This document shows, piece by piece, positions 1 through 64,000 of a DNA stretch of 64,000 nucleotides. Made by a program: the position numbers and the translations under genes. The notes beneath the pieces were generated by a model. That model was given only the letters and a program-made list of their open reading frames with translations, was not told the DNA's origin and did no database searches. This DNA is from Bacteroidota bacterium (GTDB lineage: Bacteria; Bacteroidota; Bacteroidia; Bacteroidales; PUMT01): assembly GCA_003554865.1 (NCBI GenBank), contig PWHJ01000001.1, positions 78,046 through 142,045 on the forward strand. The letters run 5' to 3'. Numbering within the stretch: position 1 is the stretch's first letter; every line of letters begins with the position of its first letter.

Positions 1-1532
1 TGCCCGGAGATGAAATAAGGTACAAGTTGCTGGTTGAGTCCCTCTTTTTTGTTTACCTGGTCAAACAATCTTTTCAGTTTTTTGAACAACCCGAAGGAGG
101 GCTTGCGCATAAGATGAAGCAAGTGTGGTGCGGTGTGCTCCGGGGCCACCTTAAGCCGGCCGGAAACATGGTGTCTTATCAGCTCTCTTGCATACCTGCC
201 GTGACTTTTATCCCCGCCAGTTATCAAAAAAAGATCATATCGTACACCTGATGTTACAAAAACTTTCTTTACCCCCGGCAGATCCCGTACTTTTCTGTAT
301 AGCTCCACGAGAGGCTGATGGCAGGTGTTAAGATTCCGGCATATAACCGGGAAAATGCAGGAGGGTTTTTTGCATTTTTGGCATATTTGGGGATCCCTTC
401 CCCCCATCCTGTACATATTTGCGGTGGGTCCGCCAATGTCGCTTATATAACCCTTAAATCCCCTGCTGCGGGTTATATTTTCTGCTTCTTTAAGGATCGA
501 ATCAAATGAGCGGCTAGAGACAAATTTACCCTGATGGGCAGAGATGGCGCAAAAGCTGCATCCGCCGAAGCAACCGCGATGAATGGGGATCGAATCCCTT
601 ATCATTTCAAAGGCCGGGATAATGTCTTTTTTGGTATACCTGGGATGTGGAATCCGGTTAAACGGAAGGTTGTAGTATGCATCAATCTCTTTTTCCTTTG
701 GCGGAGGACAGGGAGGATTTGCCACCACAAAAATATCACCGTTCTTTTGTATTATGCGCCTGGCTTCAAGGGAAGAAGACTCTTTTTCAACGGCTTTAAA
801 GTTTGCCGCATAGCTTTCCCCGCTTTCAATGCATCTGTGGTATGAATTAATTTCAACCGTTTCCCCCCCGGTTTCGGGAATATCTTCATATTTGCCTGCG
901 GGGAAAACAGTTTGAGGAATGTTGACAAGGTTTTTGACGGGCACATTTTTATCAAGCAGGCGGGCGATCTGCGTTAAAGGTTTTTCCCCCATTCCGTAAA
1001 CAAGAAGATCGGCACCGCTTTCAGCCAAAATTGAAGGCTTTATCTTATCCTGCCAATAGTCGTAATGGGCAAAACGCCTCATGGAAGCTTCAATTCCCCC
1101 TATTATAACAGGGGTGCCGGGGAAAAGCCTCTTCAGTATATTTGTATATACGAGTGTGGCATAGTCCGGTCTGAAACCGGCATGACCGCCCGGGGAATAT
1201 GAATCGTTCGAGCGGATACGTTTTTTGGCGGTATAGTGATTCACCATTGAATCCATTGCTCCGGCAGAAACACCAAAAAAAAGCCTTGGCTTTCCCATTT
1301 TTTTAAAATCACGCAGATCATCCCGCCAATTGGGCTGAGGCACTACGGCAACCCTAAAACCTTGTGATTCAAGAAGGCGGGCCAGAATAGCCGTTCCAAA
1401 AGCAGGATGGTCAATATATGCATCCCCTGTAAAGAAAATGACATCTGCGCGCTCCCATCCCTTTTTTTCCATCTCTTTCTTTGAGGTTGGAAGCCAGTTA
1501 GATTGATCGAAAGAGCCTGAGAGTTTGTTCAT
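1..1532 (-). CDS. YgiQ family radical SAM protein (3' end beyond window)
   Basis: The reading frame starts at the ATG at 1532 and runs leftwards off the window, so about 510 codons are visible and the C-terminus is missing. The N-terminus has the YgiQ/UPF0313 pattern (WLPTSKKEM, then TGDAYIDHPAFG), followed by a B12-binding-like Rossmann half. The radical SAM cluster motif CFGGCSFC is encoded near 549-572 and has the CxxxCxxC spacing for a [4Fe-4S] cluster. The family is widespread and of unproven function, with an unusual N-terminal extension before the radical SAM barrel. The gene faces away from the ribosomal protein operon starting at 1763. No frameshift was seen in the parts I translated. 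Confidence 0.9.
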   Translation of the reverse strand, partial: MNKLSGSFDQSNWLPTSKKEMEKKGWERADVIFFTGDAYIDHPAFGTAILARLLESQGFRVAVVPQPNWRDDLRDFKKMGKPRLFFGVSAGAMDSMVNHYTAKKRIRSNDSYSPGGHAGFRPDYATLVYTNILKRLFPGTPVIIGGIEASMRRFAHYDYWQDKIKPSILAESGADLLVYGMGEKPLTQIARLLDKNVPVKNLVNIPQTVFPAGKYEDIPETGGETVEINSYHRCIESGESYAANFKAVEKESSSLEARRIIQKNGDIFVVANPPCPPPKEKEIDAYYNLPFNRIPHPRYTKKDIIPAFEMIRDSIPIHRGCFGGCSFCAISAHQGKFVSSRSFDSILKEAENITRSRGFKGYISDIGGPTANMYRMGGRDPQICQKCKKPSCIFPVICRNLNTCHQPLVELYRKVRDLPGVKKVFVTSGVRYDLFLITGGDKSHGRYARELIRHHVSGRLKVAPEHTAPHLLHLMRKPSFGLFKKLKRLFDQVNKKEGLNQQLVPYFISG

Positions 1533-1691
1533 ATTACTTGATTCCTGTTTCTTTGCCGAAGGTTGTGTAACTGCATGCAAGACAAGAGGCAAAATTCCAT
1601 CAAAGGTATTATAAAATTTGCACCTTTATTTAAAAAACCAGTAAAAAAAAGAATAAAAGCAAGTAACTTGCATTAATTCGGGAAGTGAAGA

Positions 1692-1723
1692 TTGTAATTT
1701 TCTGGAAAAAATTTCTAAATTTG
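1692..1723 (+). promoter_or_regulatory. Bacteroidota promoter of rpsF operon
   Basis: The -7 box TAAATTTG (1716-1723) matches TAnnTTTG. A TTG at 1692-1694 lies 21 bases upstream as the -33 element. The predicted leader before the rpsF ATG at 1763 is about 30-35 bases and AT-rich. No S6:S18-type leader structure is obvious. The rest of the 1533-1762 gap is AT-rich without recognisable features. Confidence 0.6.
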
Positions 1724-1762
1724 CAGCTTGTTGAATTTTAAATATTAAAAATTTTTAAGACT

Positions 1763-2167
1763 ATGTTGAACCAATACGAGACCGTTTTCATTGTAACTCC
1801 CGTTTTGTCTGAAGAACAGATGAAGGAAGCGGTCGAAAAGTACCGGAACTTAATCCGGGAAGAAGGAGAGATCGTAGTGGACGATCACTGGGGTTTAAGG
1901 AAGCTGGCTTATCCCATACAACACAAATCCACCGGTTTTTACCACATGTTTGAATTCAAGGCGGACAGTTCGTTTGTTGACAGACTGGAAACCGAGTACA
2001 GGCGTGATGAGAGGATCATTCGTTTTTTGACTGTCAGGATGGACAAATATGCAATAGAGTACAGTGAGAAAAAACGGGCAGCCAAAGAGGGAAAGAGTGA
2101 AGCTGCAGAAGGTGAAAAAACCGGAGATGAAGTTGAAACTGAAACAGAGGAAAAAAAGGAGGAATAA
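1763..2167 (+). CDS. rpsF: 30S ribosomal protein S6
   Basis: A 134-residue S6 protein of the 30S platform, which binds 16S rRNA as a heterodimer with S18. The N-terminus ([17 protein letters not shown]) and the central segment [18 protein letters not shown] are typical of S6. The C-terminal 30 residues are a highly charged Glu/Lys tail, common in this phylum and probably disordered. It is the first gene of an rpsF-rpsR-rplI operon. The stop is only 3 bases before the rpsR start, suggesting translational coupling and balanced output of S6 and S18. Confidence 0.97.
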
Positions 2168-2170
2168 GCT

Positions 2171-2440
2171 ATGGCACAAAATCAATCGGAAATAAGATAC
2201 CTGACCCCGCCGTCAGTTGAGATCAAAAAGAAAAAATATTGCCGTTTCAAAAAGAACAGGATTAAATATATTGATTACAAGGATCCCGAATTTTTAAAAA
2301 AGTTCCTGAACGAACAGGGCAAGATCCTTCCGAGAAGGATAACGGGAACCTCCCTGAAATACCAGAGAAAACTGGCCAGGGCTATTAAAAGGTCCCGTCA
2401 CCTGGCTATGTTGCCTTATGTTACAGATATGTTTAAATAA
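2171..2440 (+). CDS. rpsR: 30S ribosomal protein S18
   Basis: An 89-residue S18, the partner of S6 on the 30S platform. The signature block ([19 protein letters not shown]) and the basic [20 protein letters not shown] segment are clear. The start ATG lies 3 bases after the rpsF stop, and rplI follows within 20 bases. The length fits the phylum, in which S18 has a longer N-terminus than in enteric bacteria. Confidence 0.97.
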
Positions 2441-2459
2441 GAACCCGGAGGTAAAAAAA

Positions 2460-2906
2460 ATGGAAGTAATATTAAAACAGGATATACCTGCACTTGGACA
2501 TGTAAATGATATAGTAACCGTAAAGGACGGTTACGCCCGCAACTATCTGATCCCGAAAGGAATGGCTGTTCGCGCTACTGAGTCGGCAAAAAAGGTACTC
2601 GAGGAAAACAGTCGTCAGAGGGCGCACAAGGAAGAAAAACTAAAGAATGAAGCCGAAGAGTTGTCGAAAAAGCTGGAAGGCACAAAGCTGACCATTGGAG
2701 CAAAAACCAGTTCAAAAGGTAAGATCTTCGGGTCGGTCAACACTATACAGATTGCCGAACACCTTCAGAAGCTCGGCTTTGACATCGACCGCAAGTATGT
2801 AAGTATAAAGGAGGACAGCGTTAAAGAGGTTGGTGAGTACACCGCAACAGTGAGATTGCACCGTGATGTAAGCGTTGAGATTCCTTTTGAGGTGGTATCC
2901 GAATAA
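2460..2906 (+). CDS. rplI: 50S ribosomal protein L9
   Basis: A 148-residue L9. The start is placed at the ATG at 2460, not at an upstream in-frame codon inside rpsR. GGAGG lies about 7 bases before this ATG, an unusually good Shine-Dalgarno for this lineage, and translation begins MEVILKQDIPALG as in other L9 proteins. The N-terminal rRNA-binding domain includes DIVTVKDGYARNYLIPKG. A charged connecting helix leads to the C-terminal domain. It is the last gene of the operon and is followed by a strong terminator hairpin at 2947-2979. Confidence 0.96.
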   Translation: MEVILKQDIPALGHVNDIVTVKDGYARNYLIPKGMAVRATESAKKVLEENSRQRAHKEEKLKNEAEELSKKLEGTKLTIGAKTSSKGKIFGSVNTIQIAEHLQKLGFDIDRKYVSIKEDSVKEVGEYTATVRLHRDVSVEIPFEVVSE

Positions 2907-2946
2907 AAAAAGAAATTGTTCAGGATTTTTTCCCTAAACAGGCTAT

Positions 2947-2979
2947 AAAAAAAGGCTGTCACAAGAGACAGCCTTTTTT
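2947..2979. terminator. Bidirectional rho-independent terminator
   Basis: The hairpin arms are AAAAAAAGGCTGTC and GACAGCCTTTTTT around the loop ACAAGA. A-tracts and T-tracts lie on both sides. It can therefore end the rpsF operon on the plus strand and the ridA transcript on the minus strand, 59 bases beyond the ridA stop. Confidence 0.9.
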
Positions 2980-3037
2980 ATATATGTCGCACGGAATTAC
3001 CCGATTTACAGCTGTTTACCTGTAAATTACAAAAACT

Positions 3038-3421
3038 TCAGATGGATTTAACTGCAATTGTTTCTATTTCAACAAGTACTCCAAGAGGAAGCTTAACTAC
3101 CCCGTAGGCAGCGCGTGCAGGGGGATCTTCTTTGTAGTATTCGCCATAAACCTCGTTCATAGCCTTAAAGTTGTCCATATCGCTTAAAAGGCATGTGGTT
3201 TTAATCACATTTTCAAAAGTGTATCCCGCCTCTTTCAATATGGCGGCGGTGTTTTCCAGTACCTGGCGGGTTTGCTCCCTGATTCCCCCCTCAACTATTT
3301 TGCCGGTTTCCGGGTCAAGGGGGATCTGTCCCGAGATGTAAAGGGTATTGCCGGCCTCAACGGCTTGACTATAAGGGCCCACCGCTCCGGGGGCTTTGTC
3401 GGTATGAATAACTTTACGCAT
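3038..3421 (-). CDS. ridA: RidA family enamine/imine deaminase
   Basis: A 127-residue RidA/YjgF/UK114 protein. This family hydrolyses reactive 2-aminoacrylate and related enamines released by PLP enzymes. The substrate-binding arginine is R103 in PPARAAYGVVKLP, and the N-terminal block PGAVGPYSQAV and GQIPLDPETG match the family. It is probably a soluble cytoplasmic trimer. It lies 84 bases downstream of lptD on the same strand, with its own -7 box (3461-3468), an arrangement common in Bacteroidota. Its transcript can end at the hairpin at 2947-2979. Confidence 0.93.
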   Translation of the reverse strand: MRKVIHTDKAPGAVGPYSQAVEAGNTLYISGQIPLDPETGKIVEGGIREQTRQVLENTAAILKEAGYTFENVIKTTCLLSDMDNFKAMNEVYGEYYKEDPPARAAYGVVKLPLGVLVEIETIAVKSI

Positions 3422-3460
3422 AACGCAATTTTTTTAATTGATAATTTGGTTTGCCACAGG

Positions 3461-3468
3461 CAAAAATA
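3461..3468 (-). promoter_or_regulatory. -7 box upstream of ridA
   Basis: On the minus strand this reads TATTTTTG, a TAnnTTTG match about 40 bases upstream of the ridA ATG. I see no clear -33 TTG at the usual spacing, so the call rests on the -7 box alone. Confidence 0.45.
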
Positions 3469-3505
3469 AGTATATTTTAAGAAAACCGGAGTACTGCAGC
3501 TGTTT

Positions 3506-6220
3506 TTAACGGAAGAAATTGTCATACCAGCTTTTGTGGGTCTGGTATCTCAGGTCATTGAGGATTTGTGATTTCACCTGAATAGTAAAGCTGTAGCTTT
3601 TGCGTGAGCCGAAAGGCACCACCCCGAAACGCATCTCCCAGCAATGAAGGTCCCTGTAAATATTAATATTGGTCATTGTAAAATCCATTGCATCAAAATC
3701 CCAGCCTGAGGAGAACTGTATTTTCCAATTTTCTGTAAGACTTACGTCACCCGAAAAATTCAGGGTCTGGTTAATATTGCTCTCAAAGCCCGGCTTGGAG
3801 TAGTTAATCGAGTAGCGTAAATTGATATTCCACGGTACGTCAAAATCCACATAATCAGGGTAATAATGGGCCCTGTGGTCTACATCGTCCAGGTGACCGA
3901 AAATATCGCTGCCCTGTTGTTGCTGTTGAGGGTCTGGATCGGCTGTCTGACGGGATCCTGCCTCTGAGCGGAACCGCATGTCAAGTGAAAGATTGGCCCT
4001 TGTTATCCTTCCGGGACTGTTGTTTACATTCCATTCAAACTCGTCTTTTTTTCTTCCCGATTCATCCAGTGCATAAGGATCAACGGTTGCACCGAAATTC
4101 ATACTGATATTTCTGTCCATAAAGCTTGTGCTTCCCGATATAGTCAAAGGGCTCCAGTTCAGAGAGTCTGCATAAATGTTGTAGCTGGTCTGGAAATTAA
4201 GGCGGTCAATTATATTTACTTTCTGTTCCTCACCGGATGAATCCATATACTTCATCTCAAGGTTGTTTGAAAGTCTTAAGCTGACGTTGCCTGCCCTTCC
4301 CCTGATCGATGGAGTGCTGTATATAGCATGGTCGAAAATTGAATAAGTTCTCTCATTCCCTTCCTCGTCGCGCTGAACAGTCCGGTAATAATCGGGAAGT
4401 ATGCCTTCCATGTCGGGTGTGAAATTAAAGCTGACAGACGGGCTCATAACATGCCTTATTGCCTTAATCCTTGAATCCCTGAACTGAAACATTCCGAAAA
4501 TATCCTCGTTCACGCTCATTGAAAGTGTGGGGTTTATGGCATGCCCATAGACCGGGCCGGAAACAGTATCGGTTACCACAGTTGAAACATACTCTCCTCT
4601 TTCCTGGTCGTAGTGATCCTCAACCCATCTTTTGCGGATTGAGTTGGGGAACATTACTCCGGTATATGTAACCGACGGGGTTATGTTGATTGTGTTTAAA
4701 AGCCTGAAATTGGCACTTACAGGCAACTCATGCTGAAATCCGCTGTTCATGTCTCTGAATGTCTGGGGATCCAGAAGCTTAGATTCGGTAGTGCTGATCC
4801 TGTTGTCAGCCTTTGCAGTATATGAAACCTGAATATTCTCATACCAGCTGTCTCCCATACTTCCTTCACTTCTGAATGGATACTGGCGTGCCATGTTAAA
4901 ATTAAGGGATGGCAATCCCATATCTATTGTTTCCTGGGAAAAATTCTGGTTTACCCTTGCATTTGCTCTTAATGTGAATGGCAGATCGGGCCAGTTATAG
5001 TTGTAGGAAACATTTGACTGTGCGGTATTTCTTGCATGTTCATCAGGGTCCAGCTCATTGTATCTGTTGTAATCACTTGAGGAAAAGTTAACATTGGCCG
5101 AAAAATTACTGTTTGGTGAAGCTTTGGCATCCTGCCTGTGCTGCCAGCCGATTTTAAAGGATTGGTTTTCCTCGTAGCCGGGCAGCCCTTCCTCTCCGGC
5201 TATATTTCTGGAAAATGAAAGATTGAAATTCCCGTTATACCTGTAACGCTTCCTGTAGTTCGACCTGGCGTCTACTGCCCATGATCCCAGTGAATACACG
5301 TCGCCGGTAAGACTAAGGTCCATATAGTCACTTATGGCGAAATAATATCCCCCGCCCTGAAGATAGAAGCCCCTTGCCCTTTCCTCCCCGTAGCTCGGGG
5401 CTATAAACCCGGAAGTTCTGCCCTCAGTATTTGGAAAATAGCCGAAGGGAAGAGCTATGGGAAGGGGAATATCTTCTATTACAAGGTAAAGCGGTCCAGA
5501 TACTATCCTGTCTTTGGGCATAACCTTCGCCCTTGACATGGCAATATGGAAATGTGGCTCATCCTTGTCACATGTTGTGAACTTGCCCCGGCTTATATGT
5601 ATATCGTCTGTTTGCTGTTTTTTTGTTGTTTCCCCGTGCAGGAAGCCCCCTTCCTGTTCGGTTACTACACCGGTTATGTGGCCTTTTTCGGTTTTGAAAT
5701 TATATCTTATGGTCTCGGCCCTGAATGTTTCGCCGCCGTCAGTGAATTCAGGCTTTCCAATAGCTTCCGTCTCTTCTGTTTCCCTTCTTGCAGTATCTGC
5801 CTGGGGGGTACTGTCCTGGGAATCTGCCTGGGGAACCCCTGGGGCGCTTACACCGGGTTCCTGAAGCATTTTGTCCTCCTCCCCGGGCATTTTACTTGCA
5901 TAAATCTCATTTTTTGAAAAATCAATTTCTATATAGTCGGCTTTTAGTTCAATATCTTCATATTTAACAAAAGCCGAACCGTAGAGAAAAACTTTCTGCC
6001 CTTCAAGGTCAAATGCAATTGAGTCTTTTGCATTGTACTCCACCTTTGACCTCAAAAGCCTTTCCTCCTCACCTTCGGCATCTTCGGTTGCTTCAGGAAG
6101 CGTATCATTTCCTGCATGCAGCTCTTCTTCATGGCTCATTGCCGGCGGCAAGTGAATGAGCCAAAACAAAAAAGCCGAAATTATGGGTATAAAAAGCCTT
6201 TTATAAGATGTGATTTGCAA
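3506..6220 (-). CDS. lptD: LptD-like LPS assembly outer-membrane protein
   Basis: A 904-residue OstA/LptD-like protein that would insert lipopolysaccharide into the outer leaflet of the outer membrane. The start is a TTG at 6220: a stop codon lies three codons upstream, and no in-frame ATG precedes the signal sequence (FIPIISAFLFWLI, about residues 11-23). A periplasmic LptA-like beta-jellyroll domain (about 50-250) includes the low-complexity segment with SQDSTPQADTARRE. The remaining ~650 residues are a long beta-barrel rich in alternating aromatic strands, and the C-terminus is aromatic (WYDNFFR). Its start is only about 12 bases from the -7 box of the divergent amidase gene. Confidence 0.85.
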   Translation of the reverse strand: MQITSYKRLFIPIISAFLFWLIHLPPAMSHEEELHAGNDTLPEATEDAEGEEERLLRSKVEYNAKDSIAFDLEGQKVFLYGSAFVKYEDIELKADYIEIDFSKNEIYASKMPGEEDKMLQEPGVSAPGVPQADSQDSTPQADTARRETEETEAIGKPEFTDGGETFRAETIRYNFKTEKGHITGVVTEQEGGFLHGETTKKQQTDDIHISRGKFTTCDKDEPHFHIAMSRAKVMPKDRIVSGPLYLVIEDIPLPIALPFGYFPNTEGRTSGFIAPSYGEERARGFYLQGGGYYFAISDYMDLSLTGDVYSLGSWAVDARSNYRKRYRYNGNFNLSFSRNIAGEEGLPGYEENQSFKIGWQHRQDAKASPNSNFSANVNFSSSDYNRYNELDPDEHARNTAQSNVSYNYNWPDLPFTLRANARVNQNFSQETIDMGLPSLNFNMARQYPFRSEGSMGDSWYENIQVSYTAKADNRISTTESKLLDPQTFRDMNSGFQHELPVSANFRLLNTINITPSVTYTGVMFPNSIRKRWVEDHYDQERGEYVSTVVTDTVSGPVYGHAINPTLSMSVNEDIFGMFQFRDSRIKAIRHVMSPSVSFNFTPDMEGILPDYYRTVQRDEEGNERTYSIFDHAIYSTPSIRGRAGNVSLRLSNNLEMKYMDSSGEEQKVNIIDRLNFQTSYNIYADSLNWSPLTISGSTSFMDRNISMNFGATVDPYALDESGRKKDEFEWNVNNSPGRITRANLSLDMRFRSEAGSRQTADPDPQQQQQGSDIFGHLDDVDHRAHYYPDYVDFDVPWNINLRYSINYSKPGFESNINQTLNFSGDVSLTENWKIQFSSGWDFDAMDFTMTNINIYRDLHCWEMRFGVVPFGSRKSYSFTIQVKSQILNDLRYQTHKSWYDNFFR

Positions 6221-6231
6221 TTTTTATATAC

Positions 6232-6239
6232 TATTTTTG
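6232..6239 (+). promoter_or_regulatory. -7 box upstream of amidase-mlaD
   Basis: TATTTTTG matches TAnnTTTG. It lies 51 bases before the preferred amidase ATG (6290) and 12 bases beyond the divergent lptD start codon, so the two 5' regions overlap. A TTTG at 6214-6217 is only 14 bases upstream, short for a -33 element. Confidence 0.45.
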
Positions 6240-6289
6240 TATAAGCATTTGCCTTGAAAAAGCCCAAAGCTACAAAAAACGAACGAGTA

Positions 6290-7495
6290 ATGAATGAACG
6301 GTTAACATCCTTATTAAAATTTAAACGGTCATTACCCTTTATTCTTATATGGTATGTGCTGTTTTTTTTGCCGTTATGTTTTGGCGTTAATGCATCTGAG
6401 AAGAATCAGGAGAAAACATTTACCGTAGTAATTGATCCCGGTCACGGGGGAAGGGACCCTGGAGCGATAGGTGCAAATGTTGCAGAAAAGGATGTGGTGC
6501 TTCCCATATCCCTTAAACTGGGCGAATATATTGAAGAGCATCTTCCCGATGTGGAGGTAATATTTACCCGTACCGGTGATGAGTTTGTAGAGCTTCACAG
6601 AAGAGCTGAAGTGGCCAATTCAAATGACGCCGACCTTTTCATTTCCATCCACGCAAATTCAAACAGCAACAGAAATATTCAGGGCACGGAAACTTATGCA
6701 ATGGGCCTGCATAATTCAAAAGAAAATTTGGAGGTGGCCAGAAAGGAAAATGCCGTTATCTTTAAAGAAGAGGATTACGATGAGCAATATGACGGGTTTG
6801 ATCCCAATTCACCTGAATCCTACATTATTTTTTCCCTGATGCAAAACACTTATTTGTCGCAAAGTCTTAATTTTGCATCGCTTTTGCAGGATGAGTTCAG
6901 GTCCAGGGCAAGGAGGGTTGACCGCGGAGTAAGGCAGGCAGGCTTTATTGTTCTTTGGCAGACAACTATGCCCAGTGTGCTTGTGGAGGTGGGATACCTG
7001 TCCAATCCGGATGAGGAGCGTTACCTTATGTCCGATCAGGGTCAGAGTTATCTTGCTTCCGCAATTTTCAGGGCTGTAAGATCTTACAAGGAATCTGTAC
7101 AGAGAAGAACAAGTGTGTTTGCTTCAACAGCAGGCAGTCAGGATAGGGTTATGAGCGGATCTGTGAAAAGCGATAAAGTAAAGCTGCCTTCGCGGGGCGG
7201 CGGGCAAACCACAACTGAAGACAATATAGGTTTCAGGGTGCAGGTAAGCTCCTCGGGAAGTTTGATATCGCTTGATTCAGAATATTTCGAAGGTCTTGAG
7301 GATATTGAAGTTTATGAGGTGGACGGTGTTTACAAGTATGTTACAGGGTATTCCACCTGCATTGATGAGATCACGGAAAAAAGAGATGAAATAAATGAAC
7401 TTTTCCCCGGTGCTTTTACGGTTGCTGTTAAAAACGGCCAGCTGATTCCTTTGCAGGAAGCCCTGGAAGAGGTGGAAGGGAAACAGGATAATTAA
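6290..7495 (+). CDS. N-acetylmuramoyl-L-alanine amidase with SPOR-like C-terminus
   Basis: A 401-residue AmiC-type zinc amidase that cleaves the amide between muramic acid and the stem peptide during cell separation. I choose the ATG at 6290; a TTG 12 codons upstream (6254) is the alternative. A membrane-spanning signal (about 15-35) precedes the Amidase_3 domain, which has VVIDPGHGGRDPGAIG (zinc His), the second zinc His in LFISIHAN and the catalytic Glu in VLVEVGYLSNPDEE. The last ~90 residues (FRVQVSSSG onward) resemble a SPOR peptidoglycan-binding domain, suggesting recruitment to the septum. mlaD begins 7 bases after the stop, so the two are co-transcribed. Confidence 0.9.
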   Translation: MNERLTSLLKFKRSLPFILIWYVLFFLPLCFGVNASEKNQEKTFTVVIDPGHGGRDPGAIGANVAEKDVVLPISLKLGEYIEEHLPDVEVIFTRTGDEFVELHRRAEVANSNDADLFISIHANSNSNRNIQGTETYAMGLHNSKENLEVARKENAVIFKEEDYDEQYDGFDPNSPESYIIFSLMQNTYLSQSLNFASLLQDEFRSRARRVDRGVRQAGFIVLWQTTMPSVLVEVGYLSNPDEERYLMSDQGQSYLASAIFRAVRSYKESVQRRTSVFASTAGSQDRVMSGSVKSDKVKLPSRGGGQTTTEDNIGFRVQVSSSGSLISLDSEYFEGLEDIEVYEVDGVYKYVTGYSTCIDEITEKRDEINELFPGAFTVAVKNGQLIPLQEALEEVEGKQDN

Positions 7496-7502
7496 CTTTT
7501 TT

Positions 7503-8432
7503 ATGAAGATTAAAAAGGAATTAAAAGCGGGGGCAATACTGGTTGTTACCGTAATTGTTTTTGTATGGGGTTTCAGTTTTTTAAAGGGGCGCAATCTTCT
7601 AAAGCCTGCTGATACATATTATGTGGTTTATGACCGGGTTGACGGACTAAATGAATCCGACCCTGTTAAGGTGCAGGGCTACCGTGTTGGCCTGGTTTCC
7701 GATATGCGCCTTGGCAGCGGCATGAAAGAGGTTATTGTAAAAATTACTGTTGATGCCGGGCATAAAATACCCCGTAATACGGTTGCAAGGATTTACAGTA
7801 CCGATTTTATGGGAACAAAAGCAATTGAGCTCGATATTGGCGATCATACCCAATACTGCAGTCCGGGTGACACCTTGAATGCTGCAATTGAGCCCGAAAT
7901 TGCCGAAGAGATAAGAACGCATCTGCTTCCCCTGAAAAACAGTCTTGAGGACCTGACAGCATCGGCCGATTCTGTGCTTAAGACTTTTCATTTAATGTTT
8001 GATGAAGATTTCAGGGACAATTTTTCCAAAACCGTTGAGAAGACTTCCAAAACCGTTGAAAGCCTTCAGCGTTCTGTATATTCTGTTGACACGTTGATCA
8101 CAGGTGATCAAAACCGGCTCTACAACATTGTGTCAAATCTGGATTCTGCATCAGGAAATATTTCTGCCGTCAGCGATTCGCTTGCCGCAGCTGATTTGAT
8201 GCTTGCCGTCGGGAGGCTCAACGCCCTGCTCGAATCCTCCGGCGAGCTGATTGAAAAGGTTAACCGGGGTGAAGGCTCTATTGGCCAGCTTGTGAAGGAT
8301 GAGCAAATGTACAGAAATCTGGACAGTGCTGCAAAGAACCTTGACAGCCTTCTTATCGATCTTCGTGAAAATCCGGGAAAATATGTCAATTTTTCAATAT
8401 TCGGAAGAAGAGGTTCAGGTTTTGAAGATTAG
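7503..8432 (+). CDS. MlaD/MCE family lipid-transport protein
   Basis: A 309-residue MCE protein. It has an N-terminal membrane anchor (about residues 8-26: AGAILVVTVIVFVWGFSFL) and one MCE domain (about 38-120) with the YDRVDGLNESDPVKVQGYRVG pattern split over its first strands. A long helical C-terminus (about 140-290) probably forms a periplasmic channel needle. The family shuttles phospholipids between inner and outer membranes with an MlaE permease and MlaF ATPase, neither of which is next to it here. It follows the amidase gene by 7 bases. Confidence 0.88.
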   Translation: MKIKKELKAGAILVVTVIVFVWGFSFLKGRNLLKPADTYYVVYDRVDGLNESDPVKVQGYRVGLVSDMRLGSGMKEVIVKITVDAGHKIPRNTVARIYSTDFMGTKAIELDIGDHTQYCSPGDTLNAAIEPEIAEEIRTHLLPLKNSLEDLTASADSVLKTFHLMFDEDFRDNFSKTVEKTSKTVESLQRSVYSVDTLITGDQNRLYNIVSNLDSASGNISAVSDSLAAADLMLAVGRLNALLESSGELIEKVNRGEGSIGQLVKDEQMYRNLDSAAKNLDSLLIDLRENPGKYVNFSIFGRRGSGFED

Positions 8433-8841
8433 GTAAATTTTTCCTGAAAAAATCTCCAAATATATTATTCTTAAAAACCTGGCTGTTAATTGTAGTTATT
8501 TAAAATATTGACTGCCAGGCATGTATTGTTGGCTGTACTGAGCCATATTATTTAAAAATAATTTAAAAAATAGTAGTTGTTCCTGTCAGCTTAAACCATA
8601 TTATTTGTTAATGCCAATAATGCATTAGGAGACAATTTATTAATTAACTTTTTAAATAATTTATTGATAGTGTGAACAATATTAAAAAAATAAAAATTTT
8701 ATAATTCATAAACCATTGTCTGTAAAACCCTTTATTTGTTTTGTAAAAAGTCAAGACCTTTTCCTGTTTTTTTTTAATGTTTATTTTAACAAAATTGCTT
8801 CTCAATAAAAAAGTGTGGTTTCTTTAAAATTAGCTCAAAAT
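8433..8841. other. AT-rich intergenic region upstream of dnaA
   Basis: About 410 bases, strongly AT-rich, between mlaD and the dnaA ATG. It contains a 6-base inverted repeat CCTGGC/GCCAGG (8479-8520) flanking a block at 8489-8510. That block recurs with 21 of 22 bases identical at 32075-32096. I found no cluster of TTATNCACA DnaA boxes, so I do not call an origin here. No convincing TAnnTTTG/-33 pair was seen. Confidence 0.5.
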
Positions 8842-10278
8842 ATGTCTAATAAGCACGAACAAGTATGGAACAACTGCCTGAAGGTCATCAAAGACAATGT
8901 TCCTTCAATAAGCTACCGGACATGGTTTGAACCTATTGTGCCGCTTAAGCTTGAGAATAAGATCCTGACCATTCAGGTACCCAGCCCTTTTTTCTATGAA
9001 TACCTTGAAGAGCAGTATATAGACATTTTGAGTAAAACTCTTCGCAAGGAGATAGGAGAGGGGGCCAAGCTTGAATACAATGTGGTGATGGAGCATAACG
9101 GTGCTTCCAGTGTAAAGCCATACACAGTAAGATTTCCCGGCAAATCACAAAGTGAGCTGAAAAACAAGCCTGTGGAGACTTTAACGGAAACCAGCACTGA
9201 TCAGAAAGATATAAAAAACCCTTTTGTTATACCGGGTATAAAGAAGTTGCACATTGATCCCAGGCTTTGTCCCGAGAAATCTTTCCAGAATTTTGTGGAG
9301 GGAGAATGCAACCGGCTTGCCAGGTCAGCCGCTTTCGCCGTTGCCGGCAAACCTGGTGGCACCGCCTTTAACCCTTTATTTCTTTACAGTGAGAACGGCC
9401 TGGGCAAGACCCACCTTGCACATGCCATTGGAATTGAAGTAAAAGAAAAGTTTAAGGATAAAACTGTTCTCTACGTTGATGCAAATAAATTTTCAAATCA
9501 GTTTGTGGAGGCTGTAAGAAATAACAACCGCAATGATTTTCTGCATTTTTACCAGATGATTGATGTGTTGATCCTCGACGATGTCCATGATTTTGCGGGG
9601 AAAGAAAAGACCCAGGATGTTTTTTTCCACATTTTCAATCATTTGCATCAGGCGGGCAAGCAACTTATTCTTACATCAGACAAGCCGCCGGTGGAGATGC
9701 AGGGACTTGAAAAAAGGCTTTTGTCCCGGTTCAAGTGGGGGCTTTCGGCAGATATCCAGGCGCCTGATTTTGAAACAAGAAAAGCTATTTTATACCAAAA
9801 AGTATACAATGACGGTATCAGCGTCCCCGAACAGGTACTGGAAACCCTTGCAAAACATATAACAACCAATATACGTGAGCTTGAAGGAGCGCTAATCAAT
9901 GTGCTGGCACAGTCAACTCTTAACAGGAAAGAGGTGACAATTGAGCTGACCCATCAGGTTATAGACAGGCTTGTGCGAAACTCCAAGCGTGAAATATCTG
10001 TCGAATATATACAAAAAGTGGTTAGCGATTATTTTAATATTAATGTTGAACAGCTGCATACCAAAACACGCAAACGTGAGATAGTTCAGGCCCGACAGAT
10101 AGCAATGTACTTTTCAAAGAACCTGACCAAATCTTCACTTGCATCAATAGGTGCGCAAATCGGCAGCAAAGACCATGCAACCGTTCTGCACGCATGCAAA
10201 ACGGTAAATAACCTGCTTGAAACAGACAAGCAGTTCAGGTATTATATAGAGGATATCGGAAAAAGGCTGAAAATTTAG
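8842..10278 (+). CDS. dnaA: Chromosomal replication initiator DnaA
   Basis: A 478-residue DnaA, the AAA+ ATPase that opens oriC. I place the start at the ATG at 8842 (MSNKHEQVW); a GTG nine codons upstream would add residues unlike the family. Domain I is about 1-85. A variable linker follows to about 135. The AAA+ domain has Walker A ENGLGKTHL and Walker B LILDDVHD, and the C-terminal DnaA-box-binding helix-turn-helix has ASIGAQIGSKDHATVLHACK. The gene stands alone, without dnaN or recF. Its stop overlaps by 4 bases the stop of the convergent gene at 10275. Confidence 0.97.
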   Translation: MSNKHEQVWNNCLKVIKDNVPSISYRTWFEPIVPLKLENKILTIQVPSPFFYEYLEEQYIDILSKTLRKEIGEGAKLEYNVVMEHNGASSVKPYTVRFPGKSQSELKNKPVETLTETSTDQKDIKNPFVIPGIKKLHIDPRLCPEKSFQNFVEGECNRLARSAAFAVAGKPGGTAFNPLFLYSENGLGKTHLAHAIGIEVKEKFKDKTVLYVDANKFSNQFVEAVRNNNRNDFLHFYQMIDVLILDDVHDFAGKEKTQDVFFHIFNHLHQAGKQLILTSDKPPVEMQGLEKRLLSRFKWGLSADIQAPDFETRKAILYQKVYNDGISVPEQVLETLAKHITTNIRELEGALINVLAQSTLNRKEVTIELTHQVIDRLVRNSKREISVEYIQKVVSDYFNINVEQLHTKTRKREIVQARQIAMYFSKNLTKSSLASIGAQIGSKDHATVLHACKTVNNLLETDKQFRYYIEDIGKRLKI

Positions 10279-11699
10279 TTATTTTGTAAGGTCAGCCTGT
10301 CTTCAAGGATGTTTTTCAATGTATCAATTCCCACCTGCTTGGCAATGATCTCTTTGTCCGCATCCAGCATATAGAGCGTGGGAATGCTGTTTATATCGTA
10401 ATAGAACCTGAAGTTTGTAGAATTATCCGGGTCGTAAACATTTATCAGGCCCTCCATGTTGTATTCATCTATGTAGGTTTCCCACTCTCCGGGGTCATTA
10501 TAGATATAGACGGCAAATATCTCAACCCCTTTTTCACTGTATTCATTTTGCATATCTACCAGCTGAGGGGTCATATCTTTGCAGAAGCTGCATTCGGGTT
10601 CGTAAAAGTATATAATTGTATAATCTGCATCCAATTCGTGAAGGCTTATCCGGCTTCCGTCAGGAGCCTTCATTGACAGATCCTCGGCAACCCGGCCGAT
10701 AAGGCTGGGCTTCATCCGCTCAACCCTCTCCCTTAATCTGTTAAGCATATCTTCACTTGCCCACGGGGTCTCACCCGAAAGGTAATACTCTTCAGCCAAA
10801 TGCACAAAAACTTCGTCAAGTCCCATAATCGAAGGCTTTTCATATTTGTTCAGAAGATATGTGAGAACATACTGATACACATCCTCGTTTCCCCTGGTTT
10901 TCGAGATCAGCAGGTCGGCCTGCGGAATTATGGAGTCGGGGTGCTGCTTAAGAACCCGGTCGAAGTAGTTTTCAATACGGTTGTGCATAACCGGTGTTCG
11001 CAAAAGACGCTCATCTGAAAAATCAATATTATCAAAATAATGATCCCTGTTATAATTGTAGCGCATTGTCCATCTCAGAGAGTCAGGATTTTCAGAATCG
11101 GGTGGTATCTCAAAATCAGGGACTTCGGGTTGTTTCATTCCCTTTACCAGTGCGGCAAGAAATGACCCGGGTTTTTCGGCTATTATACTATCCCAGTATT
11201 CCTGAACTTTGTTGTTAACTTCTTCGAGTTGGGATTGTAAAACGTCAACCGAATCGGGGTTTTCACTGTTTTCACTTATCCTTTCCCTTAGCGAGGATGC
11301 AAGGGACTGGTTTTCATTCATAAAAAGCTGATATTCCAGGAACCTGCTGTTTTCCTCTGATCCCTCTACCTTCATGTTGGCAAGGGGAGCATCCGTGTCC
11401 GTTTCAATACTGAATTCCTGCTCCTTGTCAACCATTATTTCAAAATAGTTCATATCTTCCATTACCACAAGATAAATACCTCCCGGTAGTTTTTCTCTCC
11501 CGCTGAACACGCCCGTTCCGTTTTGATCCACATCGACGGTGTCCTTTATATAGGTTCTGTTGCCGAAATGGTAGGCAAGCAGTAGCTGAGACTCTTCCAA
11601 ACCGTTAATTGTAACCTCTATGTTGTAACCGGAAGGGGAAGCTCCTGCATAAAAAAGCGAGGAGACCAGAAGGATGAATGAAATAAGAGATTTTTGCAT
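10275..11699 (-). CDS. TlpA-like thioredoxin-family lipid-free periplasmic protein (DUF4369/DUF5106 type)
   Basis: A 474-residue exported protein. A signal peptide (about 1-20) is followed by a DUF4369-like beta-sandwich (about 25-120), a helical DUF5106-like middle, and a C-terminal thioredoxin fold. That fold has the redox motif ECSFC (cysteines 370 and 373) and the cis-proline segment NSIPTLY. Such proteins act as periplasmic thiol-disulfide reductases in Bacteroidota. The precise substrate is unknown, and no cytochrome maturation genes are nearby. It converges on dnaA with a 4-base overlap and has no visible terminator. Confidence 0.85.
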   Translation of the reverse strand: MQKSLISFILLVSSLFYAGASPSGYNIEVTINGLEESQLLLAYHFGNRTYIKDTVDVDQNGTGVFSGREKLPGGIYLVVMEDMNYFEIMVDKEQEFSIETDTDAPLANMKVEGSEENSRFLEYQLFMNENQSLASSLRERISENSENPDSVDVLQSQLEEVNNKVQEYWDSIIAEKPGSFLAALVKGMKQPEVPDFEIPPDSENPDSLRWTMRYNYNRDHYFDNIDFSDERLLRTPVMHNRIENYFDRVLKQHPDSIIPQADLLISKTRGNEDVYQYVLTYLLNKYEKPSIMGLDEVFVHLAEEYYLSGETPWASEDMLNRLRERVERMKPSLIGRVAEDLSMKAPDGSRISLHELDADYTIIYFYEPECSFCKDMTPQLVDMQNEYSEKGVEIFAVYIYNDPGEWETYIDEYNMEGLINVYDPDNSTNFRFYYDINSIPTLYMLDADKEIIAKQVGIDTLKNILEDRLTLQNN

Positions 11700-12047
11700 G
11701 ACTTTTTTAAATAATATTATTAAGTGTAACTACGCAAAAATAACTAAACTGTTGCAATAAAAGCCGCAGAGCGGAGAAAAATTTTTGCTCATGCTAGTTC
11801 TCATTCCCGTTTAAAACACGCGTATTACAATGCCGGCTAAAGGCTTGCATGAACCTCATCAGTTTATGGCAGACAAAACCCGGTTTGCTGAAGGGGCCTT
11901 AACTGTCCGGAAAAACCGACGGGAGCAATCCCACTTTCTTTTGCCCCGGATTTGAACAAGCTTAAAATTTTTTGTGATCACCTTTTCAAATCTTAACATA
12001 TTTTGCCATATGTATTATCTTTGCAGGATTAATATATTACCAGCCTT
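11700..12047. other. Intergenic region upstream of argS with a dispersed 30-base repeat
   Basis: It holds the argS -7 box (12016-12023) and, near 11844-11874, a block (ATGAACCTCATCAG, then TGGCAGACAAAA) that matches about 26 of 31 positions of the start of the element at 32132. A 42-codon open frame from 11831 crosses the block, but nothing supports translation. The rest shows no recognisable gene. Confidence 0.4.
12016..12023 (+). promoter_or_regulatory. -7 box of argS
   Basis: TATCTTTG matches TAnnTTTG and sits 24 bases before the argS ATG, giving a very short leader. No clear TTG lies at the -33 position. Confidence 0.5.
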
Positions 12048-13838
12048 ATGATTCTTGAAAAAAAGATAGAAAATGAAGTTGTTCAATATTTGACTTCCCT
12101 TTACGGCGGCGATGACTGGCGGGAGCTTATACATATTCAGAAAACAAGGAGTGAATTCAGGGGGGATATTACAATTGTTGTATTCCCGCTCCTTAAAAAA
12201 TTAAAGCTTCCTCCCCATGAAGCAGCTTCAAAAATAGGTGAATATCTTGCCGGCAGGATGGAAGAGGTAAGGTCTTTTAATGTGATAAAAGGGTTTTTGA
12301 ATCTTGAAATAGAGCCTTCATGGTGGATAAAGTACCTGAACCGGGCAATTAGAAGTGATTTCCTTTCGGATAGTGAGACCGTTAAAAATGTACCGCCTGT
12401 GCTGGTTGAATTTTCGTCTCCCAACACAAATAAGCCCCTCCATTTGGGTCATATTCGCAATAATCTGCTGGGTTTCAGCATATCAAGAATACTCGAAGCG
12501 GCCGGGAAACCGGTTAAAAAAGTCAACCTGGTAAATGACAGGGGTATCCATATTTGCAAAACTATGCTTGCCTGGCAAAAGTGGGGTAATGGTCAAACCC
12601 CTGAGAGTGCAGGTGTTAAGGGTGACCACTTTGTAGGCTCCTTTTATGTAATGTTTGAAAAAGCCCTCAGGGGGGAAATTGACAATTTGAAAGAGGAAGG
12701 TTTTTCGGAAGAAGAGGCAAGAAAAAAAGCTCCTCTAATGGAGGAGGCATATGAAATGCTCAGAAAATGGGAAGCGGGAGACAGCGGAACTATCGAATTG
12801 TGGAAGACTATGAACGAGTGGGTTTATGAGGGTTTTGAGAAAACCTATGTTGCTTTGGGTGTTGATTTTGACAAAATATATTATGAGTCTGAAACATATA
12901 AAACAGGCAGGAAGGTAGTTGAAGAAGGGCTTGAAAGAGGGGTGCTTTTTAAAAAAGATGACGGGTCGGTATGGGCTGATCTTCAGGATGAAGGCCTTGG
13001 TGAAAAATTGCTGCTCAGACCTGACGGCACATCTGTTTACATTACACAGGATATAGGTACCGCCGTTATAAGGCAGGAGGATTATAATGCAGGAAGAATG
13101 CTTTATGTGGTTGGCAATGAACAGGACTACCACTTTAAAGTGTTGCAGGTTATTTTACGGAAAATCGGTTACAAGTGGGCCGATAACATAAAGCATATCT
13201 CCTACGGAATGGTAGAGCTGCCCGAAGGCAAAATGAAATCGCGCGAGGGAACTGTTGTGGATGCAGATGATATAATTGCTGAAATGGAGCAAACAGCGCA
13301 AAAAATTTCCCGGGAGCACGGGAAGCTTGACGGGGTTGCCGAGCAGGACAGACAGGAAGTGGTAAAAATGATAGGTTTGGGGGCACTGAAATATTTCATT
13401 CTTAAAGTTGACCCCAAAAAAAACATGTTGTTCAATCCTGATGAATCGATTGATTTCAACGGAAATACCGGCCCTTTTATACAATATACTCATGCGCGCG
13501 TTTGTTCACTTAGACGTAAATGTGCCGGTGCCGGGATAATTGAAAAGGCAGAAAGTCCGTTTGTGAATCCGGGCGGGAAAGAACTGGACCTACTGAAAAT
13601 GCTTTACGATTTTCCCGCCGTTTTATCTGAGGCGGCCAGGGAGTACAATCCGGCACTTATTGCAAACTATGTTTATGAGCTGGCTAAAGAGTATAACCAG
13701 TTTTATCAGGATCATCCCATTATAAGAGGGCCGGATGAGGATGTACGGCAGTTCCGCCTGTTGCTTTCGGTGTATACGGGAAAACTGATAAAGGATTCCA
13801 TGTACCTTCTCGGTGCTGATGTACCGGAGCGGATGTAA
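12048..13838 (+). CDS. argS: Arginyl-tRNA synthetase
   Basis: A 596-residue class Ia synthetase that charges tRNA-Arg. An N-terminal Add-1 domain (about 1-110) is followed by the HIGH-type motif in SSPNTNKPLHLGHIRNN (about residues 124-140) and the KMSKS-type loop KMKSREGTV (about 400). The C-terminal DALR anticodon-binding domain ends in ADVPERM. Length and order match other bacterial ArgRS. ffh follows 28 bases after the stop and may be co-transcribed. Confidence 0.97.
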   Translation: MILEKKIENEVVQYLTSLYGGDDWRELIHIQKTRSEFRGDITIVVFPLLKKLKLPPHEAASKIGEYLAGRMEEVRSFNVIKGFLNLEIEPSWWIKYLNRAIRSDFLSDSETVKNVPPVLVEFSSPNTNKPLHLGHIRNNLLGFSISRILEAAGKPVKKVNLVNDRGIHICKTMLAWQKWGNGQTPESAGVKGDHFVGSFYVMFEKALRGEIDNLKEEGFSEEEARKKAPLMEEAYEMLRKWEAGDSGTIELWKTMNEWVYEGFEKTYVALGVDFDKIYYESETYKTGRKVVEEGLERGVLFKKDDGSVWADLQDEGLGEKLLLRPDGTSVYITQDIGTAVIRQEDYNAGRMLYVVGNEQDYHFKVLQVILRKIGYKWADNIKHISYGMVELPEGKMKSREGTVVDADDIIAEMEQTAQKISREHGKLDGVAEQDRQEVVKMIGLGALKYFILKVDPKKNMLFNPDESIDFNGNTGPFIQYTHARVCSLRRKCAGAGIIEKAESPFVNPGGKELDLLKMLYDFPAVLSEAAREYNPALIANYVYELAKEYNQFYQDHPIIRGPDEDVRQFRLLLSVYTGKLIKDSMYLLGADVPERM

Positions 13839-13866
13839 TTTAATACTGTAACAAACAAGAACTTAT

Positions 13867-15213
13867 ATGTTTGATAATTTAACTGAAAAACTCGAGAGAT
13901 CCTTTAAGTTACTCAAGGGAGAAGGACTTATAACTGAAGTCAATGTTGCAGAAACATTGAAAGAAGTACGCCGGGCACTTGTTGACGCGGATGTCAACTA
14001 TAAAATTGCCAAGTCTTTCACAGATACTGTAAAGGAAAAGGCGCTTGGACAAAATGTTGTATCTTCGGTCAAGCCCGGTCAGATGATGATTAAGATCGTC
14101 AATGACGAACTGACCAAATTAATGGGAGGTGAGGCCGAAGAGGTCAACCTTGATGGAAATCCGGCGGTAATTCTTCTTGCCGGACTGCAGGGGTCGGGAA
14201 AGACAACATTTGCAGGCAAACTGGCCAGGTACCTGAAAAGCAAAAAAGGCAGGCACCCTCTGATGGTAGCTTGTGACGTATATCGTCCTGCCGCCATTGA
14301 GCAGCTGGAGGTTCTTGGCGAACAGATCGGTATTCCGGTTTATACTGAAAAGGAAAACAACAATCCTGTCAGGATAGCAAATTCGGCAATAAAACATGCA
14401 AAAAAAGAGGGTCATAACCTTGTTATTATTGATACTGCGGGGCGCCTGGCAATTGACGAACAGATGATGAACGAGATATCATCAATAAAAAAGGCAGTCT
14501 CGCCAAATGAGATATTGTTTGTAGTGGATGCCATGACGGGTCAGGATGCCGTTAATACGGCAAAGGAGTTTAACGACAGACTTGATTATGAAGGAGTTGT
14601 GCTAACCAAGCTTGACGGCGATACCCGGGGTGGCGCGGCCCTTTCAATAAGATCGGTTGTTGACAAGCCCATAAAATTTGTTGGAACGGGTGAAAAATCC
14701 GATGCCATAGAGGTTTTCCACCCCGAGAGGATGGCCAACAGGATTCTGGGAATGGGTGATGTTGTAACTCTTGTTGAACGCGCCCAGGAGCAGTATGATG
14801 AGCAGGAAGCACGTAAGCTTCAAAAGAAAATTGCAAAGGACAAGTTTGATTTCAATGATTTCCTCAAGCAGATACATCAGATAAAAAAGATGGGTAACCT
14901 GAAAGACCTTGCCGGAATGATACCGGGAATGGGGAAGGCTTTGAAAAATCTTGACATTGAAGATGACGCTTTCAAGGGAATAGAGGCGATAATCAAGTCA
15001 ATGACCCCGGAAGAACGCGATAATCCAAACATTCTTAACGGCAGTCGCAGAAAAAGGATAGCAAAGGGAAGCGGAAAGGATATCCAGGAAATCAACAGAC
15101 TTGTAAAGCAGTTCGAACAAACCCGCAAAATGATGAAGAAGATGTCGGGCGGCAAAGGTCCGAAAGATTTAGAACAACTTATGGGTAATATGCAAACGAG
15201 CCGGAAAAAATGA
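13867..15213 (+). CDS. ffh: Signal recognition particle protein Ffh
   Basis: A 448-residue SRP54 homologue that binds signal sequences and delivers ribosomes to FtsY, encoded at 56052. The N domain (1-90) precedes the GTPase G domain with GLQGSGKTTFAGKLA, DTAGR and TKLDGD. The M domain (about 320-448) is basic and Met-rich (QTRKMMKKMSGGK), for 4.5S RNA and signal-peptide binding. The start MFDNLTEKLERSFK is canonical. Confidence 0.97.
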   Translation: MFDNLTEKLERSFKLLKGEGLITEVNVAETLKEVRRALVDADVNYKIAKSFTDTVKEKALGQNVVSSVKPGQMMIKIVNDELTKLMGGEAEEVNLDGNPAVILLAGLQGSGKTTFAGKLARYLKSKKGRHPLMVACDVYRPAAIEQLEVLGEQIGIPVYTEKENNNPVRIANSAIKHAKKEGHNLVIIDTAGRLAIDEQMMNEISSIKKAVSPNEILFVVDAMTGQDAVNTAKEFNDRLDYEGVVLTKLDGDTRGGAALSIRSVVDKPIKFVGTGEKSDAIEVFHPERMANRILGMGDVVTLVERAQEQYDEQEARKLQKKIAKDKFDFNDFLKQIHQIKKMGNLKDLAGMIPGMGKALKNLDIEDDAFKGIEAIIKSMTPEERDNPNILNGSRRKRIAKGSGKDIQEINRLVKQFEQTRKMMKKMSGGKGPKDLEQLMGNMQTSRKK

Positions 15214-15290
15214 TCCGGTATTTTTTTTAATTCCGCCTACAACAACTTAAAGTTATGTATTAAGTAAAAAATCACAAAACCCAAGCAATC

Positions 15291-16172
15291 ATGAATTTAT
15301 TAAATGGTAAGGAGACTGCCGCTCAAATCAGGCAGGAAATTGCACAAAAAGTAAAGGACCATACGGAAAAAGGCGGCAAGACCCCCCACCTTGCAGCAAT
15401 TATTGTTGGCAGCGACCCTGCAAGTGAAACTTATGTTTCACATAAAGTGAAAGCCTGTAATGAAGTGGGAATCAATTCTTCAGTAATAAAATTTGATGAT
15501 GATGCCACAGAGCAGGAAGTGCTTGAAAAGGTAGAGGAGATAAATGAGAATTCTGATATTGATGGATTAATTGTACAGTTGCCTTTACCAGGCCACATTT
15601 CTGAGAGTAAAATAATTGAAACGGTTCGTTATCAGAAGGATGTCGACGGCTTTCATCCGGTTAACGTCGGAAGGATGTTCTCAGGGCTCCCCTCATTTCT
15701 TCCCGCCACCCCTTACGGTATTATGGAGCTTTTACGCCGTTATAAAATTGAAACTTCCGGAAAGCACTGCGTAATTGTCGGCCGCAGCAATATAGTGGGC
15801 AAACCTGTTGCCATGCTAATGTCAAGAAAAGGTGAACCAGGAAACAGCACGGTTACAATTTGTCACAGCAGAACCTCCAATCTGGAAGAGATTTGCCGTT
15901 CGGGCGACATAATTATAGCTGCAATGGGCAGTCCAGGTTTCGTTAAGCAAAATATGGTAAAAGAAGGAGCAGTAGTGATTGATGTGGGGATAACACGTGT
16001 CAAGTCGGATAAGACAAAATCGGGGTGGAAACTTGCAGGAGATGTAGATTTTGATGCGGTTGCCCCCAAATGTAGTTTCATTACGCCTGTACCCGGTGGG
16101 GTTGGGCCGATGACAATAGTGTCACTTTTAGAAAACACTCTGAGGGCAACCGCAAAGGAGATTTATTCCTGA
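15291..16172 (+). CDS. folD: Methylenetetrahydrofolate dehydrogenase/cyclohydrolase
   Basis: A 293-residue bifunctional FolD that interconverts 5,10-methylene-, methenyl- and 10-formyl-tetrahydrofolate with NADP. The catalytic Lys region [16 protein letters not shown], the QLPLPGHI loop and DVDGFHP are present. The Rossmann segment [17 protein letters not shown] and the C-terminal [12 protein letters not shown] motif complete the family set. It lies 77 bases after ffh and converges with the coiled-coil gene only 9 bases away; no terminator is seen between them. Confidence 0.96.
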
Positions 16173-16181
16173 CCGGATCTT

Positions 16182-17081
16182 TTATTCCAGAACAAAATCC
16201 CCTTCAGCTACGAAACGACCTTCAATGTATACTTCAACTAAGTAGGTACCATCGTCCAGTCTTTCAGGATGTTCTACCATGAAGCTTACATGGGCAGGCT
16301 CCTGATCCCACTCAACGGTGCGTGTTTTTGTGTACTCACTTTCGGTGCCGTCTTCGAGTGTGAAAGTTTCTTCGCCCGGATACATAACGTTATTCGCGGG
16401 ATCGTAAAGAACCACATGTACGGTTCTGGGTCCGCTTTCGGCAAAAAGACTGCCGTCAATCTCAAAATCAATAAAAGTTTGATCTGCCCTGCGGGCACGT
16501 TCAACATAGCGGTCAGAACAGATCCATCTCAGCTGCCTGTTTTTGACGCAAATATTGTAGGCGTAAAGTTTTTTAGCCTCTTCTTTGCGTTCAAGCAACT
16601 GGTCATGTTCAGTTTGAAGACTTGCATGCCTATTTTTCACATCCTCGAGATCTTGCGCCAGTTTCTCGCGTTCTTCAAGAAGTTCCTCGTAATCTTCTTC
16701 AAGATTTTCGTATTCGGCAAGTTTATTGCGAAGATCCTCGGCTTCAGCGGCTTCACGGCTTAGTTGGGCAATTCGGGAATCTTTGGCCCTTATCTCATCT
16801 TCCATTTCACCCAACTTTTCCTCAAGCTCCTCCTTCTCTCTGTTTACTGCCTCTATCTCTTCCCTGTACTGCCTGTTTGATTCCTCAACCTTTTCTTTTT
16901 CTGAAATTACAACCTCTTTTTCAGCCTGTAATTCATCTTTCTCGTCGGACATCCTTGAACTTTGAACTAAAAGGATTATGTTTCCGACAATTGACAGAAG
17001 CAGTATAACGCCTATTACTATAGCCGCGTTTTTTCGCGTTGCCGATTGACGTTCCAAACGCTTTTCTCTGTAGTTTTCCAT
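16182..17081 (-). CDS. Membrane-anchored coiled-coil protein of unknown function
   Basis: A 299-residue protein I cannot assign. A basic N-terminus precedes one membrane segment (about residues 20-40: AIVIGVILLLSIVGNIILL). A long, highly charged coiled coil follows (about 45-165, heptads of E/K/L, NRHASLQTEHDQLLER). The globular C-terminal domain (about 170-299) is beta-rich, with RTVHVVLYDPANNVMYPG and an acidic tail. The topology suggests a single-pass inner-membrane protein with a periplasmic coiled coil. It is monocistronic on the minus strand. Confidence 0.75.
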   Translation of the reverse strand: MENYREKRLERQSATRKNAAIVIGVILLLSIVGNIILLVQSSRMSDEKDELQAEKEVVISEKEKVEESNRQYREEIEAVNREKEELEEKLGEMEDEIRAKDSRIAQLSREAAEAEDLRNKLAEYENLEEDYEELLEEREKLAQDLEDVKNRHASLQTEHDQLLERKEEAKKLYAYNICVKNRQLRWICSDRYVERARRADQTFIDFEIDGSLFAESGPRTVHVVLYDPANNVMYPGEETFTLEDGTESEYTKTRTVEWDQEPAHVSFMVEHPERLDDGTYLVEVYIEGRFVAEGDFVLE

Positions 17082-17487
17082 AATTTTTAAATTGTTTTTT
17101 TGGTTCGGGGCAGGCTTTTGTATAAGCCTTTTTTCAGCCCTTTAAACATTGTACGGAAATGCTAATATATGTTATTTTTAAAATAAATGCAAATGAATCA
17201 GTATGTTTAACTGAAATTACGCCTTTTATATTGTGTCCTCCCATATTTATTTTAATAAACACTTAATAGTATCCTGGCCTCTATTTATTAGTCAATTGTA
17301 ATAATTACTTAAACAAAATATTTAAGCTCGGAGCAGACTCATCAAAATTTTTTCCCAAAGCTTTGCAGGTTGCAGCATATCTTGTTTAAGCATAAATTGA
17401 ATATAGGTGATAATTCAGTTGTTTACATTCATTATAAATATTGTGGATAAATCCGGAAAATAATTCTATTTTTGTGGACTGAAAAGT
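17082..17487. other. Intergenic region between divergent genes
   Basis: About 400 AT-rich bases. It contains a small hairpin AGGCTT/AAGCCT with a T run at 17116-17139, of unclear use. The promoter of the TPR gene lies at 17441-17474. A single DnaA-box-like TTGTGGATAA (17441-17450) overlaps the -33 element. Nothing else recognisable. Confidence 0.4.
17441..17474 (+). promoter_or_regulatory. Promoter of TPR gene
   Basis: A TTG at 17441-17443 and TATTTTTG at 17467-17474 are separated by 23 bases. The ATG at 17488 is only 13 bases past the -7 box, so the leader would be almost absent. The alternative ATG at 17497 would leave a short leader. Confidence 0.6.
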
Positions 17488-18708
17488 ATGAATAACATGT
17501 CGGAAGAAAGAGAATTTTCATCAAATTTCAAACTCAGACCGCTGAGGCGTTATGAAGAAATGCTCAGGAATAACTCCAGATATTATTTCGATGTGGATGA
17601 GTTTGAGGAAATAATTGATCACTATCTGGTTAACAAGAAAACTGCCAAGGCATTAAGGGCCGTTTCCCTTGCAATTGAGCAGCATCCGCTTTCAACAGGT
17701 ATTTACCTTAAAAAGGCCCAGGCGCTTAATGAGAAGGGTGATGCTTCCCATGCACTTGATATACTGAAAAATATTGAGGGAATTGAAAGCAGTAATCCGG
17801 AAGTATATTTTGCCAAAGGAGTTTCGTATCTGGGATTGAATAATACCGATACCGCCCTTAAAGAGTTCCGTAATGCAGTGAGGCTTACAACCGGGCCAAA
17901 GGAGGAGCTGTTGTCAAATATTGCCATGATCTTTGAACAGAATGATCAATTCTCATACGCTATCAGCTTTTTTCTTGAGGCATACAGGGAAAATCCCTCA
18001 AACAGCATTATTCTTTATGACCTGGCATATTGTCACGAAAGGAGCGGCAATTTTTCAAGATCGGCTTACTACTATGAGCTCTATCTTGACACAGATCCCT
18101 ATTCGGAAAATGTTTGGTATAACCTGGGGGTTATCTACAATCAGATGGATCAGCCCGTAAAGGCTCTTAACTCCTATGATTATGCAATTGCTATTGATCC
18201 GGGATTCATTTCTGCCCGCTTTAACATGGCAGTGACTTATGAAAATACCGGGAAATACCGCAATGCGGCACAGGCATACAGGGAGCTTCTGGATATTGAA
18301 CCTGAAAATGCCCAATTCTGGTATTCACTGGGCAATATTTATATTAAGCTTAAATATTTTGAAAATGCTTTTGAGGCATTTTCAAAAGCTGTTTCCTTTA
18401 ACCCTACAGACTATGAGTCGTTTATAGCTATTGCCGAAATATACAACCTTAAAAATCAAACTTCAGAGTCAATAAGGGTTCTCGAGGAAGCGCTTAAGTC
18501 AGATCCTGAAAATGCCAATTTGAACTACAGGCTGGCAGCTTACTGGCTGATTCTTCAAAATCACCAAAAAGCAAAGTATTATCTTGAAAAGGGATTGTCT
18601 ATTAATTTCGATCTTTATCCGGAATTTCTCGAATATTGTCCGAAAGCACGTAAAAGAAGATTTGTTAAAGAGTTGATCAATAGTTTCAGGAAAAACGACA
18701 ATGGATAA
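17488..18708 (+). CDS. Tetratricopeptide-repeat protein
   Basis: A 406-residue protein built almost wholly of TPR helices (about 8-9 repeats from residue 45 to 385). Repeats such as AYRELLDIEPENAQFWYSLG and AFSKAVSFNPTDYESF carry the W/L-G-Y-A-P pattern. There is no signal peptide, so it is likely a cytoplasmic scaffold. The specific partner is unknown. The ATG at 17488 or the one at 17497 could be the start. DUF368 follows 91 bases downstream. Confidence 0.85.
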   Translation: MNNMSEEREFSSNFKLRPLRRYEEMLRNNSRYYFDVDEFEEIIDHYLVNKKTAKALRAVSLAIEQHPLSTGIYLKKAQALNEKGDASHALDILKNIEGIESSNPEVYFAKGVSYLGLNNTDTALKEFRNAVRLTTGPKEELLSNIAMIFEQNDQFSYAISFFLEAYRENPSNSIILYDLAYCHERSGNFSRSAYYYELYLDTDPYSENVWYNLGVIYNQMDQPVKALNSYDYAIAIDPGFISARFNMAVTYENTGKYRNAAQAYRELLDIEPENAQFWYSLGNIYIKLKYFENAFEAFSKAVSFNPTDYESFIAIAEIYNLKNQTSESIRVLEEALKSDPENANLNYRLAAYWLILQNHQKAKYYLEKGLSINFDLYPEFLEYCPKARKRRFVKELINSFRKNDNG

Positions 18709-18799
18709 TATTTGATCCCGGTGGCGGGTTTATTTTGATATTGTTTACCTGTGGTCAGGGAATGCCTTGTAAAAGCAAAGAGTAAATTAGCATTCGGGT

Positions 18800-19750
18800 A
18801 TGCACAAATTTATAATTTCCAATGCCGTGGTTGCAGCAAAAGGTTTTGCAGTTGGAGCGGCCAATGTGATACCGGGCGTCTCGGGCGGGACAATTGCTCT
18901 TGTGACCGGAATATTCGAAAAACTTATCCATTCCATCCGCTCAATAGACCGGGAAGCATTAAGATTGTTGTTTACCGGACATTTTGCTGATTTCTCAAAA
19001 CGTATAAATTTTTTTTTTCTGACCCTCTTTTTCTCAGGTGTCATAATCAGCATATTTACACTTGCCAGGGTACTTGAGTATATGTTCCAGAATTATCCTG
19101 TTTTAATATGGGCCTACTTTTTCGGCCTCATAATGGCATCTGTACTTTATGTGGGCAAATCGGTAAAAAAGTGGAGCCCATTAGTATTGTTTTTTCTTTT
19201 TGCAGGGACTTGCACTGCCTTATATATTTCTTTTGTTTCTCCGGCCACGGAAAATGAAAATTTTTTATATCTTATGCTATCCGGAGCGGTGGCAGTTTGC
19301 AGTATGATACTGCCCGGACTTTCGGGCTCATTTATACTTATAATAATGGGAAACTACCAGCTTGTGGCAATAGAGGCAATAAACCACCTGAGGGGAGATA
19401 TCCTTTTGCCCGTTTTTTTGGGTATAGTTTCGGGTCTGATTCTTTTTTCCAGAATTTTGTCATGGTTGTTCAAAAGTTACAGGGACCAGACCCTTTCACT
19501 TCTTACAGGATTTATTGCAGGATCACTGGCAATTCTTTGGCCATGGAAAGATCCTGTTTATCACACAAATGCGGCAGGCAATATTGTTTTAAGGCCTGAC
19601 GGGTCGCCTGTTGTAAGCGGATATGAACACTATATCCCTGGAGGTTTTACCCCCGAAGTACTTACAGCCTTAATTGTAATGATTGCAGGATTCTTATCAA
19701 TACTTATAATCGAATTTATTGCTGAGAGAAAGATTAACAAACCGGCTTAA
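18800..19750 (+). CDS. DUF368 (PopT-type) polyprenyl-phosphate transporter
   Basis: A 316-residue polytopic membrane protein with about 8-9 hydrophobic segments. The family signature AANVIPGVSGGTIALVTGI is near the N-terminus, and a repeat of it (MILPGLSGSFILIIMG) lies near the middle, indicating an inverted duplication. DUF368 members have been shown in other bacteria to return undecaprenyl phosphate across the cytoplasmic membrane for envelope synthesis. Applying that here is inference from family membership. Confidence 0.85.
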   Translation: MHKFIISNAVVAAKGFAVGAANVIPGVSGGTIALVTGIFEKLIHSIRSIDREALRLLFTGHFADFSKRINFFFLTLFFSGVIISIFTLARVLEYMFQNYPVLIWAYFFGLIMASVLYVGKSVKKWSPLVLFFLFAGTCTALYISFVSPATENENFLYLMLSGAVAVCSMILPGLSGSFILIIMGNYQLVAIEAINHLRGDILLPVFLGIVSGLILFSRILSWLFKSYRDQTLSLLTGFIAGSLAILWPWKDPVYHTNAAGNIVLRPDGSPVVSGYEHYIPGGFTPEVLTALIVMIAGFLSILIIEFIAERKINKPA

Positions 19751-19763
19751 CATAACAAGCTTA

Positions 19764-19771
19764 TATTTTTG
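19764..19771 (+). promoter_or_regulatory. Candidate -7 box before RND operon
   Basis: TATTTTTG matches TAnnTTTG and lies 42 bases before the adaptor ATG. There is no good -33 TTG. Co-transcription from DUF368 is possible. Confidence 0.35.
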
Positions 19772-19813
19772 ATTTTTAAATATTTGTGTATTTTTACTTA
19801 AAATACTACATTA

Positions 19814-20923
19814 ATGCAGGTCCCTGTTTTTTTTAACTGCTGTGCTGCAGTATTTTTTATATTGCTCTCAGGCTGCAATTCAACCCCGGAGGCCCCTGAA
19901 GAAGAGACCATACCTGTGAGGGTTTTTACTACCGAAAAGAGGGAGTATTATCGTACTGTTCAAACAAGCGGACGCGTCGACTACCGGCTTAGCTATAATC
20001 TCAGTTTTAAAACGGGGGGAATTATCAGCTCTGTATTGGCAGGTGAAGGCAAGGTAGTTGAAAAAGGGGAATTACTTGCCACTCTTGATCTTTCTGAAAT
20101 ACGCTCAAGGGAAAATCAGGCTGTTGCCGCTCTGGAAAAAGCAGAGCGGGACAAACAAAGGGTTGCTGACCTGTTTCAGGAGGGCGCTGCAACCAGGGAG
20201 CAGGTGGAAAATGCTAAAACCGCCTATGAAATCGCCAAATCCGATTTGCAAATTGCAAGCTTTAACCGTCTGCACTCTTCAGTTTACGCTCCTTCCCGCG
20301 GAAAAGTCCTCAGGATCATGGCCGATGAAAATGAGCTTGTCGCACCCGGTCAGCCTGTAATATTGCTTGGTTGTGAAGAACAAAGGCTGGTCCTTAAAGC
20401 TTTTGTTAGCGACCGTCAAAGAATGATACTTCAAAAGGGGGATTCCGCTAATGTTTCATTTGATGCCTTAGCGGGTGAGAAAGTCAGGGCTGTGGTCTCG
20501 GAAATGGCTCCCATGGCTGATCCCTATACCGGCATGTATGAAGTGAAGCTGGATTTCCCCGGTTTACACTCCCCTCTTATGCCGGGATTTATCGGGAAGG
20601 CTGCAATAACAAGTGCAAAGGGCGCGGAATTCGTTTCCATTCCCCCTGAATCCCTTGCAGGGGCTACAGGTAAGAGCGGTTATATTTTTCTGGTTGAAAA
20701 AGGGAAGGCCAGGCGCAGAAATATTACAATTGACCGTATTTATCAGGATCGTCTGCTAATTTCTGCCGGGATCTCACATGGTGATACTGTTATAGTCGAG
20801 GGTGCCGGTTTTGTCAGAAATGATGACAGGGTAAGAATTGTTACCTCTAAAGAAAAGCAGCCGGAGAAACTACAGGAGAATGTTAGTGAAAATGATACAG
20901 TTTTTATTCAAAAAAATCTGTAA
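19814..20923 (+). CDS. RND efflux periplasmic adaptor lipoprotein
   Basis: A 369-residue HlyD/AcrA-type adaptor. The N-terminus ends in a lipobox (LLSGC, Cys about residue 21), so it should be anchored in the inner membrane as a lipoprotein. Lipoyl-like halves flank a short coiled-coil hairpin (about 90-145), followed by beta-barrel and membrane-proximal domains. It would bridge the pump at 20942, which starts 18 bases later, to an outer-membrane channel. No TolC-family gene is adjacent. Confidence 0.9.
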   Translation: MQVPVFFNCCAAVFFILLSGCNSTPEAPEEETIPVRVFTTEKREYYRTVQTSGRVDYRLSYNLSFKTGGIISSVLAGEGKVVEKGELLATLDLSEIRSRENQAVAALEKAERDKQRVADLFQEGAATREQVENAKTAYEIAKSDLQIASFNRLHSSVYAPSRGKVLRIMADENELVAPGQPVILLGCEEQRLVLKAFVSDRQRMILQKGDSANVSFDALAGEKVRAVVSEMAPMADPYTGMYEVKLDFPGLHSPLMPGFIGKAAITSAKGAEFVSIPPESLAGATGKSGYIFLVEKGKARRRNITIDRIYQDRLLISAGISHGDTVIVEGAGFVRNDDRVRIVTSKEKQPEKLQENVSENDTVFIQKNL

Positions 20924-20941
20924 ATCAGTTAATTCAAGTTA

Positions 20942-23900
20942 ATGCGATTTTCAAGGTTTTTTATTGAAAATTACCACTTTACGCTGGTTATTTTCATAAT
21001 AATTCTGGTGATGGGGGGGTATTCCTTCTTCACCATGCCGCGCATGGAAGATCCTGTAGTATACATTTCCGGAGGGTCTGTAATTGTAATTTATCCGGGT
21101 GCAAGTCCGCAGGACATGGAGCAGATGGTGGCAATACCAATTGAAGAGGCTGTAAATGAGCTGGATGATATAAGGAGGATCAACACCAGCCTGCGTGACG
21201 GTGTTGCCACTATCAGTGTTGAGTTTGAACACTGGACTGATGCAAGAGATAAATACAACGAAATGGTAATGAGGATAAATGAGGTTGAACGGACCCTTCC
21301 CGGGGAGATTTTAAGCCTTGAGACGGTTCAGTGGACCAGCACGGATGTGTCAATAATGCAGCTTGCGCTCGTTTCAGAGTTTGCCGGCTTCGAAGAGCTG
21401 GAGAGGCATGCAGAATATCTGAAAAGAAAAATTGAAACTATCGACGGTATCAGAAAGGTGAAGCTGCACGCCATACCGGAGATGGAGCTAAGGATTTCCC
21501 CCGATATGGAAAAGATGGCAGCCGTGAATATTTCCCTCGGCCAGATTAAATCAGCCATAGAAAGTGCCAATGCAAACATTCCCGGCGGAAACATCAATGT
21601 GGGAGGCAGATCCTTCAGTGTTAAGACAAGCGGCGCCTACAGATCTCCCGATGAAGTGCGCAGGACGATAGTGGGGGCTTACCGGGGAAGAACAGTTTAT
21701 CTTGAGAATATTGCAAATGTGGATTTTGATTTTGGGGACAATCTTTATTATGCCCGCTACAACGGAGAAAGGGCGGTTTTTCTTTCTGTTCAGCAGCAGG
21801 AGGGAATGAACGTTTTCCGAATGACTCAGGCAATAGATGATAAAATTGATCAATACATAAGGGATTATTCCCAAGATGAGATCCGATGTGTAAAGGTTTT
21901 CGATCAGTCTGAAAACGTTGACAGGCGCATAAATAATTTTCTGGTTAACCTGTTTCAGGGTATTTTTCTGGTAGGGGTGGTTGTTTTTTTGACTATGGGC
22001 CTTAAATCTTCATTTATAGTGATAATGGCCGTCCCCCTCTCCATAGTTACCGGACTGGGTGTTGTTGACATTTCCGGATTTGCGCTGGAGCAGGTTTCTA
22101 TTGCGGCGCTTGTGGTGGCACTCGGTTTGCTTGTAGACAATTCCATAGTTTTGGTTGACAATGTTAACCGTTTCCTGAAAAAAGGATATGAGCCTAAACT
22201 TGCTGCAGTTGAAAGTGTATCTGAAATAGGACGCCCAGTTATAAGCGCAACCGCTACTACATTTCTGGCATTTATTCCTGTGATACTGCTCCCGGACAAG
22301 GCGGGCGACTATATAAGAAGTCTGCCGGTCACAATTATTGCCACCCTGGGCTTTTCGCTTCTTATAACCCTTTCTCTGTCACCTCTTCTGGCAAGCCGTT
22401 TTTTTAAAAAAGCAGATTATAACAGTAGTGGCAAAAGTGGTGGCCGGGTATTCGAGCGATTATTGAAATGGATAATTCTAAACCCCTATAGGACAACACT
22501 TAATTTTGTGTTATCCAGAAGGTGGCTGGCACTTTTTATTGCCATTGGCATGCTTGGCTTTTCTCTTTGGATATTCACTTTTGTGGGGGTTAGCTTTTTC
22601 CCGAAGGCCGAGACACCCCAGTTGATGGTCCGCATTGACAAGCCTGAGGGGACAGCCATAGATAAAACCGACAGTGCTGCAAGATGGGTGGAATCGGTTT
22701 TAGACACCATACCGCTTGTAAGCCATTATGCCACCAATATAGGCAAGGGAAACCCCCGTATATATTATAATATTTTCTCAAGGCCTTATGCCCGGAATTA
22801 TTCTGAGATATATGCCGAACTCGAACGCTACGATGTGAGAGAATATGAGACTCTGGTGAGAAACCTGCGGCGTACTTTTGCAGGGTATCCGGGTGCTTCG
22901 GTTACAGTCAGGGAATTTGAGCAGGGAGTGCCCATGGAAGCAGCGGTTGAAATATATATAACAGGTGACGATACGCAGCTGCTGCGGAAAATTTCACAAG
23001 ATGTCGAGCAAATGCTCTCTGAGCGTGAAGGTGCGATAAATGTGGAAAACCTTCTTGACAAATCCCAAACCGGGCTCCATTTTGTAATTAACCGTGAAAA
23101 GGCCGGTATGCTTGGTGTGCCGATTCATGAGATAGACAGAACAATACGTATGGCGATCAGTGGTATTACGGTTTCCCGGTTCAGGGATGAAGCGGGGAAG
23201 GAGTATGGCATTGTTCTCAGGATGCCCGAGGGGGACAGGGTAAGGGTTGAGGATCTGGATCGTATATATATATCGTCTCTTGAGGGAAAACAGGTTAACT
23301 TGGGACAGCTTGCATCTTTGGAATTTGAAACCACCCCCAGTCTGGTATCGAGATTCAATTTGCAGCGCAGTGCAAGGGTACTGGCAGATGTACGCCGCGG
23401 TTACACCCTCAATGAAGTGATAGACCCTGTGCTTGCTCAGCTTGGGGATTATCAGTTTCCACCCGGTTACGGGTATTATGTTGCAGGTGAGCTTGAAAGC
23501 CGCAGGGAAACATTCACAGGAATGAAGCGGGCTATCCTGATAGCTGTAATTATGATTTTCGGCGTACTGGTCTTTCAGTTCCGTTCCTTCACTCAGCCGC
23601 TCATAATTTTTTCAGCTGTTCCCCTGGCTGTAATAGGTTCCATATGGGCTTTGTTTATTACAGGCTACACCTTTTCATTTACAGCATTCATAGGGTTGAT
23701 TAGTCTGATTGGCATTGTTATAAACAATTCAATAATACTTGTAGACTATACCAACAGGCTTGTAAAAAACGGACTTGATACAGGTCATGCGCTTTGTCAG
23801 GCAGGATCCACAAGGTTTACCCCAATAGTGCTCACATCTCTGACAACTATAGGCGGACTGCTCCCGCTGACCCTTAAGGGGGGTACTTTGTGGGCCCCGA

Positions 23901-24025
23901 TGGGGTGGACTATAATCGGTGGACTTATTACATCTACATTTCTCACACTTTTAGTTGTACCTGTTCTTTACAAAACATACTGCTCAATTAACCACCTGTT
24001 TAAACCCGGTAATTCACAAATGTAA
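20942..24025 (+). CDS. RND-family efflux transporter permease
   Basis: A 1027-residue AcrB/HAE-type inner-membrane pump. An N-terminal helix, two large periplasmic loops and two blocks of transmembrane helices (about 335-540 and 850-1020) give the usual duplicated architecture. In the helix that carries the proton-relay pair in AcrB, the motif is GLLVDNSIVLVDN, with one Asp kept and Asn at the second position, as in many Bacteroidota pumps. Substrates cannot be read from the sequence. It forms an operon with the adaptor, and no terminator is seen after it. Confidence 0.92.
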   Translation: MRFSRFFIENYHFTLVIFIIILVMGGYSFFTMPRMEDPVVYISGGSVIVIYPGASPQDMEQMVAIPIEEAVNELDDIRRINTSLRDGVATISVEFEHWTDARDKYNEMVMRINEVERTLPGEILSLETVQWTSTDVSIMQLALVSEFAGFEELERHAEYLKRKIETIDGIRKVKLHAIPEMELRISPDMEKMAAVNISLGQIKSAIESANANIPGGNINVGGRSFSVKTSGAYRSPDEVRRTIVGAYRGRTVYLENIANVDFDFGDNLYYARYNGERAVFLSVQQQEGMNVFRMTQAIDDKIDQYIRDYSQDEIRCVKVFDQSENVDRRINNFLVNLFQGIFLVGVVVFLTMGLKSSFIVIMAVPLSIVTGLGVVDISGFALEQVSIAALVVALGLLVDNSIVLVDNVNRFLKKGYEPKLAAVESVSEIGRPVISATATTFLAFIPVILLPDKAGDYIRSLPVTIIATLGFSLLITLSLSPLLASRFFKKADYNSSGKSGGRVFERLLKWIILNPYRTTLNFVLSRRWLALFIAIGMLGFSLWIFTFVGVSFFPKAETPQLMVRIDKPEGTAIDKTDSAARWVESVLDTIPLVSHYATNIGKGNPRIYYNIFSRPYARNYSEIYAELERYDVREYETLVRNLRRTFAGYPGASVTVREFEQGVPMEAAVEIYITGDDTQLLRKISQDVEQMLSEREGAINVENLLDKSQTGLHFVINREKAGMLGVPIHEIDRTIRMAISGITVSRFRDEAGKEYGIVLRMPEGDRVRVEDLDRIYISSLEGKQVNLGQLASLEFETTPSLVSRFNLQRSARVLADVRRGYTLNEVIDPVLAQLGDYQFPPGYGYYVAGELESRRETFTGMKRAILIAVIMIFGVLVFQFRSFTQPLIIFSAVPLAVIGSIWALFITGYTFSFTAFIGLISLIGIVINNSIILVDYTNRLVKNGLDTGHALCQAGSTRFTPIVLTSLTTIGGLLPLTLKGGTLWAPMGWTIIGGLITSTFLTLLVVPVLYKTYCSINHLFKPGNSQM

Positions 24026-24284
24026 TTAGCCTGAAATCAAAAACAACGGTTATATTTGTAAATTTATTTAATAATAATAAACGGATAACCAGTTTGTTAT
24101 ATCTTTTATATAAAGTAAATATATAAATAAGGGTTGAATATTTTGTATAGCTGTAAACAAAAGGGTCTGGTTGCAGATCAAAAGTATTCATAACCAGCAA
24201 TTTAATAAATTTAAAAGAACTGGTGCTTCAATATCTTGTATAAACAAATCTGATCAAATGGTTACAAAAGTAAATCAAGATAAT
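24026..24284. other. AT-rich intergenic DNA after RND pump
   Basis: AT-rich DNA with an isolated TATATTTG (24051-24058), lacking a -33 element. No gene, tRNA or terminator was recognised before the inverted repeat at 24285. Confidence 0.35.
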
Positions 24285-24318
24285 TACAAATGTGACATAT
24301 AAAATTGTTACATTTGTA
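24285..24318. promoter_or_regulatory. Inverted repeat overlapping a -7 box upstream of XRE gene
   Basis: The arms TACAAATGTGAC (24285-24296) and GTTACATTTGTA (24307-24318) are complementary at 11 of 12 positions, with a 10-base spacer. The right arm contains TACATTTG (24309-24316), a TAnnTTTG -7 box. A protein bound here would block that promoter. The layout suggests an operator, possibly for the XRE regulator 175 bases downstream. Confidence 0.55.
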
Positions 24319-24355
24319 TAGAGCAAAAATTAATGGAATTTACAATTCACTAATA

Positions 24356-24492
24356 TTATGAACTCCCTGATAGCTTAAGCTAACAAAAAAACATGTATAA
24401 ATCATGTGGGTTCATTCAGAATAAAAGAAATGAATATTTGATATAATTTAATAAATCACTGAATATTAGCTTAATAAATCTAATTTGCAGAT
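24356..24492 (+). promoter_or_regulatory. 137-base structured leader/promoter element, copy A
   Basis: Homologous to 32132-32268 and ending exactly at the ATG of the next gene in both cases. TTATGAAC is 137 bases, and TTAGCTTAAT 27 bases, before the ATG in both copies. Outer arms ATGAACTCCC (24358-24367) and GTGGGTTCAT (24406-24415) can pair. Inside is the perfect palindrome TAGCTTAAGCTA (24371-24382), and ATTCA/TGAAT (24414-24435) forms a further hairpin. It ends with a TAATTTG box. It may be a 5' leader transcribed from 24309 or a DNA-level promoter cassette. Confidence 0.5.
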
Positions 24493-24966
24493 ATGCAGGA
24501 CAGGTTAATGAAGTTGCTGAACCACGAAAATCTTTCTTCAAAGCAGTTCGCAAACTTAATAGGCGTGCAGCCTTCAAGTGTATCCCATATTTTATCGGGA
24601 CGCAATAAGCCAAGTTTTGACTTTATTGAAAAAATTGTTGAAAATTACCCCCGTCTTAATGTTGAATGGCTTATAAGCGGGAAAGGTTCAATGTATAAAA
24701 ACAAAGAAGAACAAAATTTATTCAGTGGATTACAAAATCAAAAAGATGAAAATAAAGAGCCTGAACCTCAAATTACAAATGTGAATTCCGGAGTTGAGCC
24801 TCCAAAAAACATTCAAAAGGATAAGGAGGCTAAGCATGCAGCTGAAAATAATAAGGCTGCTGAAGTACAGGATAAAAAAAATGAGACCGGAAAGGGTAAA
24901 AAAGTCAAAATGATAATTGTAATCTACAATGACAAGACTTTTTCGGAATATTTCCCAGGGGAATGA
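24493..24966 (+). CDS. XRE-family helix-turn-helix regulator
   Basis: A 157-residue protein with an N-terminal Cro/CI-type HTH (about residues 8-62: LSSKQFANLIGVQPSSVSHI, then LSGRNKPSFDFIEKI). A hydrophilic, probably disordered Lys/Glu linker (about 70-135) follows, with a short C-terminal segment (KVKMIIVIYNDKTFSEYFP). This form is common in Bacteroidota as a small transcription regulator. It is preceded by an inverted repeat over a promoter box and by the 137-base element, so autoregulation is plausible. pyrD follows after 42 bases. Confidence 0.85.
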   Translation: MQDRLMKLLNHENLSSKQFANLIGVQPSSVSHILSGRNKPSFDFIEKIVENYPRLNVEWLISGKGSMYKNKEEQNLFSGLQNQKDENKEPEPQITNVNSGVEPPKNIQKDKEAKHAAENNKAAEVQDKKNETGKGKKVKMIIVIYNDKTFSEYFPGE

Positions 24967-25008
24967 CCTCTTTATATATTTAAATAATATAAATTTGGGG
25001 TAAAAAAC

Positions 25009-26061
25009 ATGATATATCGCCGCATAATTCGTCCGCTTCTATTTTTGCTCCCTCCCGAAACTGTACATGATCTGGTTGTTTTTTCCATGCGTATTGCTAT
25101 GAAGCTTCCGGGTATTAAATATTTGCTGAAGAAGTTTTTTTCAGTTAAAGACAAGAAACTGGAGCGCAAATTATTTGGCATTAATTTTTCTAATCCGGTC
25201 GGACTTGCAGCCGGATTTGACAAAAATGCCACAAGCTGCAATTTCCTTGATGCTTTCGGCTTCTCTTTTATAGAAATTGGAACGGTTACCCCTGAACCTC
25301 AGCAGGGCAATCCCAAGCCCCGATCTTTCAGGCTTACCAGTGACAATGCACTGATTAACCGAATGGGATTCAACAACAAGGGGGTAAGGCACGCCATGGA
25401 AAACCTGAAAAAGCGCTCACCCGGCATTATAATCGGGGGCAATATAGGAAAAAACACTATTACTCCTAATGAGGATGCAGTAAAGGATTATCTGGAATGT
25501 TTTGAAACTCTATACGACGTTGTAGATTATTTTGCCGTCAACGTTAGTTGTCCGAATATAGGAGATAAGGGAAAGCTGCAGGATAAAGAGACGCTGGAGC
25601 AAATTCTTTCCACCCTTAAAAAAAATGTTCCTCCCGGCCGGGAGAATAAGCCGGTTTTATTGAAAATTTCACCCGATCTCAACAATGATGAATTAAGCGA
25701 TGTTGTTGAAGTTGCAGAGAAGACAGGGGTTGAGGGCATAATTGCCACTAATACTACAATTACAAGGAAAAACCTGCGTACTCCCCAAAGCAGACTGGAG
25801 AAAATAGGCGACGGGGGATTGAGCGGAGAGCCTTTGCGTAAAAGATCAACCGAGGTGATAAAGTATATTTCAAAAATATCGGGAAAAAAAATACCGGTAA
25901 TAGGAGTTGGCGGCATAATGACACCGGGCGATGCAATTGAAAAACTTGAGGCCGGTGCTTCGCTTGTGCAGGTCTATACTGGTTTTATTTACAATGGGCC
26001 TGGTTTTGTCAAAGCATTAAACAAATCTTTGTTAAAATATATTGATAAAGGAGAATTGTAA
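25009..26061 (+). CDS. pyrD: Quinone-dependent dihydroorotate dehydrogenase
   Basis: A 350-residue class 2 DHODH that oxidises dihydroorotate to orotate in pyrimidine synthesis and passes electrons to quinone. The amphipathic N-terminus (about 1-40) for membrane contact, FSNPVGLAAGFDKNA, EIGTVTPEPQQGNPKPR and the FMN-phosphate site GVGGIMTP identify the class. The catalytic-base position reads NVSCPN with Cys181, where class 2 enzymes usually have Ser and class 1 enzymes have Cys. A bidirectional terminator follows at 26107. Confidence 0.95.
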   Translation: MIYRRIIRPLLFLLPPETVHDLVVFSMRIAMKLPGIKYLLKKFFSVKDKKLERKLFGINFSNPVGLAAGFDKNATSCNFLDAFGFSFIEIGTVTPEPQQGNPKPRSFRLTSDNALINRMGFNNKGVRHAMENLKKRSPGIIIGGNIGKNTITPNEDAVKDYLECFETLYDVVDYFAVNVSCPNIGDKGKLQDKETLEQILSTLKKNVPPGRENKPVLLKISPDLNNDELSDVVEVAEKTGVEGIIATNTTITRKNLRTPQSRLEKIGDGGLSGEPLRKRSTEVIKYISKISGKKIPVIGVGGIMTPGDAIEKLEAGASLVQVYTGFIYNGPGFVKALNKSLLKYIDKGEL

Positions 26062-26106
26062 TAACACTTTTATGAGGCTCAATGACTTAAAAAAAGGGCT
26101 AGAGGT

Positions 26107-26136
26107 AAAAAAAGCGGGGCTTTACCCCGCTTTTTT
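26107..26136. terminator. Bidirectional terminator between pyrD and tRNA-Lys
   Basis: Stem AAAAAAGCGGGG / CCCCGCTTTTTT with loop CTTTA. The A and T tracts make it functional in both directions: for pyrD on the plus strand and, directly abutting the CCA end, for the tRNA on the minus strand. Confidence 0.9.
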
Positions 26137-26211
26137 GGTGAATCAGCTGAGGATCGAACTCAGGACCCCATCCTTAAAAGGGATGTGCTCTACCAGCTGA
26201 GCTACTGATTC
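26136..26211 (-). tRNA. tRNA-Lys (anticodon TTT)
   Basis: On the minus strand a 76-base cloverleaf reads GAATCAG-TA-GCTC at its 5' end and CTGATTC-A-CCA at its 3' end. The 7-base acceptor stem is perfect, the discriminator is A and the CCA is encoded. The anticodon stem is CATCC/GGATG with loop CTTTTAA, giving anticodon TTT (26176-26178). The T arm CTGAG-TTCGATC-CTCAG is intact. Confidence 0.97.
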
Positions 26212-26236
26212 ATCCTTTGTTTTTGCAAAACGTGTG

Positions 26237-26267
26237 CAAATATAATATCTTGTTTTTTTAAAGCAAA
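26237..26267 (-). promoter_or_regulatory. Promoter of tRNA-Lys
   Basis: On the minus strand TTTG (26264-26267) and TATATTTG (26237-26244) are separated by 19 bases, a textbook Bacteroidota promoter. The tRNA 5' end lies 25 bases downstream. Confidence 0.8.
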
Positions 26268-26284
26268 AAATTTTTCCGATAAAA

Positions 26285-27094
26285 ATGAAAGATAAAGTTG
26301 TTATAGTAACCGGGGCATCCTCGGGCATTGGTATGGCCTGTACCAAGGAGTTTGCCAGGGCCGGGGCAAAGGTAGTTGCTGCAGCCCGTAATTATGATAT
26401 TATCAGCTCTTTGTGCGATGAGCTGAACGGTAAAGGGTATGATGCTTTTGCCGTCAAAACCGATGTATCCGTGGAAGAGGAATGCAAAAGGCTTGTGGAG
26501 TCGGCCGCCTCCCGTTACGGCAGAATAGATGTACTTGTTAACAATGCCGGCATTTCTATGCGCGCCCTGTTTGAGGAAGCAGATCTGCAGGTAATCAGAA
26601 GGGTCATGGATATTAACTTTTGGGGAACGGTTTATTGTACAAAGTTTGCATTGCCATATCTGTTAAAGGGTAAAGGGACGGTTGTCGGGATATCATCCGT
26701 TGCGGGCTATGTGGGACTTCCCGCCCGCACAGGTTATTCGGCTTCAAAATTTGCAGTTCAGGGTTTTCTGGAGGCTTTGCGTACGGAAAACAGAAAAAAG
26801 GGACTTCATGTTCTTATTGCCGCACCCGGTTTTACAGCTTCACACATCAGAAAAACGGCATTGCTCTACGACGGCTCACCCCAGGGTGATTCACCGCGGA
26901 AAGAAAAAAAAATGATGCCGGCCGAAAAAGTTGCGGTTTTTATTAAAAAAGCTGTGGAAAAAAGGAAGCCTTCACTTGTGCTCACTTTTGAGGGAAAGCT
27001 TACTGTTTTCCTTAAAAAATTTACACCCCGTATCCTTGAAAAACTTGTATATAATAATATGGCGAAAGAACCCGATTCTCCGTTTGATCAATAA
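26285..27094 (+). CDS. Short-chain dehydrogenase/reductase
   Basis: A 269-residue classical SDR. The NAD(P)-binding motif TGASSGIGMACTKEF is at the N-terminus, and NNAG (about 85) and the Ser-Tyr-Lys catalytic set (SSVAGYVGLPARTGYSASK, about 138-156) are intact. The C-terminus is basic and Lys-rich. The substrate is not predictable. It lies divergently from the tRNA gene and starts within 20 bases of the tRNA -33 element. The ECF sigma gene follows after 67 bases but has its own promoter. Confidence 0.88.
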   Translation: MKDKVVIVTGASSGIGMACTKEFARAGAKVVAAARNYDIISSLCDELNGKGYDAFAVKTDVSVEEECKRLVESAASRYGRIDVLVNNAGISMRALFEEADLQVIRRVMDINFWGTVYCTKFALPYLLKGKGTVVGISSVAGYVGLPARTGYSASKFAVQGFLEALRTENRKKGLHVLIAAPGFTASHIRKTALLYDGSPQGDSPRKEKKMMPAEKVAVFIKKAVEKRKPSLVLTFEGKLTVFLKKFTPRILEKLVYNNMAKEPDSPFDQ

Positions 27095-27123
27095 GCGGCC
27101 ATAAAAAAGTTTGAAAAAATTTT

Positions 27124-27151
27124 TGTAATGTTTTACCGGTTCTCTCGTCTT
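27124..27151 (+). promoter_or_regulatory. ECF-type promoter of sigma-factor operon
   Basis: TGTAATGTTTT (27124-27134) and CGTCTT (27146-27151) resemble the -35/-10 pair commonly seen upstream of ECF sigma genes in Bacteroidota, and are unlike the TAnnTTTG housekeeping box. The ATG is 10 bases past the -10 box. This suggests the sigma factor activates its own operon; that is inference from pattern. Confidence 0.5.
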
Positions 27152-27161
27152 TTATATAGAT

Positions 27162-27704
27162 ATGGACTCCGGGAGCTTTAAAAATGATATTTTACCTATG
27201 AAGCAAAAACTTTACCGTTTTGCTTTAAGGTTGCTGGGCGATCACGATGAAGCTCTGGATGCGGTACAGGATATTTTTATAAAGCTTTGGAGTTTGCGCG
27301 ATAAACTGCATACATACAACAGCACAGAGGCTTTTGCTATGAAGATTACAAAAAATCATTGTCTTGACAGGCTTAAAAGAAAACGTACGGTGTCGATTGA
27401 TGAAAACAGCGCCCGGGAAAGATATGAATCCGGCAGTGATATTCTCCGTAATGCAGAAATGGAAGATGCCGCAGGTATAATAAAGCGGTTTATAGAGGTT
27501 TTGCCTTCCCAGCAAAAGATGGTCATACAGCTCAGGGATGTTGAAGGATATGAATTCAATGAAATTGAATCAATACTTGGTATGGAGATTAATACCATAA
27601 GAGTGAATTTGTCAAGGGCAAGGAAAAAAGTCAGGGAACAGTTTATAAATTATAACAGATATGGATCAGAAGAAAATAAGGGCTTTGCTGGTAAAATTCT
27701 ATAA
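27162..27704 (+). CDS. ECF RNA polymerase sigma factor
   Basis: A 180-residue sigma-70 family ECF protein. Region 2 (about 15-85: YRFALRLLGDHDEALDAVQD and the -10-binding helix) and region 4 (about 115-165: LPSQQKMVIQLRDVEGYEFN, then an HTH) are complete, with no extra domains. It overlaps by 44 bases the downstream anti-sigma-like gene, so the pair is translationally coupled. The stimulus is unknown. Confidence 0.92.
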   Translation: MDSGSFKNDILPMKQKLYRFALRLLGDHDEALDAVQDIFIKLWSLRDKLHTYNSTEAFAMKITKNHCLDRLKRKRTVSIDENSARERYESGSDILRNAEMEDAAGIIKRFIEVLPSQQKMVIQLRDVEGYEFNEIESILGMEINTIRVNLSRARKKVREQFINYNRYGSEENKGFAGKIL

Positions 27705-28194
27705 CGGTGAAACCAAAAGGGAAGAGGAGGAAATTTTGTCTCAGTTTTTCCTCTCCGGTGAAGTACCGGCTGATTTGCAAGACGATAAAGCATATTTTCT
27801 CGGCCTGCAGGGTGAATCATCAATTGAAATACCTGACCAGGATTTTGAAGAAAGGCTTTTTGAAACCCTGCAGCAAAGGAGCAATAGTAAAGCCCCTGGC
27901 AGACCGAAAATGTTTTATTTGCGCATTACCGGAATTGCAGCTGCTTTTTTGATTGCTGCAGGGTCTTATTTTATTCTTATGCGTGATGATGATTTGAAAG
28001 GTTTCAGCGATCAATATGCAATTGAAGATCCTCACAGGGCTTATGAGGAGGCAAAAAACACGCTTTTGCTGGTCTCAGGCGTTATGAGCACCGGACAAGA
28101 GGATTTGCAAATGTTATCGAAATTCGATAATGCAAAAGATGAACTTTCCCTGTTTTCAAGGTTTTACGAGACAAAAGAAATGATAAGCAAATAA
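27661..28194 (+). CDS. Putative membrane anti-sigma factor
   Basis: A 177-residue protein with a cytoplasmic N-terminal half (DQKKIRALLVKFYNGETKRE, a FecR/anti-sigma-like start), one transmembrane helix (about 87-105: RITGIAAAFLIAAGSYFIL) and a small periplasmic tail. It begins inside the sigma gene in another frame. Position and topology argue that it holds the ECF sigma factor inactive at the membrane. I see no conserved zinc motif, so the family assignment is by context. Confidence 0.75.
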   Translation: MDQKKIRALLVKFYNGETKREEEEILSQFFLSGEVPADLQDDKAYFLGLQGESSIEIPDQDFEERLFETLQQRSNSKAPGRPKMFYLRITGIAAAFLIAAGSYFILMRDDDLKGFSDQYAIEDPHRAYEEAKNTLLLVSGVMSTGQEDLQMLSKFDNAKDELSLFSRFYETKEMISK

Positions 28195-28214
28195 ATAAAT
28201 TAAATTATTGAACA

Positions 28215-28727
28215 ATGAGAACAACTGTGTTTACAATTTTGCTTGTTGCCGCTTCTTTTGCGGCAATTGCCCAAACTGGCCCGGTCGACAGGCTTTTTGA
28301 GAAATATTCGAACAAAGAGGGCTTCACATCTGTATATATATCAAGGGGCATGTTCAGCTTGTTTGCAGAGATGGAAACAGATGATGAGGAGTTTGATAAG
28401 ATATTTAAAAATCTCAGGGAAATAAAAATTATCTCCAGCAGCAAATCAGGTAAAGCCGGTGATGTTGATTTTTACAATGAAGTAATAAAAGATCTGCCCG
28501 TTGAGCTTTACGAGGAGCTTATGGTGGTTAGGGAGAAAGATCAGAATTTCAGGTTCCTGATGATGGAAGAAAACGGGTTTGTATCCGAGTTGCTTATGAT
28601 AGCCGGCGGCAGTAAAAACAATGCTCTTATAAGCATTCGCGGGGAGATCGACCTGAAGTCAATTGCCTCTTTGTCCAGGGCTATGAATCTGCAGGGGTTG
28701 GAGCAACTGGAAAATATTGAGAAATAG
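28215..28727 (+). CDS. DUF4252 exported protein
   Basis: A 170-residue protein with a cleavable signal peptide (about 1-19: FTILLVAASFAAIAQ) and the DUF4252 pattern VDRLFEKYSNKEGFTSVYIS early in the mature part. The C-terminal half is GEIDLKSIASLSRAMN. DUF4252 proteins of Bacteroidota often follow an ECF sigma/anti-sigma pair, as here (20-base gap). Function is unknown; it is likely periplasmic and part of the same stress regulon. Confidence 0.8.
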   Translation: MRTTVFTILLVAASFAAIAQTGPVDRLFEKYSNKEGFTSVYISRGMFSLFAEMETDDEEFDKIFKNLREIKIISSSKSGKAGDVDFYNEVIKDLPVELYEELMVVREKDQNFRFLMMEENGFVSELLMIAGGSKNNALISIRGEIDLKSIASLSRAMNLQGLEQLENIEK

Positions 28728-28761
28728 CAGTTGGCCCGGCTCTGGCCGAGACAATTAAATG

Positions 28762-28819
28762 AAATGCCGGTGTTTCATGTGTGCTGATACATATGGGGCA
28801 GATGCCGGCATTTGTTTTT
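28762..28819 (+). terminator. Probable terminator after DUF4252
   Basis: The arms AAATGCCGG (28762-28770) and CCGGCATTT (28805-28813) pair perfectly around a 34-base loop that contains its own ATGT/ACAT stem, followed by GTTTTTATT. The position fits the end of the sigma operon. The large loop makes the call moderate. Confidence 0.5.
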
Positions 28820-28847
28820 ATTACTGAAGTCTGACAGGGAATTACGG

Positions 28848-30104
28848 TCAGCTCTTTATAAGTTCGATAACGGTTATCTCAGGCGGCATTCCCACCCTTC
28901 CCGGGAAGGCTGTGATACCCAGTCCCCTGTTCACATAGAGATACTGGTTGTTTTCCCTGTATAATCCGGCCCATCGGGGATACATTCTTCTTATGGGGCT
29001 CCACTTTATATTGGCAGTTTCAATGCCGAACTGCATACCATGGGTATGCCCTGCACATGTAAGATCGATCCCGGTTTTGCCAAGAACTTCTTCATCCCAG
29101 TGAGTGGGATCGTGGGTGAGCAATATAGTGAAAGGAATACTTTCTGTATTCTCCATCGCCTTTGGCAGGTTGCCGTATTGGGGAAAAGGAGGAAGCCCCC
29201 AGTTCTCCACACCTATTACGGCAATTTTTTCATTGCCTGATGTGAGAGTACAGGAATCGTTATTTAAAACCGTGAATCCCATTTTTTCCTTTGTATTAAG
29301 CAGCTCGGCCATATTCTTTTCTTTGGCCTCCTTTGAGCTCCACTGGAAATAGTCGCCGTAATCATGATTTCCGAGAACGGAAAATTTACCCGAGCCTGAC
29401 TTCATACTTGCCAGCAAATCCCTGAATCCGTGTAGCTCACTTGCAAAATTGTTGATAATATCCCCGGTATGAAAAATAACATCTGCTTCCTGCTCATTGA
29501 TTATTTCAACCGCCCCGGCCAGCCTGTCATAATACCCGTGAAAACCTCCCATATGAAGGTCTGAGATTTGTACAATCCTGAAGCCGTTGAATTCCTGGGG
29601 AAGATTACCGAAAGCAATTTTTTTGTATATAACATTGAAATTAAACCTTCCCCTTGTAATTCCGTTGAGGATTCCCAAAAAAGGCAGACCGGCGGCAATA
29701 ACGCCCACTCTGGTTATAAATCCGGAACGGCTCATTTTTTCACTGCCGGATGAGTTTTCCGGTTTGGCTCCTTTATGGAAGAAGTGTTTTATTTTGGTAT
29801 AAAGAAGAACTATATCGTCGGTCAGATGGAAAAGGATAAAAAAAAGCCTGGGAACATAAAAAAGTACCGTAAAGCCCATAATATAAATGAATGCGTTGAA
29901 AATCCGCAAATCCTTCTCGCCCGTATTTATGTGAAGTAGGATTGAAACAGAAGAAATTAAGGCAAACGGAACAAGCCAGAAAGTTATCTTAAGTCCTTTT
30001 TGCAGCCACAAAGGAGATACATTCCTTATCAGCAGAGAAAATCCCTTGAAAACATACAGGTCTGTAAGTATTAAAACTACTGAAAATATTACAAGTGGAA
30101 GCAT
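28848..30104 (-). CDS. Membrane-anchored metallophosphoesterase (YkuE-like)
   Basis: A 418-residue protein. The N-terminal ~100 residues hold three to four membrane segments. After a basic linker and another hydrophobic stretch, the calcineurin-like phosphoesterase domain (about 170-418) has the metal ligands in QISDLHMGGFHGYY, HTGDIINN, GNHDYGDYF, LTHDPTHWD and CAGHTHGMQFG. Relatives act on phospholipid or nucleotide phosphoesters at the membrane, but the substrate here is unknown. It follows the small gene at 30126 by 21 bases on the same strand and is probably co-transcribed. Confidence 0.9.
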   Translation of the reverse strand: MLPLVIFSVVLILTDLYVFKGFSLLIRNVSPLWLQKGLKITFWLVPFALISSVSILLHINTGEKDLRIFNAFIYIMGFTVLFYVPRLFFILFHLTDDIVLLYTKIKHFFHKGAKPENSSGSEKMSRSGFITRVGVIAAGLPFLGILNGITRGRFNFNVIYKKIAFGNLPQEFNGFRIVQISDLHMGGFHGYYDRLAGAVEIINEQEADVIFHTGDIINNFASELHGFRDLLASMKSGSGKFSVLGNHDYGDYFQWSSKEAKEKNMAELLNTKEKMGFTVLNNDSCTLTSGNEKIAVIGVENWGLPPFPQYGNLPKAMENTESIPFTILLTHDPTHWDEEVLGKTGIDLTCAGHTHGMQFGIETANIKWSPIRRMYPRWAGLYRENNQYLYVNRGLGITAFPGRVGMPPEITVIELIKS

Positions 30105-30125
30105 GCTGGAGCCGATAATGGTTTA

Positions 30126-30398
30126 TTAATAATAAACTTCCCAGAATTCAACTTCCGAAGGAGATATCTCATCAGGATCATCTGGGTTGCGTGAAGCGGT
30201 GACCAGCTCGATGTATTCTTCGGCGGCAACCATAGATTCGACGCTCATAAGTACTTTGATACGGTTGGGGTTGTTCATGTCCCTGAAAATATTCTCAACA
30301 GTTAACCCGGCCTGTATTCTTTTCGGTTCATTATCAGAAAAAGCCTTGGTCCACTTTTTGAAGTCATCAACATTATAAATTGCCGACATGAAAATCAT
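30126..30398 (-). CDS. Small conserved protein with predicted dimeric alpha/beta-barrel fold
   Basis: A 90-residue hypothetical protein. The start could be the ATG at 30398 or the one at 30389. The N-terminal strand-helix (SAIYNVDDFKKWTKAFSDNE) and the later VLMSVESMVAAEEYIEL pattern look like the ferredoxin-like dimeric barrels of monooxygenase-type proteins, but I see no catalytic motif. It is upstream of the metallophosphoesterase in the same direction. Confidence 0.7.
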   Translation of the reverse strand: MIFMSAIYNVDDFKKWTKAFSDNEPKRIQAGLTVENIFRDMNNPNRIKVLMSVESMVAAEEYIELVTASRNPDDPDEISPSEVEFWEVYY

Positions 30399-30715
30399 AA
30401 CCCGCTTTCATTTAGTCCATTTTTAATAACATTTATACAAATCTATAAAAACTTTTCCTATACCCTGTTTTTGAACGCTAAAACGTTTTCATAACAAACA
30501 ATATTACATTTCCAAATGTTTAGTTTAAAAGGCTTTGTAAAAACGTAAATCACATAATTCTTCTTCAAATTAATTTAAAATTTTCTTTTGCACCGCAATT
30601 TTAACAATATTAACTTAAACATAACTATTTTTGCAGATAGAGGTCAAAATGTCAACTTTTTATATATTGGCATTAACAGGTAAAATGAGAGTTTAATCAA
30701 AAATTTTTTTAAAAA
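30399..30715. other. Intergenic region with divergent promoters
   Basis: It contains CAAATCTA (30438-30445; TAGATTTG on the minus strand), a possible -7 box for the 30126 gene. TATTTTTG (30626-30633) is a likely -7 box for the outer-membrane protein gene. A 15-codon open frame, 30649-30696, lies within the predicted leader. The rest is AT-rich and featureless. Confidence 0.4.
30626..30633 (+). promoter_or_regulatory. -7 box upstream of outer-membrane barrel gene
   Basis: TATTTTTG matches TAnnTTTG, predicting a leader of about 75 bases before the ATG at 30716. There is no good -33 TTG at 19-23 bases. Confidence 0.45.
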
Positions 30716-31333
30716 ATGAAAAAGCTTATATTATTCACATTGTTTATTTTTATAGCATTAAATGCTGTTTCTCAGATTAATTACGGCATAAGGGGAGGTG
30801 TTAGCTCTTCGGACTTTAAGGCGGATGAAATAAGAACTGAAGATTTTGATGTCAGCTCCCTTAAAGAACGCAATATGGGTTTTCACGGTGGACTGGTCGT
30901 TCAGGTTAATTTTTTCAATCTGTTTCTTCAGCCCGAGCTTTTGATTTCAACTGCAACAAATGATCTTAAAGTTGAAGATTTATCTGATGGATCATTCGAA
31001 ACTGTCAATCAGCATTTCACCAAGCTCGACTTCCCTGTGCTTTTTGGAAGGCGGTTCGGTCCGCTTCGCATTGGAGTCGGACCGGTCGGAACCGTCATGT
31101 TGAACCAAACCTCGGAACTTGAGAATATTACAGGATACAAAGAGAAGTTTAACACAGCTACCTTCGGTTATCAGGTTGGAGCCGGAATAGACATTCTTGA
31201 TTTTATCGGTCTTGATGTCAGGTATGAAGGTAATTTGAGCAGACTGGGCAGTGGAATGGTTGTTGGCGGACAGGAAAGGGAATTCGATTCCCGCGCCAGT
31301 CAGTTCATTTTTAGTGCCGCTGTATATTTCTGA
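30716..31333 (+). CDS. Outer-membrane beta-barrel protein (PorT-like)
   Basis: A 205-residue protein with a signal peptide (about 1-20, ending NAVSQ) and a small beta-barrel of about eight amphipathic strands (INYGIRGGVSSSDF; FGYQVGAGIDILDFIGLDV), ending in an aromatic residue (FSAAVYF) as outer-membrane barrels do. It belongs to the outer_membrane_beta-barrel_2/PorT-like class. No function is inferred. Confidence 0.8.
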   Translation: MKKLILFTLFIFIALNAVSQINYGIRGGVSSSDFKADEIRTEDFDVSSLKERNMGFHGGLVVQVNFFNLFLQPELLISTATNDLKVEDLSDGSFETVNQHFTKLDFPVLFGRRFGPLRIGVGPVGTVMLNQTSELENITGYKEKFNTATFGYQVGAGIDILDFIGLDVRYEGNLSRLGSGMVVGGQEREFDSRASQFIFSAAVYF

Positions 31334-31423
31334 TCTGTAGAGATGACAAAAATCCTGTCTATCCCTGTAATTTTATTGCGGTTAATTCGTAAATAATTTT
31401 GCAGATTTTTAAATAGTTGAATC

Positions 31424-31921
31424 ATGCCGGCGATTATGTCCTTTAAGCCAAAAGATAAAACCATTCTTTTTGAACCGGGTAACTGGTACCGCCTTACCAT
31501 AATTAAAACTGTTTCCATCCCTCATGATCAGGATTACTATGTTTTAAAAGATGATAGCGGACAAAACTACCTTATTCCCGCAACTTATTATAAGCATTAC
31601 GGACTTTATCCCGGCAAAAGGATCATGTGTCATCTTGACCGCATAAATTGCCTTGGTCGTTTATTCTTTGAGCCTGAACACCCCTATTACCAACACGGGA
31701 AAAACTATTATTTCCGTTTTAAACGCTGCAAAACCAATGAATCCGGCTATGGCAAATTGATTGCAATAGTAGCCGACCGCTTCAGCAGGGAATATGAAAC
31801 TATCCCTTTTCACGGAAAAATAGCCGACCCTCCGCCTGATGAGATACTTTGTAAAGTAACACGAATTAAAAAAGCTCAGCTTTACCTGCAGGTTGCAGAC
31901 CCGGAAATTTTAAAACCCTGA
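31424..31921 (+). CDS. Conserved hypothetical protein
   Basis: A 165-residue protein I do not recognise. It is beta-rich without signal or membrane segments. Segments such as YRLTIIKTVSIPHDQDYYVL and GKRIMCHLDRINCLGRLFFE suggest one or two OB/S1-like barrels, and the repeated pattern RFKRCKTNESGYGKLIAIV supports an internal duplication. TAATTTTG at 31394-31401 could be its -7 box. Confidence 0.65.
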   Translation: MPAIMSFKPKDKTILFEPGNWYRLTIIKTVSIPHDQDYYVLKDDSGQNYLIPATYYKHYGLYPGKRIMCHLDRINCLGRLFFEPEHPYYQHGKNYYFRFKRCKTNESGYGKLIAIVADRFSREYETIPFHGKIADPPPDEILCKVTRIKKAQLYLQVADPEILKP

Positions 31922-32131
31922 ATGCTCTGGTTTGCAAATGATTGAGTGAGTTTTTTTATGAATGTAAAATTTTTTTATAGATTTGCTTTATATCAGAAAA
32001 TATTTATTTAATACATTTTCAGCCTTTTGTGTAAAAGGAAGTTGTTGATAAATTGTTTGTAATTATTCTAAATTATTGCAGTTATTTAAAATATTGTTAT
32101 TTAGCATTGTAATTGTAGTTATAATCTGATC
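31922..32131. other. AT-rich intergenic DNA upstream of copy B element
   Basis: TAGATTTG (31978-31985) is a possible -7 box that could transcribe through the following element. The block 32075-32096 is 21/22 identical to 8489-8510 upstream of dnaA. No gene was seen. Confidence 0.4.
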
Positions 32132-32268
32132 TTATGAACCCCCATCAGCCTTTGGCAGACAAAATAAGATGAATATACATGGGGGTCCATTCATAAAAAA
32201 GAAATGAATTTAATTGACATACTATAATAACTTATTGAAAATTAGCTTAATTAACTTTGTTTGTACAG
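32132..32268 (+). promoter_or_regulatory. 137-base structured leader/promoter element, copy B
   Basis: Second copy of the element at 24356-24492, again ending at an ATG (32269). The outer arms ATGAACCCCCAT (32134-32145) and ATGGGGGTCCAT (32179-32190) pair at 11 of 12 positions. The inner GCC-TTT-GGC (32148-32156) replaces the palindrome of copy A. ATTCAT/ATGAAT (32189-32209) is the third hairpin. TTAGCTTAAT is at 32242 and TAACTTTG, a TAnnTTTG box, at 32252-32259. Stems are kept while their sequences differ, which is evidence for a structural role. Confidence 0.55.
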
Positions 32269-33636
32269 ATGAACATTTCGTCACTTTTTTGCTGGCAAGG
32301 CAAAACTATCGGATTGCTAAAAAGAGGCATCATTTTGAAGATCTCAATGATTGCCGCTATATATTTTTGGGATGTTGCCGCCGGTTCTTTGGGTATGACC
32401 TCAGGCGGGAATATGCATCATTCCGGCCACGTTGCATCTTTATCCCACCGCATTGACAATAATTTATCCGAAATTGAGGAGTTCAGCCAACTGGAAGAGA
32501 ATATCAGAAACCTCATAGGAAGGTATGATATAAAAGGTGCATCAATAGCAGTTACAAAAGATGAAAAACTTGTTTATGCAAAGGGGATAGGCTACGCAGA
32601 TAAGGAGAGGGGCGAAAAGGTTGAGCCCTCCCACAGATTCAGGCTTGCAAGTGTTTCCAAGCTTATAACTGCCATTACAATAATGAAGATGCATGAGGAA
32701 GGCCTACTGGATATTGACGACAGGGTTTTCGGCACTGAAGGTATCCTTAACGATTCTCTCTATGGTGATTATGCCGACACCCGGGTTGAAAACATACGTG
32801 TAAGACACTTGCTGAACCATTCCGGAGGATGGAACCGCCGTTTTGGTGATCACATGTTCATGCCTGACCTGGTTGCGCGTGAGATGAATGCGGACAAGCC
32901 TGTAGAGGTCTCTGATATAATACGCTTTGCACTGAGCAAAAGGCTTCATTTCACCCCGGGCAGCCGCACAAGCTATTCAAACCTGGGTTATGCAATACTG
33001 GGCAAAGTAATTGAAAAGGTTTCAGGGGAATCATACGAAAGTTACGTAAGATCGTTCATACTGGAGCCGCTTGGAATTTATAACATGGAGATCGGTTCCA
33101 GCATGTACAGCGGTGAAAATGAAGTTACATATTATGAACATGGTAATATTCCAAAAGCACTCTCTATATGCGGAAGCGGCGAAAAGGTCATGAGGTCATA
33201 CGGGGGAAATGATATCGAAGCCCTTGGAGCAGCCGGCGGATGGATAGCCCCGCCTTCCGAGATCATGAAGCTGATAGTTGCCGTAGACGGAAATCCTCAT
33301 GTGCCGGATATTTTGTCGGAGGAATCAATTGAGCTTATGACTAACCCATCTTTCTCGGGCGGTCACACATTTGGCTGGAGAGGCACCAACGGGCGCGGCA
33401 GATGGTGGCGAACAGGCACCTTTGCCGGCACTTTTGCCCTTGTAATGAGGCAAAACAACGGCATAAACTGGATGGTGGCTTTTAATACCAGCACATGGAA
33501 AGGTTCGGCTATCGCCAGTGAAGTGAGGTGGGAAGTACAAACGGGACTCAACAGTGTAGGCCGGTGGCCGGATTATGATCTTTTTTATCACTTTGATAAT
33601 ATGCCATTTATTTATAATAATTTGGCATCAAATTAG
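32269..33636 (+). CDS. Serine beta-lactamase-like hydrolase (class C/esterase family)
   Basis: A 455-residue penicillin-binding-protein-like serine hydrolase. I place the start at the ATG at 32269, because an upstream TTG lies inside the promoter box and the neighbouring element ends here. The catalytic SxxK is in LASVSKLITAITIMKM (about residues 130-145) and YSN in the YxN position (SYSNLGYAILG, about 240). The third motif is HTF in SGGHTFGWRG. The N-terminus has a basic stretch and a hydrophobic segment (KISMIAAIYFWDVAAG), so it is probably exported. Whether it acts on beta-lactams, peptides or esters cannot be told. Confidence 0.85.
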   Translation: MNISSLFCWQGKTIGLLKRGIILKISMIAAIYFWDVAAGSLGMTSGGNMHHSGHVASLSHRIDNNLSEIEEFSQLEENIRNLIGRYDIKGASIAVTKDEKLVYAKGIGYADKERGEKVEPSHRFRLASVSKLITAITIMKMHEEGLLDIDDRVFGTEGILNDSLYGDYADTRVENIRVRHLLNHSGGWNRRFGDHMFMPDLVAREMNADKPVEVSDIIRFALSKRLHFTPGSRTSYSNLGYAILGKVIEKVSGESYESYVRSFILEPLGIYNMEIGSSMYSGENEVTYYEHGNIPKALSICGSGEKVMRSYGGNDIEALGAAGGWIAPPSEIMKLIVAVDGNPHVPDILSEESIELMTNPSFSGGHTFGWRGTNGRGRWWRTGTFAGTFALVMRQNNGINWMVAFNTSTWKGSAIASEVRWEVQTGLNSVGRWPDYDLFYHFDNMPFIYNNLASN

Positions 33637-33691
33637 TTTTTCACGGTCAGCAAGCTGACAAGATTATAGAAAGGCTAAACAACTACCGAAT

Positions 33692-34651
33692 ATGGAATTG
33701 ATGTATGCTCATCAGGTCGGGTTCAATCAAATACGGAAAGAGAAATTTGATTTTTTTATAACAGCTTCCGGTTATGAAGTCCGCTCCACATACCTTATGA
33801 ACAATGTGGAAATAGATGCCGGTAAAAAAATTTTTATCGGTTTCCATGAAAAAAAGGGAGTTCATGAGAGAAAAAAGAATGATGAAGCTTTCCGCCTTGC
33901 CGGTTTTGAAAACATTGAAATTTCATATTCAGAGGGAGGCAGGGTTTACCGGATAATTGACGATCTGTGCAAATCAACCGACAAGAATAATCTGAGATTC
34001 CTGATTGATTATTCCTGCATGAGCAAGACGTGGTATGCATCTATGATCAAGTATTTTATTGATAATGAATCTATTGGCAAAAACTTCGAGATATTTTTTT
34101 CTTATTCGCCTGCTGTATTTTCAGAGCCTCGTGAGGGAAGAAAAAGAAAATACCTTTCGCCTCCTTCCGGTCTTTTAAAACCAAACAAGTCTCCAGTAAA
34201 ACCGGTTGCCCTGGTGTTGGGACTGGGTTATGAAAAGATGCTCGGGGAAAGTTTTCTAAATAAGATAAAATATGACTCGCTTTATGTTTTTTACTCAAAC
34301 CCGGCTTTTGACAACCGTTATGTTGCCAAAATAATGGAAAACAACGAACAGATCCTGAAAAAGATCTCGCCCGAGAAAATTTTTACTTACCCTGTAGAGG
34401 ATCTGAAAAAAACCGACTCTGTCCTCACTTCCCTTTGCCTTGAGCTGCGCCTGAGCCATCATATTGCCTTATTGTCGGTTGGACCAAAACCTTTTACTCT
34501 TTCTTGCCTTTTGCTGGCGGCACGTTATCCTGATATTGAGGTTTGGGATGTAAAAACTGAGAAAGAAGTAGCTGTTTATGAAAGGTTCCCTTCAGGTGAG
34601 CCTTTGGTTTGCAAGGCTGTTTTCAGCAATGATGAAAATGAGTTTTTGTAA
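33692..34651 (+). CDS. Orphan protein, possible double Rossmann-like fold
   Basis: A 319-residue protein I do not recognise, without signal or membrane segments. The N-terminal half has alternating strands and helices (FDFFITASGYEVRSTYL; KIFIGFHEKKGVHER) and a conserved-looking LRFLIDYSCMSKTWYASMI. The second half (from about 170) starts a similar strand-loop unit, ALVLGLGYEKMLGESFL. The arrangement resembles two Rossmann-like sensor or nucleotidase domains. It sits 55 bases after the hydrolase gene and converges on the SiaC-like gene. Confidence 0.65.
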   Translation: MELMYAHQVGFNQIRKEKFDFFITASGYEVRSTYLMNNVEIDAGKKIFIGFHEKKGVHERKKNDEAFRLAGFENIEISYSEGGRVYRIIDDLCKSTDKNNLRFLIDYSCMSKTWYASMIKYFIDNESIGKNFEIFFSYSPAVFSEPREGRKRKYLSPPSGLLKPNKSPVKPVALVLGLGYEKMLGESFLNKIKYDSLYVFYSNPAFDNRYVAKIMENNEQILKKISPEKIFTYPVEDLKKTDSVLTSLCLELRLSHHIALLSVGPKPFTLSCLLLAARYPDIEVWDVKTEKEVAVYERFPSGEPLVCKAVFSNDENEFL

Positions 34652-34675
34652 TTGTGCGTGTAGTTGTTGAAAAAA

Positions 34676-35047
34676 TCAGCTGTACTCAATGAAGTTGAAT
34701 TCTATATTAAAAAGCGCCTCATAGTATTGTCCGCGCTCCAAAATGTCTTCATCCCCGTTCTCGTAATACCAGTTGATTACAAGCCTGTTATTTTTACGAA
34801 GCGGCAAAAGTGTTTCCAGTACCTGCAGTATGTATCTTGATGCCATACAGCTGAAATATTCAAGGTCAACATTTACAATAGTAACCGGTGGAGGGTCTTT
34901 CTTGTATTCTTTTAGCCACTTGATAACAGGGGTGAAAAATTGTGAAGGCTCTTCATGGATAAATCTTCCTTTAAAGCTGAAAATGCCCGATGGGTCAAGC
35001 TCTATCCACGGGGTATTATTGGTGGCCTCTATAGTCATTGTTCTCAT
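34676..35047 (-). CDS. SiaC/DUF1987 family regulatory protein, phospho-site altered
   Basis: A 123-residue DUF1987 protein. Family member SiaC of Pseudomonas is switched by phosphorylation of a Thr in a YxNTSS-type motif and controls a diguanylate cyclase. Here the equivalent segment is DLEYFSCMASRYIL, so Cys67 stands where I expect that Thr, with Ser66 and Ser70 nearby. Typical partners (SiaB kinase, PP2C phosphatase) are not in the window. It is downstream of the gene at 35068 by 20 bases on the same strand. Confidence 0.75.
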   Translation of the reverse strand: MRTMTIEATNNTPWIELDPSGIFSFKGRFIHEEPSQFFTPVIKWLKEYKKDPPPVTIVNVDLEYFSCMASRYILQVLETLLPLRKNNRLVINWYYENGDEDILERGQYYEALFNIEFNFIEYS

Positions 35048-35067
35048 AAAAAAGCTCTTTATACCTT

Positions 35068-35391
35068 TTAATTCTGGTCGAATTCATCAGGATCATGAGA
35101 ATATGTCTCGTCGTCGGGATCAATTTCAATATTTTCACTTTCACTTTCAGTTGCCGAACCGTCATATTCAATTAATTTGTCTTTTTCCTCCCTGTTGTCA
35201 ATTTTTACCCTGACTTTCACAAGATAACTTGCATACTCGGTATCAACGGTTATTCCATAAAAAACCCCCCCGTTACTGGCAGGTACTCTTATAACATAAT
35301 CGGAATACCCAAGCGGGTATTTTTTCCGGATAGCTTCCATTACCCCCGGGGGCAGATTGTCAATAGAGACAATTAACCGTTTTTTATACAT
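35068..35391 (-). CDS. Hypothetical acidic protein co-located with SiaC-like gene
   Basis: A 107-residue protein I do not recognise. The N-terminal ~70 residues form a compact alpha/beta unit (RLIVSIDNLPPGVMEAIRKK, GGVFYGITVDTEYASYLVKV), followed by a strongly acidic tail rich in Asp, Glu and Ser. It may be an adaptor or a small sensory protein working with the SiaC-like protein encoded 20 bases downstream. That link is positional only. Confidence 0.65.
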   Translation of the reverse strand: MYKKRLIVSIDNLPPGVMEAIRKKYPLGYSDYVIRVPASNGGVFYGITVDTEYASYLVKVRVKIDNREEKDKLIEYDGSATESESENIEIDPDDETYSHDPDEFDQN

Positions 35392-35549
35392 TTTCGTATG
35401 GTGATAAATACGACTTGTTGTTTAATACAGGTAAAATTCAGAAATTTTTTTAAATATAAAGATCAACGCTTATATATTTTTACATTTTTTCCATTATTTG
35501 TTTCCCGCCCCCGGGATCCGGCCTGCAGATCTGGACAAGGTAAATATTT

Positions 35550-36377
35550 TTATCTTCTTTGACTTTGAAAATGAAATGTTATTGTTCCCTCTTGTTGCGC
35601 CGGCGCATCGCTTTTTTCATCAAATCTGCTGCCAAGAGCAGCCTGCAGAGCCTCCTGCTGAAGACACCTTTCGTTGAAATCTGAAGGTTCCTGCTCAACC
35701 GATGCATCTGTAACATTGCCTTTGCGGTCGACCTTTATATCGACCGTTACGACACCTCCCTCAGGGCATTTGTAAACAGGGACGGGAATATAAAGGCTAG
35801 TTCTTTCCGAAAGGTCATAATATATGTTGGTGGGACCGGTGTAGGGCTCATCACTTTCTTCATCCCCACGGTAAAGCTCACCGAAATCCTTTTCCTCGAA
35901 ATCGACCTCAGGCTGCTCGGGTTCGGGTAAATTCCCGTCGGAGGCATTATTTAAAATGTCATCGACCCGGTTATCGAGTTCCTCCATTTCCCGGGAGCTG
36001 TAATCCCTGAATTGATCGGGCACCGGTCTGTCTGATTCCCTTGCTTCTGATTCACTTACAGCGATATTCCTTCTGGCCTCCTGCTGTGTTTGATCCCGTT
36101 GACCGTCGTCACCGAAAACTCTTTGTTCAAGGGTTTCGGTATCCGGACTTTCTGTTGCAACCTCTTCTTCAAAATCAATTAAAAATGCCTGGTGATGCTC
36201 GTTGTTTACAGTGGAGAGCCGGGAAAACATAAATGCGGCCACAATTAAAAGATGAAATGCAATTGTTCCAAGTATTCCATTTATCTCCCTGGCTGACAAA
36301 TTGCGTAAAAATGTTATCCCTTTGGAAAACCGAAGCCTTCCAATGGTAACTTTTACTATGTTTTCCTTTTTTCCCAT
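35550..36377 (-). CDS. TonB-like energy-transducer family protein
   Basis: A 275-residue protein. I place the start at the ATG at 36377 (MGKKENIVK), because the longer frame would begin inside a perfect promoter. One membrane segment lies at about residues 36-54 (ILGTIAFHLLIVAAFMF). An acidic Glu/Asp/Pro-rich periplasmic spacer follows (about 65-185), and then a TonB-like C-terminal domain with VTVDIKVDRKGNVTDASVE. TonB proteins pass proton-motive energy to outer-membrane receptors, but no exbB/exbD is adjacent. Another envelope-spanning role is possible. Confidence 0.75.
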   Translation of the reverse strand: MGKKENIVKVTIGRLRFSKGITFLRNLSAREINGILGTIAFHLLIVAAFMFSRLSTVNNEHHQAFLIDFEEEVATESPDTETLEQRVFGDDGQRDQTQQEARRNIAVSESEARESDRPVPDQFRDYSSREMEELDNRVDDILNNASDGNLPEPEQPEVDFEEKDFGELYRGDEESDEPYTGPTNIYYDLSERTSLYIPVPVYKCPEGGVVTVDIKVDRKGNVTDASVEQEPSDFNERCLQQEALQAALGSRFDEKSDAPAQQEGTITFHFQSQRR

Positions 36378-36384
36378 ATTACTG

Positions 36385-36416
36385 CAAATATACATCAATC
36401 ACCGCCTCAACCAAAA
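36385..36416 (-). promoter_or_regulatory. Promoter of TonB-like gene (near-leaderless)
   Basis: On the minus strand, TTTTG (36412-36416) and TATATTTG (36385-36392) are separated by 19 bases, a perfect consensus pair. The ATG at 36377 starts 7 bases after the box, so the transcript would have almost no leader. Confidence 0.75.
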
Positions 36417-36465
36417 CGTTTCCTGAATGTTAATATTTTTTACCCCATATATATAAAAACAATTA

Positions 36466-36497
36466 TTGTTTTTTATTGTCAAAAATTACTATATTTG
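36466..36497 (+). promoter_or_regulatory. Promoter of shikimate/tyrosine operon leader
   Basis: TTG at 36466-36468 and TATATTTG at 36490-36497, spacing 21. Transcription should begin near 36502-36505, about 33 bases before the leader ATG and about 260 bases before tyrA. Confidence 0.75.
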
Positions 36498-36535
36498 CAA
36501 ACGGTAAAAACAGAAAAATTACACCCGGTTAAAAA

Positions 36536-36658
36536 ATGACGGAAAACAAAGCAAATAAGAAATTTTTAAATTTTTCGCCCTACTGCGTCAGTGGCTTTTC
36601 TTTCCGTTATTATTTTTATTATATCTCAGATATAACAGCCGGGATTTTATGCCATTGA
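36536..36658 (+). CDS. Phe/Tyr-rich attenuator leader peptide
   Basis: A 40-codon ORF with ATG at 36536 and TGA at 36656-36658. Ten of 40 residues are Phe or Tyr and none is Trp. Residues 21-29 read F-S-F-R-Y-Y-F-Y-Y (36596-36622), a control-codon run like that of classic phe and tyr attenuators. The stop codon lies just after the antiterminator segment, so a ribosome finishing the ORF masks it. It is too short for a catalytic role, and the peptide is not expected to act as a protein. Confidence 0.75.
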   Translation: MTENKANKKFLNFSPYCVSGFSFRYYFYYISDITAGILCH

Positions 36659-36703
36659 ACGAAAAATAAAGTTTTAATATATAGCTGACAAAAAAAATCC
36701 CGG
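36639..36703 (+). promoter_or_regulatory. Antiterminator of aromatic operon attenuator
   Basis: CCGGGATTTT (36639-36648) is perfectly complementary over 10 bases to AAAATCCCGG (36694-36703), the 5' arm of the terminator. The first segment repeats the terminator's 3' arm, so the two hairpins are mutually exclusive. It begins 16 bases after the last Tyr control codon, outside the footprint of a ribosome stalled there, but inside the footprint of one at the stop codon. Confidence 0.75.
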
Positions 36704-36724
36704 AGCAATCCGGGATTTTTTTTT
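36690..36724 (+). terminator. Attenuator terminator upstream of tyrA
   Basis: AAATCCCGGA (36695-36704), loop GCAA, TCCGGGATTT (36709-36718), followed by a T run to 36724. It is a strong rho-independent hairpin located between a promoter-proximal leader ORF and the operon it precedes, which is why I read it as conditional. Confidence 0.9.
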
Positions 36725-36762
36725 GCGGTGATATTCAGGCTGCTAACTGTAAAAAATTGACC

Positions 36763-37611
36763 ATGATGAGAATTGCCATAGCCGGTACAGGATTAATAGG
36801 GGGATCACTTGCAACGGATTTGAAAAAGAGGGGGTTTGCCTCCACTGTAACAGGTATTGAAACTAACCCTGAACATGCGCGAGTTTCAAAGGCTAAAGGT
36901 TTGGTCGACCGGGTCGGGGAGATGGAGAGTGCCATTGATTCTTCTGATCTTATAATACTTGCGACTCCGACAGATACCATTAAAAGTGTCTTGCCCCGGG
37001 TACTTGACAGGGTTGCCGGAACTGACAAGGTGGTTACCGATGTGGGGTCTGCCAAGGCGGGTATAGCAGAGGTTGTAAAAGATCATCCGGCAAGGAAGCA
37101 ATATGTGGCCGCCCATCCTATGGCGGGGACCGAATATTCGGGACCCGGTGCTGCAAAATCTTCCCTGTTCGACAATAAAACTGCAATAATTTGTGATGCC
37201 CGCCTCAGTGATCCGGATGCTCTTGAGGCAATAAAAAAAATGTTCAATGTATTGAATATGAACACAATATTCATGGACTCGGGAGAACATGATATAAGTG
37301 CGGCATATGTTTCCCATTTTTCCCACATAATCTCATTTGCCTTGTCACTTAGTGTTCAGGAAAAAGAAAAGAATTATAAAAAAATTCTGGCCATGGCGGG
37401 AGGCGGTTTCGATTCAACCGTGAGACTGGCAAAAAGCTCCCCCGGCACATGGACGCCCGTTTTGCTGGAAAACGCACCGTACATTAATGAGGTTATTGAT
37501 AACTACATTGAAAAACTTTACCAGTTCAGGAAGGCAATCCAAAACAGTGACCGCCAAAAAATTGACAATCTGATAATTGAGGCAAACAAAATAGAAAACA
37601 TTTTAATGTAA
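36763..37611 (+). CDS. tyrA: Prephenate dehydrogenase
   Basis: A 282-residue TyrA converting prephenate to 4-hydroxyphenylpyruvate with NAD(P). I place the start at the ATG at 36763; a TTG two codons earlier is less likely. The Rossmann motif IAGTGLIGGSLATDL is at the N-terminus. VAAHPMAGTEYSGPGAA includes the catalytic His region, and SHFSHIISFALS the second conserved helix. There is no ACT domain, so feedback control would have to be transcriptional (attenuator) or external. First gene of the operon, 39 bases after the terminator. Confidence 0.94.
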   Translation: MMRIAIAGTGLIGGSLATDLKKRGFASTVTGIETNPEHARVSKAKGLVDRVGEMESAIDSSDLIILATPTDTIKSVLPRVLDRVAGTDKVVTDVGSAKAGIAEVVKDHPARKQYVAAHPMAGTEYSGPGAAKSSLFDNKTAIICDARLSDPDALEAIKKMFNVLNMNTIFMDSGEHDISAAYVSHFSHIISFALSLSVQEKEKNYKKILAMAGGGFDSTVRLAKSSPGTWTPVLLENAPYINEVIDNYIEKLYQFRKAIQNSDRQKIDNLIIEANKIENILM

Positions 37612-37646
37612 AAAATAGTTTATAATTTTAAAAATAGAGTTTTAAA

Positions 37647-38756
37647 ATGGAAGCTAAAGTGAAACCTTTATCAAATATGGAAAAACCGGTCATTAAGACA
37701 ATAAGTGACTGGAGTGTATGCAGGCAGAAGCCTCTTGTCATTTCCGGTCCCTGCAGCGCCGAAACAGAGGAGCAGGTTATGGAGACTGCAAAACAGCTGT
37801 CGGCCGGCGGGAAATGCGATGTATTCCGGGCCGGAGTATGGAAACCCCGAACAAAGCCAGGAGGATTTGAGGGTATCGGCTGTTCCTCCTTAAGGTGGCT
37901 TAAACGTGTAAGAAAGGAGTGCCAACTACCTGTTGCAGTTGAGGTAGCCAGGGAAAAGCATGTTTATGAGGCACTTAAGCACGGCATTGATATTCTTTGG
38001 ATAGGTGCACGTACCACCACAAATCCTTTTTCCATACAGGAAATAGCAGACACCCTTAAAGGTGTTGATGTTACAGTCCTGGTGAAAAACCCTGTAAATC
38101 CTGATGTTGATCTTTGGATGGGCGCCATTGAAAGAATAAACAAGGCGGGGGTCAACAGAATAGGTGCGGTACACCGCGGTTTTTTCTGCTGTGAGAACGA
38201 ACCTTACCGCAATACTCCCAAATGGCAGATCCCGATGGAGCTTCGCAGGAGAATGCCTCAATTGCCCATGATTTGTGACCCAAGTCACATGTCAGGCAAA
38301 CCGGGTTATTTGCAGGAAATTGCTCAAAAGGCTATGGACCTTGGTTTTGAAGGCCTGATGATAGAATCCCATATTCAGCCTGAAAATGCATGGAGCGACT
38401 CCGGACAACAAATTAAGCCTGCAGAGCTGGTATCCCTTCTGGAAAGCCTGGCGTCAGAGCCTGAAAATGAAAAAGTTGATTTTTCCTCCCGGCTTTTGAA
38501 TGAATTAAGAGAACAGATCGATATATTTGACGATCAGATCATGGATATGCTTGAGAGGCGTTTCAGGGTTGCAGAAAAAATAGGCGCTGAAAAAAGGAAA
38601 AAAGATATACCCTTTCTTCAGTCGGCACGCCGTAGTGAAATTATCGGCAAAGCTGTAAAAAAGGGGGAAGGCAGGGGACTTGACAGGGATTTCGTAAAGC
38701 AATTATTCAGCCTGATCCACAGTGAATCTCTCAACCGCCAGATGAAAACAAAATAA
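37647..38756 (+). CDS. Bifunctional DAHP synthase / chorismate mutase
   Basis: A 369-residue fusion. The N-terminal ~265 residues are a type I-beta (KDPG-like) DAHP synthase: PLVISGPCSAETEEQV, FRAGVWKPRTKPGGFEGIG, and CDPSHMSGKPGYLQEIA for metal and substrate. Residues ~275-365 are an AroQ-type chorismate mutase (LRNQ-like LRE QIDIFDDQIMDMLERR and later LHSESLNRQ-like segments). It thus catalyses the first shikimate step and the branch step to prephenate. Fusion to the mutase often gives allosteric control by prephenate in relatives. Gap to tyrA 35 bases, to aroB 14. Confidence 0.94.
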   Translation: MEAKVKPLSNMEKPVIKTISDWSVCRQKPLVISGPCSAETEEQVMETAKQLSAGGKCDVFRAGVWKPRTKPGGFEGIGCSSLRWLKRVRKECQLPVAVEVAREKHVYEALKHGIDILWIGARTTTNPFSIQEIADTLKGVDVTVLVKNPVNPDVDLWMGAIERINKAGVNRIGAVHRGFFCCENEPYRNTPKWQIPMELRRRMPQLPMICDPSHMSGKPGYLQEIAQKAMDLGFEGLMIESHIQPENAWSDSGQQIKPAELVSLLESLASEPENEKVDFSSRLLNELREQIDIFDDQIMDMLERRFRVAEKIGAEKRKKDIPFLQSARRSEIIGKAVKKGEGRGLDRDFVKQLFSLIHSESLNRQMKTK

Positions 38757-38770
38757 AACAGATCAAATAA

Positions 38771-39844
38771 ATGCATGAACTTACCATCAGCGGAAAAAGC
38801 GGCATATCAAGGATACTTATTGGGAGTCAGGCTGAAAGTATCGGCACACTTTTAAACAGCTCACAAGTGCTTGTGGTAGCTGACAAAAATGCCAGAAGGC
38901 TTCACCCGGGTTTTTTAAAAGGTTTCAGAATAATTGAGGCAGGTGGCGGAGAAGAGGTGAAAACTCTGGATACGGTAAGCAAAATATACAAGGAGCTGGT
39001 TAATATCGAAGCCGACAGGTCAACCTTCCTTTTGGGCTTTGGTGGCGGTGTTGCCTGCGACATTGCGGGTTTTGCCGCATCCACTTATATGCGCGGGATC
39101 TCTTTCGGACTTGTGCCCACGACCCTGCTTTCTCAGGCCGATGCAGGCATAGGTGGCAAGAACGGGGTAAATTTCATGGGGTATAAAAACCTTATCGGGC
39201 TCTTTTCTCAGCCACAATTTGTATTATGCGACCCCCTGTTTTTAAAGACACTCCCGGCCAGGGAGATCCTTTGCGGGGTGGGAGAGATTGTAAAACATGC
39301 TATTTTGTCGGGTGAGACATTGTTTGCATATTTAGAGGAAAATTATGATAAATTGCTAAAGCTTGAAAATGAAGTAGTCGCCAATGCTGTATGGCACTCT
39401 CTTTCGGTTAAGTCAGAAATAGTGAACAGGGATGAAACCGAGGAGGGCGAGCGCAGGAAACTCAATCTTGGTCATACCGCAGGTCATGCCATTGAAAAAA
39501 CAGACAACAGCATAACACACGGGGAAGCTGTTGCTGCCGGACTTGCAATTACCTCGGTTATTTCAGCCCAGCAGGGGTATTTGGATAAAAATTGCTGCAA
39601 AAGGATACTGAAAATACTTGATAAATTTTCTTTGCCATATTTGCCCTGCTGCTCAACTTCACAGATAAACAGAGCGATACGTCATGATAAAAAGCGTGAG
39701 GGGGAATATATTCATTTTGTTGTAATAAAGGAAATAGGCAATACCGGGGTAGTGAAAATAAGGCTTGAAACCCTCGAGAGATGGATCGAACAGGCAAACT
39801 CTTTTTTGAACAATAAAAGCACCCATGATTTGTGTCAGTATTAA
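38771..39844 (+). CDS. aroB: 3-dehydroquinate synthase
   Basis: A 357-residue AroB that cyclises DAHP to 3-dehydroquinate with NAD and a metal. FGGGVACDIAGFAASTYMRG (NAD), VPTTLLSQADAGIGGKNGVN and the metal-binding LNLGHTAGHAIE and ITHGEAVAAGL are intact. It starts 14 bases after the DAHP synthase gene and overlaps aroD by 20 bases in another frame, showing tight coupling. Confidence 0.96.
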   Translation: MHELTISGKSGISRILIGSQAESIGTLLNSSQVLVVADKNARRLHPGFLKGFRIIEAGGGEEVKTLDTVSKIYKELVNIEADRSTFLLGFGGGVACDIAGFAASTYMRGISFGLVPTTLLSQADAGIGGKNGVNFMGYKNLIGLFSQPQFVLCDPLFLKTLPAREILCGVGEIVKHAILSGETLFAYLEENYDKLLKLENEVVANAVWHSLSVKSEIVNRDETEEGERRKLNLGHTAGHAIEKTDNSITHGEAVAAGLAITSVISAQQGYLDKNCCKRILKILDKFSLPYLPCCSTSQINRAIRHDKKREGEYIHFVVIKEIGNTGVVKIRLETLERWIEQANSFLNNKSTHDLCQY

Positions 39845-40463
39845 AGAAAAATCACCCCAAAGGCTTGGCGAGCTGGTTAAAAACGCCGATATGGCAGAAA
39901 TAAGGCTGGACCTTATTAAACCGTCCCTTCCTTTGGTTCGCAGGATTTTCTCGGGCAGTCCGGTTGAGATGATTGCAACTTGCCGCCCCGGAGAGTATGA
40001 TGATAAAAGGCGTGCCGTGCTCCTGAAGCAGTCCGTTGATGCAGGTGCCGGGTGGATTGATATGGAAACCGACAGTGAGACATCTTTCCGCGAGGATGTT
40101 GCTTCTTATGCAACAAATAAAGGATGCGGGCTTATCATCTCATACCATAATTTTACTACAACTCCTACTGCTGAAGAGCTTGAGCAGATAACGGCAGAAT
40201 GCTTCAAAATGGGAGCCGGTGTGGCAAAAATAGCATGTATGGCCTTCAGTGGAAGTGATGTTGCAAAAATTTTATCACTTTATTCAAAATTTGAAAACCT
40301 GGTAGCCATATCAATGGGAGAGGCGGGTAAAATTTCGCGTGTGGCCGCACTGAAGCTGGGCGCCCCGTTTACTTTTGCCTCCGCCGGCGCTGATGCTTCA
40401 ACGGCTCCCGGACAAATGACGGAAGGTCAAATCAGAAAAATGATGGAGATATTGCATATATGA
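39825..40463 (+). CDS. aroD: 3-dehydroquinate dehydratase, type I
   Basis: A 212-residue type I enzyme that uses a Schiff-base lysine. The Lys is K135 in GVAKIACMA and the general-base His is H108 in IISYHNF; EIRLDLI (about 25-31) is the conserved substrate-binding strand. It is slightly shorter than the ~250-residue enteric enzyme. It overlaps aroB (20 bases) and the aroE-aroK fusion (ATGA, 4 bases). Confidence 0.94.
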   Translation: MICVSIKEKSPQRLGELVKNADMAEIRLDLIKPSLPLVRRIFSGSPVEMIATCRPGEYDDKRRAVLLKQSVDAGAGWIDMETDSETSFREDVASYATNKGCGLIISYHNFTTTPTAEELEQITAECFKMGAGVAKIACMAFSGSDVAKILSLYSKFENLVAISMGEAGKISRVAALKLGAPFTFASAGADASTAPGQMTEGQIRKMMEILHI

Positions 40464-41770
40464 TGAACCAGACAAAATTATTTGCCGTAACCGGCAATCC
40501 GGTGCTCCACAGTAAAAGTCCGCCAATGTTCAACAGGCAGTTTACCCTGAAGGAGAAAGACGCAGCCTATTTTCGCATGGCCGCCTCTTCGGCTGATGAG
40601 GCAGTAAGGCTTTTCAGGCTGAGCGGACTGAGTGGTATGAATGTAACCGCACCGTTCAAAAAAGAGATAATGGGATTGCTCGATTGGACAGATCCGGAGG
40701 CAAATAAAATCGGAGCCGTAAATACAATTACCGAAAAAGGGGGGAGGCTTCTTGGTTACAACACCGACCATATTGGAGTTACCGGTGCTTTGTCTGAGAG
40801 CGGTTTTAATCCCGAAGGCAAAAGATGCACGGTTGTCGGGGCCGGAGGTGCCGGAAGGGCTGCTGTATACGGACTTGTAAACTCCGGCGCCAGGGTAACG
40901 GTAATTGACATTGATGAAAAAACTGCAGCCAAAACGGCCGGTGAGCTTGACTGCAGCTTTGCAGTTTACTCCTCTCTGCGCAGTTATGCGGAAAATTCAG
41001 ATCTTCTGGTATATGCCACAGATACTTCTCACAAGGCAGTTGATCCTGACTGGTTAAAAGAAGGGCAGGTAATATTTGATGTCAATTACAAGGGATCACT
41101 TTTTGAAGATGTTGCAAGGGAAAAGGGCTGCAGGTTGGTTGGCGGACTACAAATGCTTTTAAATCAGGCAATACCGGCATACAAATATTTTTTGAATGAT
41201 CATCCCGATATTGAAAGTATGCGTGAGGCTCTTGAGGAGGAGAGGGAAACGAAAAAGAATGTAATTGCACTTACCGGATTTATGGGAACGGGAAAATCTG
41301 CCACCGGCAAGAAACTTGCCGAAATGCTCGGGTACGATCATGTTGAAACCGATCTTATGATAGAAAAAAAGGCGGGATGCTCAATTTCTGAAATTTTCAG
41401 CAGCAGGGGTGAGGATTGGTTCAGAAATACTGAGGAGGAAGTTATCCGCGAGGCGATATCCGGGTATAACCTTGTAGTCTCCTGCGGCGGAGGTGCAATA
41501 CTTTCACCGTCAAACCGCAGTGAATTGAAAAAGGCTGTTACAGTCTGGCTTTACTGCAGCACCCGCACCGGTACAGAAAGGGCAAATGACGGCACGCGCC
41601 CCCTGCTGAATGTAGAAAATCCCCTGGAGCAGGCCGGGCAACTTATGCTAAAGAGAAAAGGGTTTTACGCCCGCTCATGCGATCTGATGGTAAGCACAGA
41701 AGACAGGGCGGTCGGGTCCGTGGCTAAAATAATTGAAAAAGAGAGGAACAGCCTCTCTCAGGGTCAGTAA
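40460..41770 (+). CDS. Fused shikimate dehydrogenase - shikimate kinase
   Basis: A 436-residue fusion of AroE and AroK. The first ~260 residues are shikimate dehydrogenase: NPVLHSKSPPMFN, NVTAPFKKEIM (catalytic Lys), GAVNTI, the NADP motif VVGAGGAGRAAVY and GLQMLLNQA. A short charged linker (EEERETKK) leads to shikimate kinase with Walker A GFMGTGKS (residues 273-280), ETDLMIEK, the SCGGGA loop and a lid Arg. One chain would therefore carry dehydroshikimate through to shikimate 3-phosphate. The frame is continuous and I see no frameshift. It overlaps aroD by 4 bases. Confidence 0.94.
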   Translation: MMNQTKLFAVTGNPVLHSKSPPMFNRQFTLKEKDAAYFRMAASSADEAVRLFRLSGLSGMNVTAPFKKEIMGLLDWTDPEANKIGAVNTITEKGGRLLGYNTDHIGVTGALSESGFNPEGKRCTVVGAGGAGRAAVYGLVNSGARVTVIDIDEKTAAKTAGELDCSFAVYSSLRSYAENSDLLVYATDTSHKAVDPDWLKEGQVIFDVNYKGSLFEDVAREKGCRLVGGLQMLLNQAIPAYKYFLNDHPDIESMREALEEERETKKNVIALTGFMGTGKSATGKKLAEMLGYDHVETDLMIEKKAGCSISEIFSSRGEDWFRNTEEEVIREAISGYNLVVSCGGGAILSPSNRSELKKAVTVWLYCSTRTGTERANDGTRPLLNVENPLEQAGQLMLKRKGFYARSCDLMVSTEDRAVGSVAKIIEKERNSLSQGQ

Positions 41771-41864
41771 TCTATTTTGAATATTAAGTTATTAACACGT
41801 GGTTTTTTTGCAGGATAACCCATTTTTGCTTTAAACGCTTAGGATATTTTAAAAATCTATTCCA

Positions 41865-43148
41865 ATGCAGGAAGAATTGACAGGACCTTTGGAGGTGAGA
41901 GGGCACGTTGAGGCGCCCCCATCCAAGAGTATGATGCAGAGAGCTATTGCCGCAGGCTTGCTTGCGCGGGGGACCACTGTTATAACCAAACCCACATTCT
42001 GTAGTGATGCCCTTGCTGCAATTGATATGGCACGTATACTTGGAGCAGGCATCACTTGCGGTAAAGAAGAGGTTGTTATCAGCGGGGGGTTCAATCCGGC
42101 AGGCAATTTACTTGATTGCGGAGAATCGGGGCTTTCTGTAAGAATGTTTGCCCCCCTGGCTTCACTTCATAATTCATCCGTTACTCTTACAGGCAGGGGG
42201 TCGATACTTAAAAGGCCTGTTTTCATGATAAAAGAGGCCCTGGAACAGCTTGGAGCGGAATGTACAGACAATAACGGCTATTTACCCCTTATGGTAAAAG
42301 GTCCGCTTCAGGGGGGAGAGGCAGTGATCGACGGCTCAGCCAGCTCCCAGGCCTTGTCCGGACTCCTTATGGCCCTTCCTCTTGCCGGGAAAGCATCCCG
42401 TATAGAAGTTACCAATCTCAAAAGCAGGGCTTATGTAGATATGACAACAGATCTGTTAAATATTTTCAATATAGATATTGTTAACCGCAATTACGTCTCT
42501 TTTGAGATACCCGGCAACCAGAGATACAAGCCTGCGGCTTATACTGTGGAGGGAGACTGGAGCGGTGCGGCATTTTTGCTTGTGGCCGGCGCAATTGGGG
42601 GAAGTATAAGAGTAGGAAATATAGATACTCAAAGTCCGCAACCTGACAAGCAAATAGTTGAGGCTTTGAAAAAAGCAGGAGCTGTTGTGAAACCGGGCAC
42701 CAAAGAGGTATATGTTGAAAGGTGCAATCTCAGCTCCTTTGAATTTGACGCGACCGGTTGCCCCGACCTGTTTCCCCCGCTTGTTGTCCTTGCTGCCGCA
42801 TGCAAGGGCAAAACACGTATAAAGGGTGCCGAAAGGCTTAAATATAAGGAAAGCAGCCGGGGGGAGGTATTGAAAAATGAATTTTCCCGTCTGGGAGTTA
42901 ATATTGAATTGCACCGTGATGAGATGACAGTGGAAGGGGGAGCGATGAAAAGCGGAAAGATCAGCTCGCACAATGATCACAGGATAGCTATGGCTGCCGC
43001 TGTGGCTGCGATAGTTTGCGAAGGCAGTGTAACTGTTGAGGATGCCGGTTGCGTGAATAAATCCTATCCCGGTTTTTTCAGGGATTTTGAAAAAATAACA
43101 GGTCACCGGTCAGGGAAGCCTTTCTTTTCAGGCAAGAGCCTAACCTGA
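41865..43148 (+). CDS. aroA: 3-phosphoshikimate 1-carboxyvinyltransferase (EPSP synthase)
   Basis: A 427-residue EPSP synthase. The start MQEELTGPLEVRGHVEAPPSKSMMQRA contains the conserved PxSKSxxxR substrate site. DCGESGLSVRMFAPLA, the central SSQALSGLLMALPL and C-terminal HNDHRIAMAAAVA are present. In the glyphosate-contact loop the residues read DCGESGLSVRM rather than the enteric GNAGTAMRP, closer to class II enzymes. A 94-base gap separates it from the fusion gene, with no convincing promoter in it. Confidence 0.93.
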   Translation: MQEELTGPLEVRGHVEAPPSKSMMQRAIAAGLLARGTTVITKPTFCSDALAAIDMARILGAGITCGKEEVVISGGFNPAGNLLDCGESGLSVRMFAPLASLHNSSVTLTGRGSILKRPVFMIKEALEQLGAECTDNNGYLPLMVKGPLQGGEAVIDGSASSQALSGLLMALPLAGKASRIEVTNLKSRAYVDMTTDLLNIFNIDIVNRNYVSFEIPGNQRYKPAAYTVEGDWSGAAFLLVAGAIGGSIRVGNIDTQSPQPDKQIVEALKKAGAVVKPGTKEVYVERCNLSSFEFDATGCPDLFPPLVVLAAACKGKTRIKGAERLKYKESSRGEVLKNEFSRLGVNIELHRDEMTVEGGAMKSGKISSHNDHRIAMAAAVAAIVCEGSVTVEDAGCVNKSYPGFFRDFEKITGHRSGKPFFSGKSLT

Positions 43149-43264
43149 AGTAATCACGGGACAACGGGTTAAACAATAGTTTCAGTTAAAAAGTTAAACT
43201 TGAAATGAAGATATATAAATTACTATAAATCAGCAGATAAAATAACAATTATAAATTATTAATA

Positions 43265-44269
43265 ATGAACACCTTCGGAAGATTGTTCAGGGTCAGTATT
43301 TTTGGGGAATCACATGGCCATTCAACCGGTGTTGTTTTAGACGGAGTTCCTGCCGGGATTTCCCTGGATGCGGCCGATTTTGAAAAAGATCTTGAACGCA
43401 GGCGTAGCGGCACAAAAGGTACAACGCCCAGAAAAGAACCCGACAGTCCCGTGCTGGCAAGCGGGGTTCTGAATGGCCTCACTACCGGGAGTCCGTTAAC
43501 GGTGATTTTTGAAAACCGGGATGTGCGTTCCGCAGGTTACGAAAAATTCAGGGATGTGCCCCGTCCGGGTCATGCCGATTTTACGGCAACAAAAAAATGG
43601 TCAGGCTACAACGACATCAGGGGTGCCGGCCATTTGTCGGGGCGGCTGACCAACGGGCTGGTCGCTGCAGGTGTGCTGGCAAAAAAGATAATTGCCCCTG
43701 TAAATGTTACCTCTTCATTGGTTGAAGCCGGCGGGGAGAATGATATTTCAAAAGCCGTTGATAAAGCATCTGATCTGAATGATTCTATAGGCGGAGTGGT
43801 TGAGTGCAGGGCCCGGAATTTGCCTGTTGGACTGGGAGAGCCGTTTTTCGACTCAGTTGAGTCTGTTATAAGCCACATAATTTTTTCAATTCCCGCAATC
43901 AGGGGGATTGAGTTTGGAGCAGGCTTTGCTTCAGCACGCATGAAGGGATCGGAGCATAATGACAGGATAATATCTGATGAAGGCAAAACAGAGACCAACA
44001 ATGCAGGGGGAGTAAACGGAGGTATCACAAATGGAAACGAGCTGTTTTTCAGGGTGGCAGCTAAGCCCACTTCATCAATTGCTTTAACACAGAGAACAAT
44101 AGATCTCAAGAAAGGGAGGGAGGTGGAGCTGAAATCTGAGGGGCGTCATGATCTTTGCATTGCTTTGAGGATACCGGTTATAACTGAAGCTGCCGCCGCC
44201 ATAGCGCTTGCCGATTTATTTCTGATTCACAGGGGCATACAAGGCAATATTTTGTCTGCCAAAGACTGA
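43265..44269 (+). CDS. aroC: Chorismate synthase
   Basis: A 334-residue AroC, the final step to chorismate, FMN-dependent. FGESHGHSTGVVLDGVPAGI, the FMN/substrate segments RPGHADFTATKKW, GAGHLSGRLTNGLVAAGV and the C-terminal RHDLCIALRIPVITEAAAA are all found. It is about 20-25 residues shorter than many homologues, without loss of a motif I recognise. A 116-base gap after aroA holds no clear promoter, so it is probably the last gene of the attenuated operon. Confidence 0.94.
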   Translation: MNTFGRLFRVSIFGESHGHSTGVVLDGVPAGISLDAADFEKDLERRRSGTKGTTPRKEPDSPVLASGVLNGLTTGSPLTVIFENRDVRSAGYEKFRDVPRPGHADFTATKKWSGYNDIRGAGHLSGRLTNGLVAAGVLAKKIIAPVNVTSSLVEAGGENDISKAVDKASDLNDSIGGVVECRARNLPVGLGEPFFDSVESVISHIIFSIPAIRGIEFGAGFASARMKGSEHNDRIISDEGKTETNNAGGVNGGITNGNELFFRVAAKPTSSIALTQRTIDLKKGREVELKSEGRHDLCIALRIPVITEAAAAIALADLFLIHRGIQGNILSAKD

Positions 44270-44319
44270 TGGGGGTTCTCAATATGAGTTTTCACATGTT
44301 TTGATTTTCTTTATTTTAT

Positions 44320-44327
44320 TAGATTTG
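44320..44327 (+). promoter_or_regulatory. Candidate -7 box of AEC transporter gene
   Basis: TAGATTTG matches TAnnTTTG, with TTTTG at 44299-44303 only 16 bases upstream, slightly short. The GTG start is 29 bases downstream. Confidence 0.35.
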
Positions 44328-44356
44328 TTTTTTCTTAAAAAGCAAAACTTCCAATC

Positions 44357-45310
44357 GTGCAATCTATAATAATTGTCAATCAAATACTTATACTTGGTAT
44401 ACTGGTATGCATTGGTGTTTTTGCCACCAAAACAGGCATAATCAATGAGAACCTGAAAGAGGGCATCTCGCTTTTGGTGTTTAAGATCACGCTTCCACTT
44501 ATGATCTTTACCAATTTCACCGAACTTGAGATAACTCCAGCACTTTTGAAAAACGGTGCCTTGGTGATCCTGTTTGCATACTTCTCTCTTTTTCTGCTCT
44601 TTCTTGCAGGCAAGCTTTCCACACGGGTTATGAAGCTTGACAGAAGAACGGGGGATATACACACATTGCACACGGTTTTCGGAAATCATGTTTTTCTCGG
44701 CTTTCCCCTTATAAATGCTCTTTTCCCGGGAGGTGAAGGACTTTTTTATGCCACTCTTTTCTTTATTGTATCCAGCTCTCTTTTGTGGACAGCTGGAATT
44801 TACATTATGAACCGTTCGAACAATAGCGGTATTGTTGATAATTTGAAGCATCTTGTCAATCCCACCACAATCGCTTTTTTTATTGGGCTTATATTCATGC
44901 TGTTCGAAATTTCGCTTCCCGGTGTTCTGGATTCACCTTTGACCGGACTGGGTGATACAACCAATTACCTTTCGATGTTATACATAGGGGCAATGCTTGC
45001 ACATATGAACATTAAAGGAATAATTTCACGCACAAGTGTTTTTGTACTATCTATCAATAAGTTATTGATTGTGCCTTTCATTCTGATTATATCCATAAAT
45101 TTCATTGTTTCGGTTTTTTCCCTGGAACTGGGCGAAATTGCCAGGTCAGTGGTAGTCCTTCAGTCAGCTATGCCCTGTATGGCAATCATTGTTGTACTTG
45201 CCCGCAGTTTCGGGGCCGATGATATGCTTGCAACACAAAACCTCTTTGTTTCAACAATTTTAAGTCTTATAACCCTGCCTGTTGTCTATTATCTTTTAGG
45301 GATTTTTTAA
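44357..45310 (+). CDS. AEC family transporter
   Basis: A 317-residue inner-membrane protein of the auxin efflux carrier family with about ten hydrophobic helices in two halves (LVFKITLPLMIFTNFTELEI; SVVVLQSAMPCMAIIVVLAR). The start is a GTG, since the first helix begins directly after it and no ATG is available upstream. Bacterial members export or import small organic anions such as malate. It follows aroC by 87 bases, but a functional tie to aromatic synthesis is only a possibility. Confidence 0.85.
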   Translation: MQSIIIVNQILILGILVCIGVFATKTGIINENLKEGISLLVFKITLPLMIFTNFTELEITPALLKNGALVILFAYFSLFLLFLAGKLSTRVMKLDRRTGDIHTLHTVFGNHVFLGFPLINALFPGGEGLFYATLFFIVSSSLLWTAGIYIMNRSNNSGIVDNLKHLVNPTTIAFFIGLIFMLFEISLPGVLDSPLTGLGDTTNYLSMLYIGAMLAHMNIKGIISRTSVFVLSINKLLIVPFILIISINFIVSVFSLELGEIARSVVVLQSAMPCMAIIVVLARSFGADDMLATQNLFVSTILSLITLPVVYYLLGIF

Positions 45311-45422
45311 GGAGCTCACATTTTTTTGAGAAACAGACCGGTTTTGAAGAGATAAAACTGTATTTTTAATCACATTAAGTTAAAAAAATAATCCCTGCTG
45401 CACTTTATTGGAACAAATAAGT

Positions 45423-45430
45423 TATATTTG
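45423..45430 (+). promoter_or_regulatory. -7 box of DUF362 gene
   Basis: TATATTTG matches TAnnTTTG and lies 31 bases before the ATG at 45461. The nearest TTG (45408) is too close to act as a -33 element. Confidence 0.45.
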
Positions 45431-45460
45431 GATATTTATATATAACTAAAACCCTTTATT

Positions 45461-46399
45461 ATGGACAGACGTTCATTTATAAAAAGAGGAGGGCTCATGG
45501 GGGCTGCTTCCTTTCTTTTTCCGGCTTTTTCCCAAAAAGCTGTCTCCCGTCAAAAAAACGGTGAGTACCCCGACATCTGCATAGTGAACGGGGAGAATAT
45601 TTTTGACAACACAAAACTTCTGGTTGATACTCTTGGTGGTACAGGACGATTCGTATCGGGGGGACAAAAAGTTGGACTGCTTATTAACTCGGAATTTGAA
45701 AACAGGGGGGCATATGTAAGTCCCGATATGACGCTTTCTGTTGCAAAAATGTGTTTTGATGCCGGGGCATCCGAAGTGCGATGCCTTCAATTTGTAAGTC
45801 CCGAATACTGGCGAAGGAGCAAGTATGCGGAAGATTTATCCGGTATGATAGAGAAGATTGTAATCAATGACTACAATCAATCCCATGCAGAATTTGACCC
45901 GGATCATTTCTCCAGGGTTGATGTTTCGGGTAAGGCTCTAAAGGAAGCCGAGGTTGTAGATGATTTTTTCAGTTGTGATGTATATATAAACATATCCATA
46001 GCAAAACATCACGGCAGTACAATTTATACAGGCACTATGAAAAACACCATGGGGATTAACACAAGGGAGAATTGCGTTTCATTCCACACGGACGGCCCCA
46101 CAAGGAACGATGCTGATTTTCTTGCTCAGTGCATAGCGGACCTTAATACTTTGCGCAAACCTGATATTTGCCTTGTGGATGTTTCTGAAGTGCTTGTCAC
46201 AAACGGACCTTCAGGACCAGGTGATGTCATTAATCCCGGTAAGGTGGTAGCAGGAACAGATATGGTGGCAGTCGATTCCCTGTGTACAACCCTGATAAAT
46301 CATGAATACGGTGATATTCTCAGTGTAGTGAAAGGCCATGAGACCGGACTCGGGGATATGGATTTCAAAAAAATGAAAATTGAAGAGCTTCATGCATAA
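45461..46399 (+). CDS. DUF362 protein with twin-arginine signal
   Basis: A 312-residue protein that starts with a Tat-type signal (MDRRSFIKRGGLMGAASFLF), implying export in a folded state, perhaps with a cofactor. The DUF362 domain covers most of the rest, with DVYINISIAKHHGSTIYTG and GTDMVAVDSLCTTLI. DUF362 proteins often carry iron-sulphur clusters, but I see no CxxCxxC ferredoxin motif here. A DUF6599-like protein is encoded next on the same strand. Confidence 0.8.
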   Translation: MDRRSFIKRGGLMGAASFLFPAFSQKAVSRQKNGEYPDICIVNGENIFDNTKLLVDTLGGTGRFVSGGQKVGLLINSEFENRGAYVSPDMTLSVAKMCFDAGASEVRCLQFVSPEYWRRSKYAEDLSGMIEKIVINDYNQSHAEFDPDHFSRVDVSGKALKEAEVVDDFFSCDVYINISIAKHHGSTIYTGTMKNTMGINTRENCVSFHTDGPTRNDADFLAQCIADLNTLRKPDICLVDVSEVLVTNGPSGPGDVINPGKVVAGTDMVAVDSLCTTLINHEYGDILSVVKGHETGLGDMDFKKMKIEELHA

Positions 46400-46539
46400 T
46401 GTAACTTCTGTTAATAAATACCATGTTAACTTTTGATTATGCAATACGACTGTTAAAAATGGCGGATTGATCAGCCGCTCGTCAAATTATTAAAAACATT
46501 AAACTAAAAGTATATATAAAATATCTTAAATAATTACAA

Positions 46540-47430
46540 ATGAAACACTTAGTATTTTTATTCGGATTATTTTTTTTCTTTGTTACCTCATACGCAGATG
46601 AGGGGGAGATGTCTGAGCTTTTGCCTTCTGAAGTCGAGTTTGAAAATTGGCAGCCTTCTGGTTCACCCGAGAATTATGAAGGAGACGATCTTTTTTTCCT
46701 GATTAACGGTGGTGCCGATATTTATTATGAGTATGGGTTCAAAGAAGTGATAGCGGAACATTATATGGATGATGAGAACAATTCTATCCGTGTTGAAATT
46801 TACAAAATGAAAGATCCCGGAGCCGCATACGGTATATATTCCGTATCTGAAAGTCCTGATGCTGAAGCTTTCAAAATTGGTTATCACGGAGAGATGTCGG
46901 ATTATCACATCAGATTCTGGAAAGATAATTATTATATTCTTGTCTCAGCAATGGATTCAGGTGAGGAAATTGAGGATGGAATGAAAAAAATAGCCTCGTT
47001 CATTGACGGGAAAATACCTCAAAAGGGAGAAAAGCCTGAAATAGTAAATCACCTTCCTGAAGAGAATTTTATATCAGCAAAGTATGTTAGAGGCAATCTG
47101 GGAATGAATAATGTATATTCTTTTACATTCCAGGACATTTTTGGCTACAATGAAGCTATTGCCGGAGATTACAGTCACTTCAAGCTTTTTATAATGGCTT
47201 ACGACTCAAAGGAGAATTCATCGGAAAATCTCGAAAAAGCCGGTGAAAGCATGAAAGATCTTGACAAGTTTTCAGGTTATGAGCCGCATGAAAGAGGTTT
47301 CAGTTTTACCGACAATGAAGGTAACAATCTTTTTTTCTCGCTTTTTAACAACTACATTCTTTTGTTTATAGGCGAAGATTTGACTTATCAGCCAGAGATG
47401 TTTGAATTGATTGAGGATTCTTTAGAATAA
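46540..47430 (+). CDS. Exported DUF6599-like protein
   Basis: A 296-residue protein with a short signal peptide (about 1-19: HLVFLFGLFFFFVTSYA) and an acidic mature part. The segments DDLFFLINGGADIYYEYGF and MKDPGAAYGIYSVSES fit the DUF6599 pattern as I know it. Family function is unknown. It lies 140 bases after the DUF362 gene in the same direction, and the pairing suggests a shared periplasmic task. Confidence 0.65.
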   Translation: MKHLVFLFGLFFFFVTSYADEGEMSELLPSEVEFENWQPSGSPENYEGDDLFFLINGGADIYYEYGFKEVIAEHYMDDENNSIRVEIYKMKDPGAAYGIYSVSESPDAEAFKIGYHGEMSDYHIRFWKDNYYILVSAMDSGEEIEDGMKKIASFIDGKIPQKGEKPEIVNHLPEENFISAKYVRGNLGMNNVYSFTFQDIFGYNEAIAGDYSHFKLFIMAYDSKENSSENLEKAGESMKDLDKFSGYEPHERGFSFTDNEGNNLFFSLFNNYILLFIGEDLTYQPEMFELIEDSLE

Positions 47431-47841
47431 CCCCGAAATACAAATCCCGAATCCCGAAAACAATTTTCATTCGTAATAGAATGTCAATTAAATGAATGAA
47501 AAAAGCCCGGCGGCAGCTGTATTAATAAACCCGAAAATTCATTTGTGGAAAGTTTATAGTAAGCCCGGCTAGCTGATTTTTGGAAATTATTATATAAACT
47601 AAACTTGAAAACTCTATCCTGGAAAGTTAATATTGATTTTAACAATGCCATTTTTGTCCCATAATTAATATTATGTTAAATAGAAATATTAAAAAAAATT
47701 CTCTCACTCTCTTTTGTTCATTTTGGCCGTATCCCCCCTCTTTTGTATCAATCTTTATTAAAGCAAAAATTAAGATTGCTGACTGATATTGTTTATCCGT
47801 TTTCCCACACAACGGTGCATTTCCACACAACGGTGCCCTAT
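47431..47841. other. Intergenic region with an 18-base-period direct repeat
   Basis: AT-rich DNA between convergent genes. CCACACAACGGTGC occurs at 47805-47818 and again at 47823-47836. There are short CCCGAA repeats near 47433-47460. No gene, and no terminator for the plus-strand gene, was seen. Confidence 0.45.
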
Positions 47842-47871
47842 AAAAAAACCGGCCATACGGCCGGTTTTTTT
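47842..47871. terminator. Bidirectional terminator after TPR gene
   Basis: AAAAAAACCGGCC and GGCCGGTTTTTTT around the loop ATAC. It serves the minus-strand TPR gene whose stop is at 47898, and could also stop plus-strand read-through. Confidence 0.88.
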
Positions 47872-47897
47872 ATTTTATATTTTATGCAAAATAGTTA

Positions 47898-49247
47898 TTA
47901 CTCAACTTCTACACCAAGTTTTCTTGACATTTCCTCATATTCTTCTTCCATACCGAGCCTGTAGTAAATAATTCTTAAAGTCTCCATTGCATCCTGGTCT
48001 TCCGGGTCAAGCTCATGAGCCTTCTCCATGTAAGGAAGAGCTTCTTCGAGAACTTCAAATGCTTCATCCCTGGCTTTTTCATATTCTTCGTGGTCGGCAA
48101 TTTCCTGAGCCTCATCGAACATATCAAGAGCCTTGTTGTAATAAAATGCTCCGATGTTATAGTTTACCTCAAACATTTCGGGATCAATTTCATAGGCATT
48201 TTCATATGCCTCAATTGCTTTGTCCATTTCCCCTTCTCTCTCATACAAGGCACCCATTGCAAAATAGTATGAAGGATTGTCGGGCTCCTGTTCCAGTGCA
48301 AGTTCGAGATATTCAAGGGCTCGATCACTTTCATCGCCTTCCAGATAGAAATTTATCATCTCAACCAGCAATGCACTGTCATCAGGGTATTTTTCAAACC
48401 CTTCCTGCAGTATACGCTCGGCTCCCTCTCTGTCGTCAAGAGCCATATAAGTATCCATTATAAGCAGGTAAGTGTCGGATCCGCCGTAATCCAACTCCTT
48501 CGCGCTGTAATAATGCCCCAGTGCTTCCTCGTACTTTCCAAGCTCGTAGGAAACAAAACCGGCGTTGTAGTAGAGAGCGGTATCAATTTCTCCGCCATAC
48601 TCCGGCATTTCAGTTACTTCGATAGCACTTGAGAAGTTTTTATAGGCCTCCTCCATCTCGCCAAACTCATAATAGTTTATGGCATTTTGAACAAAGCTTC
48701 CGTTAAGTCTTTCAAGCTCTACTTCGATATCTTCCTTGTTGCTTCCGTCGTCAAGCTCAATTGCCTTTTTTATAGCATCATAAGCTTTAGGAAGCGGGTC
48801 CTCCTCCATGAAAGGATCCGTCTCCCTCCATCCTGTAAGCACTTCTTCCTCAAAATAAAACTCAATCCTGTCAAAGACATAGATATCCCTTTCGCCCATG
48901 TCAGTTTCTTCAGTTCTGATCTCATTGGGTTCTCCGAAGAAAAGCTCAAACTCTTCAAGGGGCATTCCCATTCTCACAAAATCAATGTTCGCCCCGTGTA
49001 TATCCATGAAAATATCAGCCCTGCTTAGCCAGGTGCCGGGTCTTTCATGCCTGTTGAACAAGCGGTCGATAAAATTGTGCTTTTCAGGATCTATTTGCCT
49101 GTTATTTCTCTCAAGCCTTCTTTCAAGTCCCTCGTATGATACAGCTTCCAGAGCTGTCTGCCCTTCCGCATCCATCTGACCGAAAGCGTTTGCAGATATT
49201 GCAAATATCCCTAAAAAGATAATTAAACTAAAGCAGATTCGTCTCAT
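47898..49247 (-). CDS. Exported TPR-repeat protein
   Basis: A 449-residue protein with a signal peptide (about 1-23, ending SANAFG). An N-terminal region (about 30-150) with an embedded beta unit (MPLEEFELFFGEPNEIR) is followed by about seven TPR repeats (about 160-440: ALEYLELALEQEPDNPSYY, AIEAYENAYEIDPEMFEV). The composition is very acidic. Likely a periplasmic scaffold; the partner is unknown. Confidence 0.85.
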   Translation of the reverse strand: MRRICFSLIIFLGIFAISANAFGQMDAEGQTALEAVSYEGLERRLERNNRQIDPEKHNFIDRLFNRHERPGTWLSRADIFMDIHGANIDFVRMGMPLEEFELFFGEPNEIRTEETDMGERDIYVFDRIEFYFEEEVLTGWRETDPFMEEDPLPKAYDAIKKAIELDDGSNKEDIEVELERLNGSFVQNAINYYEFGEMEEAYKNFSSAIEVTEMPEYGGEIDTALYYNAGFVSYELGKYEEALGHYYSAKELDYGGSDTYLLIMDTYMALDDREGAERILQEGFEKYPDDSALLVEMINFYLEGDESDRALEYLELALEQEPDNPSYYFAMGALYEREGEMDKAIEAYENAYEIDPEMFEVNYNIGAFYYNKALDMFDEAQEIADHEEYEKARDEAFEVLEEALPYMEKAHELDPEDQDAMETLRIIYYRLGMEEEYEEMSRKLGVEVE

Positions 49248-49282
49248 CTTAATATGTTTTTTGATTTGTAAATTAATTTTGC

Positions 49283-49313
49283 CAAAAATAGTTTTTTATA
49301 TTTAAAACTCAAA
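49283..49313 (-). promoter_or_regulatory. Promoter of exported TPR gene
   Basis: On the minus strand TTTG (49310-49313) and TATTTTTG (49283-49290) are separated by 19 bases. The ATG at 49247 is 36 bases downstream. Confidence 0.75.
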
Positions 49314-49411
49314 TATCCTGTAAAATAGTATTATATCAAACTATAATCTCAGTATGTATGTAATATTTTTCACAGGAAATAACTCAAAAACCTTGCGAAA
49401 TATTATTAAAA

Positions 49412-51865
49412 TCACAAATTTGTTCCGTTCACTTCCGCAATGGCAACTGCTGCAACCTTTTCCCCGTTTTTTAAATTAATTAATCTTACTCCCTGGGTCG
49501 TTCTGCCGGTTGTACGTATCTTATCTATTGCAAGCCTTATAGCCGTGCCAGACTTGGTTATAACCATCAGATCATCAGTATCATAAACACCTTTCAGTGA
49601 AATAAGTTTTCCTGTTTTGGGAGTAATGTTCATAGTCTTTACTCCTTTTCCTCCTCTGTTGGTTATCCTGTAGTCCTGAAGCTTTGATCTTTTGCCGTAG
49701 CCGTTTTCAGAGACAACCAGTATATCCTCATTTTCATTTTCAACACAAATCATACCGACAGCCTGATCATCTCCGCCGGAGAGCCTGATTCCGCGTACTC
49801 CGGCTGCCGTTCTTCCCATGGGCCTTATGGCTTTTTCAGGGAATCTTATGGCGCGTCCCGAACGTGAAGCAATGACGATATCGCTGTTTCCGCCGGTTAT
49901 TTTGGCTTCAATAAGAAAATCACCCTCCCTGAGATTTATTGCGTTGATACCATTTTGACGCGGACGGGAGAATGCTTCAAAAGGAGTCTTCTTAATCACA
50001 CCTTTTGCTGTAGAAAGTATTATAAAATGGTTTTTTATAAATTGTTCATCTTCGAAATCCTTTACATTTATAAAGGTTTTGATAGTGTCCTCAGGATTGA
50101 TATTGATTACATTCTGAATTGCCCTGCCTTTTGAAAGTTTGTGCCCTTCGGGTATTTCATAGACCTTAAGCCAGTAGCATTTGCCCTTTTCAGTGAAAAA
50201 GAGCATTGTGTTATGCATTGTTGCAATAAACATATGCTCAAGGTAATCCTCATCCCTTGTGACGCTTCCCCTGGAACCAACACCTCCCCTCGTTTGAGTA
50301 CGGTAAACATTTAAAGGGGTGCGTTTTATGTAACCCATATTTGAGATAGTAATAACAACCTCCTCATCAGGGTAAAGATCCTCGGGATTGAACTCCCCTT
50401 CATCGGGAATTATTTCCGTCCGCCTGTTGTCGCCGTACTGTTGCTTGACTTCATAAAGCTCGTCCTTTATCAGCTGCATTCGCATATCCTCATTATCAAG
50501 AAGCTTTCTGTAATAATCAATCATCTTTTTCAGTTCTTCATACTCCTTCCTGATCTTATCCCTTTCAAGTCCGGTCAGCCTGTGAAGTCTCAGATCAAGG
50601 ATGGCCCTGGCCTGAACCTCGGTAAGTCCGAAATCTGACATGAGACCTTCCTTTGCAATATCCGGCGTTCTTGAATTTCGAATAAGGCTTATTACGGCAT
50701 CCAGATTATCAAGCGCCACGAAAAGACCTTCAAGAATATGTGCTCTCTTTTCGGCTTGTTCCAGCTCGTACTTTGTGCGTCTTATAACGATCTCATGCCT
50801 GTGCTTGACGAAATAACCAAGCATCTGCTTAAGATTAAGCAATCTTGGCCGGCCGTTTACCAGCGCAATACTGTTAATGGCAAAGGACGTCTGAAGCTGG
50901 GTGTGCTTGAAAAGGTTGTTGAGGACCACTTTGCCGACCGCATCCTTTTTTAGGATAATTACTATCCTCATTCCGCTGCGGTCAGATTCATCATTTATAT
51001 AAGAGATCCCCTCAATTTTGTTGTCGTTTATAAGCTCGGCAGTCTTGCGGATCATTTCGGCCTTGTTAACCTGATAAGGGATCTCGGTTACAATTATTTT
51101 GTCACGGCCTGTTTTTGTCGTTTCTATCTGGGTTTTAGCCCTCATGACAACCCTGCCCTTTCCCGTCTCATAGGCGTCCTTTATGCCCTGGGTACCGCAA
51201 ACAGATCCTCCTGTGGGGAAGTCCGGACCTTTGACATATTCCATCAACTCCTGCACTTCAATGTCATTGTTGTCAATATAAGCGGCAATTGCATCAATTA
51301 TTTCGGAAAGATTATGCGGGGGCACATTGGTTGCCATTCCTACTGCAATTCCGGATGCACCATTGACAAGAAGCGTAGGTATTTTTGTGGGAAGCACTGT
51401 CGGCTCTTCCAGGGTGTCATCGAAATTTAGCCTGAAGTCAACCGTGTTTTTATCAAGATCGGCCAGTATCTCATCAGATATCTTCCGCAGCTTTGCCTCA
51501 GTATACCTCATAGCGGCCGGCCTGTCGCCGTCTACAGACCCGAAATTTCCCTGTCCGTCAACCAAAGGATATCTCATTGACCACAACTGGGCCATACGCA
51601 CCATGGCTTCGTATACCGAAAGGTCACCGTGGGGATGATACTTACCCAGCACCTCTCCCACTATCCTGGCAGACTTTTTATGTCCCCGGTTGGAAACCAG
51701 GCCCAGATCATACATTCCGTAAAGAACGCGACGGTGAACCGGCTTCAGTCCATCCCTGACATCCGGCAATGCCCTTGAAACAATAACCGACATTGAATAA
51801 TCAATGTAGGCCGATTTCATCTCCTCTTCAATATTAACTTTGCTGATATTAGATGCTTCTGCCAT
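49412..51865 (-). CDS. gyrA: DNA gyrase subunit A
   Basis: An 817-residue GyrA that cuts and rejoins the DNA gate during negative supercoiling. The start is the ATG at 51865 (MAEASNISK); a GTG 11 codons upstream is less likely. The winged-helix/tower domain has the active Tyr in [10 protein letters not shown]. The C-terminal pinwheel has a degenerate GyrA-box (RGGVGSRG). The quinolone-resistance region reads [10 protein letters not shown]: Leu82 and Glu86 replace the usual Ser and Asp. A perfect 10-base inverted repeat lies 26 bases upstream (51891-51915). Confidence 0.95.
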
Positions 51866-51890
51866 TTTTATAATTATATTTTTTATTGTA

Positions 51891-51915
51891 CAAGTCACTG
51901 TTAGTCAGTGACTTG
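51891..51915. promoter_or_regulatory. Perfect inverted repeat upstream of gyrA
   Basis: CAAGTCACTG (51891-51900), TTAGT, CAGTGACTTG (51906-51915): a perfect 10-base stem with a 5-base loop, 26 bases before the gyrA ATG. It is not followed by a T run in either direction, so it is not a terminator. It could be an operator or a leader hairpin controlling gyrA. Confidence 0.6.
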
Positions 51916-52180
51916 CTTTTGAAATCATAAATTGAAGTAATTTAAAGTAATCGTAAAATAAAGCGAGCACTAAATTAGTTATTATATCTTGAAAAAAATT
52001 CTGAAAAATCTCATAATTATTAACAGTTTTAAATTTATTTATATTTATCGTAACTTTGTAAATTGGCAGCATGCAAAGATAAGCTGTGATGCGCATTAGG
52101 CGGTAAAGAGAGTAGAATAAAATACTCCGCCGCCCGTTTTTAAAGATGAAAAAGTATAGATATAAGTAAGAGGGAATTTT
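51916..52180. other. Rest of gyrA-clpC divergent intergenic region
   Basis: AT-rich. The clpC -7 box TAACTTTG is at 52051-52058, giving a leader of about 115 bases. I found no clear gyrA promoter box. No CIRCE-type or other known heat-shock operator was recognised. Confidence 0.45.
52051..52058 (+). promoter_or_regulatory. -7 box of clpC
   Basis: TAACTTTG matches TAnnTTTG. No TTG at the -33 position is seen, so the promoter may need an activator or an alternative -33 element. Confidence 0.45.
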
Positions 52181-54709
52181 ATGGATGCAAATTTTTCGCA
52201 AAGAGTAAAGGATGTGTTGCTTTACAGCCGTGAAGAAGCCGTTCGCCTTGGAAACCGTAATATCGGTTCGGAACACCTTTTTTTGGGTATTCTCAGGGAC
52301 GGAGAAGGAACGGCCATTGACATTCTGTTGTCACTGGGGCTGGATTTGTCTGATATACGCAAAGCAATTGAAAAAAAAGTTGGTACAGGGGAGGCTCTTT
52401 CACCGGAAGAATCTCAAAATATACCGCTGTTAAAAACAACTGAAAGGGTTTTAAAGCTTGTCCATCTGGAAGCAAGGGCTTTCAAAACCGATACTATAAA
52501 TACCGGGCACCTTTTGCTTGCTATTTTAAAGGATGAGTCCAATTATATTTCACGGTTACTGGCAGAGGAAAATATTGACTACTTTGATGTTAAAGAAGAA
52601 ATGGAAGAAAAAGAGAAAAAACCAAAATCGGAATTTCCAAATGAAGATGATGACGAAATAAAAGGCCCCTTCGGCAGTGGTAAATCCTCTCAGGGCTCCG
52701 GTGCCAAATCAGGATCGGAAACTCCGGTTCTGGATAATTTTGGCATCGATCTGACCAAGGCAGCCGAAGAGAACCGCCTTGATCCAATTGTGGGAAGATC
52801 GGTTGAAATTGAACGGCTTGCCCAGATATTGAGCCGGAGAAAGAAAAACAACCCCATACTTATCGGTGATGCAGGTGTCGGAAAATCTGCAATTGTAGAA
52901 GGTCTTGCAATGAGGATTGTTCAAAAGAAAGTATCCAGGATTCTTTTCGGCAAGAGGGTCATTACCCTCGATCTGGCTTCAATAGTTGCCGGAACAAAGT
53001 ACAGGGGGCAATTTGAGGAGCGCATCAAGGCTATTTTGAATGAACTTGCCAAAACCGACAAGATCATACTTTTCATTGATGAAATACACACTATTGTAGG
53101 TGCCGGCGGAGCAACCGGTTCACTAGATGCAGCCAATATGCTTAAGCCCGCGCTTGCAAGGGGCGAGATACAATGTATCGGCGCAACCACACTAGATGAG
53201 TACCGTCAGCATATCGAAAAGGACGGGGCCCTGGAGCGCAGGTTCCAGAAAGTTATGGTGGAGCCCACTTCCGAAGAGGAGACCGTCGAAATACTCAACA
53301 ATATAAAAGACCGGTACGAAGATCATCACAATGTATATTACACCCCCGAGGCAATCAAGGCTTGTGTTTCCCTGACGGAAAGATATATAACCGACAGGCA
53401 CTTGCCTGACAAGGCTATTGATGCCCTTGATGAGGCAGGATCAAGAGTGCATATTTCCAATATTGTGGTTCCCCAGCAGATACTCGACTACGAAGAGCAG
53501 CTGGACAATATCCGTCAGGAAAAGGTTCAGTCGGTCAAAAACCAGAACTTTGAGCTGGCTGCCCGTTACCGCGACAAAGAAAAGGAGCTTTTGGATCTTA
53601 TAGATGTTGAAAAGCAAAAATGGGAAAAGGAGCTTTCAAAGAACAGGCAGGCTGTTGGAGAAGATAAGATAGCCGAGGTTGTGGCTATGATGACCGGCGT
53701 ACCGGTTCAGCGTGTTGCCCAGGACGAGGGCAGCAGGCTTGTTAAAATGGGTGATGAGCTGAAATCCCGCGTTATAGGCCAGGAACAGGCTATCGACAAT
53801 GTGGTAAAGGCCATCCAGCGTAACCGTGCCGGACTGAAGGATCCCAATAAACCTATCGGCTCCTTTGTATTTCTCGGTCCGACCGGTGTTGGAAAAACAG
53901 AGCTGGCCAAGGTTCTTGCCGAACACCTGTTTGAAAGCACCAACAATATGATCCGCATCGACATGAGTGAATATATGGAGAAGTTCTCAGTATCCCGTCT
54001 GGTAGGAGCACCTCCCGGGTATGTGGGATATGAGGAAGGCGGTCAGCTGACTGAAAAGGTGCGCCGCAGGCCCTACTCGGTTGTTCTTCTCGACGAGATC
54101 GAGAAAGCGCATCCCGATATCTATCATATCCTGCTTCAGGTCCTCGATGACGGTCAGCTAACCGACAGTCTGGGCCGCAGGGTGGATTTCAAGAACACAA
54201 TACTGATAATGACATCGAATATCGGAACAAGGCAGCTAAAAGACTTCGGTAAAGGCGTTGGATTCAGCACAACTGCAAATGAGGCCGGTTCACAGGACCA
54301 CATGAAGAGCCTCATACAGAAGGCGCTGAAGCAAACATTTTCACCGGAATTCCTAAACAGGGTAGACGATGTTGTAATATTCAACCAGCTTACCCGCGAG
54401 CACATTCACAAAATAATTGACATAGAGCTTAAGGGATTGTACAAGAGGGTTGACGAGCTGGGATACAATGTCAAGCTTAAGCCTTCGGTGAAAGATTACA
54501 TTGCTGATAAGGGATATGATGTTCAGTACGGTGCCAGGCCTCTAAAAAGGGCTATCCAAAAATACCTGGAAGATCCGATGGCCGAGGTTATTATCAAATC
54601 GGAGCTGAAGGAAGGCGATACGATCGTGGCCGAGTACAACAAGAAAAAGGACGAGGTCAAAATAATGATCGACAGCCAGGAGAAGAAGGAAAAACAAAAA
54701 TCGCGTTAA
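52181..54709 (+). CDS. clpC: ATP-dependent Clp protease ATP-binding subunit ClpC
   Basis: An 842-residue double-AAA+ unfoldase that feeds ClpP. Two Clp N repeats (about 1-145) are followed by AAA-1 with Walker A GDAGVGKS and IIGATTLDEYRQHIEKD-like pore region. A short coiled middle domain has a UVR-type segment (ELAARYRDKEKELL), and AAA-2 has GPTGVGKTELAK and GYVGYEEGGQLTE. A hydrophobic/Gly loop for ClpP docking lies in VGFSTTANE. The UVR segment and middle-domain size favour ClpC over ClpB. Its stop overlaps the convergent rimO stop. Confidence 0.93.
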   Translation: MDANFSQRVKDVLLYSREEAVRLGNRNIGSEHLFLGILRDGEGTAIDILLSLGLDLSDIRKAIEKKVGTGEALSPEESQNIPLLKTTERVLKLVHLEARAFKTDTINTGHLLLAILKDESNYISRLLAEENIDYFDVKEEMEEKEKKPKSEFPNEDDDEIKGPFGSGKSSQGSGAKSGSETPVLDNFGIDLTKAAEENRLDPIVGRSVEIERLAQILSRRKKNNPILIGDAGVGKSAIVEGLAMRIVQKKVSRILFGKRVITLDLASIVAGTKYRGQFEERIKAILNELAKTDKIILFIDEIHTIVGAGGATGSLDAANMLKPALARGEIQCIGATTLDEYRQHIEKDGALERRFQKVMVEPTSEEETVEILNNIKDRYEDHHNVYYTPEAIKACVSLTERYITDRHLPDKAIDALDEAGSRVHISNIVVPQQILDYEEQLDNIRQEKVQSVKNQNFELAARYRDKEKELLDLIDVEKQKWEKELSKNRQAVGEDKIAEVVAMMTGVPVQRVAQDEGSRLVKMGDELKSRVIGQEQAIDNVVKAIQRNRAGLKDPNKPIGSFVFLGPTGVGKTELAKVLAEHLFESTNNMIRIDMSEYMEKFSVSRLVGAPPGYVGYEEGGQLTEKVRRRPYSVVLLDEIEKAHPDIYHILLQVLDDGQLTDSLGRRVDFKNTILIMTSNIGTRQLKDFGKGVGFSTTANEAGSQDHMKSLIQKALKQTFSPEFLNRVDDVVIFNQLTREHIHKIIDIELKGLYKRVDELGYNVKLKPSVKDYIADKGYDVQYGARPLKRAIQKYLEDPMAEVIIKSELKEGDTIVAEYNKKKDEVKIMIDSQEKKEKQKSR

Positions 54710-56019
54710 AGATCTTCGTTTATAACGCTTCCATACAGGTCAAACTCGGAAGCCGAATCTATTTTAACATAATAAAAATTGCCCGGGACAAGTTTCCCGG
54801 GTTTTTTTATTATAACCTCCGGGTCCACTTCAGGGGAGTCAAACTCCGTTCTTCCTGCATAATGGTCCGATTCTTCACGGTCAATTATAACCCTGAAAGT
54901 TTTACCGGTTTTTTGAGCGTTAAGCGATTGGGATATCTGCTGCTGTATCGACATTATCTCATTTGCCCTTCTCTCTTTTTCTTCAGGGGGAACAGTATCC
55001 GGGTAATTTTCACCGGAGAGGGTGTTCTCTTCGTGCGAATATGTAAAAACACCAAGCCTGTCAAATTTCATATCCCGGACAAATTGCTTCAGCTGTTCAA
55101 ACTCCTTTTCCGATTCGCCCGGATGACCAACGAGCAAAGTTGTCCGAACGGCCACGCCCGGCACTTCTTTTCTTATTTTATTTATAAGGCTGGTGATATT
55201 TGCCTGCCCAGTGCCGCGGCGCATCTTTTTCAAAACACCGTCAGAGCAGTGTTGAAGCGGCATGTCAATATAGCGGCATACTGAAGGGTTTTCTCTCATA
55301 ACCTCCAGGATGTTACTTGGAAAAAGGGAAGGGAAAGCGTAATGCAGCCTTATCCATTCAATACCTTGAATTTCGGAAATTTTTTGAACCAAATTAGCAA
55401 GCAGCGGCTTTTTGTGAAGATCAACACCGTAATAGGTCAGATCCTGGGCTATCAGTATAAGTTCTTTCACACCTTTATCTGCCAGCAACTGTGCTTCCTG
55501 AACAAGCTCATCCATTGGTGCCGATACGTGCCTGCCCCTTATTTCAGGTATGATACAAAAAGAGCAGGTGCGGCTGCAGCCTTCTGAAATTTTAAGATAG
55601 GCGTAATGAGAAGGAGTGGATACGATTCTTTCTTCTGTATACTCTTTTTTGTATTTTATTCCCAGTGCTGAGGCAATACCCTCCCAGTCTGTAACCCCAA
55701 AATACCCCTCAACTTCCGGAATCTCACTTTTCAGCTCTTTGCCATACCTTTGGGAAAGGCAGCCCATAACGTACAATTTGCCTGTTTTTCCCCTCTTCTT
55801 TTCTTCGGCGAATTTCAGGATCATGTCGATCGACTCGCGCTTGGCATCGTTAATAAAGCCGCATGTATTGATAATAACCGCGTTGTGGGAGGAATTTTCA
55901 TCGTCAAAAAAAACTTTCCAGTTGTTTGCCGCAAGTATACCGGAGAGCTTCTCTGAATCAACAGTGTTTTTTGAGCAACCCATTGTTACAATGTTCACTG
56001 TTGAGGGGTTTGCCTTCAC
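54706..56019 (-). CDS. rimO: Ribosomal protein S12 methylthiotransferase RimO
   Basis: A 437-residue radical SAM methylthiotransferase acting on an Asp of ribosomal protein S12. The UPF0004 N-terminal domain has its first cluster cysteines in VTMGCSKNTVDSE, INTCGFINDAK and VMGCLSQRY. The radical SAM motif is SEGCSRTCSFCIIPEIRG, and a TRAM domain occupies about 375-437. It follows ftsY by 32 bases, and the rpmB-rpmG-DUF4295-ftsY-rimO order is typical of the phylum. Confidence 0.95.
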   Translation of the reverse strand: MKANPSTVNIVTMGCSKNTVDSEKLSGILAANNWKVFFDDENSSHNAVIINTCGFINDAKRESIDMILKFAEEKKRGKTGKLYVMGCLSQRYGKELKSEIPEVEGYFGVTDWEGIASALGIKYKKEYTEERIVSTPSHYAYLKISEGCSRTCSFCIIPEIRGRHVSAPMDELVQEAQLLADKGVKELILIAQDLTYYGVDLHKKPLLANLVQKISEIQGIEWIRLHYAFPSLFPSNILEVMRENPSVCRYIDMPLQHCSDGVLKKMRRGTGQANITSLINKIRKEVPGVAVRTTLLVGHPGESEKEFEQLKQFVRDMKFDRLGVFTYSHEENTLSGENYPDTVPPEEKERRANEIMSIQQQISQSLNAQKTGKTFRVIIDREESDHYAGRTEFDSPEVDPEVIIKKPGKLVPGNFYYVKIDSASEFDLYGSVINEDL

Positions 56020-56051
56020 GATGAAAAAATTTTAAAGCGTTAAGAAAAGTT

Positions 56052-57002
56052 TTAATTGGAGAACAGGGAGTCGACAAATTCCATTTTGTTGAATATCAGC
56101 AGGTCATCCAGTCCCTCTCCCACTCCTATGTATTTTACGGGTATTTTGAACTGATCCGATATTCCTATTACTACTCCCCCTTTGGCTGTCCCGTCAAGTT
56201 TTGTGAGCGCAATGGCCGTCACCTCTGTCGAACCGGTAAACTGTTTTGCCTGCTCGAATGCGTTTTGCCCGGTCGACCCGTCAAGTATTAAAAGTACTTC
56301 ATGAGGTGCGTCGGGAATAACTTTTGACATCACTTTTTTGATCTTGCCAAGCTCGTTCATCAGGCTTACCTTGTTGTGCAGCCTGCCTGCGGTATCAACA
56401 AGAACAACGTCCGTGTTTTTTGACCTGGCAGAAGCAAGTGTGTCGTAAGCTACCGAGGCCGGGTCCGATCCGTGCTTCTGCTTTATAAGGTTTACCCCTA
56501 CCCGTGATGCCCATATATCAAGCTGCTCTATAGCCGCAGCCCTGTATGTATCAGCGGCTCCTATCATTACACTGTTACCCCTTTTTTTAAACTGATGGGC
56601 AAGCTTGCCTATGGTAGTGGTCTTGCCTACCCCGTTTACTCCCACCACCATTATAATATAGGGTTTTTTGTCTGGGGGAACGGTAAAATCCTCCTGTTCA
56701 GCCCCTTCTCCCCCAAGCATGGAGGCTATCTCTTCCCTGAGGATATTGTTCAATTCGGCAGTACCCATGTACTTTTCCCTTGCTACACGATTTGATATAT
56801 TGTCAATTATCTTGACTGTAGTATTAATTCCCACATCGGAGCTGATAAGGGCCTCTTCCAGGTTGTCCAGCACATCCTCGTCAACTTTTGATTTGCCTGC
56901 AACAGCCCTGGACAGCCTTTTAAAGACACTTTCCCTGGTCTTTTCAAGACCGCGGTCAAGACTCTTTTTTTTCCCGGTTGAAAATATGCCGAAATTAAAC
57001 AT
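56052..57002 (-). CDS. ftsY: Signal recognition particle receptor FtsY
   Basis: A 316-residue SRP receptor GTPase with only the NG core and no long acidic A domain, as usual in Bacteroidota. GVNGVGKTTTIGKLA, DTAGRLHNK and TKLDGTAKGG are the G motifs, and YIGVGEGLDDL is the C-terminal element. It pairs with Ffh encoded at 13867. Confidence 0.96.
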   Translation of the reverse strand: MFNFGIFSTGKKKSLDRGLEKTRESVFKRLSRAVAGKSKVDEDVLDNLEEALISSDVGINTTVKIIDNISNRVAREKYMGTAELNNILREEIASMLGGEGAEQEDFTVPPDKKPYIIMVVGVNGVGKTTTIGKLAHQFKKRGNSVMIGAADTYRAAAIEQLDIWASRVGVNLIKQKHGSDPASVAYDTLASARSKNTDVVLVDTAGRLHNKVSLMNELGKIKKVMSKVIPDAPHEVLLILDGSTGQNAFEQAKQFTGSTEVTAIALTKLDGTAKGGVVIGISDQFKIPVKYIGVGEGLDDLLIFNKMEFVDSLFSN

Positions 57003-57156
57003 TATGCCCGGTGTTTAAATTCAAAATATAAAAGTAATGCAGGCCACAAAGCCAGGCTGGCTTGCTTAAGGTGTTTTTGAATAGCTCAGAGTATAAAGGC
57101 TGCAAATGATTATGGGCTTTTAAGAGCAAAAAATGGCTTATCCGGGGATAAATAAA

Positions 57157-57315
57157 TTATTTTTCTCCGGCGAAAAAATTATTTACGTATTCCTTGTTTA
57201 TTATATCCTCTTTAAAAACATAATGTCCGGTTTTCGAAGATTTAACCATTTTGATGACTTTTACCAGGTTCCTCGCATCACCGGCTTTAAATGTTGATAC
57301 TACTTTCTTGGCCAT
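57157..57315 (-). CDS. DUF4295 small protein
   Basis: A 52-codon gene on the minus strand, start ATG at 57315 and stop at 57157. The peptide begins MAKKVVSTFKAGDARNLVKV and ends FFAGEK. It is basic and conserved in Bacteroidota between rpmG and ftsY. The location inside a ribosomal-protein cluster suggests a ribosome- or translation-linked role. The rpmG stop is 9 bases upstream. Confidence 0.85.
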   Translation of the reverse strand: MAKKVVSTFKAGDARNLVKVIKMVKSSKTGHYVFKEDIINKEYVNNFFAGEK

Positions 57316-57324
57316 AATTACAGT

Positions 57325-57513
57325 TTATTTTATTTCACGGTGAACTGTGACTTTTCTTAATATAGGGTTGTACTTCCTCAACTCAAGCTTATCAGGTGTA
57401 TTTTTTCTGTTCTTTGTTGTTATATACCTGGATGTACCGGGCATACCTGTCTTCTTGTGCTCGGTGCACTCAAGTATAACCTGCTGTCTGTTTTCTTTAA
57501 TTTTCTTTGCCAT
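57325..57513 (-). CDS. rpmG: 50S ribosomal protein L33
   Basis: A 62-residue L33 ([27 protein letters not shown] split over its first half, then [22 protein letters not shown]-type ending). It has one Cys only, so it is a zinc-free type. A GGAGG-like element precedes the start. rpmB lies 15 bases upstream and the DUF4295 gene 9 bases downstream. Confidence 0.95.
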
Positions 57514-57528
57514 TTATAAATCCTCCTT

Positions 57529-57771
57529 TTAAACGGTTTTAATGTAACCTTTCTTTTCAGCCTCTTTAAGAACGGTATGAAGACCCTTTTTATTGATCAG
57601 CCTTATAGCCTCGGTCGATACCCTAAGGGTAATCCAGCGGTCTTCCTCCTCATAGTAAAACTTTTTGGTAAAAAGGTTCGGATAAAACCGCCTTTTGGTC
57701 TTCCTGTTCGAGTGAGAAACATTATTGCCGGTTAAAGCACCCTTTCCTGTTATTTCACAAAATTTTGACAT
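57529..57771 (-). CDS. rpmB: 50S ribosomal protein L28
   Basis: An 80-residue L28 ([48 protein letters not shown]). First gene of the rpmB-rpmG-DUF4295-ftsY-rimO cluster. TAAGTTTG boxes on the minus strand at 57844-57851 and 57892-57899 are candidate -7 elements, though neither has a clear -33. Confidence 0.95.
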
Positions 57772-58004
57772 CTTACAATATTTTTACTTTTAATATACCT
57801 TAATTTGAACAGTTTGCAAAATTCGTTATTTTTTTCAATAATTCAAACTTATTTTCAATTAATTTTTATGCATTTAAAAGACCCGTCACCTCAAACTTAT
57901 GTTGCTACTGAAGGCCTTTTTTAAGACCAGCACTTTAGCCCTTTGCAGAATTATTAAGTTCAAACTGCCCTTACCCATACCTGTCCTTTCTAAAGCAAGC
58001 GGTT

Positions 58005-59243
58005 CTATGTTTTTATATTTTTGCGAAGCATATTTAGTGCTGTCACCGAAGCCCTTTTAATATTCCTTTCCCGGTTGTCGCCAAAATAAAAAATATCGGA
58101 AAAGCAACCCCGGGGAGTATTCACCGCAATGCATACCATCCCGGCAGGCTTTTGCGGTGTGCCCCCGTCAGGTCCGGCAATACCGGAAATAGCCACAGAA
58201 TAGTCGGTTTGCATAATACGGCTGCCGTTGACAGCCATAGCTTCAACCGTTTGTTTACTTACTGCACCGTATTTACTTAATATATTGTCGTCTATATTAA
58301 GCAAACCCGTTTTAAGCTCATTTGAATAGACCACTATTCCTCCCTTGAAATATTGCGAACACCCCGGAACTGAAACCAGCATTGAAGATATCTTCCCTCC
58401 TGTACAGCTTTCAATTGTACATAATGTTTTGTTGTTAGCTTTCAGCATATTTCCAACAATCATCTCAAGTGTTTCTTCATTGTACCCTACAATATATTGC
58501 GGGATGATCTTTTTCAGTTTTTCAGCCTGCCCTTCAACCGACTCTTTTGCCTTTTGCATGCTCTGGTCACGGGCGCCAAGGCGCAGTCTGATTATCCCCG
58601 GTGAAGGAAGATAGGCAAGAGTTACATTTTCGGGAAGCTCATTTTCAAAATCCCGGAGAATATCGGCCAGCATGGCTTCAAAGCTGCCGCTTGTAACTAT
58701 CGTTTTTTGATAATGTGCAGGCAGTTTCAGAGAGCGGGTAAGGCGGGGAATAATTTCCTTTTCCACTATATTTTCCATTTCAAAAGGAACTCCCGGTATA
58801 ACCACAAATATTTTCTTCTCTTTTTCCATCCACAGTCCCGGAGCAGTCCCCAGGGGATTCATAACAGGATCTGCATTTGCCGGTATTTCCGCCTGGCGGC
58901 GGTTATTTTTGTTAAGGGGCAGTTGTTTTTTACGAAGCAATTGCTTTATATTCTCCAGCACACTTTTGTTTTCTACCAGGTGCGTGCCAAAAAAGTCGCA
59001 AAGTGCCGCTTTTGTAACATCATCGTGTGTCGGACCAAGTCCACCGCCCACAATGATCACATCCGACCGCCTTTCAGCTTCCTCCAGTATGCCGGCAACC
59101 TCCCCGCGGCAGTCGGGTACCGAAGAAATCCGCTTTACGGCAAGCCCTGCCAACGTAAGCCTGTCGGCAATCCATGTCGCATTTGTATCGGTTACCCTCC
59201 CTTCCAGAAGCTCATTCCCTATTGTTATAATCTCAGCCGGCAT
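58005..59243 (-). CDS. cinA: CinA family nicotinamide-nucleotide amidohydrolase
   Basis: A 412-residue CinA. The N-terminal molybdopterin-binding-like domain (about 1-170: EIITIGNELLEGRVTDTNA, GGGLGPTHDDVTKAAL) is linked to the C-terminal amidohydrolase (about 250-412: TIESCTGGKISSMLVSVPG, AISGIAGPDGGTPQKPAG). The pair acts in pyridine-nucleotide salvage by cleaving ADP-ribose/NMN-type products. Monocistronic on the minus strand. Confidence 0.93.
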   Translation of the reverse strand: MPAEIITIGNELLEGRVTDTNATWIADRLTLAGLAVKRISSVPDCRGEVAGILEEAERRSDVIIVGGGLGPTHDDVTKAALCDFFGTHLVENKSVLENIKQLLRKKQLPLNKNNRRQAEIPANADPVMNPLGTAPGLWMEKEKKIFVVIPGVPFEMENIVEKEIIPRLTRSLKLPAHYQKTIVTSGSFEAMLADILRDFENELPENVTLAYLPSPGIIRLRLGARDQSMQKAKESVEGQAEKLKKIIPQYIVGYNEETLEMIVGNMLKANNKTLCTIESCTGGKISSMLVSVPGCSQYFKGGIVVYSNELKTGLLNIDDNILSKYGAVSKQTVEAMAVNGSRIMQTDYSVAISGIAGPDGGTPQKPAGMVCIAVNTPRGCFSDIFYFGDNRERNIKRASVTALNMLRKNIKT

Positions 59244-59270
59244 AATTTTGCAATAATTACCTCAATATTA

Positions 59271-59335
59271 AAGCAGTATCAATTACTTTTCAACATCACT
59301 GCAGTATCAGGTTTCTTCATTACTGCAGTATTAAT
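59271..59335. repeat. Degenerate tandem repeat with GCAGTAT core
   Basis: The core GCAGTAT (first bases at 59273, 59301 and 59325) recurs at spacings of 28 and 24, the last two copies as ACTGCAGTAT/CACTGCAGTAT. It lies at the 3' end of the M48 gene on the minus strand. Confidence 0.5.
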
Positions 59336-60566
59336 CTTCTTCCCCGGCCTTTTTCATTGCACTCAGTCTTTGCAGCAAAGGCGGGTGCGAATAATTGAAA
59401 AAGACATAAGCCGGATGCGGTGTTAAATTGCTCAGGTTTTTCGCCGAGAGTCTTTTAAGTGCCGCCGCCAGGTCATCAGCATTGTGATTCAGTGCTGCAA
59501 ACCGGTCAGCTTCATATTCGTTCTTTCTTGAGAGCACATTGGTTAACAGTCCCAATACAGTAGAAATCGGCGAATAAAGAAGGGAAAAAGCGAGCAGTCC
59601 CACGTGAAATGATGGCTCCCCGGCACCCAGCGCGGCCGAAAGATGCGGATTATCAATAAAAAGGGAAAGAAGCCAGAGAGTAAAACCTGTAGTGAGAAGT
59701 GATATGATAAGGCCCTGTCTGATATGCTTCTTCTTGTAGTGCCCTATTTCATGAGTAAGCACGGCAACGATCTCATTGTTTTTAAGATCATTGATAAGAG
59801 TATCGAACAACACGATCCTCTTTTTTTTGCCCAGTCCGGCAAAATAAGCGTTTGCCTTTGAAGAGCGTTTCGAGCCGTCAATCACATATACATCCTCAAG
59901 CTCAAAACCTGTTCTCCCGGTCATATCCTCTATCTCACTCTTAAGCTCGCCCTCGCCAAGGGGCGTTTGCTTGTTGAAAAGAGGGACAATGAGAGTAGAG
60001 TAGAACATATTCATAAATATCATAAAAGCTCCGGCAGTAATCCATGCATAAACCCAGAACCATGTTGTTGTCTGAAGGTAAAACCAGGTAATAAGAGCAA
60101 GCAGTCCACCGCCGATTATAATCGAAAGGGCCCACCCCTTCAGCTTGTCAGTTACAAATAACCAGGGAGTTGTTTTATTGAACCCGAACCGCTCTTCGAT
60201 CACAAAAGTATGATATACCTGGAAAGGTATATTAATAATATCTGAAGCAATCATTAAGATACCGAAAAATATTACAGTCACGGCCACCGGGTGATCGCTT
60301 AAACCGCGGGCCAGAGAATCTACAAATGCAAATCCTTCCAAAAAGAGCATCAAAAGTATCACAACCAGATTAAATGCACCTGTGAAAAGCGAAAATCTTC
60401 GATTTACCTGTTCATACAAAATAGATTTTCTGTATTTTTCCTCATCGAAGAAACCTTCCACCTCTTCCGGGAGCTTTTCGGATCTTTTGAGAGAATTAAG
60501 GTATTCCAGCACAGCATCCAGGATGTACTGCCCTATTACAAGTATAACTATTATATAAAACAGCAT
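59331..60566 (-). CDS. M48 family membrane zinc metallopeptidase (CAAX protease 1-like)
   Basis: A 411-residue Ste24/HtpX-type protease. Multiple membrane helices (about residues 1-25, 60-85, 100-120, 150-200 and later) surround the zinc site LTHEIGHYKKKH (about 270). The third ligand Glu lies in RKNEYEADRFAA. The N-terminal half resembles the Ste24 Peptidase_M48_N domain. Bacterial members take part in membrane protein quality control. The C-terminal HPAYVFFNYSHPPLLQRL is typical. Confidence 0.92.
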   Translation of the reverse strand: MLFYIIVILVIGQYILDAVLEYLNSLKRSEKLPEEVEGFFDEEKYRKSILYEQVNRRFSLFTGAFNLVVILLMLFLEGFAFVDSLARGLSDHPVAVTVIFFGILMIASDIINIPFQVYHTFVIEERFGFNKTTPWLFVTDKLKGWALSIIIGGGLLALITWFYLQTTTWFWVYAWITAGAFMIFMNMFYSTLIVPLFNKQTPLGEGELKSEIEDMTGRTGFELEDVYVIDGSKRSSKANAYFAGLGKKKRIVLFDTLINDLKNNEIVAVLTHEIGHYKKKHIRQGLIISLLTTGFTLWLLSLFIDNPHLSAALGAGEPSFHVGLLAFSLLYSPISTVLGLLTNVLSRKNEYEADRFAALNHNADDLAAALKRLSAKNLSNLTPHPAYVFFNYSHPPLLQRLSAMKKAGEED

Positions 60567-60671
60567 ATATTTAATTTTTCAAGTTTTAATTTAAAATTTT
60601 TGCCTGTAATGATACACGGGGCGGTAAAAAATACCCCGGCCATACTTCCGGAGTCTAAGCTCCGGCAAACA
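60567..60671. other. Upstream region of M48 gene
   Basis: AT-rich leader next to the start and a GC-richer stretch with an imperfect inverted repeat (CTTCCGGAGTCTAAGCTCCGG, 60644-60664 region). No promoter box was identified. Confidence 0.35.
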
Positions 60672-60850
60672 AGTTCATTTATTCCCTGCGGAGCACCTGT
60701 TCTGACTCCAAGGCATACCTTTTAATTTGCCTGCTGCGTTGTACCTGTTCATTTGCCTGCCGGGGAATGTTTGTTCATTTACATCATACGGCGCCCCTGT
60801 TCATTAATCTACCGTGACACATCTGTTCATTAACCCAGGATTCGGGTATT
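60672..60850. repeat. Degenerate 26-base tandem array, TGTTCATTWA core
   Basis: GTTC of the core falls at 60673, 60699, 60747, 60773, 60799 and 60825, so four intervals are exactly 26 bases and one is 48. Inside the 48-base interval a degenerate unit (TTAATTTGCCTGC) can be aligned. The 5' 8-10 bases of each unit are conserved and the rest is variable and GC-richer. The period is not a multiple of 3, so this is not a protein repeat. Confidence 0.65.
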
Positions 60851-60859
60851 AACGGATAT

Positions 60860-61864
60860 CTAAGGGTGAACAATTTGTTCGTCAATCTTTTTTCTCTCCT
60901 TTTTCCTCTCCTCAAGTAATTCCATATACTCTTCCTTGCCGGGCCGGTCGTGAAGCTCCATCGATTTTTCCAGCCACTTTATCCCAACCTCAAAATTGCC
61001 CTTCATTTCAGAAATAAAAGCCATATTGAAAGCAGCGGCGGCAGCAACCGGATTGTACCAGTAATCTGTAAGAGGCATCAGCAGCTCCGCGGCTTTTTCC
61101 CATTCGTGTTGTTCAATATGCATAGCTGCTTCACTTATTTTGGTCGAGACCATAGAAGAGTAATAAACCCTCTCGGCGAGCTCCCAATGAGGTGCTATAC
61201 GTCTTGCATAGTTGAGGTTTGAAAAATAGGCCGCCTCCTTCCATGCCTCCTCCCTGGACGGGAGCGCTTCTCTTGCAGCCCTGCGGTTTGATGAACTGCT
61301 TCCCCACCTGAGGGTATCCTCAAATGTATGCTCGTTGATTATTCCGGCCCCGTCACCTTCGTAGAAACGCCATAAAGCCTCTATATACAAAGTCTTCACC
61401 ACCTCATACCTGCCGCTTCTGGCCCTTGTTCTCGTGGAATCCTCAAGGTTGAAGTATTCAAAAGAAACAACCGCGTCCGCCTCCAGCGAGTCGACCAGAT
61501 GATAAACAAATCCCGGCTCAAGGGGCGGCCTTTTATGGAGGCTGTCAGCGTGAACGGTCTCCAGGATCATTGTAGTGTCAACAAAACCGAAACGGGGCGA
61601 CTCGTTAAGAATGTCGGCCAGACTGAAGATACCTTCCGTAGAGGCCATGTTTAAAATCTCCAGCTTCTCTTTTTCACTGTTGTTTTGGACAATGCTGTCG
61701 GGCAGGTAAATATTCCTGTTTAAAAGTACCAATTCTTCAAGTCCGGCGGGTATTGATACTTCGCCAGGCTCCAGCATCTCTATATCGATGCGGTTCACTG
61801 TCAGGCACGAACCAAGTGACAGCAATGCCAAATATGCTGTTAACAACCTCAGTTTAAGGCCCAT
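60860..61864 (-). CDS. DUF6340 family lipoprotein
   Basis: A 334-residue probable lipoprotein (lipobox LGSC, Cys about residue 20). The N-terminal half (about 20-190) resembles DUF6340: LVLLNRNIYLPDS and DSLEADAVVSFEYFNLE. The C-terminal ~120 residues are TPR-like (AAELLMPLTDYWYNPVAAAA; GIKWLEKSMELHDRPGK). Function unknown; likely on the inner face of the outer membrane. It is 23 bases after fabG on the same strand. Confidence 0.75.
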   Translation of the reverse strand: MGLKLRLLTAYLALLSLGSCLTVNRIDIEMLEPGEVSIPAGLEELVLLNRNIYLPDSIVQNNSEKEKLEILNMASTEGIFSLADILNESPRFGFVDTTMILETVHADSLHKRPPLEPGFVYHLVDSLEADAVVSFEYFNLEDSTRTRARSGRYEVVKTLYIEALWRFYEGDGAGIINEHTFEDTLRWGSSSSNRRAAREALPSREEAWKEAAYFSNLNYARRIAPHWELAERVYYSSMVSTKISEAAMHIEQHEWEKAAELLMPLTDYWYNPVAAAAAFNMAFISEMKGNFEVGIKWLEKSMELHDRPGKEEYMELLEERKKERKKIDEQIVHP

Positions 61865-61887
61865 AGAACAAATTTAAAGTGACCGTT

Positions 61888-62634
61888 TCAGGTCTGCATT
61901 GCACCGCAAACGGAAATAACCTGTCCGCTTACATAACCGGACAACCCTGATGCAAGAAACAGGACCGTATTTGCAACATCTTCGGTAGTGCCGGCACGCT
62001 TAAGGGGTATCTGGTTGACCCATTCCTTTTTGACATCTTCGGGCAGTTCAGAGGTCATTTCCGTCATTATAAATCCAGGGGCTACTGCATTGCATCTAAC
62101 CCCTCTTGATCCCAGCTCTTTTGCCACCGATTTTGTAAAGCCGATTATACCTGCCTTTGATGCCGAATAGTTTGACTGGCCGGCATTTCCTCTTATACCC
62201 ACAATGGAGCTCATATTTATGATAGAGCCTGAGCGCTGCTTCACCATGGTCATCTGCACCGCCTTGGTGTAGTTAAAAACCGATTTGAGGTTTACATTTA
62301 TAACCGCATCCCACTGTTCCTCATTCATCCGCATCAGCAGTGTGTCCTTTGTAATGCCTGCATTATTAACCAGCACATCCACCCTGTCAAAATCCTTAAC
62401 TATTTGCTCCACCGTCTTGGAGGTCATATCAAAATCGGAAGCATCGGAAGCGTAACCTTTGGCTTTAACCCCCATCTTGTTCAGCTCATTTTCAAGCTCC
62501 TTCGAAGAATCATCTATTACAAGATCGGTAAAGGCAATGTTGGCACCGTTCCTTCCCAGCTCCATGGCTATAGCCCGTCCTATCCCCCTGTTGGCACCGG
62601 TTACAATTGCGGTTTTTCCTTTTAGTAATTCCAT
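61888..62634 (-). CDS. fabG: 3-oxoacyl-ACP reductase FabG
   Basis: A 248-residue SDR of fatty-acid elongation. TGANRGIGRAIAMEL binds NADPH. NNAGITKDTLLMRM and the Ser-Tyr-Lys set (SIVGIRGNAGQSNYSASKAG) match FabG closely, as does the C-terminal LASGLSGYVSGQVISVCG (usually VDGG). It lies 127 bases after sucD on the same strand and 23 bases before the DUF6340 gene. Confidence 0.93.
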   Translation of the reverse strand: MELLKGKTAIVTGANRGIGRAIAMELGRNGANIAFTDLVIDDSSKELENELNKMGVKAKGYASDASDFDMTSKTVEQIVKDFDRVDVLVNNAGITKDTLLMRMNEEQWDAVINVNLKSVFNYTKAVQMTMVKQRSGSIINMSSIVGIRGNAGQSNYSASKAGIIGFTKSVAKELGSRGVRCNAVAPGFIMTEMTSELPEDVKKEWVNQIPLKRAGTTEDVANTVLFLASGLSGYVSGQVISVCGAMQT

Positions 62635-62761
62635 ATTTATGCTGTTTTTTTTTAAACAATTTCACTCATTAAAACGAACTTCACTGTCATTACAACTGCC
62701 GGTATCCTTTTGTTTTACCACTACTGCATAAACTTAAGGGATCGAGGGCAGTTCTGTAAAG

Positions 62762-63649
62762 TCATGCATTGCCGGGCTGACCCTCAAGTGCCTCAAGCAT
62801 AGTTTTTCCAATGAGTGCAGGGGATTCGACTACATGTATACCGCACTTTTCCATAATTTCCATTTTCGCCACGGCAGTATCATCCTTTCCTCCCACAATT
62901 GCGCCGGCATGACCCATGCGTCTGCCTTTCGGAGCTGTTCTGCCTGCCACGAAACCGGCAACCGGCTTTGTGCCGTTTTCCTTTAGCCAGTTGGCGGCCT
63001 CAGCCTCCATTCCGCCCCCGATCTCACCTATCAATATTATACCGTGCGTTTCAGGGTCATCCATAAACATCTGAACGGCCTCCAGTATCGAGGTTCCCAC
63101 TATCGGATCCCCGCCGATACCAATACAGGTAGATTGCCCCAGTCCGGCTTTGGTTATCTGGTCAACCGCCTCATAAGTTAATGTACCCGATCTGGAAACT
63201 ATTCCTATATTACCCTTCTGGTGTATGAAACCGGGCATTATGCCCACCTTGGCCTCCCCTGGGGTTATAATACCCGGACAGTTGGGGCCTATCAGCCTGG
63301 AGTCCCTTTTTTTGAGATACTCCTTTACCTTTATCATATCAGAGGTAGGAATTCCCTCGGTTATGGCAACAATTACCTTTATGCCGGCATCGGCCGCCTC
63401 CATAATGGCATCGGCAGCAAATCCCGGGGGAACAAAGATGACCGATGTGTCGGCCCCAGTCTCTTTTACAGCATCTTCAACTGTGTTGAAAACCGGTTTC
63501 TCAATGTGTTTTTGTCCGCCTTTACCCGGGGTTACACCACCTACAACATTGGTCCCGTACTCTATCATCTGTGTTGCATGAAAAGTACCTTCGCTTCCTG
63601 TAAAGCCCTGAACTATAATGCGTGATTGCTTGTTTACTAAAATGCTCAT
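62762..63649 (-). CDS. sucD: Succinyl-CoA ligase subunit alpha
   Basis: A 295-residue SucD of the TCA cycle. The N-terminal CoA-binding Rossmann domain ([20 protein letters not shown]) and the ligase domain with the phospho-His in [13 protein letters not shown] are present, with [20 protein letters not shown] and GGDPIVG for CoA/ADP handling. The beta subunit (sucC) is not adjacent in this window. Confidence 0.96.
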
Positions 63650-63677
63650 TTTATATGAAGTTTTTAAATTAACATCT

Positions 63678-63708
63678 CAAAAGTAGTTTTTTTATCTATT
63701 ATTTCAAA
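63678..63708 (-). promoter_or_regulatory. Promoter of sucD
   Basis: On the minus strand TTTG (63705-63708) and TACTTTTG (63678-63685) are separated by 19 bases, 29 bases upstream of the sucD ATG. Confidence 0.75.
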
Positions 63709-63712
63709 AAGA

Positions 63713-63852
63713 TTCGCTTTGCACTTTTTCTTCTCTGTTTTGCTTTGCACTTATACTTCTCCGTTTCGCTTTTTGCAATTTTTCTTCCCCGTTTTGCCTT
63801 GCACTTATTACTTCTCCGTTTCGTTTTTTGCAATTTTTCTTCCCCGTTTTGC
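63713..63852. repeat. Tandem array of 26-29-base pyrimidine-rich units
   Basis: Five units with a TTTGCA core (GCA at 63721, 63747, 63775, 63801, 63830; spacings 26, 28, 26, 29), each running into a CTTCTCCGTTT or CTTCCCCGTTT tail. Units 2-3 and 4-5 are near-identical ~55-base duplicates, so the array grew in steps. It lies between the divergent sucD and mnmE promoters, and codes for nothing convincing on either strand. Confidence 0.75.
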
Positions 63853-63887
63853 TTTTTTCCCACAAAGTTACTTTCCGGATAAATGCC

Positions 63888-63895
63888 TAATTTTG
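63888..63895 (+). promoter_or_regulatory. -7 box of mnmE
   Basis: TAATTTTG matches TAnnTTTG and lies 40 bases before the mnmE ATG at 63936. No clear -33 TTG at the usual distance. Confidence 0.45.
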
Positions 63896-63935
63896 TGGAA
63901 TAAATTTTAAACATTAAACCCGAAAAACCTGATAA

Positions 63936-64000
63936 ATGCCCCCTCAATCCACCATAGTGGCACCTGCAACTCCACCCGGTCAGGGCGCAATAGCGGTAAT
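63936..64000 (+). CDS. mnmE: tRNA modification GTPase MnmE (5' part only)
   Basis: Only the first 21 codons are in the window. From the ATG at 63936 the peptide begins MPPQSTIVAPATPPGQGAIA, the pattern with which MnmE/TrmE proteins start (an -IVA-AT--G-GAI-V- block forming the formyl-THF-binding domain). With MnmG it modifies U34 of certain tRNAs. The call rests on this short match. Confidence 0.7.
   Translation, partial: MPPQSTIVAPATPPGQGAIAV

Follow-up and report, generated by a model that had tools for sequence, protein, structure and literature searches.

The window, by which we mean the whole 64,000-nucleotide stretch of DNA that was analysed, contains a plus-strand gene cluster for the aromatic pathway that is preceded by a predicted promoter, a short ORF, and an intrinsic terminator. 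The features of the locus are listed below.

36465–36497, plus strand: predicted promoter of the Bacteroidetes type, from its match to the Bacteroidetes consensus
36524–36530, plus strand: putative protector segment 1 (CCCGGTT), forming a 7-bp helix with 36637–36643 in the full-leader MFE structure
36536–36658, plus strand: leader peptide ORF of 40 codons, from the sequence and an alignment with congeners
36596–36622, plus strand: putative control codons F-S-F-R-Y-Y-F-Y-Y; an equivalent F/Y run occurs in the 69 compared attenuators, window included
36639–36648, plus strand: putative antiterminator strand (segment 2) CCGGGATTTT, which repeats the 3' arm of the terminator and pairs perfectly with 36694–36703
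36690–36724, plus strand: intrinsic terminator with a 15-bp stem, a 4-nt loop, and a U tract, from folding and sequence
36763–37611, plus strand: tyrA, prephenate dehydrogenase (PDH_N and PDH_C, no ACT domain; Pfam)
37647–38756, plus strand: DAHP synthase fused to type II chorismate mutase (Pfam)
38771–39844, plus strand: aroB, 3-dehydroquinate synthase (Pfam)
39825–40463, plus strand: aroD, type I 3-dehydroquinase (Pfam)
40460–41770, plus strand: aroE-aroK fusion, shikimate dehydrogenase and shikimate kinase (Pfam)
41865–43148, plus strand: aroA, EPSP synthase (Pfam)
43265–44269, plus strand: aroC, chorismate synthase (Pfam)

According to Pfam, these genes cover all seven steps to chorismate as well as chorismate mutase and prephenate dehydrogenase, which agrees with the preliminary description of a complete chorismate pathway with a chorismate mutase and a TyrA lacking an ACT domain. 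Their spacing and common strand suggest that tyrA and the aro genes form one transcript. No further terminator was found on the plus strand from the leader to the end of aroC in the scan for leader-terminator pairs, and a few sites on the plus strand turned up in a looser consensus scan; they were weak, and the total was close to the shuffle expectation. A gene for a membrane transport protein (PF03547, 44357–45310) follows closely after aroC on the same strand and may share the transcript. The gene upstream of the promoter (35550–36398) is divergent on the minus strand; therefore, the terminator belongs to the operon downstream, standing between its promoter and its first gene.

The Bacteroidetes promoter consensus consists of TTTG and a downstream TAnnTTTG, the latter being the -7 part. 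When the sequence was re-read, a -7 box, TATATTTG, was located at 36490–36497 and a TTG at 36466–36468, 21 nt upstream of the box. The promoter previously placed at 36466–36497 is thus retained as a predicted promoter of the Bacteroidetes type; it was absent from the list given by an E. coli-type promoter scan and is not a sigma-70 match. Transcription would start at about 36503–36505. The leader ORF is MTENKANKKFLNFSPYCVSGFSFRYYFYYISDITAGILCH, with the stop codon TGA at 36656–36658, and its length of 40 codons and the position of the aromatic run were exact on re-reading. The ORF start has A at -3 and no Shine-Dalgarno sequence, as expected for Bacteroidetes ribosomes (PMC6847099). A leader ORF with a run of end-product codons, as in an attenuator, therefore sits between the promoter and the first gene.

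The putative antiterminator strand lies within this ORF, where it had been located before: 16 nt separate it from the last Tyr codon, and it occupies the region 8 to 17 nt ahead of the stop codon. It pairs perfectly over 10 bases with its complement AAAATCCCGG at 36694–36703 (-16.2 kcal/mol), and this pairing was stronger than that in 200 of 200 shuffled spacers (z = -6.1). The 10-base complementarity claimed in the preliminary description was thus retained, whereas the start of the terminator 5' arm, given there as 36695, was one base off. The terminator stem is formed by 36690–36704 and 36709–36723, the U tract ends at 36724, and the folding energy is about -18.7 kcal/mol. Since the 5' arm segment 36694–36703 is common to the terminator and the antiterminator helix, the two structures are mutually exclusive, and the terminator stands between the leader ORF and the first gene, both being features of an attenuator. 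The folding energy of the leader region had a z of -4.2 against dinucleotide shuffles. The earlier anatomy was otherwise right but had overlooked the 5' protector segment at 36524–36530, which is predicted to pair with the antiterminator region at 36637–36643 in a 7-bp helix (-12.7 kcal/mol). This segment is partly kept in one congener (L045), where CGGTT stands opposite AACCG.

Both congeners have the same layout before tyrA, with the leaders MENSHKISGIYTASFSFFYFYFYYFTDRTGVLCC and MQNFHKISGSITESLSFFYFYYYYYSDRTGVLCC. In their alignment with the window, the aromatic run, antiterminator, terminator, and stop codon are preserved and the flanks diverge. Members of the order and family carry leaders such as MKTRTGYASFYYFFYFWGK, MNNTFGYYAFYYYFFYNN, and MALAHTYFTSNFFFFYFSNKRGRTM upstream of pheA, an aminotransferase gene, or tyrA, each with a strong terminator downstream, and a leader with a Phe/Tyr run followed by a terminator was present upstream of pheA or tyrA operons in most of the relatives examined. 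An initial loose scan had yielded many spurious short ORFs and hairpins, and the later filters called for an ATG start and a genuine U tract and put bounds on stem energy and distance. The phylum scan looked upstream of pheA for a leader in which at least five of ten codons were F/Y codons and which had a terminator no more than 80 nt away. Of the 26 genomes from the same class, 19 had such an arrangement, as did 3 of the 64 outside it; these fractions are indicative, as the 90 loci comprised the 30 best-scoring pheA matches and 60 loci hand-chosen from different families. Shuffled upstream regions gave no leader-terminator match (0/270). The three loci outside the class (L166, L177, and L196) have clear Phe/Tyr leaders before pheA, in contrast to the other 61 sampled, which have none; either an older origin or transfer would explain them. 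The preliminary description had proposed looking among relatives for a conserved aromatic run with variable flanks and for co-varying hairpins, and the outcome was positive in the congeners, the order, and the class.

For each attenuator, the region from the last aromatic codon to the terminator was compared with the terminator's own 5' arm. Fifty-one of the 72 candidate attenuators surpassed their own shuffled spacers at p<0.05, and in about a quarter to a third of the relatives the predicted antiterminator was no better than the shuffles. Among the 72 candidates, the distance from the last aromatic codon to the start of the best antiterminator had a median of 10 nt, and the antiterminator's span, counted from the stop codon, was -15.5 to -3; a stalled ribosome is predicted to leave this position exposed directly in front of it, and a terminating ribosome to cover it. 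After removal of three evident false hits, 69 attenuators were used for the analysis of co-variation. Matched pairs of antiterminator and arm had a mean energy of -13.2 kcal/mol, against -9.2 kcal/mol for swapped pairs. The observed mean was reached in none of 5000 permutations (P = 0.0002), although this and the other P values are optimistic as to independence because the sampled attenuators are related by descent. The pairing partners vary by genus, for example GCGAGGCTT with GCCTCG, GGTGAGGC with GCCTCACC, and GAGAACTT with AGTTCTC. Because the antiterminator sequences differ between genera in this way, it is the pairing and not the sequence that is kept, and the variety among them speaks for numerous independent changes.

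Within the runs, 62% of the codons are Phe or Tyr codons, 36% of which end in C, and the Leu codons TTA and TTG are nearly absent. The use of both third bases and the near absence of these Leu codons indicate a coding signal rather than a U-rich tract. In a sister genus, the leader of the stand-alone pheA is essentially Phe-only, e.g. MTPVLNSNFFFFFFGNPKKGL, whereas the tyrA operon, located separately in the same genomes, has a run of both Phe and Tyr codons (loci L080, L085–L089, L091, and L092 versus L064–L071). More generally, tyrA operons without pheA had mixed to Tyr-rich runs, and the Tyr fraction differed between lone-pheA operons and tyrA operons without pheA (P = 4e-5). In four genomes without detected pheA (G054, G028, G094, and G002), Tyr codons were at least as numerous as Phe codons, from 4Y/4F to 6Y/0F; the assemblies are 79–99% complete, which makes the absence of pheA likely, not certain. 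These comparisons support the view that the identity of the control codons tracks the gene content of the operon. The pheA gene of the window's genome is located elsewhere, and no leader-terminator attenuator was seen at the pheA loci of this genome and of the congener that carries the gene (L083 and L081), in contrast to the sister genus.

The other amino-acid operons of the genome were examined one by one. A His-run leader, MYTLAAHTGHFHHHHHTGMK, was found before hisG, a Trp leader, MSNIFYIHTWCWHNEHTRFVPGLL, before trpE, and an Ile/Leu leader, MRPISVLHILIIIILWGISHGGEDGM, before ilvD, each with a terminator. The presence of His, Trp, and Ile/Leu leaders in one genome suggests that attenuation is a general tool of this organism. 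These three leaders (L120, L098, and L219) lie on contigs C222 and C11, and His and Trp leaders also occur in several relatives. No Thr attenuators were detected upstream of homoserine dehydrogenase genes in five relatives. The window's own operon has a single attenuator module. Seven relatives (L057, L058, L062, L072, L073, L094, and L208) carry, ahead of pheA, aminotransferase, or tyrA operons, two modules in tandem, each with a Phe/Tyr leader and a terminator; the two terminators are about 139–189 nt apart and the second leader starts 11–61 nt after the first terminator, where measured. At L096, trpE is preceded by two Trp leaders arranged in a similar way.

The strength of the terminator by itself might be taken to indicate a constitutive premature or bidirectional terminator next to an incidental short ORF, with no sensing of amino acids, and the AT-rich region does raise the frequency of F/Y codons. 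We consider this explanation very improbable, as the divergent gene upstream needs no plus-strand terminator here, and neither the conserved F/Y runs, which shuffled regions failed to reproduce, nor the co-variation of antiterminator and terminator would be expected of it; the match between the codons and the regulated gene and the parallel His, Trp, and Ile leaders in the genome likewise argue against it. The structured leader with its strong folding z-score would also suit a direct RNA sensor, i.e. a T-box, a riboswitch, or a protein-bound leader, which governs the terminator and to which the ORF is secondary, and T-boxes regulate such genes in Firmicutes. In the window, however, Rfam at the gathering threshold yielded only a tRNA and neither a T-box nor any other cis-regulatory RNA; a relaxed search gave only sub-threshold, mostly terminator-like matches (such as Thr_leader and Phe_leader) and again no T-box. 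In addition, only about 100 nt precede the run, the flanks are unconserved between genera, and it is the codons that are conserved and not a fold, which makes a direct sensor even less probable than a constitutive terminator.

An equally slight probability is given to the ORF encoding a functional small protein, or being translationally coupled to tyrA in place of termination. An ORF of this kind does occur in all three congeners; however, its conservation is limited to the aromatic run and the antiterminator codons, with length and flanks varying freely, and its stop codon lies about 100 nt before tyrA with the terminator in between and the tyrA start outside the hairpin. The element very probably controls the tyrA-shikimate operon as a ribosome-mediated (leader-peptide) transcription attenuator, sensing the supply of charged tRNA-Phe and tRNA-Tyr. 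The same mechanism had been put forward in the preliminary description, and it is now supported by conservation, co-variation, and the matching of codons to operons.

From this arrangement, we infer promoter use, ribosome stalling, read-through, and termination as follows. Transcription would start near 36504 and translation of the leader ORF at 36536. When Phe-tRNA or Tyr-tRNA is scarce, the ribosome would stall on codons 21–29, with its front edge at or before about 36634, leaving 36639–36648 free to pair with 36694–36703 before the 3' arm of the terminator is made; with the antiterminator formed, RNA polymerase would continue into tyrA and the aro genes. With both charged tRNAs in ample supply, the ribosome would reach the stop codon at 36656 and cover 36639–36648, the terminator would form, and transcription ending near 36724 would yield a leader RNA about 220 nt long. 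Without translation of the leader, 36524–36530 could mask the antiterminator, resulting in basal termination. In folding with the ribosome footprint removed, the antiterminator (-13.4 kcal/mol) was obtained for every stall from Y25 to I30 with transcription at 36706, whereas a ribosome at codon 36 or at the stop codon left only the terminator possible. With this spacing, the antiterminator is predicted to be free when the ribosome is at the control codons and covered when it is at the stop codon. In MFE folding of the finished leader, the terminator was always preferred, indicating that the choice must be kinetic and made during transcription. The same is true of the trp and pheA attenuators.

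This mechanism needs a leading ribosome close behind RNA polymerase; hence, its class-wide conservation is indirect evidence of transcription-translation coupling in Bacteroidia, for which a keyword search of the literature found no direct evidence. If Bacteroidia generally control amino-acid operons in this way, tight coupling would operate in a class whose ribosomes work without Shine-Dalgarno pairing. The element offers a precise, testable regulator of the entire aromatic pathway in a class that is prominent in the gut and in the environment and in which the regulation of amino-acid synthesis has been little described, and leaders of this type would reveal which amino acid an uncharacterised operon responds to. 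For the tandem versions, one may ask what a second, similar sensor contributes. It seems moderately probable that Bacteroidia generally control amino-acid operons (aromatic, His, Trp, and branched-chain) by ribosome-mediated attenuation, that the control codons are adjusted to the genes present, and that two attenuators with the same signal often follow one another.

A comparative paper by Lopatovskaya, Seliverstov and Lyubetsky from 2010 is said to list, possibly, candidates from Bacteroidetes/Chlorobi. Naville and Gautheret (2010) knew leader-peptide systems only from Proteobacteria and Actinobacteria and added Firmicutes (PMC2965389), and a map of B. thetaiotaomicron mentions leader-like short ORFs (PMC7366714). 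A 2021 transcriptome study of Flavobacterium psychrophilum reported strong indications that amino-acid operons are preceded by leader-peptide attenuators (PMC9723704). The preliminary description knew of no described attenuator on this Bacteroidota operon; in view of that suggestion and of the His, Trp, and Ile/Leu siblings, the element is neither unique to the operon nor new in kind. As far as we found in the open-access literature, this classical mechanism has been noted before in this lineage but not analysed. The class-wide distribution, the fit of codons to gene content, and the tandem Phe/Tyr attenuators of seven relatives are apparently new.

In the E. coli trp attenuator, a stalled ribosome frees segment 2 and a ribosome at the stop codon masks it. 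The window element has segments 1, 2, 3, and 4 in the same order, but it differs in its amino acids and genes and in the leader start, which has A at -3 without a Shine-Dalgarno sequence (PMC6847099). It resembles the enterobacterial pheA attenuator (RF01859, Phe_leader) in the short Phe-rich leader ORF, the overlapping antiterminator and terminator, the aromatic gene target, and the protector; it differs in its mixed Phe and Tyr codons and in its target, tyrA with the whole common pathway, and it scored 24.1 bits against the Rfam gathering score of 55 for that family. The Flavobacterium psychrophilum case shares the phylum and the proposed mechanism, and its 5' structured regions are supported by RNA-seq; it belongs to another family than this organism, and the passages available contain no codon-level, covariation, or phylogenetic analysis (PMC9723704). 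A literature search for tandem leader-peptide attenuators found mgtCBR and no case in amino-acid biosynthesis. The tandem attenuators of Salmonella mgtCBR have two regulatory short ORFs in series, as in the seven relatives, but form a different system with different signals, whereas the two modules of the relatives share the same kind of Phe/Tyr run and each have their own terminator (PMC3641672).
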